A stretch of DNA of 38,282 nt from an uncultured Elusimicrobiales bacterium (GTDB lineage Bacteria; Elusimicrobiota; Elusimicrobia; Elusimicrobiales; Elusimicrobiaceae), in NCBI GenBank assembly GCA_944325225.1, contig CALUZQ010000015.1, positions 1-38,282 on the forward strand, written 5' to 3'. Within the stretch, counting starts at the first letter, position 1, and each line of letters begins with the position of its first letter. The notes under the pieces are model-generated. The model did not search any database, was not told where the DNA came from, and worked only from the letters and a program-made list of their open reading frames with translations. Shown here piece by piece: positions 1 to 38,282 of this stretch. Made by a program: the position numbers and the translations under genes.

Positions 1-648
1 GGGAGTTTAACAATTCCTTCCAAAGTACAGACGAGTAATACGGGGAATAATGATGAAATGGAATGGAGCAATATCTATTCGCGGGATTATACATCTGGCG
101 GGAGTGCTACGGGGAACAGTTATAGTTCGTATTTATTGAAGTCCAAGCGTTGTGAACCTCCTGCCGGAGAACCGACGAGTCAGGCCTGTCCATCTGGTAA
201 AACGGGTACTCAGACACGGACTTGGAATTATAGTACTTGCAGCTGGAATGCGTGGCAGGGAACCTGTACCTGCAATCCGCCGGCCGGGGAACCGACAACG
301 CAGGCGTGTCCGTCCGGCTATACGGGTACAAAAACCCGCACTTGGAATTATAGTACTTGCAGCTGGAATGCCTGGCAAGGAACCTGTAGCAGAATTTATC
401 ACTGGACTGCTTCGGGAACAACTGAGTATGCAATTAATGAGAATAGACTCTGCCCGTCTTCGCCGCCTTGTTCTACCTACGCTCCCCAGGCCGGTTTTGC
501 CGCTTTTGGTAAAGTGACTCTTGGGGGAGAATGTACGGCTGTAGGATATAAAGGATATACTTCTTGTTCTCAAAGTAACAAAACTAGTATATATTACCCT
601 TATAACAAGATATGTCTTTTAACTTATAATACTGCTACCTGTCGTTAA
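1..648 (+). CDS. Cys/Trp-rich tandem-repeat surface or exported protein (5' partial)
   Basis: The frame is open from the first base, so this is the C-terminal part of a longer protein; the ATG at 58 is probably internal. From 151 to 390 there are two consecutive 40-residue repeats, each with the pattern C-x-PPAGEPT-x-QACPSG, then TRTWNYSTCSWNAWQGTC. Part of the repeat is identical at DNA level (220-250 and 340-370), which indicates recent duplication. After the repeats come about 85 residues with six more cysteines, suggesting a disulfide-stabilised extracellular domain. The order C, G, TRTW, C, WxxW, C loosely recalls thrombospondin type 1 modules, but I do not claim homology. In this genome such domains could be the variable tail of a pilin-like protein, but the N-terminus is outside the window. 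No enzymatic motif is visible. Function unknown. Confidence 0.7.
   Translation, partial: GSLTIPSKVQTSNTGNNDEMEWSNIYSRDYTSGGSATGNSYSSYLLKSKRCEPPAGEPTSQACPSGKTGTQTRTWNYSTCSWNAWQGTCTCNPPAGEPTTQACPSGYTGTKTRTWNYSTCSWNAWQGTCSRIYHWTASGTTEYAINENRLCPSSPPCSTYAPQAGFAAFGKVTLGGECTAVGYKGYTSCSQSNKTSIYYPYNKICLLTYNTATCR
151..390 (+). repeat. Two direct 120-bp coding repeats
   Basis: Units 151-270 and 271-390 each encode 40 residues beginning with Cys and ending just after WQGTC. The core of the unit (220-250 against 340-370) is identical in DNA, while the first half of the unit has diverged by several substitutions. The spacing is exactly 120 bp, so the reading frame is kept whatever the copy number. Confidence 0.9.
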
Positions 649-681
649 GACTTCTCGCCTATGAGCGGGACTGTAAGGACA

Positions 682-1785
682 TTAGATGTTTTTTACTACC
701 TGCCGCAAATAGCGGGCGGTGTGTGCCAAACAAGCTGTTTGGCTGGGTGCAAAATCCAACAATACTGCTACCTGTTGCGGCAGGTTTTTTTGGTTTTTAA
801 GAGCGCGTTCTTCCAAAGTTCCACAGATAAACAGAACGGGTTTTTTGTGTTTTTGGGCTAATTTTAAAACTGCCAGCGGCGCCTTGCCGTAGAAGGTTTG
901 CTGGTCTAGTTTCCCTTCAGTCGTAATCACTAAATCGGCCCAATCAAAATAGCGTTCCAAATGGGCCTTTTGAAACAAAAAATCTGCGCCTAAAAGCAGT
1001 TGGGCCCCTATACATCCATATAATCCGGCGGCAATAGCGCCGGCGGCGGCCGTGCTGGGCGTGCGGGCTATATCGCGGCCAGAAGCCGCAGCAACCACTT
1101 GGGCCCAGCGGGCCATGGCTTTGTCCAACTTTTTTACTTGAGCCGGCGTAGCTCCTTTTTGCGGGCCAAAAACTTTGGCGGAACTTTTCGGGCCTAACAA
1201 GGGGTTGGTTACATCGGCCACGGCGTAGATTCGCACGGATTTTAACTGTTTTTTTAAAGAGGATAAATCTATTTGTTTCGCCCGCAATAAAGGTTCGGCG
1301 CCCGGCGGGAGTTCCCGGCCGGCGGCATCTAAAATACGGGCCCCGCAGGCCGCGGCCATGCCGGCGCCGCCGTCGTTGCAGGCCACGCCGCCTAACCCGA
1401 CATAAATGGTTTTGGCGCCTTTTTTAACGGCTTTTAAAATAACTTCGCCAACCCCGTAGGAAGAAGCCCCCATAGGGTTCAATGCTTCTTTTGGTACACC
1501 GCCCAACCCGCAGATGCGTGCAGTTTCTACGACGGCGGTTTGTCCATCAGGAAGCAGCAGAAAAGAGGTCGGCCGCCGGGTTAAAAAAGCGTCGCGGGCC
1601 CATACCCGTACGGACTTTGCCTGCGGATACAAGGCGCGGAAAAAATCCATAAACCCGTCGCCCCCGTCTGAAATCGGATAGCTTTTGACCGTATGCCGCG
1701 CCGAGAGGGATTTTTCCAGTATGCGTGCGGCTTGAACCGCGCTTAAAGTTCCTTTAAACGCGTTAGGAAGGAGTAAGATTTTCAT
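682..1785 (-). CDS. Glycerate kinase (type 1, GlxK/GarK family)
   Basis: The 367-residue product matches the classic glycerate kinase family in length and motifs. It begins with MKILLLPNAFKGTLSA, has SDGGDGFMDFF near residue 40, a glycine-rich GLGGVACNDGGAGMAAACGA stretch, VADVTNPLLGP, and TTEGKLDQQTFYGKAP in the C-terminal half. The family phosphorylates D-glycerate with ATP, usually to 2-phosphoglycerate, feeding glycolysis in the cytoplasm. The start codon overlaps the stop of the upstream gene as TAATG (1783-1787), so translation is probably coupled to that predicted outer-membrane protein. The pairing has no obvious metabolic logic. It is convergent with the repeat protein, with only 33 nt between stops and no clear terminator. 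Which symbol (glxK or garK) fits cannot be settled from sequence alone. Confidence 0.9.
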   Translation of the reverse strand: MKILLLPNAFKGTLSAVQAARILEKSLSARHTVKSYPISDGGDGFMDFFRALYPQAKSVRVWARDAFLTRRPTSFLLLPDGQTAVVETARICGLGGVPKEALNPMGASSYGVGEVILKAVKKGAKTIYVGLGGVACNDGGAGMAAACGARILDAAGRELPPGAEPLLRAKQIDLSSLKKQLKSVRIYAVADVTNPLLGPKSSAKVFGPQKGATPAQVKKLDKAMARWAQVVAAASGRDIARTPSTAAAGAIAAGLYGCIGAQLLLGADFLFQKAHLERYFDWADLVITTEGKLDQQTFYGKAPLAVLKLAQKHKKPVLFICGTLEERALKNQKNLPQQVAVLLDFAPSQTACLAHTARYLRQVVKNI

Positions 1786-3122
1786 TAGAATTTCCAGCTT
1801 AATTTGGCCTGAAACACCGTGTTGGATGCCGCCGATTCTTTTAATTCATCGCTGCGCGGGGCAAACACTTGCCGTACTTCCAGCCCAATCATTACATCAT
1901 CTACCCAAGTTTCTACCCCGGCGCCTACAGATCCCGAAAATCCGCTGGAACTTAGTGTATCGCGGAAGGGCAGGTTCTGCGGCTTGCCTTGTGTGTCCGG
2001 GGTGGTCAGATCGCCGCGGTAGTTGAGCGTAAGAATTTCATAAGCTGCATTGGCCGTTAAATAGAAAGAGAACCGACTGGCCGGGTTCAGATAGTAGTTA
2101 GCCGCCGCACCGAAAGTGAGGATATTGCCGCTGCTGCTGGCAGATACGCTGTCCTGCGGGGAGAGGTCAAAATGATAATCGTTGTTGGCGATGCTGGCAA
2201 ACCCCAGCATGGGCCCCAGCCAGAGGTTGCTTTCTTTTAACCGCCATAAAAATTTGGAAGAAATCACAACGCTCGTTCCGCCGACATCCAGCGTTTGGTC
2301 CCCCATATTAACGGAAGCCAAATCACCCAGTTTCAAAGTGCCGCCTGCCTGTAAATCCAAGGCCATGGCGCCAGCTTCTACGGTAAAATATTTATTAAAA
2401 TTCTTTTCTTGGGAAACCATTTTTTTAGCGGGTTCTTGGGCAGCCGGTTTTTTGGAAGCCAACTCTGCTTTGGCGGCGGCGGCATATTCCTGTTGCGAAA
2501 TCTCGCCGGTTTTTACCCCTTTTATAAATGCCTCTTCGTCCGACAGCAGGCGGGGGGCCGGCTGTTCCACCGCGGCGCTGGGTGTTACAACTTCGCCGTT
2601 AACAATTGTCGCATTCTGGGCTCCGAATACTTGGTTGATGTCCGAGTCAAAAGTCAGTCCGCCGGCGGCCTGTACTTTAGGGGCCGCACCCGTTTGAGCC
2701 GCTTGTTGTTGGGCGGCCTGAGCGGCTTGTTGCTGGGCTTGGTTTTGCTGGACAAATTCCTGCTGGGCTTTTTTGCCTTGGTCATAATCGTACACTTCTA
2801 TAGATACGATTTGCGGCATATCTACATTAACGACGGTTCCGTCATCGGTTTGAAGTTTTAAATTAAATTCGTCCAAATCCAAAATTACGCCCACCAGCTG
2901 GCTGCCGCCTTTTAAAATAAGGCGGTGTTTGTCCGGCAGAATTTGTTCAATTTCGCGTTGGTTGAGCGTGATATTGCCGTAAGAGGTGGCCAGGTTCAGC
3001 GTGTATTCGGTTTGCGAAAGAATGGATCCGCTGATGAGTTCCCCGGTTCTCATTTTGATTGTTTCGGCCTGTATCGCAACAGAAGCCAACAATAAACATA
3101 CGGCAAAAACGCTTTTTTTCAT
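1785..3122 (-). CDS. Predicted outer-membrane protein with LSm/SH3-like repeats, Q/A linker and C-terminal beta-barrel
   Basis: 445 residues of unknown function. A signal peptide (MKKSVFAVCLLLASVAIQA) precedes two tandem modules of about 45 residues. Each holds a hydrophilic G-rich strand set of the form 'kMRTGELISGSI..' or 'LKGGSQLVGVI..', ending in an Ile-Glu strand; this is how small SH3/LSm-like beta domains look. A Gln/Ala-rich linker follows (about residues 115-150), then an acidic Ala-rich stretch. From about residue 240 to the end there are alternating beta strands, with GAGVETWVDDVMIGLEVRQVF and a final FQAKLSWKF. A C-terminal aromatic residue is the usual BAM-recognition feature of outer-membrane barrels. 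It lies 58 nt after the upstream small membrane protein, with a terminator-like hairpin in that gap, and is coupled to glycerate kinase downstream. The barrel assignment is inference from pattern. Confidence 0.65.
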   Translation of the reverse strand: MKKSVFAVCLLLASVAIQAETIKMRTGELISGSILSQTEYTLNLATSYGNITLNQREIEQILPDKHRLILKGGSQLVGVILDLDEFNLKLQTDDGTVVNVDMPQIVSIEVYDYDQGKKAQQEFVQQNQAQQQAAQAAQQQAAQTGAAPKVQAAGGLTFDSDINQVFGAQNATIVNGEVVTPSAAVEQPAPRLLSDEEAFIKGVKTGEISQQEYAAAAKAELASKKPAAQEPAKKMVSQEKNFNKYFTVEAGAMALDLQAGGTLKLGDLASVNMGDQTLDVGGTSVVISSKFLWRLKESNLWLGPMLGFASIANNDYHFDLSPQDSVSASSSGNILTFGAAANYYLNPASRFSFYLTANAAYEILTLNYRGDLTTPDTQGKPQNLPFRDTLSSSGFSGSVGAGVETWVDDVMIGLEVRQVFAPRSDELKESAASNTVFQAKLSWKF

Positions 3123-3141
3123 ACAACCTCGCTTGAGTAAA

Positions 3142-3175
3142 AAGACAAAACGGCGGCGCGGATAGCCCGCGCCGC
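3142..3175 (-). terminator. Rho-independent terminator after the 117-aa membrane protein
   Basis: A perfect 9-bp GC stem (GCGGCGCGG at 3153-3161 with CCGCGCCGC at 3167-3175, 5-nt loop) is followed on the minus strand by CGTTTTGTCTTTTT. It lies between the 117-aa gene and the predicted outer-membrane protein gene. It may therefore partly uncouple them, with read-through feeding the downstream pair. Confidence 0.75.
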
Positions 3176-3180
3176 TTGGA

Positions 3181-3534
3181 TTATTTGGATTCGTTTTCTA
3201 CAACTTTTTCAATTTCGGATTCTGCCGGTTTTTCTTCCGCTTCCGGCATAGAGCAGGCGCACGGAGCCACCGCTTTTTTAATTTTGCGAATGGCTTTAAG
3301 CACTTTGGCTACGGTCAGAAAACCGATGGCAGCAGCCAAATCGCTTGCCACATAAAAACCGGCGGCCAGCCACATTTCGGCACCGAAAAGCTGCGGGTGG
3401 GTAAAGATGGCATACGCTTGGAACACGGCATAAACCAACGCTAAGTAAAAGAGCACCAAGAAGATGATGGACAACCCTTTCAGGCACAGCCAGTTGTGCG
3501 GCCACCATTTGGCGCATTTGCAACATTTAGACAT
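3181..3534 (-). CDS. Small integral membrane protein, paralogue of the gene at 3629-3934
   Basis: 117 residues, not recognised as a named family. The N-terminus is Cys-rich (MSKCCKCAKWW) and is followed by the block PHNWLCLKGLS. Two long hydrophobic segments follow (about residues 22-48 and 55-80), then a basic stretch (KAIRKIKK), a CACS motif and a very acidic tail. The N-terminal block W-x-P-H-x-W-L-x-L-K-G-L-S and the first membrane segment are shared with the adjacent 101-aa protein, so the two are tandem paralogues. The ribosome binding site AAGGAGAG lies just upstream. A separate extended -10 promoter and a 5'-terminal mRNA hairpin precede it. The acidic tail is probably cytoplasmic. 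Function unknown. Confidence 0.8.
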   Translation of the reverse strand: MSKCCKCAKWWPHNWLCLKGLSIIFLVLFYLALVYAVFQAYAIFTHPQLFGAEMWLAAGFYVASDLAAAIGFLTVAKVLKAIRKIKKAVAPCACSMPEAEEKPAESEIEKVVENESK

Positions 3535-3549
3535 AGTTCTCTCCTTTAT

Positions 3550-3583
3550 ATAGGGAACAACCCCCTATGTTCATATTGTATCA
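3550..3583 (-). promoter_or_regulatory. Extended -10 promoter with hairpin at the predicted mRNA 5' end
   Basis: On the minus strand TGA-TACAAT (3583-3575) is a good extended -10 box. Counting 7 nt from its last base puts +1 at 3568, which is exactly the first base of the hairpin ATAGGG (3568-3563), 7-nt loop, CCCTAT (3555-3550). The ribosome binding site follows the hairpin. A 5'-terminal hairpin of this kind commonly protects mRNA from 5'-end-dependent decay. Confidence 0.55.
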
Positions 3584-3628
3584 AAAAGGGACCGAAATGA
3601 ACGGGAAAATCCACCCGGGCGGCACCGT

Positions 3629-3934
3629 TTAGGGACGGCCGCCCAAGGCCTGCTCCAGCCGTTGAAGCACCCGGCAGAGCCGAAGTAGCAACGCCCACCC
3701 CAGGCAGGCCAGCAAGGATTGCAAAAAAGCAAGTAAATAGATTTTTCTAAGCGGGGCGGATTGGACGGCCAGCTCGGCCGGATCTATACAGAAAGTATGA
3801 ATCCAACACCCCGCGGCGTACATTCCTACCGCCAAAGTGGCGTAAAACAAGCCGGTATAGAGGCGCGACAGTCCTTTCAGTTCCAGCCAGCGGTGCGGCA
3901 GCCAAGCGGTTGTTTGTTTAGAGCCGTTGCGCAT
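3629..3934 (-). CDS. Small integral membrane protein, paralogue of the gene at 3181-3534
   Basis: 101 residues with two predicted membrane segments (about 24-50 and 63-85). It shares W-L-P-H-R-W-L-E-L-K-G-L-S and the following hydrophobic segment with the next gene downstream. It lacks that gene's Cys-rich N-terminus and acidic tail, and ends in a short basic/hydrophobic helix. The ATG lies 17 nt inside the 3' end of recN, and a Shine-Dalgarno-like AGGAG sits in recN about 10 nt upstream, so translation is coupled to recN. No function can be assigned. Confidence 0.75.
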   Translation of the reverse strand: MRNGSKQTTAWLPHRWLELKGLSRLYTGLFYATLAVGMYAAGCWIHTFCIDPAELAVQSAPLRKIYLLAFLQSLLACLGWALLLRLCRVLQRLEQALGGRP

Positions 3935-5573
3935 CTTTCAAAAGCTCCTGTGCGTGTGAAAAAGCCGCGGAATTTTTACCGCCGCCGCCCAGCATGCGGG
4001 CAATCTCGGCCGCCAGCTCCGGCGGCTGAAGGGCGGAGATGGAAACTTCGGTAGCGGTTTTTGACGCTTTTTTAGACACATGAAAATTCTGGTCGGCCTG
4101 GGCGGCAACCTGCGCCAAATGCGTAACGCACAGCACTTGGCGGCCTTGGGCCGCGGCGTGAAGCTTCTGCCCTACCAGGTGCCCCGTTTCTCCGCCGATA
4201 CCGGCATCTACTTCATCAAATACCATTACGGGTACGGTAGGCGCGAGCACGGTTTTCAGCCCCAGCATCACGCGGGAAATTTCCCCGCCGGAAGCGATAT
4301 TTTTAAGCGGCCGCAGCGCTTGGCCCGGGTTGGGGGAAAACAAAAATTCCACTTTATCGGCGCCTGTCGGGCCGGGGTTTTCTTCGTCCATTTCCACCGC
4401 GACGGAAAATTTAACGGCGTTAAATCCCAGCGGGCGGATTTCTTCGGTAATCCGGGCGGAAAGCCGGCGGGCCGCGGACATGCGTTTTTCGTGCAATTCG
4501 CCGGACAGCTTTAACAGCTGTTTCTGGGACTGTTCCAATTCTTTTAGCAATTCCTGTTCGTGTTCTTCGCCGTGCTGGAGCTGGTCTATTTTTTCCCGCA
4601 GGGCTCTGGCGGTGTTTAGCACATCGGAAATTTCCGGGCCGTATTTGGCCTTTAAGCGTTTGATTTTTTCGTGGCGCAGGAGCATGCGGTCCAACGCGTC
4701 GGGCTCCAGGTTGATGTCGTCTTTATAAGAAGCCAGGGTGGAGGCGGCGTCCTCCAGCGTCAGCAGGGCGGAATTTAAATCTTGCGCCAAATTCGTTAGG
4801 TTTTCGTCCAGTGCGGCCATATTCTGTACTTCGCGCAGGGCTTTGGCCGTGCGGGAAGAAGCCGCATCTTCGGCTTCGTAAAGTTCGTAGTAGGCCTCCT
4901 GGGCCATTTCCAGCAGCCGCCCGGCGTGTTTCATTTTGGGGAGCGTTTGTTCCAATTGAAAATCTTCGTCGGCTGAAGGGTTGATGTCTTCTATTTCTTT
5001 GAGCTGGTATTGGCTCATATCCAGCAGTTGTTCTTTTTCTTGGGCGCTCATGCGGGCGGCGTCTAGCTTGGCCTGGGCTGCCTGCCGCTGCCGGTAGGCC
5101 GTTTCGGTTTTTTGCACCAGGTTTTCATGACCGGCGAATTTATCCAACAGCATTAAATGAACCGACGAGTGAAGCAAACTTTGGTGGTCGTGCTGTCCGT
5201 GAAAATCCACCAGCGCTCGGCCCAGCCGCGCCAAGGCGGATACGGTTACGGGGTGTCCGTCCGCGGCGGCCTTGCTTTTGCCTTTTCGGTCCAACTCTCT
5301 TTTTAAGGTAAACACATCGCCGGCAATTTGGTATTCGCGGCGCAGTTCTTCGGGCAGATCGGCGCTGGAAAACACGGCGGAAACGGTCATTTTTTCCGCT
5401 CCGTCTTTGATAGCGTCCACATCGCCGCGCGCGCCCAGCACAAAACCCAGAGCTTCAATAACAATGGATTTGCCCGCGCCGGTTTCGCCGGAAAAGACAT
5501 TCAGCCCCGGTGCGAAGTCCAGGGATAAATCGGAAATAATCGCAAAATTTTGCACACGCAGGTGTTGCAGCAT
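3918..5573 (-). CDS. recN: DNA repair protein RecN
   Basis: 551 residues, the normal RecN length. RecN is an SMC-like ATPase acting in recombinational repair of double-strand breaks. The head domain starts at once (MLQHLRVQNFAIISDLSLDF) with Walker A GETGAGKS at about residues 30-37. A long coiled-coil middle follows (about 150-370), then the ABC signature region IASGGEISRVMLGLK and Walker B VMVFDEVDAGIGG, with the D-loop/H-loop region LCVTHLAQVAAQAD. The start lies 1 nt after the nadK stop, so nadK-recN form an operon. This order is common in bacteria, where nadK and recN are frequent neighbours. Its 3' end overlaps the 101-aa membrane protein. Confidence 0.97.
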   Translation of the reverse strand: MLQHLRVQNFAIISDLSLDFAPGLNVFSGETGAGKSIVIEALGFVLGARGDVDAIKDGAEKMTVSAVFSSADLPEELRREYQIAGDVFTLKRELDRKGKSKAAADGHPVTVSALARLGRALVDFHGQHDHQSLLHSSVHLMLLDKFAGHENLVQKTETAYRQRQAAQAKLDAARMSAQEKEQLLDMSQYQLKEIEDINPSADEDFQLEQTLPKMKHAGRLLEMAQEAYYELYEAEDAASSRTAKALREVQNMAALDENLTNLAQDLNSALLTLEDAASTLASYKDDINLEPDALDRMLLRHEKIKRLKAKYGPEISDVLNTARALREKIDQLQHGEEHEQELLKELEQSQKQLLKLSGELHEKRMSAARRLSARITEEIRPLGFNAVKFSVAVEMDEENPGPTGADKVEFLFSPNPGQALRPLKNIASGGEISRVMLGLKTVLAPTVPVMVFDEVDAGIGGETGHLVGQKLHAAAQGRQVLCVTHLAQVAAQADQNFHVSKKASKTATEVSISALQPPELAAEIARMLGGGGKNSAAFSHAQELLKDAQRL

Positions 5574-5574
5574 A

Positions 5575-6402
5575 TCAGCGGTTCCCCCATTTCAGTTTGC
5601 GGTTTAAAATTTTGAAAAACCCGCGTTCCGGCGGACAAAGCAACCTGGCTTTAAACGGGCTGCGCGTAACCTGCACCGAACCGCCCGGCGGTAGGGTTAG
5701 GTTGATTTGGCCGTCCAAACTGCAGACGGCGCGGTCGGATTCGTGTTTAAAAGAAGGGGTCAGCGTCAGCGTACCGCGGGCTGATAAAATCAGCGGCCGT
5801 TGGTTCAGCGTATGCGGGCAAATGGGTGTTACGGTCAGTACTTCTACGCCCGGTTCCACAATCGGCCCGCCGGACGCCAGCGAATAGGCCGTAGAACCCG
5901 TAGGGGACGCGACGATGACGCCGTCGCCGAAATACGAAGGAATTTCCTTCCCGTTCCATTGGGCTTCTAATAAAAAAGCCCGGGGTGCTGCCGCCCGCAG
6001 CACGCAGTCGTTAAAGGCCCATAAATCCCGCGGTTTGGCGCCCGGAGCCGTGATGTGCGTGTGGAGCAAAAAGCGTTCATTAACGGCGCATTTTCCATTC
6101 AGCAGTCCTTGCAGTGCGGGCAGGGAGTCCTCTTTTTCGCAGCCGGCCAAAAAGCCCAGGGTGCCGCAGTTAATGCCAAATAACGCAATCCCCAGCGGCG
6201 CGGCGGCGCGGGCGCAATAAAGCATGGTGCCGTCGCCCCCCATGCTGACGAGTAAATCCGTTTCCGCCGTCAGTCCGCTCAAATCGGTAATTAAATCGGT
6301 ATGTAAGCCGTGTTGGCGCAAGAAAGCGCACACTTCTTCCGCCAGCGGCGCAGTGTGGGTTTTGTGGGCGTTGTAAAAGACGGCGGCGTTCTTAAAATTC
6401 AT
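5575..6402 (-). CDS. nadK: NAD kinase
   Basis: 275 residues with the NAD kinase hallmarks: SMGGDGTMLYCAR at about residue 53, INCGTLGFLAG, FNDCVLRAA, and SPTGSTAYSLASGGPIVEP. It phosphorylates NAD to NADP with ATP in the cytoplasm and is the only route to NADP in most bacteria. It is the first gene of a minus-strand operon with recN. No Shine-Dalgarno lies directly before the ATG. Instead an extended -10 (TGC-TAAAAT, 6420-6412) predicts transcription starting about 3 nt before the start codon. It is divergent from nifU across 124 nt. Confidence 0.96.
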   Translation of the reverse strand: MNFKNAAVFYNAHKTHTAPLAEEVCAFLRQHGLHTDLITDLSGLTAETDLLVSMGGDGTMLYCARAAAPLGIALFGINCGTLGFLAGCEKEDSLPALQGLLNGKCAVNERFLLHTHITAPGAKPRDLWAFNDCVLRAAAPRAFLLEAQWNGKEIPSYFGDGVIVASPTGSTAYSLASGGPIVEPGVEVLTVTPICPHTLNQRPLILSARGTLTLTPSFKHESDRAVCSLDGQINLTLPPGGSVQVTRSPFKARLLCPPERGFFKILNRKLKWGNR

Positions 6403-6411
6403 CGTATCTTT

Positions 6412-6420
6412 ATTTTAGCA
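6412..6420 (-). promoter_or_regulatory. Extended -10 of nadK, nearly leaderless
   Basis: Minus-strand TGC-TAAAAT, with its last T at 6412 and the ATG at 6402. With the usual 6 nt between -10 and +1, the 5' UTR would be about 3 nt (ACG). No recognisable -35 was found. Confidence 0.55.
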
Positions 6421-6490
6421 AAAAGCATTGGGTACGGGGCGTTTCTAATCTTTTTTACGGGTGCTCCCGCCATACCGAAAAAAGCCAAAA

Positions 6491-6519
6491 TGGTATAATA
6501 ATATATATAGGAAAGGGGG
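6491..6519 (+). promoter_or_regulatory. nifU promoter (extended -10) and ribosome binding site
   Basis: TGG-TATAAT (6491-6499) is a perfect -10 with TGn extension. It predicts +1 near 6506 and a leader of about 21 nt. GAAAGGGGG (6511-6519) is the ribosome binding site 7 nt before the ATG at 6527. It decides the start: an in-frame ATG at 6461 lies upstream of this promoter. No Rrf2/IscR-type operator was recognised. Confidence 0.7.
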
Positions 6520-6526
6520 TCTTGCT

Positions 6527-7378
6527 ATGTGGGACTATACGGATAAAGTAATGGATCATTTTAGAAATCCGCGCAATGTGGGGGCCATTCCCAACGCCGA
6601 CGGTACCGGCCAGGTGGGAAGTTTGGTCTGCGGCGACGCCCTGAAGCTGACCATCAAAGTAAACAAAGAAACCGATGTAATTGAGGACGCTAAATTTGAA
6701 ACTTTCGGCTGTGCCAGCGCCATTGCTTCTTCGTCCATTTTAACGGAGATGATTAAAGGCAAAACGATTGCCGATGCCTCTAAAATCACCAACCAGGATA
6801 TTGCCGACGCTTTAGGCACGCTGCCCGCCGAAAAAATGCACTGCTCGGTAATGGGTATGGAAGCGCTGGAAGCCGCGGTAAAGAGTTACCGCCAGGGCGG
6901 TGCGCCGGTGGTGTTTGAACAAGAAGAAGAAAAAATCGTCTGCCATTGTTTTAACATTTCGGAAGAAACCATCATCAAAGCCATTCGCGCCAACCATTTG
7001 AAAACGGTGGAAGATGTTACCCACTTTACTAAAGCCGGCGGCGGCTGCGGCCGGTGCAAAGGGGAAATTCAGAAAATTTTAGATAAAGTAAACGGTGCAG
7101 CCGAAAAGGATACCTCCAGCGGGCAAAAACCGTTTGCCCAAATGACAGTGGTAGAAAAAATCAAAACCATTGAACGCGTGCTGGAAGCAGACATTCGCCC
7201 CAAGCTGAATATGGACGGCGGTTCCGCCGAACTGGCCGATTTGGAAGGCACGGTGGTAAAAATCCGGCTGACGGGTATGTGCAGCGGCTGTGCGGGGGCG
7301 ATGGGTACGCTGAAAAATTTTATTGAAAAAACGCTGAAGGAAAAAGTGGATCCGTCCTTGACGGTGGAGCAGGCCTAA
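6527..7378 (+). CDS. nifU: NifU, Fe-S cluster assembly scaffold (three-domain)
   Basis: 283 residues with the full NifU architecture. The N-terminal IscU-like domain (1 to about 125) starts MWDYTDKVMDHFRNPRNVG and has its three ligand cysteines in SLVCGD (C35), FGCASA and KMHCSVMG. A central [2Fe-2S] BFD-type domain carries CHCF and GGGCGRCKGE (about 137-185). The C-terminal Nfu domain has MDGGSAEL and MCSGCAG. The protein receives sulfur from NifS and builds [Fe-S] clusters. It lies 1 nt upstream of nifS. No nitrogenase gene is present, so NifUS here probably serves general Fe-S assembly; the [4Fe-4S]-rich hydrogenase in the window is a plausible client. Confidence 0.95.
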   Translation: MWDYTDKVMDHFRNPRNVGAIPNADGTGQVGSLVCGDALKLTIKVNKETDVIEDAKFETFGCASAIASSSILTEMIKGKTIADASKITNQDIADALGTLPAEKMHCSVMGMEALEAAVKSYRQGGAPVVFEQEEEKIVCHCFNISEETIIKAIRANHLKTVEDVTHFTKAGGGCGRCKGEIQKILDKVNGAAEKDTSSGQKPFAQMTVVEKIKTIERVLEADIRPKLNMDGGSAELADLEGTVVKIRLTGMCSGCAGAMGTLKNFIEKTLKEKVDPSLTVEQA

Positions 7379-7379
7379 T

Positions 7380-8549
7380 ATGAAAGTGATTTATCTGGAC
7401 AATAACGCCACCACCCAATGCGCTCCGGCTGTTGTAGAAGCGATGCTTCCGTACTTTTCGGAAAAATACGGCAACGCTTCCAGTATGCATTCGTTTGGCG
7501 GCAACAACCGCCACGCCATTGATCACGCGCGCCAGCAGGTGGCCGATTTGATCGGCGCCGCTCACGCCGACGAAATTATTTTTACTTCCTGCGCTACGGA
7601 AAGCGATAACACGGCTATTTTTTCAGCCGTGCGCACCCAGCCCAACAAGAAACACCTCATCACTTCCGCGGTGGAACACCCGGCAATTATGGAGCCGTAC
7701 AAATACTTGGAAGCCCAAGGGTACCGGGTGGATTTTATCGGCGTAGATGAAAAAGGGCGTTTTGATATGGAGCGCTTTAAAAGCGTATTGGACGAAGATA
7801 CGGCGCTGGTGTCTGTGATGTGGGCCAACAGCGAAACGGGAACAATTTTTCCGATTGCCGAAATTGCCCGGCTGACGCACGAGAAAGGCGCGCTTTTTCA
7901 TACCGACGCCGTACAGGCCGTGGGGAAAATTCCCGTCCGGGTGCAGGAAACGGCGATTGATATGCTGTCTTTATCGGCGCATAAATTTCACGGGCCCAAA
8001 GGCGTGGGGGCGCTGTATGTGCGGCGCGGCACGCGGTTTATGCCCTATCTGATGGGAGGGCATCAAGAACGCCATCGCCGGGCCGGTACGGAAAATGTAC
8101 CTTATATCGTGGGGCTGGGCAAAGCGGCCGCATTGGCGCAAGAGCGCCTGGCGGACGGAACTTCCGCCCGGATTGCCGCCCTGCGCGACCGGCTGGAACA
8201 AGGGATTGTTTCCCGGATTCCCGATGTGAAAGTGAACGGCGATCCCGAACACCGGGTTCCTAACACCACCAATATCAGTTTTGGGTATATTGAAGGGGAA
8301 TCTATTTTGATGTACTTAAATGATTTGGGCGTGTGTGCGTCGTCGGGTTCGGCGTGTACTTCGGGCTCGCTGGAACCGTCGCATGTATTGCGGGCGATGG
8401 GGGTGCCGTTTCAGTTTGCGCACGGATCTATTCGGTTTTCTTTGTCGGACCAGACCACCCCGCAAGATATTGACCTGGTGCTTAACGAACTGCCGCCGAT
8501 TATTGAACGGCTGCGCAAAATTTCGCCGTTTTCGCGTTTAGCTGCGTAA
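7380..8549 (+). CDS. nifS: NifS cysteine desulfurase
   Basis: 389 residues, PLP-dependent class V aminotransferase fold. It begins MKVIYLDNNATTQCAPAVVEAM. The cofactor lysine is in SLSAHKFHGPKG (about residue 203). The active-site cysteine loop is CASSGSACTSGSLEPSHVL (about 325), the short-loop group I type typical of NifS/IscS. It converts cysteine to alanine and hands the sulfur to NifU. The start follows the nifU stop by 1 nt, so the two are translationally coupled. The cysteine supply genes cysK and cysE occur elsewhere in the window. Confidence 0.95.
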   Translation: MKVIYLDNNATTQCAPAVVEAMLPYFSEKYGNASSMHSFGGNNRHAIDHARQQVADLIGAAHADEIIFTSCATESDNTAIFSAVRTQPNKKHLITSAVEHPAIMEPYKYLEAQGYRVDFIGVDEKGRFDMERFKSVLDEDTALVSVMWANSETGTIFPIAEIARLTHEKGALFHTDAVQAVGKIPVRVQETAIDMLSLSAHKFHGPKGVGALYVRRGTRFMPYLMGGHQERHRRAGTENVPYIVGLGKAAALAQERLADGTSARIAALRDRLEQGIVSRIPDVKVNGDPEHRVPNTTNISFGYIEGESILMYLNDLGVCASSGSACTSGSLEPSHVLRAMGVPFQFAHGSIRFSLSDQTTPQDIDLVLNELPPIIERLRKISPFSRLAA

Positions 8550-8579
8550 GGAATAGGCCGCGCCCGCAACCGGGCGCGG
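8548..8579 (+). promoter_or_regulatory. Hairpin between nifS and the first nucleotidase gene, preceded by AAGGA
   Basis: A perfect 9-bp stem CCGCGCCCG/CGGGCGCGG (8558-8566 and 8571-8579, 4-nt loop) starts 8 nt after the nifS stop and ends 6 nt before the next ATG. It lacks a U-tract, so it is a poor intrinsic terminator. The only Shine-Dalgarno-like sequence (AAGGA, 8548-8552) lies on the far side of the stem; folding would bring it to about 11 nt from the ATG. Confidence 0.5.
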
Positions 8580-8585
8580 TCTTAT

Positions 8586-10052
8586 ATGATGAAAAAAATT
8601 ATTTTTAGTTTGTTGCTGTTGTGTGGGGCGCTGTCGGTTTTTGGCAAGACCGCCACGCTGTATCACACCAGCGATACGCACGGTTTTTTTTATCCGCAAG
8701 CCGGGCGGGGCGGCGCGGCCGCGTTGGCGGCGGTGTTGGCGGCCGGCCCGAAAGAATACCTGCTGTTGGACAGCGGCGACTTTGCCGAAGGAACCGTGGA
8801 AACTCAACAATCCAACGGGCTGAAAGCCATTTGGCTGATGAACCGGCTGGGGTATCATGCCGCCACGATTGGCAATCACGAATTTGCTTTTAAAGATAAC
8901 GGGTTTGACAATTTGACCGCCGCTGCCCGATTCCCGCTGCTGGCCGCCAATATCCAGCCCAAAGAGGGGGAAAATCTGCCGGCGGGGTTGCGTTCTTATC
9001 AAATTTTTACCGTTGGCGGCATTCGGATTGCTGTTATCGGATTAGCCAACCGAAATCCTACCAAACCCAGTCAAAAATATCAATTTACCAAGCCGCTTCC
9101 CGCGTTGGAAAAAGCATTGAACGAAGCGGCCAAACAACACCCGGACGCCGTGGTGGTGTTGGCGCACGATTCCTTGGCCGACGACCGGCCCGGTTCTCCT
9201 AATTATATAGGGGACATTGGTCGCCAATTTAGCGGACGCGTGCATATCGTGCTGGGCGGGCACGCTCATCAGATTTTTCAAAACGAAATCCGCGGCGGCA
9301 TTCTGCTTGCCGAAAGCGGCGCCCACTTGAAACAAGTTACTAAAATTACCCTGCAAACCGATGATAAAACCGGAAAAATAAAATCGGTCCGTTCGGAGTT
9401 GATTCCCTTGGAAATTGCCCAAACGGGAGAGGATAAAAAAATCAAAGCGTATGCCGAGTCCCTGCGGGAGCCGGGGGTAGATGAACCGGTGGGGCAAACC
9501 ACCGCCGCCTTTTATAAAAAAGCATTCATTCCCGGGCATATGGATTCCCCAACCGATAACTGGGTGGCCGACGCTACCTGCCGGTATGCTCCGGCCGATG
9601 TGTGTATTCACAATACGGGCGGCGCGCGCGTAGGACTGGCGAAAGGGGAGATTACCCGGCGGGATATTATTGATCTGTATCCGTTTGACAATACGGTGGT
9701 TACGGCGTCGGTAAGCGGGGAATTTCTGAAAAAATTAGTGGCCGGGGGCCTTGTTCCCTGGAATCGGCTGGCCTATTCGGGGTTGACGGTTTCGTATCGG
9801 AAAACGAAAAAAGGCAAAATCAAAAATTTAAAAATCTGGGTGCGCGGCGAGCGCCTGCAGGAAGATAAACAATATACCGTTTCGGTTAATTCCTATGTGG
9901 CGGGAGGCGGCAGCGAGGGAAAACTGTTTAAAACCTTGCCGGACGGAGCGGTCCGTCCCTCCGGAGAAAAAACCATGCGCCAAATTTTAGAGGACGATTT
10001 TAAACAGGGGGCTCTCACCCCGCCTCAGACGGGTCGGATCCGCCAAAAATAG
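8586..10052 (+). CDS. Exported 5'-nucleotidase-family metallophosphatase (copy 1)
   Basis: 488 residues, UshA/5'-nucleotidase superfamily. A signal peptide (about 1-20) is followed by a calcineurin-like metallophosphatase domain with all expected metal ligands: D30/H32 in TSDTHG, D65 in DSGDF, N97-H98 in GNHEF, H194 in AHDSL, and H226/H228 in GGHAH. The C-terminal 5'-nucleotidase domain (about 290-480) has HNTGGARVGLAKGEIT, YPFDNTVV and YVAGGGSEG. The enzyme probably hydrolyses nucleotides or related phosphoesters in the periplasm; the exact substrate is not predictable. It is a close paralogue of the next gene and a remote one of the third. The start is the first of two adjacent ATGs; no ribosome binding site lies directly upstream, only a hairpin. 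Confidence 0.9.
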   Translation: MMKKIIFSLLLLCGALSVFGKTATLYHTSDTHGFFYPQAGRGGAAALAAVLAAGPKEYLLLDSGDFAEGTVETQQSNGLKAIWLMNRLGYHAATIGNHEFAFKDNGFDNLTAAARFPLLAANIQPKEGENLPAGLRSYQIFTVGGIRIAVIGLANRNPTKPSQKYQFTKPLPALEKALNEAAKQHPDAVVVLAHDSLADDRPGSPNYIGDIGRQFSGRVHIVLGGHAHQIFQNEIRGGILLAESGAHLKQVTKITLQTDDKTGKIKSVRSELIPLEIAQTGEDKKIKAYAESLREPGVDEPVGQTTAAFYKKAFIPGHMDSPTDNWVADATCRYAPADVCIHNTGGARVGLAKGEITRRDIIDLYPFDNTVVTASVSGEFLKKLVAGGLVPWNRLAYSGLTVSYRKTKKGKIKNLKIWVRGERLQEDKQYTVSVNSYVAGGGSEGKLFKTLPDGAVRPSGEKTMRQILEDDFKQGALTPPQTGRIRQK

Positions 10053-10089
10053 ACGGCCCCTGCTTGAACGGCGCCGGCGTTTTTGTTAC

Positions 10090-10116
10090 TATAAATTATC
10101 CCTTTATAGGCAGGAG
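10090..10116 (+). promoter_or_regulatory. Putative -10 and ribosome binding site of nucleotidase copy 2
   Basis: TATAAA (10090-10095) lies in an AT-rich patch within an otherwise GC-rich gap and would place +1 near 10102. AGGAG (10112-10116) is 6 nt before the ATG at 10123. No convincing -35 was found, so the promoter is tentative; the ribosome binding site is clear. Confidence 0.4.
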
Positions 10117-10122
10117 ATTGCT

Positions 10123-11586
10123 ATGAAAAAAACCGGATTATTGGCTGTGTTTTTGTTGTTGCCGCTGGTCTTGCTGGCTAAAACTACGACGATTTATCAT
10201 ACCAGCGATACGCATGGATTTTTTTATCCCAAATCCGGCCAGGGCGGTTTTGCCGCTTTAGCGGCTGTCATTAAAGCGGGCCCGGCCAACTACCTGCTGC
10301 TGGACAGCGGCGACTTTTCCAACGGTACCGTAGAAACCCGTAACTCCCAAGGGCTTAAAGCCGTGCAGCTGATGAACCGTATGAGTTATGACGCCGCCAC
10401 CATTGGCAATCACGAATTTGATTTTAAGGACGAAGGGTTTGCCCCGCTGTTAGCCAATGCCCAGTTTGCCGTGCTGGCCGCTAACTTTTTTGAAACGGCT
10501 ACCGGTAAGTATCCGCCTTCGGTACTTCCTTATAAAATTTTTGATGAGAACGGCGTAAAAGTGGCAGTTATCGGGTTGGCAAACCGGGAACCTACCAACC
10601 CTTCCAAACAATACGCGTACGGCAAACCGATGGACGCGCTGGAAAAAGCCCTAAAAGAAGTGGAAGCCAAAGAGCCCAATTTTGTGGTGGTGTTGGTCCA
10701 CGATTCTTTAAAGGACGAAAAACACGGCACCAAGGCGTATGTCGGCGATATCGCCCGGAAATTTGGCGGGCGCGTGCATATCGTGCTGGGCGGGCATGCG
10801 CATAATATCTTTCAAAACGAATACATCAACGGCACGCTGTTTGTGGAAAGCGGCTGTTATTTAAAAAATGTCAGCCGCATCAGCGTTGAAACCGATGACG
10901 AAACCGGAAAATTTGTGTCGGCCAAATCGGAATTGATTCCGTTGGCGGTGGCTCAAACGGGGGAGGACGAAGCCCTCAAAGCATACGCCGATTCGCTGCG
11001 CGAGCCGGGGGTGGACGAAGTGCTGGGGGAACCCGCTGCCGCTATGAGCCGCCTGCCCCAGCAGGACGACCGGCAGGACGCGCCACTGAATAATTGGATT
11101 GCCGATTTGGTCCGGGCGTATTCCGGTGCCCAAATTGCCGTACACAATAACGGCGGTACGCGGGTAGATATGCCCCAAGGGTCCGTTACCAAACGGGATT
11201 TAATTGATATCCACCCCTTTGACAATACCATTACCTTGGTAACGGTGGACGGCCGCTTTTTAAAGAAATTTATCAAAAAGAGTTTTGCTCCCAACAGCTT
11301 ATATTCCTATTCGGGGCTGACGATTTCGTATAAGAAAAACAAAAAAGGGAAAATTAAAGATATAGAAATTCGGGTGGACGGCAAGCCCATACAGAATCGT
11401 CAAAAATACACCCTGGCGACCAATTCCTATATTGCCGGCGGCGGCAGTGAAGGGTGGATGTTTAAAAAAATCCCGGCCCAAAACAAAAAACTGGCGGGGA
11501 CGAAAACCATTCGCGACTTAATGGAAGACGCCCTGCGCGAGGGAACGGTGGTGCCGCCTGAAACCGGGAGAATCAAACAACGCTGA
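10123..11586 (+). CDS. Exported 5'-nucleotidase-family metallophosphatase (copy 2)
   Basis: 487 residues, co-linear with copy 1 over the whole length. A signal peptide (about 1-19) precedes intact metal-binding motifs: TSDTHG (D29, H31), DSGDF, GNHEF, VHDSL and GGHAH. The C-terminal substrate domain has HNNGGTRVDMPQGSVTKRDL, HPFDNTITLV and SYIAGGGSEG. Predicted role is periplasmic nucleotide/phosphoester hydrolysis, perhaps salvage of nucleosides and phosphate. It follows copy 1 after 70 nt and precedes copy 3 by 1 nt. Why two intact copies are kept is unknown; divergence in substrate specificity is plausible. Confidence 0.9.
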   Translation: MKKTGLLAVFLLLPLVLLAKTTTIYHTSDTHGFFYPKSGQGGFAALAAVIKAGPANYLLLDSGDFSNGTVETRNSQGLKAVQLMNRMSYDAATIGNHEFDFKDEGFAPLLANAQFAVLAANFFETATGKYPPSVLPYKIFDENGVKVAVIGLANREPTNPSKQYAYGKPMDALEKALKEVEAKEPNFVVVLVHDSLKDEKHGTKAYVGDIARKFGGRVHIVLGGHAHNIFQNEYINGTLFVESGCYLKNVSRISVETDDETGKFVSAKSELIPLAVAQTGEDEALKAYADSLREPGVDEVLGEPAAAMSRLPQQDDRQDAPLNNWIADLVRAYSGAQIAVHNNGGTRVDMPQGSVTKRDLIDIHPFDNTITLVTVDGRFLKKFIKKSFAPNSLYSYSGLTISYKKNKKGKIKDIEIRVDGKPIQNRQKYTLATNSYIAGGGSEGWMFKKIPAQNKKLAGTKTIRDLMEDALREGTVVPPETGRIKQR

Positions 11587-11587
11587 T

Positions 11588-13078
11588 ATGAATGGAAAAC
11601 GATGGAGCTGGCTGTTGGCGGTTTTGTTCCTGGCCGGCGGCTGCGGACGGGAAGAATTGACGCATATTGATATCTATTATACGGCTGATGTGCAGGGTTT
11701 TTACTGGTCGCGGCCGGAACCGCGCTGGGAGAACCGCGAAGCCGGCGGATATGCCGTGCTGAAGAAATTCTTGCAGAGCCGCAGCGAGCCCTATTTGTTA
11801 TTTGACGGCGGCAGCTGGTTCGGTTCCGCGCCCGAAGGCACGATGACCAAAGGCGCTTATGTGGCGGAGCTGGCGCGCACTTTGCCTTATACCGCGGGAA
11901 CCATCAGCGATAAAGATTTGGTGTATGGCTGGCCTTCGCTGCGGACCATTGTGCAGAAACTGCCTTATCCGTTTGTGGCATCTAATTTACGGTTGGAAAA
12001 TAAACTGCCCTGGCCTTTGCACGATTATCAGATACGCACTATTAGCGGAATTAAAATTGGCATTTTCGGGTTGGTTAGCTCCCAGGCGGTTAACAAAAAT
12101 AAAGCCCGTTTATTGGGGCTTCAAGCATTAGATTCCTTGCAAGTCGCCCAGGAGATGACGGCCCTTTTGAAAGAAAAAAATGTAGATTATATCATTGTGC
12201 TCAGCTCCCTGGGCGCGTCCCAGCAAGACGGCGCAACCGATACTTCTGTAGCCGAAGAAAACCCCGGCATAGGGTTAATTTTAAGTTCCAATAAAGACCG
12301 GGAAAACGCCGAAACGGATCAAATCAATGACACTTTTATTGTCTATCCCGGTTCTAAGTTGGACAGCGTGGCCCATATCCGTTTGTTTTTTGATAAAAAC
12401 AGGCAGCTGCGAAGCACTTCTTTTGAAGATATCGCTTTGTTAAAGGACAATTTCGGTGAAGACCCCGAAATCGCCGCCCACGCGGCAGATTTGCGGGCGG
12501 CTACACGCAAAAAAATGAATGCCCGCGTGGCGGAACTGCCGGAAGCAATTGGTATGGATTTGGCGGGCGAATCGGAATTGGGCGATTTGTTGGCCCAATG
12601 TCTGTATAAATGGTCCAAGTTAGACGGGGCAATCCTAAATTCCGATTCTATCCGCAGTGCGCTGCCGGCGGGGCGTCTGACGGAGTATGATTTGTACAAA
12701 GCTTATCCGTACGGGGATAACATTACTTTCCTTACTATTAAAGGCGCGGCTTTTTTAAAAGCCATGGAACTTTCTTTAAACGCCAAGGACAATTTTCCGC
12801 AGATTGCCGGGTTTACCGTTTCGTATGCCGATACTCCTGACGGTAAAAAAATCCGTCAGATCGTGTTGGATAACGGCCGGATTATTCGCCCGCAGGAAAC
12901 TTATCGTTTTGCCGTAACGGACCATGTCCTGGCGGGCGGGTTTGGGCATGATGGGTTTATAGATTCCCTGGAATTTAAGAACACATTTGTAGAAGCCCGG
13001 CAGATTATGCGTTCCTGCCTGGCACGCCAAAAGACGGTGCTGGCTCCTAAGTTGGGCCGCTGGAAGAAGGTGTTATGA
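11588..13078 (+). CDS. Lipoprotein, degenerate 5'-nucleotidase paralogue (probable pseudoenzyme, copy 3)
   Basis: 496 residues, aligned along the full length with copies 1 and 2. It has a lipoprotein signal (LFLAGGC, lipidated C19) instead of a cleavable signal peptide. Every metal-ligand motif of the metallophosphatase domain is altered: TSDTHG becomes TADVQG (His to Gln at 36), DSGD becomes DGGS (73-76), GNHE becomes SDKD (107-110), HDSL becomes SSLG, and GGHAH becomes SSNKD. The C-terminal domain is better kept (NSDSIRSALPAGRLTEYDL, YPYGDNITFLTI, HVLAGGFGHDGF). It therefore cannot be a normal two-metal phosphatase. A binding, scaffolding or regulatory role beside the two active copies is likely. 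It overlaps dusB by 4 nt (ATGA). The intact frame and coherent substitutions argue against a decaying pseudogene. Confidence 0.85.
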   Translation: MNGKRWSWLLAVLFLAGGCGREELTHIDIYYTADVQGFYWSRPEPRWENREAGGYAVLKKFLQSRSEPYLLFDGGSWFGSAPEGTMTKGAYVAELARTLPYTAGTISDKDLVYGWPSLRTIVQKLPYPFVASNLRLENKLPWPLHDYQIRTISGIKIGIFGLVSSQAVNKNKARLLGLQALDSLQVAQEMTALLKEKNVDYIIVLSSLGASQQDGATDTSVAEENPGIGLILSSNKDRENAETDQINDTFIVYPGSKLDSVAHIRLFFDKNRQLRSTSFEDIALLKDNFGEDPEIAAHAADLRAATRKKMNARVAELPEAIGMDLAGESELGDLLAQCLYKWSKLDGAILNSDSIRSALPAGRLTEYDLYKAYPYGDNITFLTIKGAAFLKAMELSLNAKDNFPQIAGFTVSYADTPDGKKIRQIVLDNGRIIRPQETYRFAVTDHVLAGGFGHDGFIDSLEFKNTFVEARQIMRSCLARQKTVLAPKLGRWKKVL

Positions 13079-14052
13079 GTGCTGTCCGCCCGCTGACGAT
13101 TGGTTCCTTTACGGCTCCCAACAATTTGCTTTTAGCCCCCATGGCGGGGATTACGGATTCCCCGTTTCGGGTGCTGTGTCTAAAAGGCGGCGCGGGGATT
13201 GTGTGTGCGGAAATGGTTTCCGCGCATGCCTTGCATTACGGTAATGAAAAAAGTGGGCGAATGCTGCAGGTGAATCCCAAGGAACACCCGGTTTCTATGC
13301 AAATTTTCGGGGCAGACGAACCAACTATCGCCGAGGCCGCCCGGCTGGCGGAACAGCAAGGCGCCGATATCGTGGATTTAAATGCCGGGTGCCCGGTAAA
13401 AAAAATCAACAAAGCCGGTGCGGGCTGCGTGCTGATGAAAGACGAAGCCAAACTGGGCCGGCTGATTGAAGCCGCGGTAAAAAGCGTGAAAATACCCGTT
13501 ACGCTAAAAACGCGTATTGCGCTGAACCACAAAGAATTTTTAGCTGTTCGGCTGGCCAAACTGGCCGAGCAGGCGGGTGCCAGCGCTATTACCCTGCATG
13601 CCCGCGCGGCGGTAGATGTACATAGCGGTCCGCCCAACATTGAAGCCGTGGGAGAAGCGTGTGCGGCGGTAAAAATCCCCGTGATTGGAAATGGCGGCAT
13701 CGTCAATGCCGCGGTGGCGCAGCAATTTTTTCAGGCCGGCTGTGCCGGTATTATGATTGGGCGCGGGGCGGTGGGAAACCCGTTTATTTTCCGGGATATT
13801 ATAGATGTTTTGGAGGGCCGGGAGCCGGCTTCCCAAACGACGCAGAACCGTTTGATGATTTACCTGGAATTAATCCGCGAGAATGCGGCTTATTATGGGG
13901 AGCGCATCGGTGTCAACCGCAGCCGCAAAACGGCGGGCGGCTGGATTAAAGATTTTCCTAACGCGGCCGAGGTGCGCGGCCGCTTTGTGCGGCTGGAAAC
14001 CCTGGCCGAAATTGAAGCGCTGTTTTCCCAAACTTTGGCGCGGCTGCAATAA
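13075..14052 (+). CDS. dusB: tRNA-dihydrouridine synthase (DusB family)
   Basis: 325 residues, FMN-dependent TIM barrel. Seen: LLAPMAGITDSPFR at the N-terminus, EMVSAHAL, the catalytic cysteine in LNAGCPVKKI (C106), KTRIALNH, TLHARAA, IPVIGNGGIVN and GIMIGRGAVGNPFIF, followed by a short helical C-terminal domain. It reduces specific uridines in the tRNA D-loop using NADPH. The start overlaps the stop of the preceding lipoprotein (ATGA), so it is co-translated with the nucleotidase cluster. rplM follows downstream from its own promoter. Confidence 0.93.
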   Translation: MSAVRPLTIGSFTAPNNLLLAPMAGITDSPFRVLCLKGGAGIVCAEMVSAHALHYGNEKSGRMLQVNPKEHPVSMQIFGADEPTIAEAARLAEQQGADIVDLNAGCPVKKINKAGAGCVLMKDEAKLGRLIEAAVKSVKIPVTLKTRIALNHKEFLAVRLAKLAEQAGASAITLHARAAVDVHSGPPNIEAVGEACAAVKIPVIGNGGIVNAAVAQQFFQAGCAGIMIGRGAVGNPFIFRDIIDVLEGREPASQTTQNRLMIYLELIRENAAYYGERIGVNRSRKTAGGWIKDFPNAAEVRGRFVRLETLAEIEALFSQTLARLQ

Positions 14053-14075
14053 AAGCCGTAAAAAATCCTAAATTT

Positions 14076-14148
14076 TGATATAATATATAGGAAACCACGA
14101 GTCATTAAGACAGCGGCCACCACTCCGCTGCGCATTAATTACAAAAGG
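14076..14148 (+). promoter_or_regulatory. rplM promoter and structured leader
   Basis: TGA-TATAAT (14076-14084) is an optimal extended -10, giving +1 near 14091 and a 72-nt leader. The leader contains a 6-bp hairpin CAGCGG/CCGCTG (14111-14116 and 14125-14130, 8-nt loop). The ribosome-binding AAAGGT lies about 13 nt before the ATG at 14163. Ribosomal-protein leaders, including that of L13-S9 in other bacteria, often carry autoregulatory structures; whether this one does is inference. Confidence 0.6.
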
Positions 14149-14162
14149 TAGAAACAAAAATT

Positions 14163-14588
14163 ATGACAAAAACTTTTTTGCCTTCCGTCAAGGAAGTAGA
14201 AACCACCCGCAAATGGCATCATATTGACGCCACGGGCAGAACCCTGGGCAGACTGGCTACGGAAATTGCCGTCTTGCTGATGGGGAAGCATAAAAGAACT
14301 TATACGCCTCATATGGACTGCGGCGACTTTGTCGTCGTTACCAACGCCGGCAAAATCAAACTGACCGGCAACAAAATGGAACAGAAGGTTTACTTCTCTC
14401 ACTCCGGTTATGCTAAAGGCGCCAAAGAAACGCCGGTAAAAAGAGTGTTGGAAAAGAACCCCACCAGAGTATTGGAATTGGCCGTAAAGAGAATGTTGGA
14501 CGAAAACAAACTCCGCGCGCCCAGAATGAAACGCTTGAGATTATTCGCCGGCGAAGAACACGCCTTCACCGAACGCTTTGGTAAATAA
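14163..14588 (+). CDS. rplM: 50S ribosomal protein L13
   Basis: 141 residues, the usual L13 length. Conserved features include TTRKWHHIDATGRTLGRLATEIA, LMGKHKRTYTPHMDCGDFVVVTNA, YFSHSGYAKG and the C-terminal AVKRMLDENKLRAPRMKRLRLF. It is an early-assembly large-subunit protein. It pairs with rpsI 15 nt downstream in the near-universal L13-S9 operon. Confidence 0.98.
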   Translation: MTKTFLPSVKEVETTRKWHHIDATGRTLGRLATEIAVLLMGKHKRTYTPHMDCGDFVVVTNAGKIKLTGNKMEQKVYFSHSGYAKGAKETPVKRVLEKNPTRVLELAVKRMLDENKLRAPRMKRLRLFAGEEHAFTERFGK

Positions 14589-14603
14589 GAGGGATAGAAA
14601 TTT

Positions 14604-14999
14604 ATGAACAATACGAAAGAACTTAAAACCGGAAGAAGAAAAACCTCCGTCGCCCAAGTGCAGTTGTTAAAAGGCAAAGGCCAGATTACAGTCAATGCGA
14701 AATCCTTGGACGAATACTTTGGCAACCACGCCCGCTGCAAAGCCGCCGTCAAGGCGCCGCTTGTGGTAACCAACTTGGAAAAAGAATACGATGTAACCGC
14801 GAAAGTAATTGGCGGCGGTATTTCTTCCCAAGCCGGTGCGTTGCGCCATGCGATTGCGCGCTCTTTGGCGGCAATCAGCGAAGATCTTAAAAAAGCCGTG
14901 AAAAAAGCCGGTTATCTGACCCGCGATCCCCGTATGGTGGAAAGAAAGAAACCCGGTCAGCCCGGCGCCCGCAAACGCTTCCAGTTCTCCAAACGCTAA
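14604..14999 (+). CDS. rpsI: 30S ribosomal protein S9
   Basis: 131 residues ending in the family signature GARKRFQFSKR, whose basic tail reaches the ribosomal P site. Also seen are TGRRKTSVAQVQLLKGKGQITVN, GGGISSQAGALRHAIARSL and KAGYLTRDPRMVERKKPG. A GAGGGAT ribosome binding site precedes the ATG. An intrinsic terminator follows 31 nt after the stop. Confidence 0.98.
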   Translation: MNNTKELKTGRRKTSVAQVQLLKGKGQITVNAKSLDEYFGNHARCKAAVKAPLVVTNLEKEYDVTAKVIGGGISSQAGALRHAIARSLAAISEDLKKAVKKAGYLTRDPRMVERKKPGQPGARKRFQFSKR

Positions 15000-15030
15000 T
15001 TATTGGCTGGAGCTTTTGCAGCAATGTTTT

Positions 15031-15062
15031 AAAACCCCGCTCCTTAAACAGAGCGGGGTTTT
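15031..15062 (+). terminator. Intrinsic terminator of rplM-rpsI
   Basis: AAAACCCCGCTC (15031-15042) pairs with GAGCGGGGTTTT (15051-15062) around an 8-nt loop; the descending arm supplies the T-run. The arm sequence CCCCGCTC/GAGCGGGG recurs in the terminators at 15713 and 16733. Confidence 0.9.
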
Positions 15063-15097
15063 ATAAAAGGAAATGGGGATAAAAAGGAGGAATTGAT

Positions 15098-15700
15098 ATG
15101 AAGCGTTGTTTCTTATTTTTGGGTGTATGTATGTTGGTGGCTGTTTCCTCGTTTGCACAAGGTTATCCCCAGTGGCTGCAGCAAGTGCAGGCGGCGGAGT
15201 TGGAATATGCGTCTTATGTAAATTCCACCACGAACTGGTATGCTTTGCGGGTTTTGAAAGAAGAAACCTATGAAAAACTGTGCTATGAAAAAATGATGGA
15301 CGATTCCAGCCCGTTTGTCCAAAAAGTACAGGAAATGTTGGGCAAAGATTTGGCCAAGAGCCAGCTGACCTCACTCTATGCTCTGATGAAGGGCCGGAGG
15401 GAATGGCTGCAGATGGAAGCCAGTAATGGAAAGATTTTTTTGCTGTATGTGATTGTGGCGGCCAATCCGCTGGATTTATCTTATATGACGGAAGAAAGTT
15501 TCCAGCGGCTGCGGGCATTGTTTCGCTTGGATTTTGATGAAAAAATAAATTTTCCTTCCAAAGTGGAACGGATCGGCGATGCGGTGTTTGTGTCGTATGA
15601 AAATTGGAACGACGAAGATACCCTCATTCGCATTGGTTTTAATTTAAAGAGCCGGGTAATAGATATTTGCCGCAACGAATGTTCGGAAAATCCATTTTAA
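15098..15700 (+). CDS. Exported protein of unknown function
   Basis: 200 residues with a signal peptide (MKRCFLFLGVCMLVAVSSFA, cleavage near AQ). The mature part is mixed helical and rich in Trp, Tyr, Leu and Glu, with cysteines near residue 69 and at the C-terminus (DICRNEC), but has no motif I recognise. A strong ribosome binding site AAGGAGG (15084-15090) lies 7 nt before the ATG. Intrinsic terminators flank it on both sides, so it is a single-gene unit. Location is likely periplasmic. Confidence 0.75.
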   Translation: MKRCFLFLGVCMLVAVSSFAQGYPQWLQQVQAAELEYASYVNSTTNWYALRVLKEETYEKLCYEKMMDDSSPFVQKVQEMLGKDLAKSQLTSLYALMKGRREWLQMEASNGKIFLLYVIVAANPLDLSYMTEESFQRLRALFRLDFDEKINFPSKVERIGDAVFVSYENWNDEDTLIRIGFNLKSRVIDICRNECSENPF

Positions 15701-15712
15701 GCCGTGTTTAAT

Positions 15713-15742
15713 AAAATCCCGCTCTAAAGAGCGGGATTTTTT
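15713..15742 (+). terminator. Intrinsic terminator after the exported protein
   Basis: AAAATCCCGCTC (15713-15724), TAAA loop, GAGCGGGATTTT (15729-15740) and further Ts: a 12-bp stem ending in a T-run. Confidence 0.9.
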
Positions 15743-16128
15743 ATGTTATTGCTTTGGTGTTATGATAAGCCCGGTTTTACAGAAATTTTAACTTCATCGT
15801 GTGAATGGGGCTAGAGAAGGGCGGCCAAGCTTTGCCCCGCTGGCTGGAATCCATTTATAAAAATATCCCCAACTTGTTGTTTCCCTCATGCGTCAGCATC
15901 GTAATTGGCAACCCCCTTGGCCGAGCCCCAATGGGCTGCCCCCGGCAAGGTGCGGTAGAGTGCAACAGTGCAAAACAATGTGGCCCGAACTAATCGTATG
16001 AACGGGCAAAGAGTAGGGAGGGGCGGCTCGCTTTTGCGGACATATCTCCAACCTGTTGTTCCCCTTTTGCGTCAGCACCGTATTTTGCAAAACCCTGTTC
16101 AAGGCAGAAACCCGTGGACTGGAAGGCC
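15743..16128. repeat. Non-coding spacer made of shared repeat blocks, upstream of pilin 1
   Basis: No convincing gene lies here. Three blocks recur elsewhere. Block R3, GCGGCCAAGCTTTG-CCCCGC (15821-15840), recurs at 30433-30453. Block R1 (15862-15911) is repeated inside the same spacer at 16041-16090 with about 82% identity, counted by eye, and again more diverged at about 20685-20742. Block R2 (15955-16030) is clearly homologous to 29636-29710, both ending in GGCTCG; shorter relatives occur near 20817-20840 and 30391-30421. A 62-codon frame at 15805-15993 is not supported as coding. Confidence 0.6.
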
Positions 16129-16155
16129 TTGACTCGTTTTTTTTTTTGATAAATT
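16129..16155 (+). promoter_or_regulatory. Poly(T)-spacer promoter of pilin 1 (T11)
   Basis: TTGACT (16129-16134) is a near-consensus -35. CG and eleven Ts (16137-16147) follow, then GATAAATT. The best -10 is TAAATT (16150-16155) with a TG extension, so the -35/-10 spacer is 15 nt. The last -10 base is 7 nt before the ATG at 16162, predicting a leaderless mRNA. A change of one or two Ts would change spacer length and promoter strength. Confidence 0.7.
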
Positions 16156-16161
16156 TTGCGT

Positions 16162-16722
16162 ATGAGCAAAAATTATCAAAAATCATTCTTCGGTGATAAA
16201 AACGCCGGATTTACGCTAATAGAGCTGTTAGTGGTCGTTTTAATTATTGGAATTCTGGCAGCGGTGGCGCTCCCGCAGTATGAGAAAACTGTAGAAAAAG
16301 CACGCACTGCCGAAGCACTAACAGCTATTCGTACCATTATTCAAGCAGAAAAAAGTTATTATTTGGCAAATGGTGTTTATGCAAAAGAATTTGCTGATTT
16401 AGATATTGAAATTCCATGGGAAAAAGTTGATGCGAAAACGCGTACGAACGGTACATGGAAATTGGTTCTCTCACAAACCGCCGTAGGTACTGCTGGGATT
16501 GGACAGCACATTGGTGTGACTCGTACGGATGGGAAATATCAAGGTAACGGATTTTATTATTTTATGACTTCTATGAGTGGAAACCAACTGTTAAAAACAG
16601 ATCAATTGTATTGTGTAGAAAACTGGCAGTGTAGAGGGGGCTTTTGCAAGCGAATAATGAATGTGCCTAGCGAAGGTATTATGCACGGAGGATGGGCCAG
16701 TAAGTGTACTTACCCGATGTAA
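16162..16722 (+). CDS. Type IV pilin-like protein 1
   Basis: 186 residues. The class III prepilin leader ([16 protein letters not shown]) is cut between G16 and F17. The hydrophobic helix [18 protein letters not shown] has Glu at mature position 5, and [17 protein letters not shown] continues the stalk. The C-terminal head has about five cysteines and no close match to the other pilins here. The product would be processed by a prepilin peptidase (not in the window) and assembled as a pilin or minor pilin. The start is the ATG; an in-frame TTG 6 nt upstream overlaps the promoter. No ribosome binding site is present. The head is visibly more AT-rich than the neighbouring backbone genes, consistent with transfer or cassette exchange. 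Confidence 0.9.
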
Positions 16723-16732
16723 TTTTCTTGTA

Positions 16733-16762
16733 AAAACCCCCGCTCTTTGGAGCGGGGGTTTT
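16733..16762. terminator. Bidirectional terminator between pilin 1 and the hydrogenase gene
   Basis: AAAACCCCCGCTC (16733-16745), TTTG loop, GAGCGGGGGTTTT (16750-16762). It ends in Ts on the plus strand and in TTTTT on the minus strand, and sits between convergent stops at 16722 and 16781. Confidence 0.9.
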
Positions 16763-16780
16763 GGTTTAGAAAGATAAACG

Positions 16781-18247
16781 CTATTTTTCTTCTTTCTTTT
16801 CGTCCAGGGCGCAGGGCACTTTGGGGCTTTGGGCCACCAAGTCTTTAATCGGTTTGATGACGGCCGCCTGCTTTTTAAGCGTGCACGGCCCGCCAATACA
16901 GCCGCCTTTACAGCTCATCACTTCCAACAGCTGGAAGTCGCCCGTGCCTTTGGCATACGCGTTTAAGATCATCATCGTTTTCTTATCCAGCCCGTTGATG
17001 GCCATTTTCTTGAAGGGGCGTTTGCCGGCGATGGCATTTTCTACCGCTTGGGCTACGCCGCCGGTTACGCCGTAGTAGCGGGCCTCGCCGGAAATTTTGG
17101 GATCCAGCGGGGTTTCTTCGCATTCGGCGGGGTTGATGCCTTTGGCGTCTAACATGGCGCCGAGTTCTTCGTAGGTCATTACAAAGTCAATGTTCGGATC
17201 TTCCATTCCTTCCACGCGTTTAGACACGCACGGCCCCACAAAGACCGTTACAAATCCGTTTTTCTTTTCAATTTCCGCCGTATAAGCGGCCGGGGTTTTG
17301 GTGTGGGATACAAATTCTTTCAAGGCCGGCAGGTGTTTTTTGACGGCTTGAATCCACGCCGCACAGCAGGAAGTCGTCATGAACCGGGCGCCTTTTTCCA
17401 GCCGCTCCACCAATTCGCGTGCTTCGTTGGCAGTGGTGATATCGGCTCCTTCGGCGACTTCGGTTACTTTATCAAAACCGGCTTTTTTGACAGCCGTCAT
17501 CAGCTGCGGGAGCGTGCAGTCAAATTGGCCCACGATAGACGGCGCAATCATCGCACACACTTTATTATGGCTTTGAATTTGGCTTAAAATATCAATCAAC
17601 TGGCTGCGTTCCATAATAGCGCCGAACGGACAGGCGTCCATACAGTGCCCGCAGGAGATACATTTGTCAAAATCAATTTCGGCAAATCCGTTTTCGCCTT
17701 TGTGAATGGCGTCCACCGGGCAGGATTGCTCGCACGGAACCGGCACATAAGTAATGGCGTTGTAGGGGCAGACGGCTTTGCACTGCCCGCAGTTTTTGCA
17801 TTTTTCGGGATCAATGTGGGAGCGCCCGTCGGAAAAAGAAATCGCCCCGAATTTGCACGCCTGCTGGCACGGCCGGGCCAAACAGCCCTGGCAGGCCTCG
17901 GTAACGATGTGGCGGGCTTTTACGCAGCCCTTGCAGGCGATATCCATTACCGTCAACGGTACTTCGGGCACGGCTTTGCGCAGCAGCGCCTGTTTGGCAT
18001 AGTCGTTGAGCGAGGTGGCTTCGTCGTCCTTTTCCACACTGCAGCCCATTGCCGCCAGCGTGCGGGCGCGGAATACGGCCCGTTCTTTATAAATACAGCA
18101 GCGCACCGCGGATTTAGAATCCGGAGGAATGACTTCAAAAGGGATACGGTACGCGTTTTTTTCCAGCGTGCCTTTATCAAAAGCTTCTACAACTCTTTTG
18201 AGGGCTTCGCGTTTAAAATACACGGCTTTATTGTCTGATGTGTTCAT
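16781..18247 (-). CDS. Monomeric [FeFe] hydrogenase, group B-like
   Basis: 488 residues. An N-terminal region has the RCCIYKER motif (residues 49-56) typical of group B enzymes. Cys-rich ferredoxin-like clusters follow: CxxC at 105-108, CQGCLARPCQQAC (119-131), CKNCGQCKAVC (150-160), CEQSC (172-176) and CISCGHCMDAC (196-206). The H-cluster domain has L1 TSCCAAW (292-298), L2 GPCVSKR (338-344) and L3 EVMSCKGGCIGGPC (442-455). It catalyses H2 production or oxidation in the cytoplasm, probably with ferredoxin. L1 has Ala where most enzymes have Pro (TSCCPxW). The maturases HydE, HydF and HydG are not in the window. It is a single-gene unit with a near-leaderless promoter. The physiological direction cannot be told from sequence. 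Confidence 0.9.
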   Translation of the reverse strand: MNTSDNKAVYFKREALKRVVEAFDKGTLEKNAYRIPFEVIPPDSKSAVRCCIYKERAVFRARTLAAMGCSVEKDDEATSLNDYAKQALLRKAVPEVPLTVMDIACKGCVKARHIVTEACQGCLARPCQQACKFGAISFSDGRSHIDPEKCKNCGQCKAVCPYNAITYVPVPCEQSCPVDAIHKGENGFAEIDFDKCISCGHCMDACPFGAIMERSQLIDILSQIQSHNKVCAMIAPSIVGQFDCTLPQLMTAVKKAGFDKVTEVAEGADITTANEARELVERLEKGARFMTTSCCAAWIQAVKKHLPALKEFVSHTKTPAAYTAEIEKKNGFVTVFVGPCVSKRVEGMEDPNIDFVMTYEELGAMLDAKGINPAECEETPLDPKISGEARYYGVTGGVAQAVENAIAGKRPFKKMAINGLDKKTMMILNAYAKGTGDFQLLEVMSCKGGCIGGPCTLKKQAAVIKPIKDLVAQSPKVPCALDEKKEEK

Positions 18248-18257
18248 AATTACTTAT

Positions 18258-18266
18258 ATTTTACCA
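18258..18266 (-). promoter_or_regulatory. Extended -10 of the hydrogenase gene, nearly leaderless
   Basis: Minus-strand TGG-TAAAAT (18266-18258), followed by ATAAGT as at purB. Predicted +1 is 18251, only 4 nt (AATT) before the ATG at 18247. No Shine-Dalgarno sequence is present. Confidence 0.6.
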
Positions 18267-18276
18267 TATTTGGCTG

Positions 18277-18293
18277 GGCCGCCCGGGGCGGCC
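18277..18293. other. GC-rich inverted repeat upstream of the hydrogenase promoter
   Basis: GGCCGCC (18277-18283), CGG loop, GGCGGCC (18287-18293), between the end of the phosphatase gene (18299) and the hydrogenase -10. It has no T-run. It could be a weak terminator for the upstream pair or a protein-binding site. Confidence 0.4.
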
Positions 18294-18298
18294 AGGGC

Positions 18299-19048
18299 TT
18301 AAAATACTTCCAGCCGCGCCAGCAGCGGGTTATGGTCCGACCCGCGGGTAATGCGCACCCCGCTGGCTAACACCTTGAGCCCGCGCACAAATAGATAATC
18401 CACCGGGCGGCCCAGCCAGCGGGTGCGGTCGTCCGGTTCAAAAGCCACTTCGCTTAGCCCGGCGGATTTGGCCATACTTTGCAGCAAGCGCCTGCGGCGC
18501 AGGTTCCAGGCGTTAAAATCCCCGGCTAAAAGGACCGGCCCGCTGAATCCTAACAGCATTTCGGCCGCGCTCTTTAAATTGTGCTGAAAAGGGGTCAGCC
18601 CGGTAAAATTGATGGCGTGTATATTAATGACCAACAGCGGCTGGGGCGAATCCTGCAGGGGTACGAGGGTGGCCAGCGTCATTTTGGGCACGCGCAGAAT
18701 GGGTTCCCGCTCGGCGGCCGCGAAGGAGATTTTTAGCGGTTTGGCCGTGCAGCCGGTGGCTACTCCAATGGGGTTTTGGTCTTTGAGGGAAAAAAAGCTT
18801 ACGGCGCCGCTCCAGTGGTAAGGGGTATTTTCCATGAGGGTTTTAACTGCGGTGGAGCGGCGTACTTCCTGAGCCAGAAACAAATCGGCCGCTTGGGCGA
18901 GCCGGGTAAATTCGGTGGCCCACTCTTTTTGTTTGCTTTTTTGCCAGTTCCACACGCACACGGTAAATTGCCGGGGCAGGGCTTGCCGGGCGGCTTGGCC
19001 GTGTTCCAACAATACTTCTTCGGGGGAGCGGGGCTGTTTATAAAACAT
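18299..19048 (-). CDS. YafD-like endonuclease/exonuclease/phosphatase-family protein
   Basis: 249 residues, EEP superfamily, closest in motif pattern to the YafD (UPF0294) group. Seen: VCVWNWQKSKQKEW, LFLAQEV (metal-binding Glu), REPILRVPK, VINIHAINF, LAGDFNAWN, RPVDYLFVRG and the terminal SDHNPLLARLEVF with the catalytic Asp-His. Members are Mg-dependent phosphodiesterases or phosphatases of varied substrates. The start lies 2 nt after the stop of the cardiolipin synthase gene, so they are co-transcribed. E. coli ybhP-clsB shows the same pairing of an EEP protein with a cardiolipin synthase, which points to a phospholipid-related substrate. There is no obvious signal peptide. Confidence 0.8.
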   Translation of the reverse strand: MFYKQPRSPEEVLLEHGQAARQALPRQFTVCVWNWQKSKQKEWATEFTRLAQAADLFLAQEVRRSTAVKTLMENTPYHWSGAVSFFSLKDQNPIGVATGCTAKPLKISFAAAEREPILRVPKMTLATLVPLQDSPQPLLVINIHAINFTGLTPFQHNLKSAAEMLLGFSGPVLLAGDFNAWNLRRRRLLQSMAKSAGLSEVAFEPDDRTRWLGRPVDYLFVRGLKVLASGVRITRGSDHNPLLARLEVF

Positions 19049-19050
19049 AA

Positions 19051-20490
19051 TCAGTAATAAGGCGTCAGCAGGCGCAGGGCGTTATCGGCCAGTTTGCGAA
19101 GCAAGGGCGGCCGGATATGTTGGTCCCATTTTTCGCTGTGGGCATGGGATTTTTTATGGGCGATAATTTTTAATACCTCTTCGGCCAGTTGTTTATCCAT
19201 ACATTCCATATTGCATTCAAAATTCAGCTTAAAACTGCGCACATCCCAGTTGGCGGAACCCACAAACAGCCAAGCCCCGTCCACCACCATTATTTTGCTG
19301 TGGTCAAAAGGCGGCTGGGTGCGGAAAATTTTTACGCCTTTGGCCAGCAGGCGTTTAAAATTTGCCCGCATGGCGCCGTCCATTCCCACAATGTTGCTCT
19401 TGGAGGGGAGGATAATTTCCACTTCTACGCCGCGCATGGCGGCAATTTCCAGGGAAGTCAAAATGTTGTTCTCGGGCAGGAAATAAGGCGTTACAATATG
19501 AACCGATTTCTGCGCGCAGGACAGCGCCCCCAGCGCCATGAGTTCCACTTTGTCGTAATCGGCGTCGGGTCCGTCCGGAATGATGCGGGCTGGCATGGTG
19601 CCGGGCAGCGGGCCCGAAGCGTGGAAAGAGGCCGGAACAAAACTTTTCTTGCCGGAGAAAATCCAATCTTCTTCAAACACGCGGGACATTTGGTCCACCA
19701 CCGGCCCTTCTACCTTAAAAGTGATGTCTATGATAGGTTCTTTGGGGTTGGTTTTTACCAAATTGCCGTCCGCCACATTCATACCGCCAAAGAAAGCGGT
19801 GCGGCCGTCCACAATTAAAATTTTGCGGTGATTGCGCAAATTGACAAACGGCAAATTAATCGGCTGTTTAGACGGCAGAAAGACGGAAAACTCCACGCCT
19901 TTGAGCTTCTTTAAAGCCGCGGCAATCGTTGGCTTGGAATAATTCAGCCCTACGCCGTCCACCAGCACTTTTACTTTGGCCCCATTTTTTACGGCTTGTT
20001 TGAAAGCGTCCAGGAACAGTTGTCCGGCGCGGTCGTTATTAAAAATATAGCTTTGCATCAGCACTTCTTTTTTTGCGCCGGCAATCAGTTTGCACATTTC
20101 CGGGTAGGCGGCGTCCCCATTTACAAAGGGCTTTGCGTGATTGCCCAAGGCAAAGCGCTGGGGATGTACTTTATAGCCCAGCCGCAATAATTGCAGAAAA
20201 GGGCGGGGAATTTCTTTTTCAATTTCTTGTTCGGTTTTACCGGTAACGGTAAAAATATCCGGCCCTTTGTTGCGCAGCGCCAGGGCCCGGCGGCGAATGC
20301 GGTTGATGCCAAAAACAATATAAAAAATACTGCCCACAATCGGCGTGAGCCAAACGAGCCCTATCCAGCCAATGGAACTTTTTACATCGTCCTTATGGCA
20401 CAGAATGTGGGCCGTAACAAATACCTGCAGGGCAATAAACAGTAAACCTGCTATTCCAAATGAGGAAAGAGAAACCGGATCCATATGCAT
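19051..20490 (-). CDS. cls: Cardiolipin synthase (phospholipase D family)
   Basis: 479 residues. Two N-terminal membrane segments (about 8-30 and 41-62) are followed by two PLD domains with complete HKD motifs: H221-x-K223-x4-D228 in NHRKILIVDG, and H397-x-K399-x4-D404 in DHSKIMVVDG, each followed by GG or GSAN. This is the ClsA-type layout, condensing phosphatidyl donors into cardiolipin at the inner membrane. The start MHMDP is chosen because TATAAT ends exactly 7 nt before this ATG; a second ATG lies 6 nt downstream. The lipid phosphatase-like gene follows immediately. Confidence 0.93.
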   Translation of the reverse strand: MHMDPVSLSSFGIAGLLFIALQVFVTAHILCHKDDVKSSIGWIGLVWLTPIVGSIFYIVFGINRIRRRALALRNKGPDIFTVTGKTEQEIEKEIPRPFLQLLRLGYKVHPQRFALGNHAKPFVNGDAAYPEMCKLIAGAKKEVLMQSYIFNNDRAGQLFLDAFKQAVKNGAKVKVLVDGVGLNYSKPTIAAALKKLKGVEFSVFLPSKQPINLPFVNLRNHRKILIVDGRTAFFGGMNVADGNLVKTNPKEPIIDITFKVEGPVVDQMSRVFEEDWIFSGKKSFVPASFHASGPLPGTMPARIIPDGPDADYDKVELMALGALSCAQKSVHIVTPYFLPENNILTSLEIAAMRGVEVEIILPSKSNIVGMDGAMRANFKRLLAKGVKIFRTQPPFDHSKIMVVDGAWLFVGSANWDVRSFKLNFECNMECMDKQLAEEVLKIIAHKKSHAHSEKWDQHIRPPLLRKLADNALRLLTPYY

Positions 20491-20496
20491 ACTTTC

Positions 20497-20502
20497 ATTA
20501 TA
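20497..20502 (-). promoter_or_regulatory. Leaderless promoter of cls
   Basis: Minus-strand TATAAT (20502-20497) is a perfect -10. Seven nt from its last base is the A of the ATG at 20490, so +1 and the start codon coincide. No ribosome binding site and no clear -35 are present. Confidence 0.6.
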
Positions 20503-20866
20503 AAATATCTGGCGTTTTGGGTATGCGGAAAAATAGGTTATTTAGAGCGGAATGATATAAAAAAGCATTGGCGGGGCTTTTTCTCTCGGCGGGAAGCGCT
20601 CCCTGAAATCGGGGTGTATTTTTACGACGGGAAAAGTACCAAAAAGCGGCTGCCCTAATTGGGGGCGGACTTGCCCTTTTGCAGCGATATTCCCAACAGG
20701 TTGTTGGCTGATTGTATAAGCACCGGTATAGGGCAAAACGCTGTTTGGCCGGAGTCCCCGGATTGAAAGCCCCCGGAAGGGGTTGTTTCGTGGAGCAACC
20801 TTTCAGAAACAATGCGGCTCAACTTAGTTCCTTGAACGGGCCTCGCGTTCCGCCCGCTGGAAGGCC
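20503..20866. repeat. Non-coding spacer with shared repeat blocks, upstream of pilin 2
   Basis: No supported gene lies here. It contains a diverged copy of block R1 (about 20685-20742, related to 15862-15911 and 16041-16090), a short relative of block R2 (about 20817-20840, CAACTTAGTTCCTTGAACGG), and a GACGGGAAAAGTA block (about 20627-20645) that resembles 30352-30366. Immediately before the -35 it shares CTGGAAGGCCTTGA with the pilin 1 spacer. Confidence 0.55.
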
Positions 20867-20894
20867 TTGATTTGTTTTTTTTTTTTGATAAATT
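20867..20894 (+). promoter_or_regulatory. Poly(T)-spacer promoter of pilin 2 (T12)
   Basis: TTGATT (20867-20872), TG, twelve Ts (20875-20886), then GATAAATT with -10 TAAATT at 20889-20894. The spacer is 16 nt, one longer than at pilin 1. The -10 ends 7 nt before the ATG at 20901, predicting a leaderless mRNA. Confidence 0.7.
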
Positions 20895-20900
20895 TTGCGT

Positions 20901-21422
20901 ATGAACAAAACTTATCAAAAATCATTCCCCGGTGATAAAAATGCCGGATTTACGCTTATAGAGCTGTTAGTGGTGGTATTAATTATTGGCATTCTGGCCG
21001 CGGTGGCCTTGCCGCAGTATGAAAAGGCCGTATGGAAGTCCCGCGTAATGGGGCAAGTCCCTACCCTAAAAACCGTAAAAGAATCTTTGGAGCGGTATTA
21101 TATGGCCAACGGCAGCTATCCGCCGGATGATGTAACCGGGCTGGACATAGATATTCCGGGCTGTATTGCTACGGGGCAAGGATCCGGACATTTTGAATGC
21201 GGTAATTTTATCATAGATTATAACGGCGGCACGGCGGGACATCCGGAAGCCCATGTAGACTTATGTATGGGCAATAAAGGGGACACTGGGGTTACTTGCA
21301 GTAATGGCAAGGCGCAAGTGGTGTTGCATTGGTATTTAGACCGTTCGTCCTATCCCAATAGGAAAAGCTGTACGAGCAAAATTAGCGGTTTGTGCAAGCA
21401 CTTGACGGAATTTACCGAGTAG
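20901..21422 (+). CDS. Type IV pilin-like protein 2
   Basis: 173 residues. Prepilin leader MNKTYQKSFPGDKNAG with cleavage before F17, hydrophobic helix [18 protein letters not shown] with Glu at +5, then ALPQYEKAVWKSRVM and a PTLKTVKESLERYYMANGSYP segment typical of pseudopilin or major pilin folds. The head carries six cysteines, including a C-terminal CTSKISGLCKH pair. The first ~100 bp of the gene are nearly identical to pilins 1 and 3; the rest is not. The start is the ATG; there is no ribosome binding site. The last 11 nt overlap the 3' end of the convergent gene at 21412, with no terminator between them. Confidence 0.9.
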   Translation: MNKTYQKSFPGDKNAGFTLIELLVVVLIIGILAAVALPQYEKAVWKSRVMGQVPTLKTVKESLERYYMANGSYPPDDVTGLDIDIPGCIATGQGSGHFECGNFIIDYNGGTAGHPEAHVDLCMGNKGDTGVTCSNGKAQVVLHWYLDRSSYPNRKSCTSKISGLCKHLTEFTE

Positions 21423-22269
21423 GCAGCGGGGTTCCGGCCGGGATTTTGCTGGGCGTTAAGGCGGGCAGCGGCGTGGCATTCACGGCGCGCGGCATATAGG
21501 CCTGATCCGTGGCGGTTCCGCCGGAAACGAGTGCTTTTCGTACCGGACGGTTGGCGCGTTCCAACGCTGCCTGCCGTTCTTTTTGCAGTTGGGCTTGTCG
21601 GGCCTGTTGGGCGGCCTGGGTTTGTTGAGTTTTTTCTTTATTGCGGTTGGATAATTCTTCCACAAATTGGTAGTAGGCATCATCGCCTGCGTAAGTTTGG
21701 ATCAATGCATCGTTTTCAAATACAAAATAATGCGGGGACGGTTTCTTGTGATTGATATCGGAATAATTCAGCTTATATACTTGATAAACCGTCCCAGCTG
21801 TTTGATCGGCCAGATTCATTAAAGTAGTTTGGTTTTCGTAGCGGCGCAAAAAATCGCGCCGGCTGACGCCCATATTGACCTTGTATTTTTTATTGACGGC
21901 CAGCACATCGGCAATATCGGCAGCGCAGGCCAGGAAAGTTTGCGGATCCTCGGCTTTGAACAAAAATTTGCGGTAATCGCCGTCGTCGCTTCCGTAGCGC
22001 ACGAAGGCATATTCTTTGCCGTCCTCGGCGGGCAGGATATCATCTTTGGAAGAAACATTCTCCACCCGGTACAGTACATCGGTGCGGGTTTTGCCGCGGA
22101 AGATTTTAGTCAGCTGCCGGGCATTTTTGTCCCAGATGGACACACTTTCCTGCGGGGTGCTGGCCGCCCCCGTCATTTCAATTACAATTTCTTCTCCGCC
22201 CGGCTGTGCTTGTATCAGACCGGGCAGAATCAGTATTCCGCATAAAACAATCCAACACATTTTCTTCAT
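21412..22269 (-). CDS. Exported protein of unknown function with Gln/Ala coiled-coil
   Basis: 285 residues. A signal peptide (MKKMCWIVLCGILILPGLIQA) is followed by a mixed alpha/beta domain to about residue 205 (YRVENVSSKDDILP, YAFVRYGSDDGDYRKFLFKAED, YKLNYSDINHKKPSPHYFVFEND). A charged Gln/Ala/Arg helix (about 208-240) suggests a coiled coil, and a Pro/Ala-rich low-complexity tail ends the protein. I recognise no family. It lies 27 nt downstream of cysK on the same strand but has its own promoter overlapping the cysK stop. Probably periplasmic. Confidence 0.75.
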   Translation of the reverse strand: MKKMCWIVLCGILILPGLIQAQPGGEEIVIEMTGAASTPQESVSIWDKNARQLTKIFRGKTRTDVLYRVENVSSKDDILPAEDGKEYAFVRYGSDDGDYRKFLFKAEDPQTFLACAADIADVLAVNKKYKVNMGVSRRDFLRRYENQTTLMNLADQTAGTVYQVYKLNYSDINHKKPSPHYFVFENDALIQTYAGDDAYYQFVEELSNRNKEKTQQTQAAQQARQAQLQKERQAALERANRPVRKALVSGGTATDQAYMPRAVNATPLPALTPSKIPAGTPLPTR

Positions 22270-22275
22270 ATATAT

Positions 22276-22304
22276 ATTGTAATAGGAGAATAGGATTTAT
22301 TCAA
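22276..22304 (-). promoter_or_regulatory. Leaderless promoter of the 22269 gene
   Basis: Minus-strand TTGAAT (22304-22299), a 17-nt spacer, and TACAAT (22281-22276). The last -10 base is 7 nt from the A of the ATG at 22269, so the mRNA should begin at the start codon. The -35 overlaps the last codons of cysK. A Shine-Dalgarno sequence is absent. Confidence 0.6.
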
Positions 22305-23208
22305 ATAATCCGGTGCTTAGGTATCGTTCGGCGCTGTCCGGCAAAACGGTAACGATATTTTTTCCCGCGTTTTGCGGCCGTTTGGCTACTTGCAAAGCGG
22401 CCCATAAAGCGGCGCCGCCGGAGATACCGGCCAAAATCGCCTGCGAAGCGCCCAACCGCCGGGCCGTTTGATAGGCATCTTGCGTTTGTACGGGGATTAC
22501 TTCGTCTATTAAGGACCGGTCCAACACGGCCGGAATAAAGTTGGCGCCAATGCCCTGTATGCCGTGCGGGCCGGATTTTCCCGCAGACAACAGCGGCGAG
22601 TCGGCCGGTTCTACCGCAATAATTTTAATCCGGGGATTTTGTTTTTTTAAATACCGGCCTGTTCCCGTTAAGGTGCCGCCGGTGCCCACGCCGGCTACAA
22701 AAAAATCCACTTCTCCGTTTAAATCACGCCAGATTTCCGGGCCGGTGGTTTCTTCGTGCGCTTGGGCGTTGTGGGGGTTGTCAAACTGGCCGGGCATAAA
22801 AGCGCCGGGCGTATGGGCCAGCACTTGTTGGGCGGCTTCTATGGCTCCGCGCATGCCGTCGGCTTTGGGGGTCAGCACAATTTTGGCGCCCAGCGCTTTT
22901 AACAGTTTAATGCGTTCGGCGCTCATGTTTTCGGGCATGGTCAGTATCAGTTGGTATCCGCGTACCGCGGCCAGAAAAGCCAGTCCGATGCCGGTATTGC
23001 CGCTGGTGGGTTCCACCAGGGTCGCGCCGGGTGCCAGCCGGCCCTCTTTTTCGGCCGCGTTTAAAATAAAGAGCGCCGCCCGGTCTTTGATGCTGAAGGG
23101 ATTAAACATCTCCAGCTTGGCCCACACCCGCCCCGGACCGGGATTTAAATGGGTTACCTCGGCCAGCGGCGTATTGCCAATGAGTTGTTCCAACGAATTG
23201 ATTTTCAT
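22297..23208 (-). CDS. cysK: Cysteine synthase (O-acetylserine sulfhydrylase)
   Basis: 303 residues, PLP-dependent fold type II. Seen: IGNTPLAEV, the cofactor lysine in FNPFSIKDRAA (about residue 43), EPTSGNTGIGLAFLAA, TGPEIW, GVGTGGTLTGTGRYL, GIQGIGANFIP and GISGGAALWAA. It makes cysteine from O-acetylserine and sulfide. The usual FNPxGSxKDR is shortened to FNPFSIKDR. The start is the ATG preceded by GGGGG at a 5-nt spacing; a GTG 12 nt upstream is in frame but less likely. The partner cysE lies about 10 kb away in the lpt operon. Cystathionine beta-synthase or O-phosphoserine specificity cannot be excluded from sequence. Confidence 0.9.
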   Translation of the reverse strand: MKINSLEQLIGNTPLAEVTHLNPGPGRVWAKLEMFNPFSIKDRAALFILNAAEKEGRLAPGATLVEPTSGNTGIGLAFLAAVRGYQLILTMPENMSAERIKLLKALGAKIVLTPKADGMRGAIEAAQQVLAHTPGAFMPGQFDNPHNAQAHEETTGPEIWRDLNGEVDFFVAGVGTGGTLTGTGRYLKKQNPRIKIIAVEPADSPLLSAGKSGPHGIQGIGANFIPAVLDRSLIDEVIPVQTQDAYQTARRLGASQAILAGISGGAALWAALQVAKRPQNAGKNIVTVLPDSAERYLSTGLFE

Positions 23209-23237
23209 AACTGCCCCCACAGAATGATCTTTCTTTT

Positions 23238-23266
23238 ATTATATGCGTTTGGGAGCGGCTTGTCAG
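23238..23266 (-). promoter_or_regulatory. cysK promoter
   Basis: Minus-strand CTGACA (23266-23261), a 17-nt spacer, and TATAAT (23243-23238); predicted +1 near 23231 and a 23-nt leader with a GGGGG ribosome binding site. This is the best-formed conventional sigma-70-type promoter in the window and contrasts with the leaderless starts nearby. Confidence 0.7.
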
Positions 23267-23279
23267 CGGGGATAATATA

Positions 23280-23305
23280 TCTTTGTGTGTCAAAAGATAC
23301 AAAGA
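23280..23305. promoter_or_regulatory. Inverted repeat, candidate operator of the RND efflux operon
   Basis: TCTTTGT (23280-23286) and ACAAAGA (23299-23305) are perfect 7-bp arms with 12 nt between them. They lie between the divergent cysK promoter and the efflux operon, just upstream of a likely -10 (TATACAAT, 23311-23318). Its size and symmetry suit a dimeric repressor of the TetR or MarR kind, but no regulator gene is adjacent. Confidence 0.45.
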
Positions 23306-23369
23306 AATTTTATACAATGAAACAACGCGTTCTTACTCGCGCTATTGTTATTACAGAGGGGATTTGCCC

Positions 23370-24860
23370 ATGAATAAAAAGTTTTTTGTACCGGCGGTTC
23401 TAACCGCCTCGTTGCTGTTGGCTCCGTTTTTTTGCGGTTGCAAAAAAGCGGAACAAGCCGGCACTTTGCCTATGGCTGCAGTCAATGCGATTACAGTCAT
23501 TCAGAAAGATTTGCCCTGGGACATTGAATACCCGGCCCAGGTGGCAGGGTCGCTGGATATTCAAATTCGCGCCCAGGTAGGCGGTATTTTGCAAGCCCGT
23601 TTATATAACGAAGGGGAATATGTTACCGCCGGGACGCAGCTGTTTCAAATAGATGATACGGAATATAAAGTGGCGTTGGAAAAAGCCGAAGGAGCCCTGG
23701 CTCAGGCCCAAGCTGAAGAACGGCGTACCAAACGCACTTATTCGCGCATGAAACGACTCCGTGCCGATAATGCCGTCAGCCAGCAGGATTACGACAATGC
23801 GCTTTCCGCCTATGAAACGGCCCAGGCCAATGTGAAAGTAGCCAAAGCCGGCGTAAGCGATGCGGAAATTAATTTGGGCTATACCAAAGTTACCGCGCCC
23901 ATTTCCGGGATTGCGGGCAAAGAAGCCCAGTCGGTAGGCAGTTTGATTTCTCCGGCGGGGGAATCCGGCTTGCTGACCACGATGGTACAAATTAACCCGT
24001 TGTATGTGAACTTTTCTATGCCCAGCCGTCAGTTTGAAAAATTGTCCGCCGGGTTTATTTCCGGGCAGATTTCCATCGGCACCGAAGAACAGCAAGACAA
24101 ATTAGCGGCCGACCAATACCGCCGCACTGCCGCGGCCGATGCGCCTATTTATGTGGAAGTATTGCTTAACAACGGCAAAATTTATCCGGAAAAAGGAAAG
24201 ATTGTTTTCTTTGACAGTACCGAAAATACCCAAACTTCCAGCTTGGCCATGAAAGCCGAATTTGCCAACCCCAAAAATTCCCGCGCCCTTATGCCGGGGC
24301 AGTTTGTGCGGGTGCGCTTAGTGGGGGCTACTTACAAGAATGCTATTTTGATTCCTTCCTCAGCCGTGCTTAACACCGCCCAAGGTATGATGGCGTATGT
24401 GATTGACGCCAATGATACCATTGTGGCCCGGCCCATTCAGGCCCAGCTGCAAGATGATATGTATATCGTAACCGACGGATTAAAAGCGGGGGAACGCATC
24501 GTCAGCGAAGGGCTGATTAAAGTGCGCCCCGGGCAGCAGGTGCAAGTGCAGCTGAAAGATTTTACTCAGCCCCAGCCCACAGCATCCGAACAGCCCCTTT
24601 CGCAGGACGGCCGCAGTGTAGCTGTGCTGGAAGAAGAAATAGAAGCGTCCGAAGCGCCGGATACCCAGGCCTTGCCGCAGGCGGACAATTCCGCCGCTGC
24701 AGCGGCTCCGACCGCGGAAACGGACGGTGCCCAGCCGGCCGCCCAAACGGAACCTTCCGCCCCGGCGGCTCAATCCGCCCAAGCGGAACCGGCCGCCCAA
24801 GCGGCAGAATCTGCGCCGGCTCCGGCGGCTGCTCAGCCCGCGAATGCGGCCGAGAAATAA
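23370..24860 (+). CDS. RND efflux periplasmic adaptor (AcrA/MexA family) with low-complexity C-terminal tail
   Basis: 496 residues. A lipoprotein-type signal (LLLAPFFCGCKK, likely C24) is followed by the membrane-fusion layout: lipoyl half-motif IRAQVGGILQARLYNEGEYVTAG, a coiled-coil hairpin (about 100-165), second lipoyl half TKVTAPISGIAGKEAQSVGSLI, then beta-barrel and membrane-proximal domains ending near KVRPGQQVQVQLKDF. The last ~95 residues are almost only Ala, Pro, Gln, Glu and Ser, unusual for the family. It links the inner-membrane pump to the outer-membrane channel. The ATG at 23370 is preceded by AGAGGGG; an in-frame ATG at 23283 falls in the promoter region and is rejected. First gene of a three-gene operon. 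Confidence 0.92.
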   Translation: MNKKFFVPAVLTASLLLAPFFCGCKKAEQAGTLPMAAVNAITVIQKDLPWDIEYPAQVAGSLDIQIRAQVGGILQARLYNEGEYVTAGTQLFQIDDTEYKVALEKAEGALAQAQAEERRTKRTYSRMKRLRADNAVSQQDYDNALSAYETAQANVKVAKAGVSDAEINLGYTKVTAPISGIAGKEAQSVGSLISPAGESGLLTTMVQINPLYVNFSMPSRQFEKLSAGFISGQISIGTEEQQDKLAADQYRRTAAADAPIYVEVLLNNGKIYPEKGKIVFFDSTENTQTSSLAMKAEFANPKNSRALMPGQFVRVRLVGATYKNAILIPSSAVLNTAQGMMAYVIDANDTIVARPIQAQLQDDMYIVTDGLKAGERIVSEGLIKVRPGQQVQVQLKDFTQPQPTASEQPLSQDGRSVAVLEEEIEASEAPDTQALPQADNSAAAAAPTAETDGAQPAAQTEPSAPAAQSAQAEPAAQAAESAPAPAAAQPANAAEK

Positions 24861-24869
24861 GGAGCGGCT

Positions 24870-27800
24870 ATGTTTTCTAAATTTTTTATTAACCGGCCGA
24901 TTTTTTCTACGGTTATTTCGCTGCTTATTTCGCTGGCGGGGATTGTGTCTATCACCATGCTGCCCATTGAGCAGTACCCGGATTTGACCCCGCCTACGAT
25001 TGAGGTGTCGGCTTCCTATCCGGGGGCCAGCCCGGAAGTGATTGCCAATACGGTGGCCGCCCCGATTGAACAGCAGGTAAACGGGGTGGAAGATATGCTG
25101 TATATGAATTCCACTTCGTCCTCCAACGGGGATATGTCGCTTACGGTTTCGTTTAAAGTCGGCACGGACCCGGACCAGGCCATGATTAATGTCAACAACC
25201 GGGTGCAGGGCGCTACCGCTACTTTGCCCGAAGATGTGCGCCGCTACGGGGTGGAAGTAAACAAAAAATCGTCGGCCATTTTACAGTTGATTGCTTTGTA
25301 TTCGCCCAACGGCCATTCGGATACGACCACCATCGGCAACTATGCGCTTTTGAACATTGTGGACGATTTGAAACGCATTGAAGGCGTGGGGGACGCGCAG
25401 GTAATGTCCGCCAACGATTATGCGATTCGTATTTGGATTAAGCCCGATGTGCTTTCCCAGCGCGGGTTATCCGTCAGCGATGTAGTGGCCGCCGTACAGG
25501 CGCAAAACGCCCAGCGCGCCGCCGGCAAAATCGGTCAGCCGCCGCTGCCGGTAAAAGTGGATCGTATGTATTCCATTATTGCGCCGGGCCGGTTAACGGA
25601 TCCCAAAGAATTTGAAGAAATTATCCTGCGCGCCAATCCGGACGGCACCTCCCTGCGGTTAAAAGATGTGGCCCAGGTGGAATTAGGCAGTCAAACTTAT
25701 GAATTTAACGGCAGTTTTAACGGAAAACCCGCCGTGCCGATAGGCGTGTATCTTTCGCCGGGCGCCAATGCCGTAGCCACGGCTAAAGCGGTGGACGCAC
25801 ATATGCAGGAAATCGCCCAAAACTTCCCGCCGGATTTGGATATTGACTACAAAGTCGCTTACGATACCACCTTGTTCGTAACTGCTTCTATTAAAGAAGT
25901 AATCCACACGCTGATTGAAGCGATGATTTTGGTGTTCTTGGTGGTTTATCTGTTCCTGAAAGACTGGCGCGCAACGCTGATTCCTTGTCTGGCGGTGCCG
26001 GTTTCCATTGTGGGTGCGTTTGCGGGTATGCTGCTGTTGGGCTTTTCCATCAATACGCTGACGCTGTTCGGGCTGGTGCTGGCGATTGGTATCGTGGTGG
26101 ACGATGCCATCGTGGTCATTGAAAATGTGGAACGCATTATGCACGAGGAGAATCTGCCCGTTAAAGAGGCCACCGTCAAAGCCATGGACGAAGTATCCGG
26201 CCCGGTGGTAGCCATTGTGCTGGTGCTGTGTTCCGTATTCGTGCCGGTAGCGTTTATGGGCGGGCTGACGGGGGTTATGTACCAACAGTTCGCCATTACG
26301 ATTGCCGTATCGGTAATTATTTCCGGGTTGGTGGCCTTAACGCTTACGCCTGCTTTGTGCGCGCTGTTGCTTAAAAAACAGGAACACCCCACCCGCGGAT
26401 TCTTCTATCAGTTTGATCTGTTTTTTGAAAAATTAACCGGCAAATACAGCACGGCTGTAGCGTTTTTTATTCGCCGGCTGATGGTATCGGGGGTGCTTAT
26501 CGGGCTGGTCTTTTTGGCGGCTTTGGGATTGTTTAAAATCGTGCCCGGCAGTTTGCTGCCGGACGAGGACCAAGGCGTTATTATGGTGGCGGCCCAGCTG
26601 GACCCGTCGGCTTCGCTTTCCAATAGCGATACTGTAGCCAAACAGCTGGAAGAATTAATCCAGGCCCAGCCGGCCGTTTCGCAGGTGCTTACCTTTTCCG
26701 GGTTTGATTTGCTGAGCAGTACGCAGAAAGGGAATGCGGTTTCTTCGTTTGTGATGTTGAAACCCTGGGAAGACCGCAAATCCAAAGACCTTTCTTCCAG
26801 CTCTCTTGTCGCCCGGCTGTATGCCTTGGCACAGAGCAAAATTCCCGCGGCCGTGGTAATGCCGTTTAATCCGCCGCCGATTATGGGTATGAGTACTACC
26901 GGCGGCTTGGAAGGATATATCCAAAACCGCAGTTCCGGCGGCAGCGAAGCGCTGGAAGCCCAAACGCAAAAATTTCTTGAAGCCGCCAAAAAGCGGCCGG
27001 AGCTTTCCAGCGTAAGCACTACTTTCTCGGCGGCGGTTCCCCAGTATAAGTTAGATGTGGACGAAATTAAAGCGCAGGCCATGGGGGTTTCGCTGTCGGA
27101 ACTCTATACCACGCTGCAGGGTACTTTTGGTACTTATTATGTCAACGACTTTACCTACTCCGGCCGCAGTTTCAAGGTAATGCTGCAGGCGGACGGACAA
27201 TACCGCGCCAAGCCCGAGCAGATTTCCGGCATTTATGTTCGTTCCAATTCCGGGGCGATGGTGCCGCTTTCCACGCTGGTAACGCTGACCCCGGTGTTGG
27301 GGCCCGATGTGGTAGAACGGTTTAATGTATTCCCGGCCGCTAAAATTATGGCGAACCCGGCCCCGGGATACAGCTCCGGCGACGCTATCCGCGCCGTGGA
27401 GGAAACCGCCAAGGAAGTATTGGATTCCGGTTTTACGCTGGCTTGGACGGGTACCACTTATCAGGAAAAACTGTCCGGCAATTCCTCGGCCATGGCGCTC
27501 TTGTTGGGTATGCTGGTCGTGTTCCTTATTTTAGCGGCCCAGTATGAAAAATGGAGCTTGCCGGTAGCCGTATTGCTGGCGGTTCCGTTTGCTATCTTTG
27601 GGGCGTTGGCCGGCACTTGGGCGCGCGGATTATCCAACGATATTTACTTCCAGATTGCGTTGGTGGCGCTGGTAGGTTTGGCGGCCAAAAACGCCATTTT
27701 GATTGTGGAGTTTGCGGTAATGCTCAAGCAGCAGGGAATGGAAACCGCCCAGGCCGCCGTGGAAGCGGCCAAGCTGCGTTTCCGCCCGATTGTGATGACT

Positions 27801-28022
27801 TCGCTGGCCTTTATCTTGGGCTGTGTGCCGCTGGCCATCAGTTCCGGTGCGGGTGCGGCCAGCCGCCATGCCATTGGTACGGCGGTGGTCTTTGGTATGT
27901 TAGCCGCCACGCTGATTGCGCCGTTATTTGTACCGTTATTCTTCTGGTTATTAAGCGGCGGCCGAAAAAAGAAAGAAAATCAGCCGTCTGAGAAAATTGA
28001 AACGAAAGAGGAGCATGTATGA
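24870..28022 (+). CDS. RND efflux transporter, inner-membrane pump (AcrB/MexB, HAE1 family)
   Basis: 1050 residues, the normal HAE1 length. Twelve membrane segments in two halves with large periplasmic loops. Seen: MFSKFFINRPIFSTVISLLI at the N-terminus, LPIEQYPDLTPPTIEVSA, the TM4 proton-relay stretch GIVVDDAIVVIENVERIM with paired Asp, PVAFMGGLTGVMYQQFAIT, PDEDQGVIMV, and FQIALVALVGLAAKNAILIVEF in the second half. It exports hydrophobic compounds by proton antiport. It starts 9 nt after the adaptor stop with a GGAG ribosome binding site and overlaps the outer-membrane factor by 4 nt (ATGA). Confidence 0.96.
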   Translation: MFSKFFINRPIFSTVISLLISLAGIVSITMLPIEQYPDLTPPTIEVSASYPGASPEVIANTVAAPIEQQVNGVEDMLYMNSTSSSNGDMSLTVSFKVGTDPDQAMINVNNRVQGATATLPEDVRRYGVEVNKKSSAILQLIALYSPNGHSDTTTIGNYALLNIVDDLKRIEGVGDAQVMSANDYAIRIWIKPDVLSQRGLSVSDVVAAVQAQNAQRAAGKIGQPPLPVKVDRMYSIIAPGRLTDPKEFEEIILRANPDGTSLRLKDVAQVELGSQTYEFNGSFNGKPAVPIGVYLSPGANAVATAKAVDAHMQEIAQNFPPDLDIDYKVAYDTTLFVTASIKEVIHTLIEAMILVFLVVYLFLKDWRATLIPCLAVPVSIVGAFAGMLLLGFSINTLTLFGLVLAIGIVVDDAIVVIENVERIMHEENLPVKEATVKAMDEVSGPVVAIVLVLCSVFVPVAFMGGLTGVMYQQFAITIAVSVIISGLVALTLTPALCALLLKKQEHPTRGFFYQFDLFFEKLTGKYSTAVAFFIRRLMVSGVLIGLVFLAALGLFKIVPGSLLPDEDQGVIMVAAQLDPSASLSNSDTVAKQLEELIQAQPAVSQVLTFSGFDLLSSTQKGNAVSSFVMLKPWEDRKSKDLSSSSLVARLYALAQSKIPAAVVMPFNPPPIMGMSTTGGLEGYIQNRSSGGSEALEAQTQKFLEAAKKRPELSSVSTTFSAAVPQYKLDVDEIKAQAMGVSLSELYTTLQGTFGTYYVNDFTYSGRSFKVMLQADGQYRAKPEQISGIYVRSNSGAMVPLSTLVTLTPVLGPDVVERFNVFPAAKIMANPAPGYSSGDAIRAVEETAKEVLDSGFTLAWTGTTYQEKLSGNSSAMALLLGMLVVFLILAAQYEKWSLPVAVLLAVPFAIFGALAGTWARGLSNDIYFQIALVALVGLAAKNAILIVEFAVMLKQQGMETAQAAVEAAKLRFRPIVMTSLAFILGCVPLAISSGAGAASRHAIGTAVVFGMLAATLIAPLFVPLFFWLLSGGRKKKENQPSEKIETKEEHV

Positions 28023-29470
28023 AATTTAAATCTTTTGGGGCGGTGGCTGCGGCGTCCGTTTTATTGGCGGGCTGTATGCTGGGCCCCAACTATAAACAGC
28101 CGGAATTGGATTTGCCGCAGGGCGAAGCCGCCGATAATTTTAGCGTGTTTACCCAGGCAAAATGGTGGGAAGTGTTCCAGGACCCGGTGTTAGACCAGCT
28201 GGAAGCCGATGCGTTGGAACACAATAAAGATTTACAGGCCGCGATTGCGCGGGTGGATCAGGCGCGCGCCCAGGTAGGAATTGCCACCGCCGACCAGCTG
28301 CCCAGTTTATCGGCGGCGGCCGAGTCGGGCCGGGCCGGCAGTCAAGCCGGATCCGGGCAGACGCAAAGCACAGCCAATGTGTCGGTTTCCTACGAATTGG
28401 ATTTATGGGGTAAATACCGCCGCTTGAGTGAAGCCGCGCGGGCCCAACTGCTTTCCAGCCAGGCCGCACGGGATACCATTCAGCTGACGCTAACGGCTGA
28501 TGTAGCGAAAAATTATTTTTCGCTTCGCATGCTGGACGCTCAGCTGGAAATTGCCCAACGCACCCTGGAAGCGCGCAAAGAAAATGTACGCATCTATACC
28601 AGCCGCTATAAAAACGGTTATTGTACGGAAGTGGATTTAAAACGCGTGGAAGCCAATATGGCCAGCGTGCAGGCGCAGGAACAACAGCTGCGGCTGAAAA
28701 TTGCACAGACCGAAACCGCTCTTTCGGTGTTAGTGGGCAAATCGCCGCGGGAAATTGTGGAAAACCAAACGCCGCGCGGCAAATCGCTTTCGGAAATTAC
28801 GCTCATTCCCGATGTGCCCGAAGGATTGCCTTCCGACTTGCTGGCCCGGCGGCCGGATGTCCGCTCGGCGGAGGGGCAGCTGATTGCCGCCAACGCCAAT
28901 ATCGGTGCGGCCCGGGCGGCGTATTTCCCCAGCATTCCGCTGACGGCTTCTGCCGGCTATGCCAGCGGCGCGCTTAATAATTTGTTTACCGGATCTTCCG
29001 GCGTATGGGCCGCCGGCGGGCAGTTGCTGGCGCCTATTTTTGAAGGCGGAAAGATTCGTGCCGAAAACGAAAAAGCCGAAGCCCAATACCGCGAGATGTT
29101 GGCTTCGTATGAAAAAACGGTGCAAGGTGCGTTTAAGGAATCGCTGGACGCGATTGCCGCCAACCGCATTAACCGCGAAATCTTTGATTCCTACAAACAG
29201 CAAACCGAAGCGATGCAGCGCAGCTATGAGTTGACGAAAAAGCAAGAGGACGCCGGGCTCATTGGCGTAACGGATTTGTTAGATGTGGAAGAGAATTTGC
29301 TTTCCGCCGAAATGAATCTGGCGACCGCCCGGAATGATGAATTGGCGGCGATTGTCAATTTATCCAAAGCGTTGGGCGGCGGCTGGAATGTGCAGGAAGG
29401 ATTCGGCCCGTACGAAGAATTAGTCAAGACCCAGCAAGCCGAACTGAAACAAGAGCCGTCCGTAAAATAA
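28019..29470 (+). CDS. RND outer-membrane channel lipoprotein (OprM/NodT family)
   Basis: 483 residues. Lipoprotein signal with LLAGC (C19), followed by the family start MLGPNYKQPELDLP and WWEVFQDPVLDQLEADALEHNKDLQAAIARVDQARAQ. Two repeated TolC-like halves are recognised by the long helices and by VSYELDLWGKYRRLSEAARAQL, LPSDLLARRPDVRSAEGQLIAANANIGAARAAYFPSIPL (first motif only up to the Pro-Ser) and GVTDLLDVEENLLSAEMNLATARND. It forms the trimeric outer-membrane duct of the pump encoded upstream. An intrinsic terminator 17 nt downstream ends the operon. Confidence 0.95.
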   Translation: MKFKSFGAVAAASVLLAGCMLGPNYKQPELDLPQGEAADNFSVFTQAKWWEVFQDPVLDQLEADALEHNKDLQAAIARVDQARAQVGIATADQLPSLSAAAESGRAGSQAGSGQTQSTANVSVSYELDLWGKYRRLSEAARAQLLSSQAARDTIQLTLTADVAKNYFSLRMLDAQLEIAQRTLEARKENVRIYTSRYKNGYCTEVDLKRVEANMASVQAQEQQLRLKIAQTETALSVLVGKSPREIVENQTPRGKSLSEITLIPDVPEGLPSDLLARRPDVRSAEGQLIAANANIGAARAAYFPSIPLTASAGYASGALNNLFTGSSGVWAAGGQLLAPIFEGGKIRAENEKAEAQYREMLASYEKTVQGAFKESLDAIAANRINREIFDSYKQQTEAMQRSYELTKKQEDAGLIGVTDLLDVEENLLSAEMNLATARNDELAAIVNLSKALGGGWNVQEGFGPYEELVKTQQAELKQEPSVK

Positions 29471-29487
29471 TTATTTGAATGATAAAG

Positions 29488-29515
29488 AAAAGCCCCGGTT
29501 TTTGCCGGGGCTTTT
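29488..29515 (+). terminator. Intrinsic terminator of the RND operon
   Basis: AAAAGCCCCGG (29488-29498), a 6-nt loop, CCGGGGCTTTT (29505-29515): an 11-bp stem whose descending arm ends in Ts. Confidence 0.9.
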
Positions 29516-29714
29516 GGCATATTTGTTGGATACAAAAAGGGGCGGGTATGAGGAAAGCGGTATTTCTAAAACCAGTTAGCAAAGTACCGGGCAGGCGGGT
29601 TTAGCGTGGGGCCGTCGGCCCGCTGGTTGTTTTGCAAGAGTACAACATCGCACTAACCGTGTGGACCAACCAGTCGTGCTAACGGGCATGGAGTGGGGAG
29701 GGACGGCTCGTCCC
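29516..29714. repeat. Non-coding spacer with repeat block R2, upstream of pilin 3
   Basis: No gene is visible. Positions 29636-29710 align with 15955-16030 upstream of pilin 1: both contain a GTGG-CC-AAC core, a CTAACGGGCA or TGAACGGGCA segment and a final GGGAGGG(A/G)CGGCTCG. A small hairpin GGGAC/GTCCC (29700-29714) ends exactly where the -35 of pilin 3 begins. Confidence 0.55.
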
Positions 29715-29742
29715 TTGACTCGTTTTTTTTTTTTGATAAATT
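29715..29742 (+). promoter_or_regulatory. Poly(T)-spacer promoter of pilin 3 (T12)
   Basis: TTGACT (29715-29720), CG, twelve Ts (29723-29734), then GATAAATT; -10 TAAATT at 29737-29742, spacer 16 nt. The -10 ends 7 nt before the ATG at 29749. The sequence from the poly(T) to the ATG is identical to pilins 1 and 2 apart from tract length. Confidence 0.7.
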
Positions 29743-29748
29743 TTGCGT

Positions 29749-30303
29749 ATGCACAAAAATTATCAAAAAATATTCCCCGGCCATAAAAACGCCGGATTTA
29801 CGCTTATAGAGCTGCTAGTGGTTGTTTTAATTATAGGCATACTGGCGGCAGTTGCTTTGCCGCAATATGAAAAAGCGGTTGCAAAAAGCCGGATAGCTGA
29901 AGCTCAAAATTTATTGAATGCTATTATGAAAGCCGAAGCGGTATATATGCTGGCAAACCCTGGAATGGTACCCTATACTTTTTCCGAATTAGATATTGAC
30001 CTTCCGTGTGAGTTAAAAGAAGAAAATGAAGATTACTATGCTACTTATGTTTGTAATAATTGGGAGGTAACACTCAATAAAAGGGATGGATTGATGCATC
30101 AAATAAAGATTGCAGCGGCGGATAATAGATCCGGGTTGGAGGGATTTTCGTTACTCTACGACGGTGCAGACAAAAAGCGGAAATGCCGTTTTTTGTCTGA
30201 TTCTGCTTTTCAAAAAAGTGTATGCCAAAGCTTAGGATATACGAAATGGGTTGGTCTTACCTCCACAGGGGGGAAATCCTATAAGGAGTATATAGAACCA
30301 TAA
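29749..30303 (+). CDS. Type IV pilin-like protein 3
   Basis: 184 residues. Leader MHKNYQKIFPGHKNAG, cleavage before F17, helix [18 protein letters not shown] with Glu at +5, then ALPQYEKAVAKSRIAEAQNLLNAIMKAEAVYMLAN. The head domain has four cysteines (LPCELK, TYVCNN, KCRF, VCQSL) and ends KSYKEYIEP. It differs from pilins 1 and 2 after about residue 50, apart from a 'LDI(D/E)(L/I)P' segment shared by all three. The head is AT-richer than the neighbouring genes. The start is the ATG, without ribosome binding site. No terminator is evident downstream. It may be a minor pilin or a variant major subunit. Confidence 0.9.
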   Translation: MHKNYQKIFPGHKNAGFTLIELLVVVLIIGILAAVALPQYEKAVAKSRIAEAQNLLNAIMKAEAVYMLANPGMVPYTFSELDIDLPCELKEENEDYYATYVCNNWEVTLNKRDGLMHQIKIAAADNRSGLEGFSLLYDGADKKRKCRFLSDSAFQKSVCQSLGYTKWVGLTSTGGKSYKEYIEP

Positions 30304-30470
30304 AGTGTTTAGAATACAAGTTTTGGTGGAATTTCCCAGAGGGGTTTTCTCAACGGGAAAAGTAAGAAAAAGAGCGTGAAAAGGCGGGAATAGAGTGTTC
30401 CAACTTAATTGCGCTAACAGGTTTATAATTGAGCGGCCAAGCTTTGGCCCCGCGGGCGCTTGGAATTTAG
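30304..30470. repeat. Non-coding spacer with repeat remnants between pilin 3 and purB
   Basis: It carries a CAACGGGAAAAGTA block (about 30351-30366, compare 20627-20645), an R2-like remnant TAGAGTGTTCCAACTTAATT (30391-30410, continuing with GCGCTAACAGG), and block R3 (30433-30453) shared with the pilin 1 spacer. No gene is supported. Confidence 0.5.
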
Positions 30471-30476
30471 TAAAAT
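30471..30476 (+). promoter_or_regulatory. Leaderless promoter of purB
   Basis: TAAAAT (30471-30476) followed by ATAAGT and the ATG at 30483, so +1 coincides with the start codon. GTAAAATATAAGTA is shared with the hydrogenase promoter on the other strand. No ribosome binding site is present. Confidence 0.6.
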
Positions 30477-30482
30477 ATAAGT

Positions 30483-31877
30483 ATGAAAATACCGGCGCTG
30501 TGCCCGTTGGACGGCCGCTATAGCGGCAGACTGGGCGCGCTCAGAAGTGTGATGAGCGAAGCCGCCTTTGCCGCATGCCGCGTGCGGGTGGAATGCACCT
30601 GGTTTAAGTTGCTTGCCGATTTAAAACTACCCCGTTTTACCCCTCTGTCTGCACAAGAAAGCCGCTTGCTGGCTTGCGCCAGTACGCTTACCGAGCAAGA
30701 TTTGGACCTAATTCGTGCTTTGGAATTTGACGGCTACCAACAAATCCCGCCTACCAAACACGATGTAAAAGCCCTGGAGTATTTCCTGCGGCTGAAATTT
30801 AAAAATACCTCGCTCAAAGACCGGCTGGACTGGCTTCATTTCGCGCTGACCAGCGAAGATGTAAACAGCGCCGCCTATGCACTGTTGCTGGCAGACGGTT
30901 TGGAAAAAGTGCTGCTGCCCGCCCTGGAAAAATTGCACAAAGAACTGGTCAAACTGGCCCGCAAAGAGGCCCGCTCCGTTCTGTTGGCGCGTACCCACGG
31001 GCAACCGGCTGTTCCCACCACTTTTGGCAAAGAAATGCGGGTATTCTGCGAGCGGCTGAACCGGCAGTTAAAATTTTTAAAACAACAAAAAATTTCATTT
31101 AAATTCGGCGGCGCCGTAGGTAATTTTAATGCCCACTATGCGGCTTTCCCCCGAGTGAATTGGCCCCGCGCGGCGCAAAAAATGGCGGCGGAACTTAACC
31201 GCGGACGCAAAATAAAACTCTTTCTGTCGCCGGTTTCCACCCAGGTAGATCCGCGCGACAGCTATGCCGAGCTTTTTGATAATTTGCGGCGAATCCATAT
31301 CATTTTGCTGGATTTGTGCCGGGATTTATGGCACTATATTTCCGCTGGACTGGTGCGTCAGAAAACAGCGGCGGGCGAAGTGGGTTCTTCCACCATGCCG
31401 CAAAAAGTAAATCCCATTGATTTTGAAAACGCCGAAGGCAATTTGCAGTTGGCGGACGCTTTGCTGGATTTGTTTTCGCGCAAGTTGCCAGTGTCCCGTT
31501 TGCAGCGGGATTTATCGGATTCTACCGTGCTTCGCAATATGCCCGTGGCGTTTGGGTATGCGCTGACGGCTTACCAATCCCTGGAAAAAGGCCTGGCCAA
31601 AATTGCGTTTGACCGCCCGGCCGCGCGGGCTGAACTCCAGCAACATCCGGAAGTACTGGCGGAAGCCATTCAAACGATTTTGCGCGCGGCGGGATATCCC
31701 CGCGCCTATGAAACCTTGCGGGATTTTACACGCGGGCGGGAAATAACCGCCGCGTTATTAAACGAATTTATATCCGGGCTGTCCCTGGACGGGCCAACCC
31801 GTGCCAAACTGGCGGCGCTTCGCCCGGAAACTTACCTGGGCCGCGCGCGTGAACTGGCGGAGGAAAAGTATGATTGA
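30483..31877 (+). CDS. purB: Adenylosuccinate lyase
   Basis: 464 residues, the long E. coli-like PurB type. It begins MKIPALCPLDGRYSGRLGAL and has LTSEDVNSAAYAL, ARTHGQPAVPTTFGKEM (catalytic His) and the fumarase-superfamily signature GEVGSSTMPQKVNPIDFENA (about 298-317), followed by SRLQRDLSDSTVLRN. It acts twice in purine synthesis, cleaving SAICAR and adenylosuccinate. Its last 8 nt overlap purA, so the two adenylate-branch enzymes are translationally coupled. The start lacks a ribosome binding site and appears leaderless. Confidence 0.95.
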   Translation: MKIPALCPLDGRYSGRLGALRSVMSEAAFAACRVRVECTWFKLLADLKLPRFTPLSAQESRLLACASTLTEQDLDLIRALEFDGYQQIPPTKHDVKALEYFLRLKFKNTSLKDRLDWLHFALTSEDVNSAAYALLLADGLEKVLLPALEKLHKELVKLARKEARSVLLARTHGQPAVPTTFGKEMRVFCERLNRQLKFLKQQKISFKFGGAVGNFNAHYAAFPRVNWPRAAQKMAAELNRGRKIKLFLSPVSTQVDPRDSYAELFDNLRRIHIILLDLCRDLWHYISAGLVRQKTAAGEVGSSTMPQKVNPIDFENAEGNLQLADALLDLFSRKLPVSRLQRDLSDSTVLRNMPVAFGYALTAYQSLEKGLAKIAFDRPAARAELQQHPEVLAEAIQTILRAAGYPRAYETLRDFTRGREITAALLNEFISGLSLDGPTRAKLAALRPETYLGRARELAEEKYD

Positions 31878-32886
31878 TATTGTCTGCGGCGGTCAAGCCG
31901 GCGATGAAGGAAAAGGTAAAATTTCGGCCTATTTGTCTTACAAAGGCAACTACGATTATTGCGTGCGCGTGGGCGGCCCCAATGCCGGCCATACCGTGGT
32001 GAAAGACGGTAAATCCTACACGCTTAAAAACATTCCGTCCGGTTTTTTAAACCCCAAAACTAAACTGGTGCTGGGGGCCGGCGCTTATACCAAAACGGAA
32101 TGGCTGTTGGACGAAGTAAATTTTACGGGTACGCGCGACCGGCTGATTATTGACCCGTATGCCGTTTTGATTACCGACGAACAAACCGCCGCCGAGCGGG
32201 GTGCTTCGCATTTTATGGAGCATATTGGCAGCGTCGGCACGGGGTTGGGGCAGGCCGTGCGCCAGCGCATTGAACGGCGGGATATCAAATTTGCCAAAGA
32301 TGAACCGCTGTTAAAAGATTTTATCCAAGATGTACCGGAACTGTTAAACGGCTGTTTGGATAAAGGCGGCCAAATTTTGCTGGAAGGCACGCAAGGGATT
32401 AAATTGTCGCTTTTGCACGGAGAATATCCGTTTGTTACTTCGCGCGATACGACGGCCAGCACTTTTTTGGGCGAAGCCGGCCTGGGGCCTAAATCGGTGC
32501 GGGATGTGTATGTGGTTTTTAAACCCTATATTACCCGCGTGGGACCCGGCCCGCTGGAAAAGGAACTGACGGACGAAAAAGAACTGGAAATTTATCACAC
32601 CAAAGGGCACGAAATCGGCAGCGTCAGCAAACGGCTGCGCCGTATCGGCGCGTTTGAAACCCGTTCCGCCGCGCGGGCGATTATGATTAACAACTGCACT
32701 AAAATCGCCCTGACGCATATGGATATGTTCCCCGGGAATGACCGCGTGAAAACGCAGGCGGATTTTACCCCCGAAGCCCAAGCGTTTCTGGAACAGCTTA
32801 AAGCCCTCTGTGCCCGCACCTATCCGCACCCGGAAATAGCGCTTATTTCCACCGGGCCGGATATGGAAGATACTTTAGTGCTCTAA
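31870..32886 (+). CDS. purA: Adenylosuccinate synthetase, compact archaeal-type
   Basis: 338 residues, about 90 fewer than usual bacterial PurA, matching the short archaeal form. Seen: GGQAGDEGKGK at residues 7-17 (GTP-binding, with catalytic Asp), GGPNAGHTVV (catalytic His), LEGTQGIKLSLLHGEYPFVTSRDTTAS (first motif LEGTQG), TRVGPGPL, and RRIGAFETRSAARAIMINN. It joins IMP and Asp using GTP to make adenylosuccinate, the substrate of the overlapping purB. The start is the ATG with GGAGGAAAAGT upstream, inside purB; the longer in-frame ORF beginning at 31801 lies wholly in purB and is rejected. It ends in an intrinsic terminator. Confidence 0.92.
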   Translation: MIDIVCGGQAGDEGKGKISAYLSYKGNYDYCVRVGGPNAGHTVVKDGKSYTLKNIPSGFLNPKTKLVLGAGAYTKTEWLLDEVNFTGTRDRLIIDPYAVLITDEQTAAERGASHFMEHIGSVGTGLGQAVRQRIERRDIKFAKDEPLLKDFIQDVPELLNGCLDKGGQILLEGTQGIKLSLLHGEYPFVTSRDTTASTFLGEAGLGPKSVRDVYVVFKPYITRVGPGPLEKELTDEKELEIYHTKGHEIGSVSKRLRRIGAFETRSAARAIMINNCTKIALTHMDMFPGNDRVKTQADFTPEAQAFLEQLKALCARTYPHPEIALISTGPDMEDTLVL

Positions 32887-32898
32887 AGCAAAGCAACC

Positions 32899-32922
32899 AA
32901 AAGCGGCCCAAAGGCCGCTTTT
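32899..32922 (+). terminator. Intrinsic terminator of purB-purA
   Basis: AAAAGCGGCC (32899-32908), CAAA loop, GGCCGCTTTT (32913-32922), followed by GATTTTG. Confidence 0.88.
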
Positions 32923-32930
32923 GATTTTGT

Positions 32931-32958
32931 CAAAAATTTACCCGGCTTTCAGCCGGGT
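32931..32958 (-). terminator. Intrinsic terminator of the kds-lpt-cysE operon
   Basis: On the minus strand ACCCGGCT, GAA loop, AGCCGGGT (32958-32940), then AAATTTTTGAC. It begins 5 nt after the cysE stop, back to back with the purA terminator. Confidence 0.85.
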
Positions 32959-32962
32959 TTTG

Positions 32963-33802
32963 TTAATTGATTTTGCTGTGAGGGGGGACATCTTGGGTAA
33001 TCCACTTATTCGCCCCAATGACACTGGCTTTTCCGATGGTAATGTTGCCTAATACGGTGGTTTCGGCGTAAATAATCACATCATCTTCTATGTTGGGGTG
33101 CCGTTTGATGCCTTTAACGGGATTGCCGTTTTTGTCCAGCGGGAAGCTTTTTGCTCCCAGCGTAACGCCCTGGTAGAGTTTTACATTGGCCCCGATGACG
33201 CAGGTTTCTCCAATTACAACGCCGGTCCCGTGGTCAATAAAAAAACCGGGGCCGATAGACGCGCCGGGGTGAATGTCTATACCGGTTAAATTATGGGCGT
33301 ATTCGGTTACAATGCGGGGAATTAAGCGAATGCCTCGTTCGTGCAGAAAATGAGCCATGCGCTGTAAGGTAACGGCGGTTACGCCCGGGTAGCACAGCAA
33401 GGGTTCCACCGGGCTGATGGCGGCCGGGTCGCCCTCGTAAGCGGCGTTTACATCGCTGATTACCAGCCGCTGGATTTCCGGCAGGGCGAGGATAAAATCG
33501 TTCGTTACTTGCCGGGCTTGCGCTTCGCAGCGGGAGCAGTCGGCTTTCTCCGGGCACAAAAAACACAAAGAACGCATAATTTGTTCTTCCAGCCGCTCCG
33601 CCAGCCCTTCCAGCGTAAACGATGGGGTTTCCCGCCCGGATTCCAGCGGATATTGGTACAAAAAATCTTTCAAGGCGCAAAAAATAGCAACTGTCTTTTT
33701 GGCAGAGGGAATAAATTTCGCTTTTTGAAAAAACTTTTTATCAAAAGTATTTTTCAATTCTTCCGCGGTTTTGGCAAAGGAGTCCGTCACGGTGCGCCTC
33801 AC
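32963..33802 (-). CDS. cysE: Serine O-acetyltransferase with an internal four-cysteine cluster
   Basis: 279 residues. The C-terminal half is a left-handed beta-helix acyltransferase: YEGDPAAISPVEPLLCYPGVTA, ITGIDIHPGASIG-like repeats (GIDIHPGASIGPGFFIDHGTGVVIGET with catalytic Asp/His), LYQGVTLGAKSFPLD and VLGNITIGKASVIGANKWIT. It makes O-acetylserine for cysteine synthase. The ~140-residue helical N-terminal half contains C80-x2-C83-x5-C89-x2-C92, which could bind zinc or an Fe-S cluster. The start overlaps the lptB stop by 4 nt (ATGA), so a cysteine gene is the last member of an LPS-transport operon. Strong identification of the enzyme; the cysteine site is inference. Confidence 0.92.
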   Translation of the reverse strand: MRRTVTDSFAKTAEELKNTFDKKFFQKAKFIPSAKKTVAIFCALKDFLYQYPLESGRETPSFTLEGLAERLEEQIMRSLCFLCPEKADCSRCEAQARQVTNDFILALPEIQRLVISDVNAAYEGDPAAISPVEPLLCYPGVTAVTLQRMAHFLHERGIRLIPRIVTEYAHNLTGIDIHPGASIGPGFFIDHGTGVVIGETCVIGANVKLYQGVTLGAKSFPLDKNGNPVKGIKRHPNIEDDVIIYAETTVLGNITIGKASVIGANKWITQDVPPHSKIN

Positions 33803-34518
33803 ATTTTGAAATCTTCACCCAAATAAAGCCGCCGGGCGTTGGGGTCGTTTAAGAGGGTGTTTTGATCGCCTTCCACCAGAATTTTGCCGTCATAAATCAA
33901 ATAGGCGCGTTCGGTCAGCGGCAGGGTTTCGCGCACATTGTGGTCGGTAATCAGTACGCCGATGCCTTTGTCTTTGAGTTTAAAAATCATATGGCGCAGG
34001 TCGGATACGGTAATGGGGTCAATGCCGACAAACGGTTCGTCTAAAAGAATGATTTTCGGGTCGCTGATCATACAGCGCGCAATTTCCATGCGCCGCTTTT
34101 CGCCGCCGGAGAGCGTCCACGCTTTTTGTTTGGCCAGTTTAGTAAGCCCAAATTCGTTTAATAAAGCGTCCACCCGGCGTTTTTGTTCTTGTTTGTCCTC
34201 TAAAATGCGTTCCAGCACGGCCAGCAGGTTTTCTTCTACGGTTAAGCCCTTGAAAATGGTGGGTTCCTGGGCCAAATAGCCAAGCCCGTGGCGGGCGCGT
34301 TCGTACATTGGCAGAGCGGTTACATCTTCGCCGTCAATAAAAACCCGCCCTTTGGTGGGGCTGATGAAACCGACCATCATATAAAAGGAAGTCGTTTTCC
34401 CCGCGCCGTTAGGCCCTAAAAGCCCTACAATTTCGCCGGATTTTACATGGAGATCCACCCCTTTTACCACCATGCGGTCTTTATAAACTTTTACAATTTG
34501 TTCGCTGCGAAGCTGCAT
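33799..34518 (-). CDS. lptB: LPS export ABC transporter ATP-binding protein LptB
   Basis: 239 residues with the complete ABC ATPase set: Walker A GPNGAGKTT (residues 35-43), Q-loop in MVGFISPTKG, the LptB-characteristic LGYLAQEPTIFKGLTVEENL, signature LSGGEKRRMEIAR, Walker B IILLDEPFVGIDP and the switch His in ITDHNVRETL. It powers LPS extraction from the inner membrane through LptFG, which are not in the window. It lies 12 nt downstream of the lptA-like gene with an AGAGG ribosome binding site and overlaps cysE. Confidence 0.96.
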   Translation of the reverse strand: MQLRSEQIVKVYKDRMVVKGVDLHVKSGEIVGLLGPNGAGKTTSFYMMVGFISPTKGRVFIDGEDVTALPMYERARHGLGYLAQEPTIFKGLTVEENLLAVLERILEDKQEQKRRVDALLNEFGLTKLAKQKAWTLSGGEKRRMEIARCMISDPKIILLDEPFVGIDPITVSDLRHMIFKLKDKGIGVLITDHNVRETLPLTERAYLIYDGKILVEGDQNTLLNDPNARRLYLGEDFKM

Positions 34519-34530
34519 ACTATAAAACCT

Positions 34531-35430
34531 CTAAAATTTATCGTTGACGGCTGCCTCGTTGATTGCGGGAGAAATCAGCCAGCCCTGTACTTTGCCGTCC
34601 ATATTGATTTTATTGCCTTCATTGTCGGACTGTACCTTATCCGCTATTATAGCAAATGTGCCCTGTTCGCTTTTACCGGTTAGGAGCGGGCGCGCCCCGT
34701 AGGCATAGGAATAATTTTTTGTACCGTCGTAAATAATCGTTTCGGCTTGCAGGGTGCGCAGTTCATCGGCTACTTTAGCGCCGCCTTTTAGTTCCAGATA
34801 ATTTTGTTTTTGAAAATAGCGGGCTTGTTGGGCCGACATGGTTTGACGCCCCTGGGGGGTGGGCCTTATAACGCGCACATTTCCTTGTAATACATACAGC
34901 CCACCTTCTAAACTAAAAGCTGCTTTTTGCGCATAGGCCGTAATGGGTTCTTTCTCTTTTTCTTGGTAAATAAGGTGGATTTCTTTGCCTGGTTCGGCCT
35001 GCAAATCACCGGTCTTTTGTTGGTAGCTGTAATTGCCGCGGTCGGCGTATGCTTCGTAAACAGGTTCGCCGGGCTTGGCTTGTTTTAAATACACATTTCC
35101 TTTTGCCGAAATGAGGTTTTTGGACCGGTCCGACAGGGCATAATCCGCCCGAAAAGTATAGATGTCGTTTTCATAGGAAACATGGCCGATAAATTCTTCC
35201 CGCTGCTGGGCGTTGTGAATGAGCCAGCGGTCGCTGGCGATGATACCGCCCAGCGTGGGGGGCAGCGTGATGGCGGCTTCTTTTTTATTTTTTAGGGAAG
35301 TTTTGGCTTGTTCCAGCCGGGGTTTGGCCGCCGGCACGGAAACGGCCGGACCTTCTATGCGTACGGTTTTGCACCCGCCCAACAACAGGACGGCCGCCAA
35401 TAGAGGGAAAGGAGCAAAAATCTTTTTCAT
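34531..35430 (-). CDS. lptA: LptA-like (OstA domain) lipoprotein
   Basis: 299 residues. A lipoprotein signal (AAVLLLGGC, C20) is followed by a low-complexity linker (to about 60) and then repeated short beta strands of the OstA/LptA type: FIGHVSYENDIYTFRADYAL, NLISAKGNVYLKQ, FSLEGGLYVLQGNVRVIR, YLELKGGAKVADELRTLQAETIIYD and AIIADKVQSDNEGNKINMDGKVQGW (first motif shown only in part by its GNV or GKV core). Such proteins form the periplasmic bridge that carries LPS. LptA is usually a soluble periplasmic protein, so lipid anchoring and the longer length are unusual. Its start overlaps the lptC stop (ATGA). A role as an lptA/lptC hybrid cannot be excluded. Confidence 0.75.
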   Translation of the reverse strand: MKKIFAPFPLLAAVLLLGGCKTVRIEGPAVSVPAAKPRLEQAKTSLKNKKEAAITLPPTLGGIIASDRWLIHNAQQREEFIGHVSYENDIYTFRADYALSDRSKNLISAKGNVYLKQAKPGEPVYEAYADRGNYSYQQKTGDLQAEPGKEIHLIYQEKEKEPITAYAQKAAFSLEGGLYVLQGNVRVIRPTPQGRQTMSAQQARYFQKQNYLELKGGAKVADELRTLQAETIIYDGTKNYSYAYGARPLLTGKSEQGTFAIIADKVQSDNEGNKINMDGKVQGWLISPAINEAAVNDKF

Positions 35431-35966
35431 AAAGAGGCGCTCTTTAATTCGCGGGTGTCTTCGGGCAGGCGGGTGGTTTGGTTTTTGATTTCAATCCGGG
35501 CCAATTTGGAATCGGTTACCACGCCTTCCTTGGCGGTTACTTTAACGCCGCCGCGGGTAATAATTGTTTTGTCGTCGGACCAAATCCGGTTTTTATTTAC
35601 ATCGTAGAAAAAACGGTCTGCGGTGATGACTACATTCTCGGTAAAAGATTTAATCCGCGCGTTTCCTTCAATAGACACCTTTTTCTTCAAATAATCAAAC
35701 GAACCGGTTTTGCCGGTTACGCTGGCGCTGTCGGTTCCGTTTTCTTTAAGTAACAGATCGGGATTTTTTAAAGTAGCGGTTTGCAGGTCCGAAAAATCCA
35801 CCGTTTCGGCCCGCAGAACCCATTGTTTTTGGTTGTCCTTAGATTCAAAAATAGCCACCTGTTTGTCTACTTGCATACCTGCGTTTTCGTCGGGTGCAAA
35901 TTCTTTGCTGGTATCGCAGGCGGCCAACCCAAGAAGCGGTAAAAGAAACAGTAATTTTTTGCTCAT
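35427..35966 (-). CDS. lptC: LptC-like LPS export lipoprotein
   Basis: 179 residues. Signal with lipobox GLAAC (C17), then a single LptC/OstA-like beta domain: KDNQKQWVLRAETVDF, GKTGSFDYLKKKVSIEGNARI, TADRFFYDVNKNRIWSDDKTII and VTAKEGVVTDSKLARIEIKN. LptC normally is an inner-membrane anchored protein that passes LPS from LptB2FG to LptA; here the anchor seems to be a lipid rather than a membrane helix. It overlaps kdsD upstream and the lptA-like gene downstream by 4 nt each. The assignment rests on operon position plus domain pattern. Confidence 0.8.
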   Translation of the reverse strand: MSKKLLFLLPLLGLAACDTSKEFAPDENAGMQVDKQVAIFESKDNQKQWVLRAETVDFSDLQTATLKNPDLLLKENGTDSASVTGKTGSFDYLKKKVSIEGNARIKSFTENVVITADRFFYDVNKNRIWSDDKTIITRGGVKVTAKEGVVTDSKLARIEIKNQTTRLPEDTRELKSASL

Positions 35967-36964
35967 TTTTTATCCAACAGGGCCAAAAATTCTATTAAAT
36001 CTTTTTCGTCAATAATCCCCAACACTTTGCCGGTTTTATCCAATACGGGCAGGTTGTCCACATGGGTAGAGTGAATCATTTTAGCTGCTTCAATCGCGGG
36101 CAGCGTATCTAACAAGTGATACGGGTTTTTGGTCATCACTTCGGTAATTTTTTTATGGAGGACATCCGTCCCGTGCTGCAGAATGCGGCGCAAATCTCCG
36201 TCGGTAAAATAACCGATTAATTTGCCGTTTTTGTCCACCACGCTGGTAGCGCCGGCGGCGCCGGTTTGGGTCATCACGAACAGGGCGTCCTGCACGGTGG
36301 CGGTTTCCCGCACGGTGGGGTTATTTTTGCCTTTGCGCATCAAGTCTTTGACTTGTTGCGTCAGCAGTTTGCCCAAAGAACCGCCGGGGTGAAAGACGGC
36401 AAAGTCGCGCTTTTCAAAATTCTTAATTTTCATCAGGCAAATCGCCAGTGCGTCGCCCACAGCCAGAGTGGCGGTGGTGGAAGCCGTCGGCGCCAGGTTA
36501 TAGGGGCAGGCCTCCCGTTCAATGTGAATGGTGATATGAATATCCGACATTAAAGCCAGCTTGGACTTGTCGTGCCCGGTCATGGAGATAACGGTCAGTT
36601 TTCGCCGTTCCAAAGAAGGCAGAATTTTATTAATTTCTTCGGTCTGGCCGGAGAAAGAGATAGCCAAAATCACATCGCCGGGGGTAATCATCCCCAAATC
36701 GCCGTGCAGGGCTTCTACCGGGTGTACAAAAAAGGACGGCGTACCGGTGGAGGCCAGGGTGGCGGCAATTTTCCGTCCGATGATGCCGCTTTTGCCAATG
36801 CCCAGTATGACCACGCGCCCTTTGGTGCGGGCGATGACTTCTACCGCTTTTAGGAAATTTTCGTCAATGCTTTTGCGGCTTAATTCCAGGGCCGTATGCT
36901 CTATATCCAGCACCCGGCGTGCGATTTTTTTTATTTCGGCCTGCGAAAAATTTTTAATTGCCAT
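35963..36964 (-). CDS. kdsD: Arabinose-5-phosphate isomerase (KpsF/GutQ/KdsD family)
   Basis: 333 residues. SIS sugar-isomerase domain (about 30-180) with VVILGIGKSGIIGRKIAATLASTGTPSFFVHPVEALHGDLGMI (recognisable by GIGKSG and HGDLGM), ISFSGQTEEI and APTASTTATLAVGDALA, followed by two CBS domains (about 200-333) with GYFTDGDLRR and GIIDEKDLIEF. It converts ribulose-5-phosphate to arabinose-5-phosphate, the first Kdo precursor. The start is the ATG at 36964, preceded by AAGAAGG. A longer in-frame ORF reaching 37120 is rejected. It lies between kdsA and lptC, as expected for Kdo-LPS clusters, but kdsC is absent. Confidence 0.94.
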   Translation of the reverse strand: MAIKNFSQAEIKKIARRVLDIEHTALELSRKSIDENFLKAVEVIARTKGRVVILGIGKSGIIGRKIAATLASTGTPSFFVHPVEALHGDLGMITPGDVILAISFSGQTEEINKILPSLERRKLTVISMTGHDKSKLALMSDIHITIHIEREACPYNLAPTASTTATLAVGDALAICLMKIKNFEKRDFAVFHPGGSLGKLLTQQVKDLMRKGKNNPTVRETATVQDALFVMTQTGAAGATSVVDKNGKLIGYFTDGDLRRILQHGTDVLHKKITEVMTKNPYHLLDTLPAIEAAKMIHSTHVDNLPVLDKTGKVLGIIDEKDLIEFLALLDKK

Positions 36965-37135
36965 ATTTACCTTCTTCCATAAAGCCCCGGTGCCGGTTTG
37001 CCTGCGGGGCGGCGTTTTGGATAGGGACGGCTGGCCTGCATACTCGCCACACATAAACTGCCGCGCCAAGCGCCAGAATCTCCCCAAAATCAGATATGCC
37101 GCAACGGGTTGGCTCCCCATCGTGCGGCGGAGTTA
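36965..37135. other. Spacer between kdsA and kdsD without a supported gene
   Basis: 171 nt. It contains an imperfect GC hairpin GCCCCG...CGGGGC just before the kdsD ribosome binding site. An in-frame upstream extension of kdsD exists (starting at 37120), but its residues are Arg/Pro/Trp-rich and unlike the family. The kdsC phosphatase gene, which often belongs in such clusters, is not here. Confidence 0.5.
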
Positions 37136-37963
37136 TTATTTAAATTTCTTTACCACTTGATCAATCGCGCACAATTCCCGCGCCATTTTCGCGGCCATGG
37201 CCAGATCCAACGAGTTGGGCCCGTCGGAAAGGGCGTGGGCCGGATCTGGGTGGGCCTCAAAAAATACGCCCGCAATTCCCAGTGCGGTTGCCGCTTTAGC
37301 CAGGACCGGGGCCAATTTGCGGTTTCCCCCCGTGGCACAACCCAGTGCACCGGGTTTTTGCACGGAATGGGTGGCGTCAAAAATAACGGGATAGCCAAAC
37401 TGTTTCATAATTTCCAGTGAGCGCATATCCACCACCAGGTCGCCGTAACCAAAACTGGCGCCTCGTTCCGTGAGCAAAATTTTATGGTTCCCGCGCGATT
37501 CAATTTTTTTAATAACTTGTTCCATGGCGCCGGGGGCCAAAAATTGTCCTTTTTTCACATTGACGGCGCGGCCGGTATCGGCACAGGCCAGCACCAAATC
37601 AGTTTGCCGGCACAGAAACGCCGGGATTTGCAAAATATCGGCTACTTGGGCGGCTTCTTCGGCCTGCCAGGGCTCGTGCACATCTACTACCAAGGGCAGC
37701 CCGGTTAGGGCTTTGGCTTTGGCCAAAATATCCAGCCCTTTAGCGAGCCCCGGTCCCCGGTAAGCATCTACCGAGGTGCGGTTGGCTTTGTCAAAGGAAG
37801 CTTTTAAAATAAAAGGGTGTTTAGTTTTAGCCAGCAGTGTTTTAAGTTTTTTGGCCGTATCCAGGTAATGTTTTTCGCTTTCAATGACGCAAGTCCCTGC
37901 CATGAAAGCCAGCGGCAGGTTGTTGGAAATTTTATAATTGCCGATTTTAATGATTTTTTGCAT
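37136..37963 (-). CDS. kdsA: 2-dehydro-3-deoxyphosphooctonate aldolase (Kdo-8-phosphate synthase)
   Basis: 275 residues. Family motifs: FMAGTCVIESE, FILKASFDKANRTS, GLPLVVDVHEPWQ, LQIPAFLCRQTDLVLA, VNVKKGQFLAP, LLTERGASFGYGDLVVDMRSL, FDATHSVQKPG and FFEAHPDPAHALSDGPNSL. It condenses arabinose-5-phosphate (made by the next gene's product) with phosphoenolpyruvate to Kdo-8-phosphate. The start MQKIIKIG at 37963 is preferred to an ATG 6 nt upstream, because a TGC-TATGAT box places +1 exactly on it. First gene of the Kdo/Lpt/cysE operon. Confidence 0.95.
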   Translation of the reverse strand: MQKIIKIGNYKISNNLPLAFMAGTCVIESEKHYLDTAKKLKTLLAKTKHPFILKASFDKANRTSVDAYRGPGLAKGLDILAKAKALTGLPLVVDVHEPWQAEEAAQVADILQIPAFLCRQTDLVLACADTGRAVNVKKGQFLAPGAMEQVIKKIESRGNHKILLTERGASFGYGDLVVDMRSLEIMKQFGYPVIFDATHSVQKPGALGCATGGNRKLAPVLAKAATALGIAGVFFEAHPDPAHALSDGPNSLDLAMAAKMARELCAIDQVVKKFK

Positions 37964-37969
37964 ATACAT

Positions 37970-37978
37970 ATCATAGCA
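37970..37978 (-). promoter_or_regulatory. Leaderless promoter of kdsA
   Basis: Minus-strand TGC-TATGAT (37978-37970), an extended -10. Seven nt from its last base is the A of the ATG at 37963. No ribosome binding site is present. Confidence 0.6.
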
Positions 37979-38086
37979 AATTTTCTTCGGGTTTCTGCTT
38001 GTGGAATCCTGAATAAACGGGGAAAGAACGGCCCACCAGCGGAGCCGGCCCGACTTTTGCGGGCCAAATATTTAAAATCAAGTTTC
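37979..38086. other. Divergent spacer upstream of kdsA and of the right-edge gene
   Basis: Non-coding. It contains a small hairpin GGCCCG/CGGGCC (38048-38066 area, ACTTTTG loop); the ACTTTTGCGG segment resembles the pilin 1 spacer near 16030-16039. No gene was found. Confidence 0.45.
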
Positions 38087-38114
38087 TTGACTCGTTTTTT
38101 TTTTTTGATACAGT
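38087..38114 (+). promoter_or_regulatory. Poly(T)-spacer promoter of the right-edge gene (T12)
   Basis: TTGACT (38087-38092), CG, twelve Ts (38095-38106), then GATACAGT; -10 TACAGT at 38109-38114, spacer 16 nt. Identity with the pilin promoters stops right after GATA. Here the promoter is followed by a leader of about 94 nt with a normal ribosome binding site, which supports reading the poly(T) cassette as a promoter rather than as part of the pilin gene. Confidence 0.7.
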
Positions 38115-38208
38115 GGGGATTGAACCGAGGATAATCCCCGTCGTGTGGGCGTTTTAAAACTGCTTCTAAAAAGGGATTAACCCGGTTATTGGCTGTGTTA
38201 ATAAGGAG
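38115..38208 (+). promoter_or_regulatory. Leader of the right-edge gene: hairpin and ribosome binding site
   Basis: GGGGATT (38115-38121) and AATCCCC (38133-38139) form a 7-bp hairpin near the predicted 5' end of the mRNA (+1 near 38121). AAGGAG (38203-38208) lies 6 nt before the ATG at 38215. Confidence 0.5.
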
Positions 38209-38214
38209 CAGGGT

Positions 38215-38282
38215 ATGAAACAAATTTTAACGGTATTTTTTTGTTTGTTAGCAAGTATAACCGGTTATGCGGAAAACAAAAT
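38215..38282 (+). CDS. Exported protein, 3' partial
   Basis: Only the first 22 codons are in the window. They encode a classic signal peptide (MKQILTVFFCLLASITGYA followed by ENK). AAGGAG precedes the ATG at a 6-nt spacing. It is driven by the same poly(T)-spacer promoter type as the pilins, so it may belong to the same surface or secretion regulon. The mature protein is not visible. Confidence 0.7.
   Translation, partial: MKQILTVFFCLLASITGYAENK

What the first reader, a model, noticed from the sequence alone, without database searches (positions are those of the whole stretch)
11588..13078. Lipoprotein pseudo-5'-nucleotidase with all metal-ligand motifs replaced
Beside two intact paralogues, the third copy keeps length and fold pattern but changes DTHG to DVQG, SGD to GGS, GNHE to SDKD, HDSL to SSLG and GGHAH to SSNKD, and gains a lipobox. 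Loss of every ligand, together with a preserved C-terminal substrate domain and an intact frame, points to a selected non-catalytic role such as binding nucleotides or anchoring the active enzymes.
Basis: partly seen in the sequence, partly recalled or inferred. Interest (0 to 1): 0.66.

Follow-up and report, generated by a model that had tools for sequence, protein, structure and literature searches.

The report
Lipid-anchored dead twin of secreted nucleotidase
A gut Elusimicrobia bacterium, like nearly all its relatives checked, carries a copy of a secreted nucleotide-cutting enzyme that has lost its metal-binding catalytic site, has a lipid membrane anchor and sits right behind its working twin, which suggests a dead partner subunit kept by selection across an order of bacteria.

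Summary
The ORF at 11588-13078 (496 aa) is an intact full-length paralogue of the two nucleotidases upstream. Seven of the eight metal or catalytic positions are replaced; the first Asp (Asp34) is kept, so 'every ligand' is overstated. It is not an isolated relic: an orthologue occurs in all 37 genus genomes examined, in most other genera read from the same family, and in 17 of 24 genomes of a second family of the order. In 82 distinct copies the catalytic site is lost (one only partly), the lipoprotein cysteine is invariant (82/82), and a second Cys pair is near-invariant. The 142 site-intact relatives show no credible lipobox. At least 77 of 82 copies lie directly downstream of a site-intact copy, mostly within 20 nt. 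They form one clade (SH-aLRT 99), and close genus pairs show dN/dS of about 0.05-0.19 in both domains. The best mechanism is a lipid-anchored non-catalytic partner of the adjacent secreted nucleotidase (inferred). Nucleotide binding is possible within this family but not order-wide, because the base-binding residues are lost in the second family.

The parts
8586..10052 (+). Copy 1: secreted 5'-nucleotidase-like enzyme, site-intact, signal peptide without lipobox
   Evidence: PF00149 1.7e-12 and PF02872 3.6e-27; ligands DHDNHHHH
10123..11586 (+). Copy 2: secreted 5'-nucleotidase-like enzyme, site-intact, signal peptide without lipobox; direct upstream neighbour of the dead copy
   Evidence: PF00149 7.7e-14 and PF02872 4e-31; ligands DHDNHHHH; AlphaFold2 pLDDT 92.6, TM about 0.8 to closed CD73
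11588..13078 (+). Copy 3: the pseudo-5'-nucleotidase lipoprotein (the finding)
   Evidence: AlphaFold2 mean pLDDT 90, pTM 0.83
11588..11644 (+). Type II signal peptide with lipobox ending in Cys19 (codon 11642-11644); +2 residue is Gly
   Evidence: Cys in 82/82 dead copies; no Asp at +2 in any of them; strict lipobox regex 60/70 dead and 1/109 site-intact copies, the single one judged spurious
11687..11695 (+). Former D-x-H metal motif: Asp34 kept, His replaced by Gln36
11813..11818 (+). Former bridging metal Asp, now Ser76, followed by Trp77; Asn in most relatives (GNW motif)
   Evidence: Asn 71/82 and Trp 72/82 in dead copies; Asp 141/142 in site-intact copies
11909..11914 (+). Former GNH[D/E] motif: Asn to Asp108, catalytic His to Lys109
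12206..12208 (+). Former metal His (HDSL), now Ser207
12290..12298 (+). Former GGHxH: Asn235 and Asp237 replace both His
12563..12946 (+). 5'-nucleotidase C-terminal (substrate) domain, PF02872
   Evidence: E 7.4e-23; found in 68/68 members of the dead set
12599..12601 (+). Copy-3-specific Cys338, possible disulphide partner of Cys477
   Evidence: Cys in 81/82 dead copies; Leu/Ala/Ile/Val in site-intact copies; disulphide inferred
13016..13018 (+). Copy-3-specific Cys477
   Evidence: Cys in 80/82 dead copies; Ala/Gly/Asp/Tyr in site-intact copies
13075..14052 (+). tRNA-dihydrouridine synthase-like gene, start codon overlapping the stop of copy 3 (ATGA); operon neighbour
   Evidence: sequence; immediately downstream in 62 of 65 dead-copy loci of this family; family name from sequence and knowledge, not from a domain search

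Best explanation
Copy 3 is a catalytically dead, lipid-anchored paralogue (pseudoenzyme) of the periplasmic or secreted 5'-nucleotidase encoded directly upstream. It is made in step with the active enzyme, exported, lipidated at Cys19 and, since no copy has Asp at +2, probably placed in the outer membrane. There it works as a non-catalytic partner that tethers, and possibly stabilises or activates, the freely secreted active nucleotidase(s), so that nucleotides are dephosphorylated at the cell envelope. Shown: paralogy, loss of 7 of 8 site residues, lipobox, linkage, single clade, purifying selection. Inferred: absence of activity, physical complex, membrane side, anchoring or activating effect.
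For: Intact, paralogous, 7/8 site residues lost. Present in all 37 genus genomes examined (a few split over contigs) and in 17 of 24 genomes of a second family. Two-class signal peptides: lipoprotein Cys 82/82 dead, no credible lipobox in site-intact copies. At least 77/82 dead copies directly follow a site-intact copy on the same strand, 67 with a gap of 20 nt or less or an overlap; four of the other five lie near contig or locus ends and the fifth (L080) was a start-site misparse, about 5 nt downstream. No dead copy was shown to lack a site-intact neighbour, while site-intact copies do occur without a dead one. Dead copies are one clade, SH-aLRT 99, with site columns left out. dN/dS 0.05-0.19 in close genus pairs, similar in both domains. 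Weak rate co-variation with the site-intact copies, partial r 0.33-0.56 controlling for the downstream gene. Confident two-domain fold. Precedent for complexes of an active enzyme with a dead paralogue: trypanosomatid prozymes (PMC5201418, PMC3663545).
Against: No direct evidence of a complex: no multimer prediction or experiment was possible. Gene adjacency also arises by tandem duplication alone, although its retention through two families argues against mere inertia. Conserved Asp34, Gln/Glu36, Asn/Ser76, Asp/Glu108 and Asn235 in the genus leave room for a re-purposed pocket. The rate co-variation used one control gene and few taxa, and copy 1, which is not adjacent, gives a similar value.
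Confidence: 0.5

Rival explanations
1. A nucleotide- or nucleoside-binding lipoprotein: the C-terminal domain still holds the base, and the protein captures substrate or product at the membrane for the active enzymes or a transporter.
For: In this genus the Asn and Arg that in CD73 contact ribose/base and phosphate are kept 53/53 and the stacking Phe is Tyr 53/53 (CD73 contacts from PMC8677862). PF02872 matches strongly.
Against: The second aromatic is mostly His, the GG after the Asn becomes D-S, and one Arg conserved in 140/142 site-intact copies is lost. In the second family Asn, Arg and both aromatics are mostly gone, so binding cannot be the order-wide role.
Confidence: 0.2
2. The emptied site is a new oxygen-donor metal or catalytic site (Asp34, Gln/Glu36, Asn76, Asp/Glu108, Asn235, Asp237), so the protein still binds a metal or does different chemistry.
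For: In the genus these positions are conserved and are O-donors: Asp 53/53, Gln/Glu 50/53, Asn/Ser 53/53, Asp/Glu 49/53, Asn 50/53. Migrated catalytic residues are known in pseudoenzymes (PMC10211241).
Against: A Lys sits at the catalytic His position in 45/53. In the second family the first Asp is Arg in 13/17, the fifth-motif His is Glu in 9/17 and the Asn position is often hydrophobic, which looks like a salt bridge filling the hole rather than a metal site.
Confidence: 0.12
3. An independent surface lipoprotein (structural, adhesion or sensor role) that merely inherited the operon position.
For: The most conserved copy-specific residues (Trp342, Asp445, Glu462-Phe463, Cys338/Cys477) lie outside the old metal site, consistent with a role not tied to nucleotides.
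Against: Does not explain why no dead copy was shown to lack a neighbouring site-intact copy.
Confidence: 0.15
4. A decaying pseudogene.
For: Loss of catalytic residues in parallel lineages, with a partial intermediate (L151, DHDGMHNH).
Against: Intact frames in the copies read, invariant Cys19, dN/dS 0.05-0.19 in close genus pairs.
Confidence: 0.01

Closest known systems
UshA/CD73-type 5'-nucleotidases (PF00149 + PF02872; e.g. PDB 3ivd/3ive, 2z1a, E. coli UshA, human CD73)
   Same: Length, two-domain order and fold (Foldseek E 2.6e-39 to 3ivd), C-terminal domain match, exported
   Different: Seven of eight metal or catalytic positions replaced, no Metallophos match, lipoprotein, copy-specific Cys pair; predicted domain orientation unlike closed forms (TM about 0.55-0.62, best 0.74 to 6vc9)
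Prozymes: dead paralogues that bind and activate the active enzyme (trypanosomatid AdoMetDC, deoxyhypusine synthase; PMC5201418, PMC3663545)
   Same: Active plus dead paralogue, both kept by selection
   Different: Different enzyme family; bacterial, extracytoplasmic, lipid-anchored; complex formation not shown here
NCBIfam NF041198, UshA-like (seleno)protein
   Same: The N-terminal half of copy 3 matches it better (76 bits) than copies 1 and 2 do (46 and 49 bits)
   Different: Far below its 275-bit cut-off; phylum members read here carry a different changed site (SNDDQHHQ), show no lipobox by eye, and lie elsewhere in the genome

Membership tests
UshA/CD73 5'-nucleotidase family (as a catalytic member) | Two-domain architecture with C-terminal substrate domain PF02872 | tested here: met
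   PF02872 7.4e-23; fold match to 3ivd, 2z1a and CD73
UshA/CD73 5'-nucleotidase family (as a catalytic member) | N-terminal calcineurin-like metallophosphatase domain PF00149 recognisable by profile | tested here: not met
   No match at E<1; not among the matched families for any of 68 members at E<0.1
UshA/CD73 5'-nucleotidase family (as a catalytic member) | Dinuclear metal ligands and catalytic His (DxH, D, NH, H, HxH) | tested here: not met
   1 of 8 kept in copy 3 and in all 53 genus copies
UshA/CD73 5'-nucleotidase family (as a catalytic member) | Base clamp and phosphate/ribose contacts in the C-terminal domain | tested here: inconclusive
   Partly kept in this genus, lost in the second family
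UshA/CD73 5'-nucleotidase family (as a catalytic member) | Nucleotidase activity | not testable with these tools
   Needs purified protein
Bacterial lipoproteins (signal peptidase II) | N-terminal signal peptide with lipobox Cys | tested here: met
   Cys in 82/82 copies, hydrophobic stretch and lipobox-like residues before it; lipidation itself not shown
Pseudoenzyme | Catalytic motifs lost while fold and gene are kept by selection | tested here: met
   Motifs, fold, dN/dS
Pseudoenzyme | No migrated or alternative catalytic residues | tested here: inconclusive
   O-donor residues conserved in the genus pocket; no coordinates to test geometry
Prozyme-type active/inactive pair | Physical complex that changes activity or location of the active paralogue | not testable with these tools
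   Only gene linkage and weak rate co-variation seen

The most novel reading that the evidence does not exclude
An order-wide bacterial two-subunit nucleotidase: a freely secreted catalytic subunit held at the cell envelope, and perhaps allosterically controlled, by its own catalytically dead, lipid-anchored paralogue, a prozyme-like arrangement that my searches did not find described for the 5'-nucleotidase family.
Probability: 0.4. Interest if true: 0.65.

Novelty: new variant of a known kind. Interest (0 to 1): 0.5.

Why it matters
The best-described cases of a dead paralogue paired with its active enzyme that I met are from trypanosomes (prozymes). Here a bacterial order keeps a secreted enzyme and a lipid-anchored dead twin side by side, with a possible intermediate stage still visible. 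If the complex exists, it is a simple way for a bacterium to place a secreted enzyme at its envelope, and a natural series for studying how an enzyme subunit turns into a scaffold. Domain-based annotation would tend to call these genes 5'-nucleotidases, which would mis-state the activity.

Tried and rejected
Chance or sequencing error: rejected, since orthologues occur in 37/37 genus genomes examined. Pseudogene decay: rejected by dN/dS and invariant residues. Lineage-specific gain of the lipobox: rejected (Cys 82/82). Order-wide nucleotide binding: rejected because the base-binding residues are absent in the second family. Copy 3 as a member of NF041198: rejected, 76 bits against a cut-off of 275. 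Literature searches for a pseudo-5'-nucleotidase or a lipoprotein/dead nucleotidase pair found nothing relevant; the library holds open-licence papers only. Promoter and terminator scan across the operon was at chance level. Rate co-variation was inconclusive because non-adjacent copy 1 scores as high as copy 2.

Full report
What is there. The window is a whole contig (38,282 bases) of a 1.63-Mb, 55-contig genome. The closest named records are Elusimicrobia/Elusimicrobiales MAGs, several from rumen and other gut samples. Three consecutive genes on the + strand encode full-length relatives of the UshA/CD73 5'-nucleotidases: copy 1 (8586-10052), copy 2 (10123-11586) and copy 3 (11588-13078). Copies 1 and 2 match both Pfam domains of the family; copy 3 matches only the C-terminal one, and no Metallophos match appears even at E<1. 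Copy 3 starts one base after the stop of copy 2 (TGA-T-ATG), and its own stop overlaps the start of a dus-like gene (ATGA).

The motif changes. Copy 3 aligns end to end with its neighbours, and profile-profile comparison gives E 1.6e-76 over 478 columns. Of eight metal or catalytic positions (D, H, D, N, H, H, H, H) copy 3 has D34, Q36, S76, D108, K109, S207, N235 and D237. In the genus the usual string is D-Q/E-N-D-K-S-N-D, and exactly one of eight is kept in all 53 distinct genus copies. Ser76 of this window is a minority state; Asn is usual.

It is an old, conserved group. Every one of 61 genomes (own plus 60 relatives) has a hit. All 37 genus genomes, own included, carry the gene, the others at 43-83% identity and a few split across contigs. 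In a second family of the order, 17 of 24 genomes have a dead copy; in the other seven only site-intact copies were seen. Other genera of the first family also have the pair, including a one-contig genome of 1,643,562 bases, which I recognise from memory as the size of Elusimicrobium minutum. In total I classified 82 distinct dead and 142 site-intact sequences. Dead copies form one clade with SH-aLRT 99 on a tree from which the site columns were left out. The quick tree method and some long branches (notably L150) call for care about details.

Signal peptides fall into two classes. In the first set of 179 sequences, a strict lipobox pattern is found in 60 of 70 dead and 1 of 109 site-intact copies; the single hit lies inside an ordinary signal peptide, and in the ten dead copies that fail the pattern a Cys still ends the hydrophobic stretch. 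By alignment the Cys is present in 82/82 dead copies, 13-16 residues before the old first ligand and never followed by Asp. By the E. coli Lol rule (knowledge, not tested here) this predicts the outer membrane.

Linkage. At least 77 of 82 dead copies directly follow a site-intact copy on the same strand; 67 have a gap of 20 nt or less, or overlap. Of the other five, four lie near contig or locus ends, and L080 was misparsed by my start-site rule (with the start given the gap is about 5 nt). In the first family the next gene down is the dus-like gene in 62 of 65 loci; in the second family it is in none of 17.

Selection. In the closest genus pairs (dS 0.2-0.9) dN/dS is 0.05-0.19, similar in the dead N-terminal half and the C-terminal half, and of the same order as in the neighbouring site-intact copies. 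Some second-family pairs with larger divergence give higher values in both dead and site-intact copies, where saturation makes them unreliable. Residues nearly invariant in dead copies but not in site-intact ones include Cys338 (81/82), Cys477 (80/82), Trp342, Asp445, Glu462 and Phe463. The two Cys lie on helices of the C-terminal domain, and a disulphide is likely but inferred.

Structure. AlphaFold2 from alignments of these loci gives mean pLDDT 90 (pTM 0.83) for copy 3 and 92.6 (0.84) for copy 2. Both match UshA/CD73 structures. The copy 2 model resembles closed forms (TM about 0.8 to closed CD73). The copy 3 model matches most entries at 0.55-0.62 and best at 0.74 to one CD73 entry (6vc9). 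The two halves are therefore predicted in a different relative orientation; this is suggestive only.

What it does. The C-terminal contacts for base, ribose and phosphate (CD73 Asn390, Arg395, Phe417, Phe500; PMC8677862) are partly kept in the genus: Asn 53/53, Arg 53/53, Tyr 53/53, and mostly His at the last. In the second family they are mostly lost. A role common to the order is therefore unlikely to be nucleotide binding. What is common is the lipid anchor, the intact fold, the Cys pair and a site-intact neighbour without an anchor. The simplest reading is a non-catalytic partner that places the secreted enzyme at the membrane, perhaps also tuning it. A physical complex is not shown. A partial rate-correlation test supports some co-variation (partial r 0.33-0.56) but does not single out the adjacent copy.

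Path of decay. In L151 (another genus of the first family) the lipoprotein copy keeps five of eight positions (DHDGMHNH) yet has lost the catalytic His and the Asn, and it branches near the base of the first family's dead copies (support 83). If that is right, the anchor came first and the remaining ligands were lost later and in parallel in the two families.

Standing. My open-literature searches found no described dead 5'-nucleotidase paired with an active one; they cover only a licence-limited library. I rate it a new variant of a known kind.

Noticed in passing
L151:4374-5999 (+): A lipoprotein copy downstream of a site-intact copy with only partial site loss (DHDGMHNH: Asn and catalytic His lost, one further His to Asn), a possible evolutionary intermediate.
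   Followed up: partly
L114-L120, L122, L124, L180-L183: Phylum members of the UshA-like family NF041198 carry another changed metal site (SNDDQHHQ: NSxNG for DxHG, GDQE for GNHE) and show no lipobox by eye; UshA-like proteins are linked in the literature to selenoproteins with a CxU motif (PMC2398784).
   Followed up: no
window:11813-11815: This window's subclade has Ser at the former bridging Asp where most relatives have Asn, inside a GNW motif conserved across both families.
   Followed up: yes
L072:712-2421 (+): A Flavobacterium hit aligns with GNW instead of GNH and GGDTH instead of GGHxH, possibly another altered site; its long branch makes its placement unsure.
   Followed up: no
window:16781-18247 (-): Iron-only hydrogenase large-subunit C-terminal domain with several 4Fe-4S domains (PF02906, E 5.6e-55), near ribosomal-protein genes.
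   Followed up: no
window:15098-15700 (+): A 200-aa exported-looking protein after the operon with no convincing Pfam family (best E 0.002).
   Followed up: no

Follow-up and report, generated by a model that had tools for sequence, protein, structure and literature searches.

A purB–purA unit that probably displaced both ancestral genes in the order Elusimicrobiales

How did a bacterium of the order Elusimicrobiales come to carry a short, archaeal-type adenylosuccinate synthetase (PurA) directly behind an adenylosuccinate lyase (PurB) of the E. coli type? The two genes lie on the forward strand of a 38,282-nt stretch of DNA from an uncultured member of the order (the whole stretch is called the window here): purB, encoding 464 residues, at 30483-31877 and purA, encoding 338 residues, at 31870-32886 (ATG at 31870, TAA at 32886). 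They overlap by 8 nt (31870-31877), as the preliminary description had it. A GGAGG at 31859-31863, inside the end of purB and 6 nt before the purA ATG, is from its sequence the likely ribosome-binding site of purA. A terminator-like hairpin follows purA at 32898-32923 on the same strand; it is a consensus match only, and the region has 20 such sites where 8.6 would be expected. The next gene, which is serine acetyltransferase-like, lies on the reverse strand (32963-33802) and converges on the pair. The genome is 1.6 Mb in size and 92.9% complete, and no second PurA was found in it. Farther upstream, HlyD-like, AcrB-like and outer-membrane efflux genes stand in a row (23283-29470), apparently encoding a three-part efflux pump, and a pilin-like gene comes after them (29743-30303).

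The window purA is predicted, from its sequence and its modelled structure, to encode a short-form adenylosuccinate synthetase. The protein scores 221.7 bits against PF00709 (curated cut-off 27). The best NCBIfam model is that of the short PurA, NF003295, at 356.1 bits, which is below its cut-off of 368; this cut-off is passed by 39 of 150 relatives. The long-form model TIGR00184 gives 261.4 bits and the PurZ model NF038379 gives 161.3 bits, the latter below its cut-off of 300. In an alignment with E. coli PurA, the window protein shows two deletions of about 40-45 residues, at the same places as in the Pyrococcus PurA and a Rhizobium plasmid form. The Pyrococcus-like short form of the preliminary description is borne out by the structure as well: the two nearest solved structures to the predicted model (mean pLDDT 90.4) are those of Pyrococcus horikoshii PurA (NF003295/PRK04293; 2d7u and 5k7x), with 5k7x as the best match (Foldseek E 1.1e-35; Z 47.6, rmsd 1.5 over 328 residues). 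The residues that we take to be catalytic in E. coli PurA (Asp, His, Lys, Gln and two Arg) are all kept, with D12 and H41 corresponding to E. coli Asp13 and His41, and so is the Asp that presumably binds guanine. Thus, the window PurA shares its length, its two missing blocks, its fold and its catalytic residues with P. horikoshii PurA, but it is only 39% identical, misses the NF003295 cut-off, is found in bacteria and has a longer loop, HTKG, before the Arg loop. Another difference from the archaeal short form lies at residue 122, which is Val where E. coli has Thr129, presumably an IMP-binding position. Val occupies this position in 121 of 121 order-type PurA sequences read (some genomes twice), whereas Thr stands there in each of the 56 other PurA-type sequences whose motif could be recognised, PurZ included; 15 further sequences had no recognised motif.

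The window PurB is of the long E. coli-like form, in agreement with the preliminary description. It scores 548.9 bits against the E. coli-type model NF006764 (cut-off 446) and has an ASL_C domain (133.8 bits), which it shares with the PurB proteins of E. coli (2pts) and Legionella (3bhg) at about 43% identity. Both PurA and PurB thus belong to known enzyme families. In the PurB tree, the E. coli-type side, including the PurBs of the order, is split from the other PurBs of the phylum with 100/100 support. The order's PurBs differ from the E. coli-type proteins in forming their own clade, with 96/94 support and one long phage row inside. We took the position of this row, the PurB of Flavobacterium phage MaF61, as an artefact, its branch being very long (3.83); in a second tree, from which it and several other rows were left out, the clade has 97/93 support. 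Family f18 of the phylum has a third, intermediate kind of PurB beside a long purA (L148:8212-9579 and L194:979-2349; 214-222 bits to NF006764).

We then investigated which Elusimicrobiota have the short form, a check that the preliminary description had called for. A sample of 198 genomes of the phylum was scanned with PF00709 for PurA and with NF006764 for PurB; the family counts and the comparison of the two genome sets were made by eye from the tables. PurA was found in 170 genomes, and in 62 it is short, as recognised by a split, low-scoring PF00709 match. The NF006764 cut-off is passed in the same 62 genomes (and by 3 of 14 control genomes), and none of the 198 has a short purA or an E. 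coli-type purB alone. Of the 62, the window's genus accounts for 37, the rest of its family for 10 and family f2 for 14; the remaining one is a genome named G098. In other words, the set consists of 61 of the 69 sampled genomes of the order Elusimicrobiales plus a member of family f7 of the same class. The replacement is therefore no local event but a state common to most of the order. Outside these 62, the purA genes found in the phylum are long and the purB genes are of other types. Since the E. coli-type purB shares the distribution of the short purA and the other purBs of the phylum differ from it, purB seems as foreign as purA. In eight genomes of the order (G042, G044, G130, G134, G177, G080, G152 and G166), neither the short purA nor the E. 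coli-type purB was found, and G134 and G177 gave only weak matches to the PurB model; single absences are weak because most sampled genomes are drafts. A scan of the class with the window PurA gave matches in 190 of 235 genomes: G098 and 120 genomes of the order match with 56-100% identity, counting fragments, G177 matches weakly, and 68 others match only at E-values of 1e-15 to 1e-27, which among the matches listed are pieces of 34-39% identity. A scan of genome contigs for close relatives by exact short peptides gave 65 loci, and the titles that name a group name Elusimicrobiota.

The two genes also stay together. We collected 120 purB–purA loci with PurA identity above 50% and PurB identity above 38% (some genomes counted twice). 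Both genes are on the same strand in all of them, always in the order purB–purA and mostly tightly spaced (-11 to 519 nt; -8 in 42 loci and -4 in 49). For the window pair and the G098 pair, most of the neighbouring genes tested were not found next to the pair at other loci of the order, indicating that the pair remains together while its surroundings change.

The genome G098 shows such a pair outside the order. Its PurA branches beside the f2 genera g7 and g10 (100/100), and so does its PurB (100/99). Its rseP and rimP genes are 5,234 nt apart, which corresponds to a 5.2-kb insertion. In four genomes of the same genus (G084, G162, G150 and G335) the matched rseP/rimP ends are 127-156 nt apart and the insertion is absent. 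The insertion has a G+C content of 57.8%, against 65-66% outside. It carries purB, purA and a gene for an FAD-dependent protein on one strand; the opposite strand has genes for a deoxynucleoside kinase and for a small protein that matches no Pfam family. The stretch in front of rimP retains its promoter-like and hairpin sequence. A homologue of the FAD-dependent protein (31%) also comes after purA in the f2 genus g7. Among the genomes of the same genus, G084 and G162 keep a long PurA and another PurB, G335 and G337 have long-type PurA matches, and neither purA nor purB of any kind was found in G150. Contamination of the G098 bin is not supported by the flanking genes, one on each side: NusA is 76-80% identical to five genomes of the same genus against 51-57% to four f2 genomes, and Tsf is 68-75% identical to same-genus genomes against 43-45% to f2. 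Because both genes fall inside f2 and lie in one insertion whose site is empty in four genomes of the genus, a single transfer of both genes, out of the order's family f2 and into family f7, is the best reading of this case. The insertion was read from the assembly and may be a chimera. By carrying both genes in one insertion, G098 indicates that the pair can move as a unit. Together with the shared distribution in the sample, the common tree position and insertion of the G098 genes speak against a replacement of purA alone.

From these results, we think it probable that purB–purA is a foreign two-gene unit for making AMP, in which PurA would join IMP and aspartate using GTP and PurB would cleave the product to AMP and fumarate. 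This unit would have displaced the ancestral long purA and a purB of another type on the stem of the order; later, it would have been passed on jointly once more, from family f2 to the f7 member G098. In the window's genus it would serve in salvage. That both genes were displaced in one event on the order's stem is likewise an inference, and a point against it is that a joint move is seen only in G098. Alternatively, purA and purB might have been displaced independently on that stem, their shared distribution then meaning only that each displacement predates the order. If one long branch held both events, intermediate genomes need not have survived. Moreover, purB and purA adjoin in the same order also where purA is long and purB of other types (families f11 and f18; gaps of 16-553 nt), so that an in-place replacement of each gene is conceivable. 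We nevertheless regard independent displacement as rather unlikely, given that the pair moved as a unit into G098 and that its order and mostly tight spacing are kept in the 120 loci.

The ancestry of the short PurA was investigated in trees, the main one having 54 rows with 9 long and 18 short PurAs of the phylum. Each of these two sets forms a clade of its own, with 100/99 support for the long PurAs and 100/100 for the short ones. The short and long PurAs are split with 100/100 support in three trees, and a common clade of the short and long PurAs of the phylum is rejected (p-AU 3.7e-6). Thus, the short PurA is not a trimmed form of the phylum's own PurA. The replacement of a bacterial purA in the operon is supported to this extent, whereas a replacement beside a native purB is not.

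Improbable in our view is a reading in line with the preliminary description, that only purA was acquired, from a thermophilic archaeon, and placed beside a native bacterial purB. It is true that the best family model and the best structures for the window PurA are short forms of the archaeal kind and that it has its two deletions in common with Pyrococcus. However, its identity to the Pyrococcus protein is not above that to the plasmid forms of Rhizobium (38%) and Methylobacterium (39%), and it misses the NF003295 cut-off, which the Rhizobium form passes at 443 bits. The order's PurA is joined with Pyrococcus alone in none of three trees, and the adjoining purB is unlike the other types of the phylum and has the distribution of the short purA. 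Archaeal short PurAs were represented in the trees by one sequence (Pyrococcus, from the PDB). With this one sequence, placing the order's PurA beside Pyrococcus, Rhizobium and two viral forms gave a p-AU of 0.088, or 0.055 in a smaller set, so that an archaeal grouping was neither found nor rejected. A donor lineage with the same pair was not seen in the collections searched (the profile scans were within the phylum). Among the matches listed from a plasmid collection (60 of 94), the archaeal rows are two from Haladaptatus, and the PurA retrieved from one of them has 460 residues and is of the long form; outside the phylum, short forms were seen on rhizobial plasmids. Least probable of all is that the window PurA is an ordinary long bacterial PurA after secondary deletion of two blocks: a compact PurA does exist inside the long clade, on a viral contig, and an arrangement with the order's short forms and all long forms on one side gave p-AU values of 0.105 and, in the smaller set, 0.053, but that arrangement is also compatible with a basal position of the short clade relative to the long forms, and both the rejected union with the phylum's long forms and the short/long split speak against it.

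The phage enzymes PurZ and PurZ0, of 2-aminoadenine synthesis, belong to the short clade, and the order's PurA stands beside PurZ and related forms in the 54-row tree (97/94). In the smaller set without phage rows, it groups with three plasmid rows of the GSE type (97/93); a 29-row tree that included phage rows on long branches did not reproduce the PurZ grouping. In PurZ the catalytic Asp is replaced by Ser, which serves as the PurZ criterion in the passages of PMC12884076 consulted, whereas the window PurA keeps the Asp. To look for a viral origin, viral contigs were scanned: a PurA alignment gave 19 loci, with Ser at this position in 13 of the 18 listed; a scan with PurB gave 7 loci, and one with the window PurA alone gave no match. 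We may speculate that, among known cellular enzymes that retain the Asp, the order's PurA is the one closest to PurZ and that the compact purB–purA came from a mobile stock of AMP cassettes shared with phages, from which PurZ would derive as well; at present this is an unlikely proposition. PurA relatives with GSEGKG, in which Ser takes the place of the catalytic Asp just as it does in PurZ, were found on plasmids of Agrobacterium, Sinorhizobium and Methylobacterium (L174:4452-6053, L173:4992-6053 and L129:8001-9035), the Agrobacterium copy lying near genes for a UvrD helicase, a metallophosphoesterase and an integrase.

The viral contig mentioned above (L220:2043-5276), which is also among the 7 PurB loci, has an IMP dehydrogenase/GMP reductase-like gene (identified by eye), an E. 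coli-type purB and a compact purA of 332 codons, each overlapping the next (purB and purA by 4 nt). As the L220 PurA falls in the long clade, compaction can recur, and it probably happened more than once. On plasmid p3 of Rhizobium leguminosarum, a short archaeal-type PurA (the form scoring 443 bits against NF003295) is encoded next to purB, as in the window, in a cluster with genes for FolE, QueC, QueE, IMP dehydrogenase and nitrile hydratase (L128:4389-15709). Its PurA is the one 38% identical to the window protein, its purB is of another type, and its setting with QueC, QueE and FolE genes differs. We take this cluster to resemble a 7-deazapurine pathway, of a toyocamycin-like kind.

Divergent prokaryotic PurAs as such are already in print, since the passages of PMC12884076 consulted cover 298 PurA sequences of prokaryotes (160 phyla) and place 246 of them in the E. 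coli group; those passages name no Elusimicrobiota. In the literature searched, no paper pairs adenylosuccinate synthetase with Elusimicrobi-, nor Elusimicrobi- with purA and purB. Measured against that literature, three things are new: the probable displacement of both genes at the level of the order, the second transfer that we traced, and the divergent short PurA clade with its invariant Val. PurA and PurB are core enzymes, and most of the order would run on a swapped-in pair while other families of the phylum keep other versions. The second transfer into G098, with its clear empty site in relatives, is a clean natural example in which to ask why essential enzymes should be transferred as pairs. 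The divergent compact PurA also provides a comparison for archaeal PurA and phage PurZ.

What the pair does may differ among its carriers. In the window's genus, the 37 sampled genomes gave no PurC and the 7 tested for PurH gave none, and HPRT is present in 21 of 21 genomes checked. Because PurC was not found there, the pair most likely only turns salvaged IMP into AMP: HPRT would convert hypoxanthine to IMP and the pair would convert IMP to AMP, in salvage or interconversion only. In family f2, 13 of 17 sampled genomes keep PurC, so there PurB presumably has a role in de novo synthesis as well, and our reading as a salvage unit does not hold for this family. G098 (92% complete) has PurH, and PurC was not found in it. 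AICAR is a by-product of histidine synthesis, and, going by known pathways, the pair could also return AICAR to AMP in this genome. PurC was also not found in seven genomes of the order (G042, G044, G080, G130, G134, G152 and G166), among which G080 keeps PurH. In six of them, all except G134, purA and purB were not found either (89-97% complete), which suggests that this part of the purine route was lost. One genome, G034, has a second, shorter PurC-like match (C1:236235-236861) beside a normal one, and similar short matches occur in some genomes of other families.
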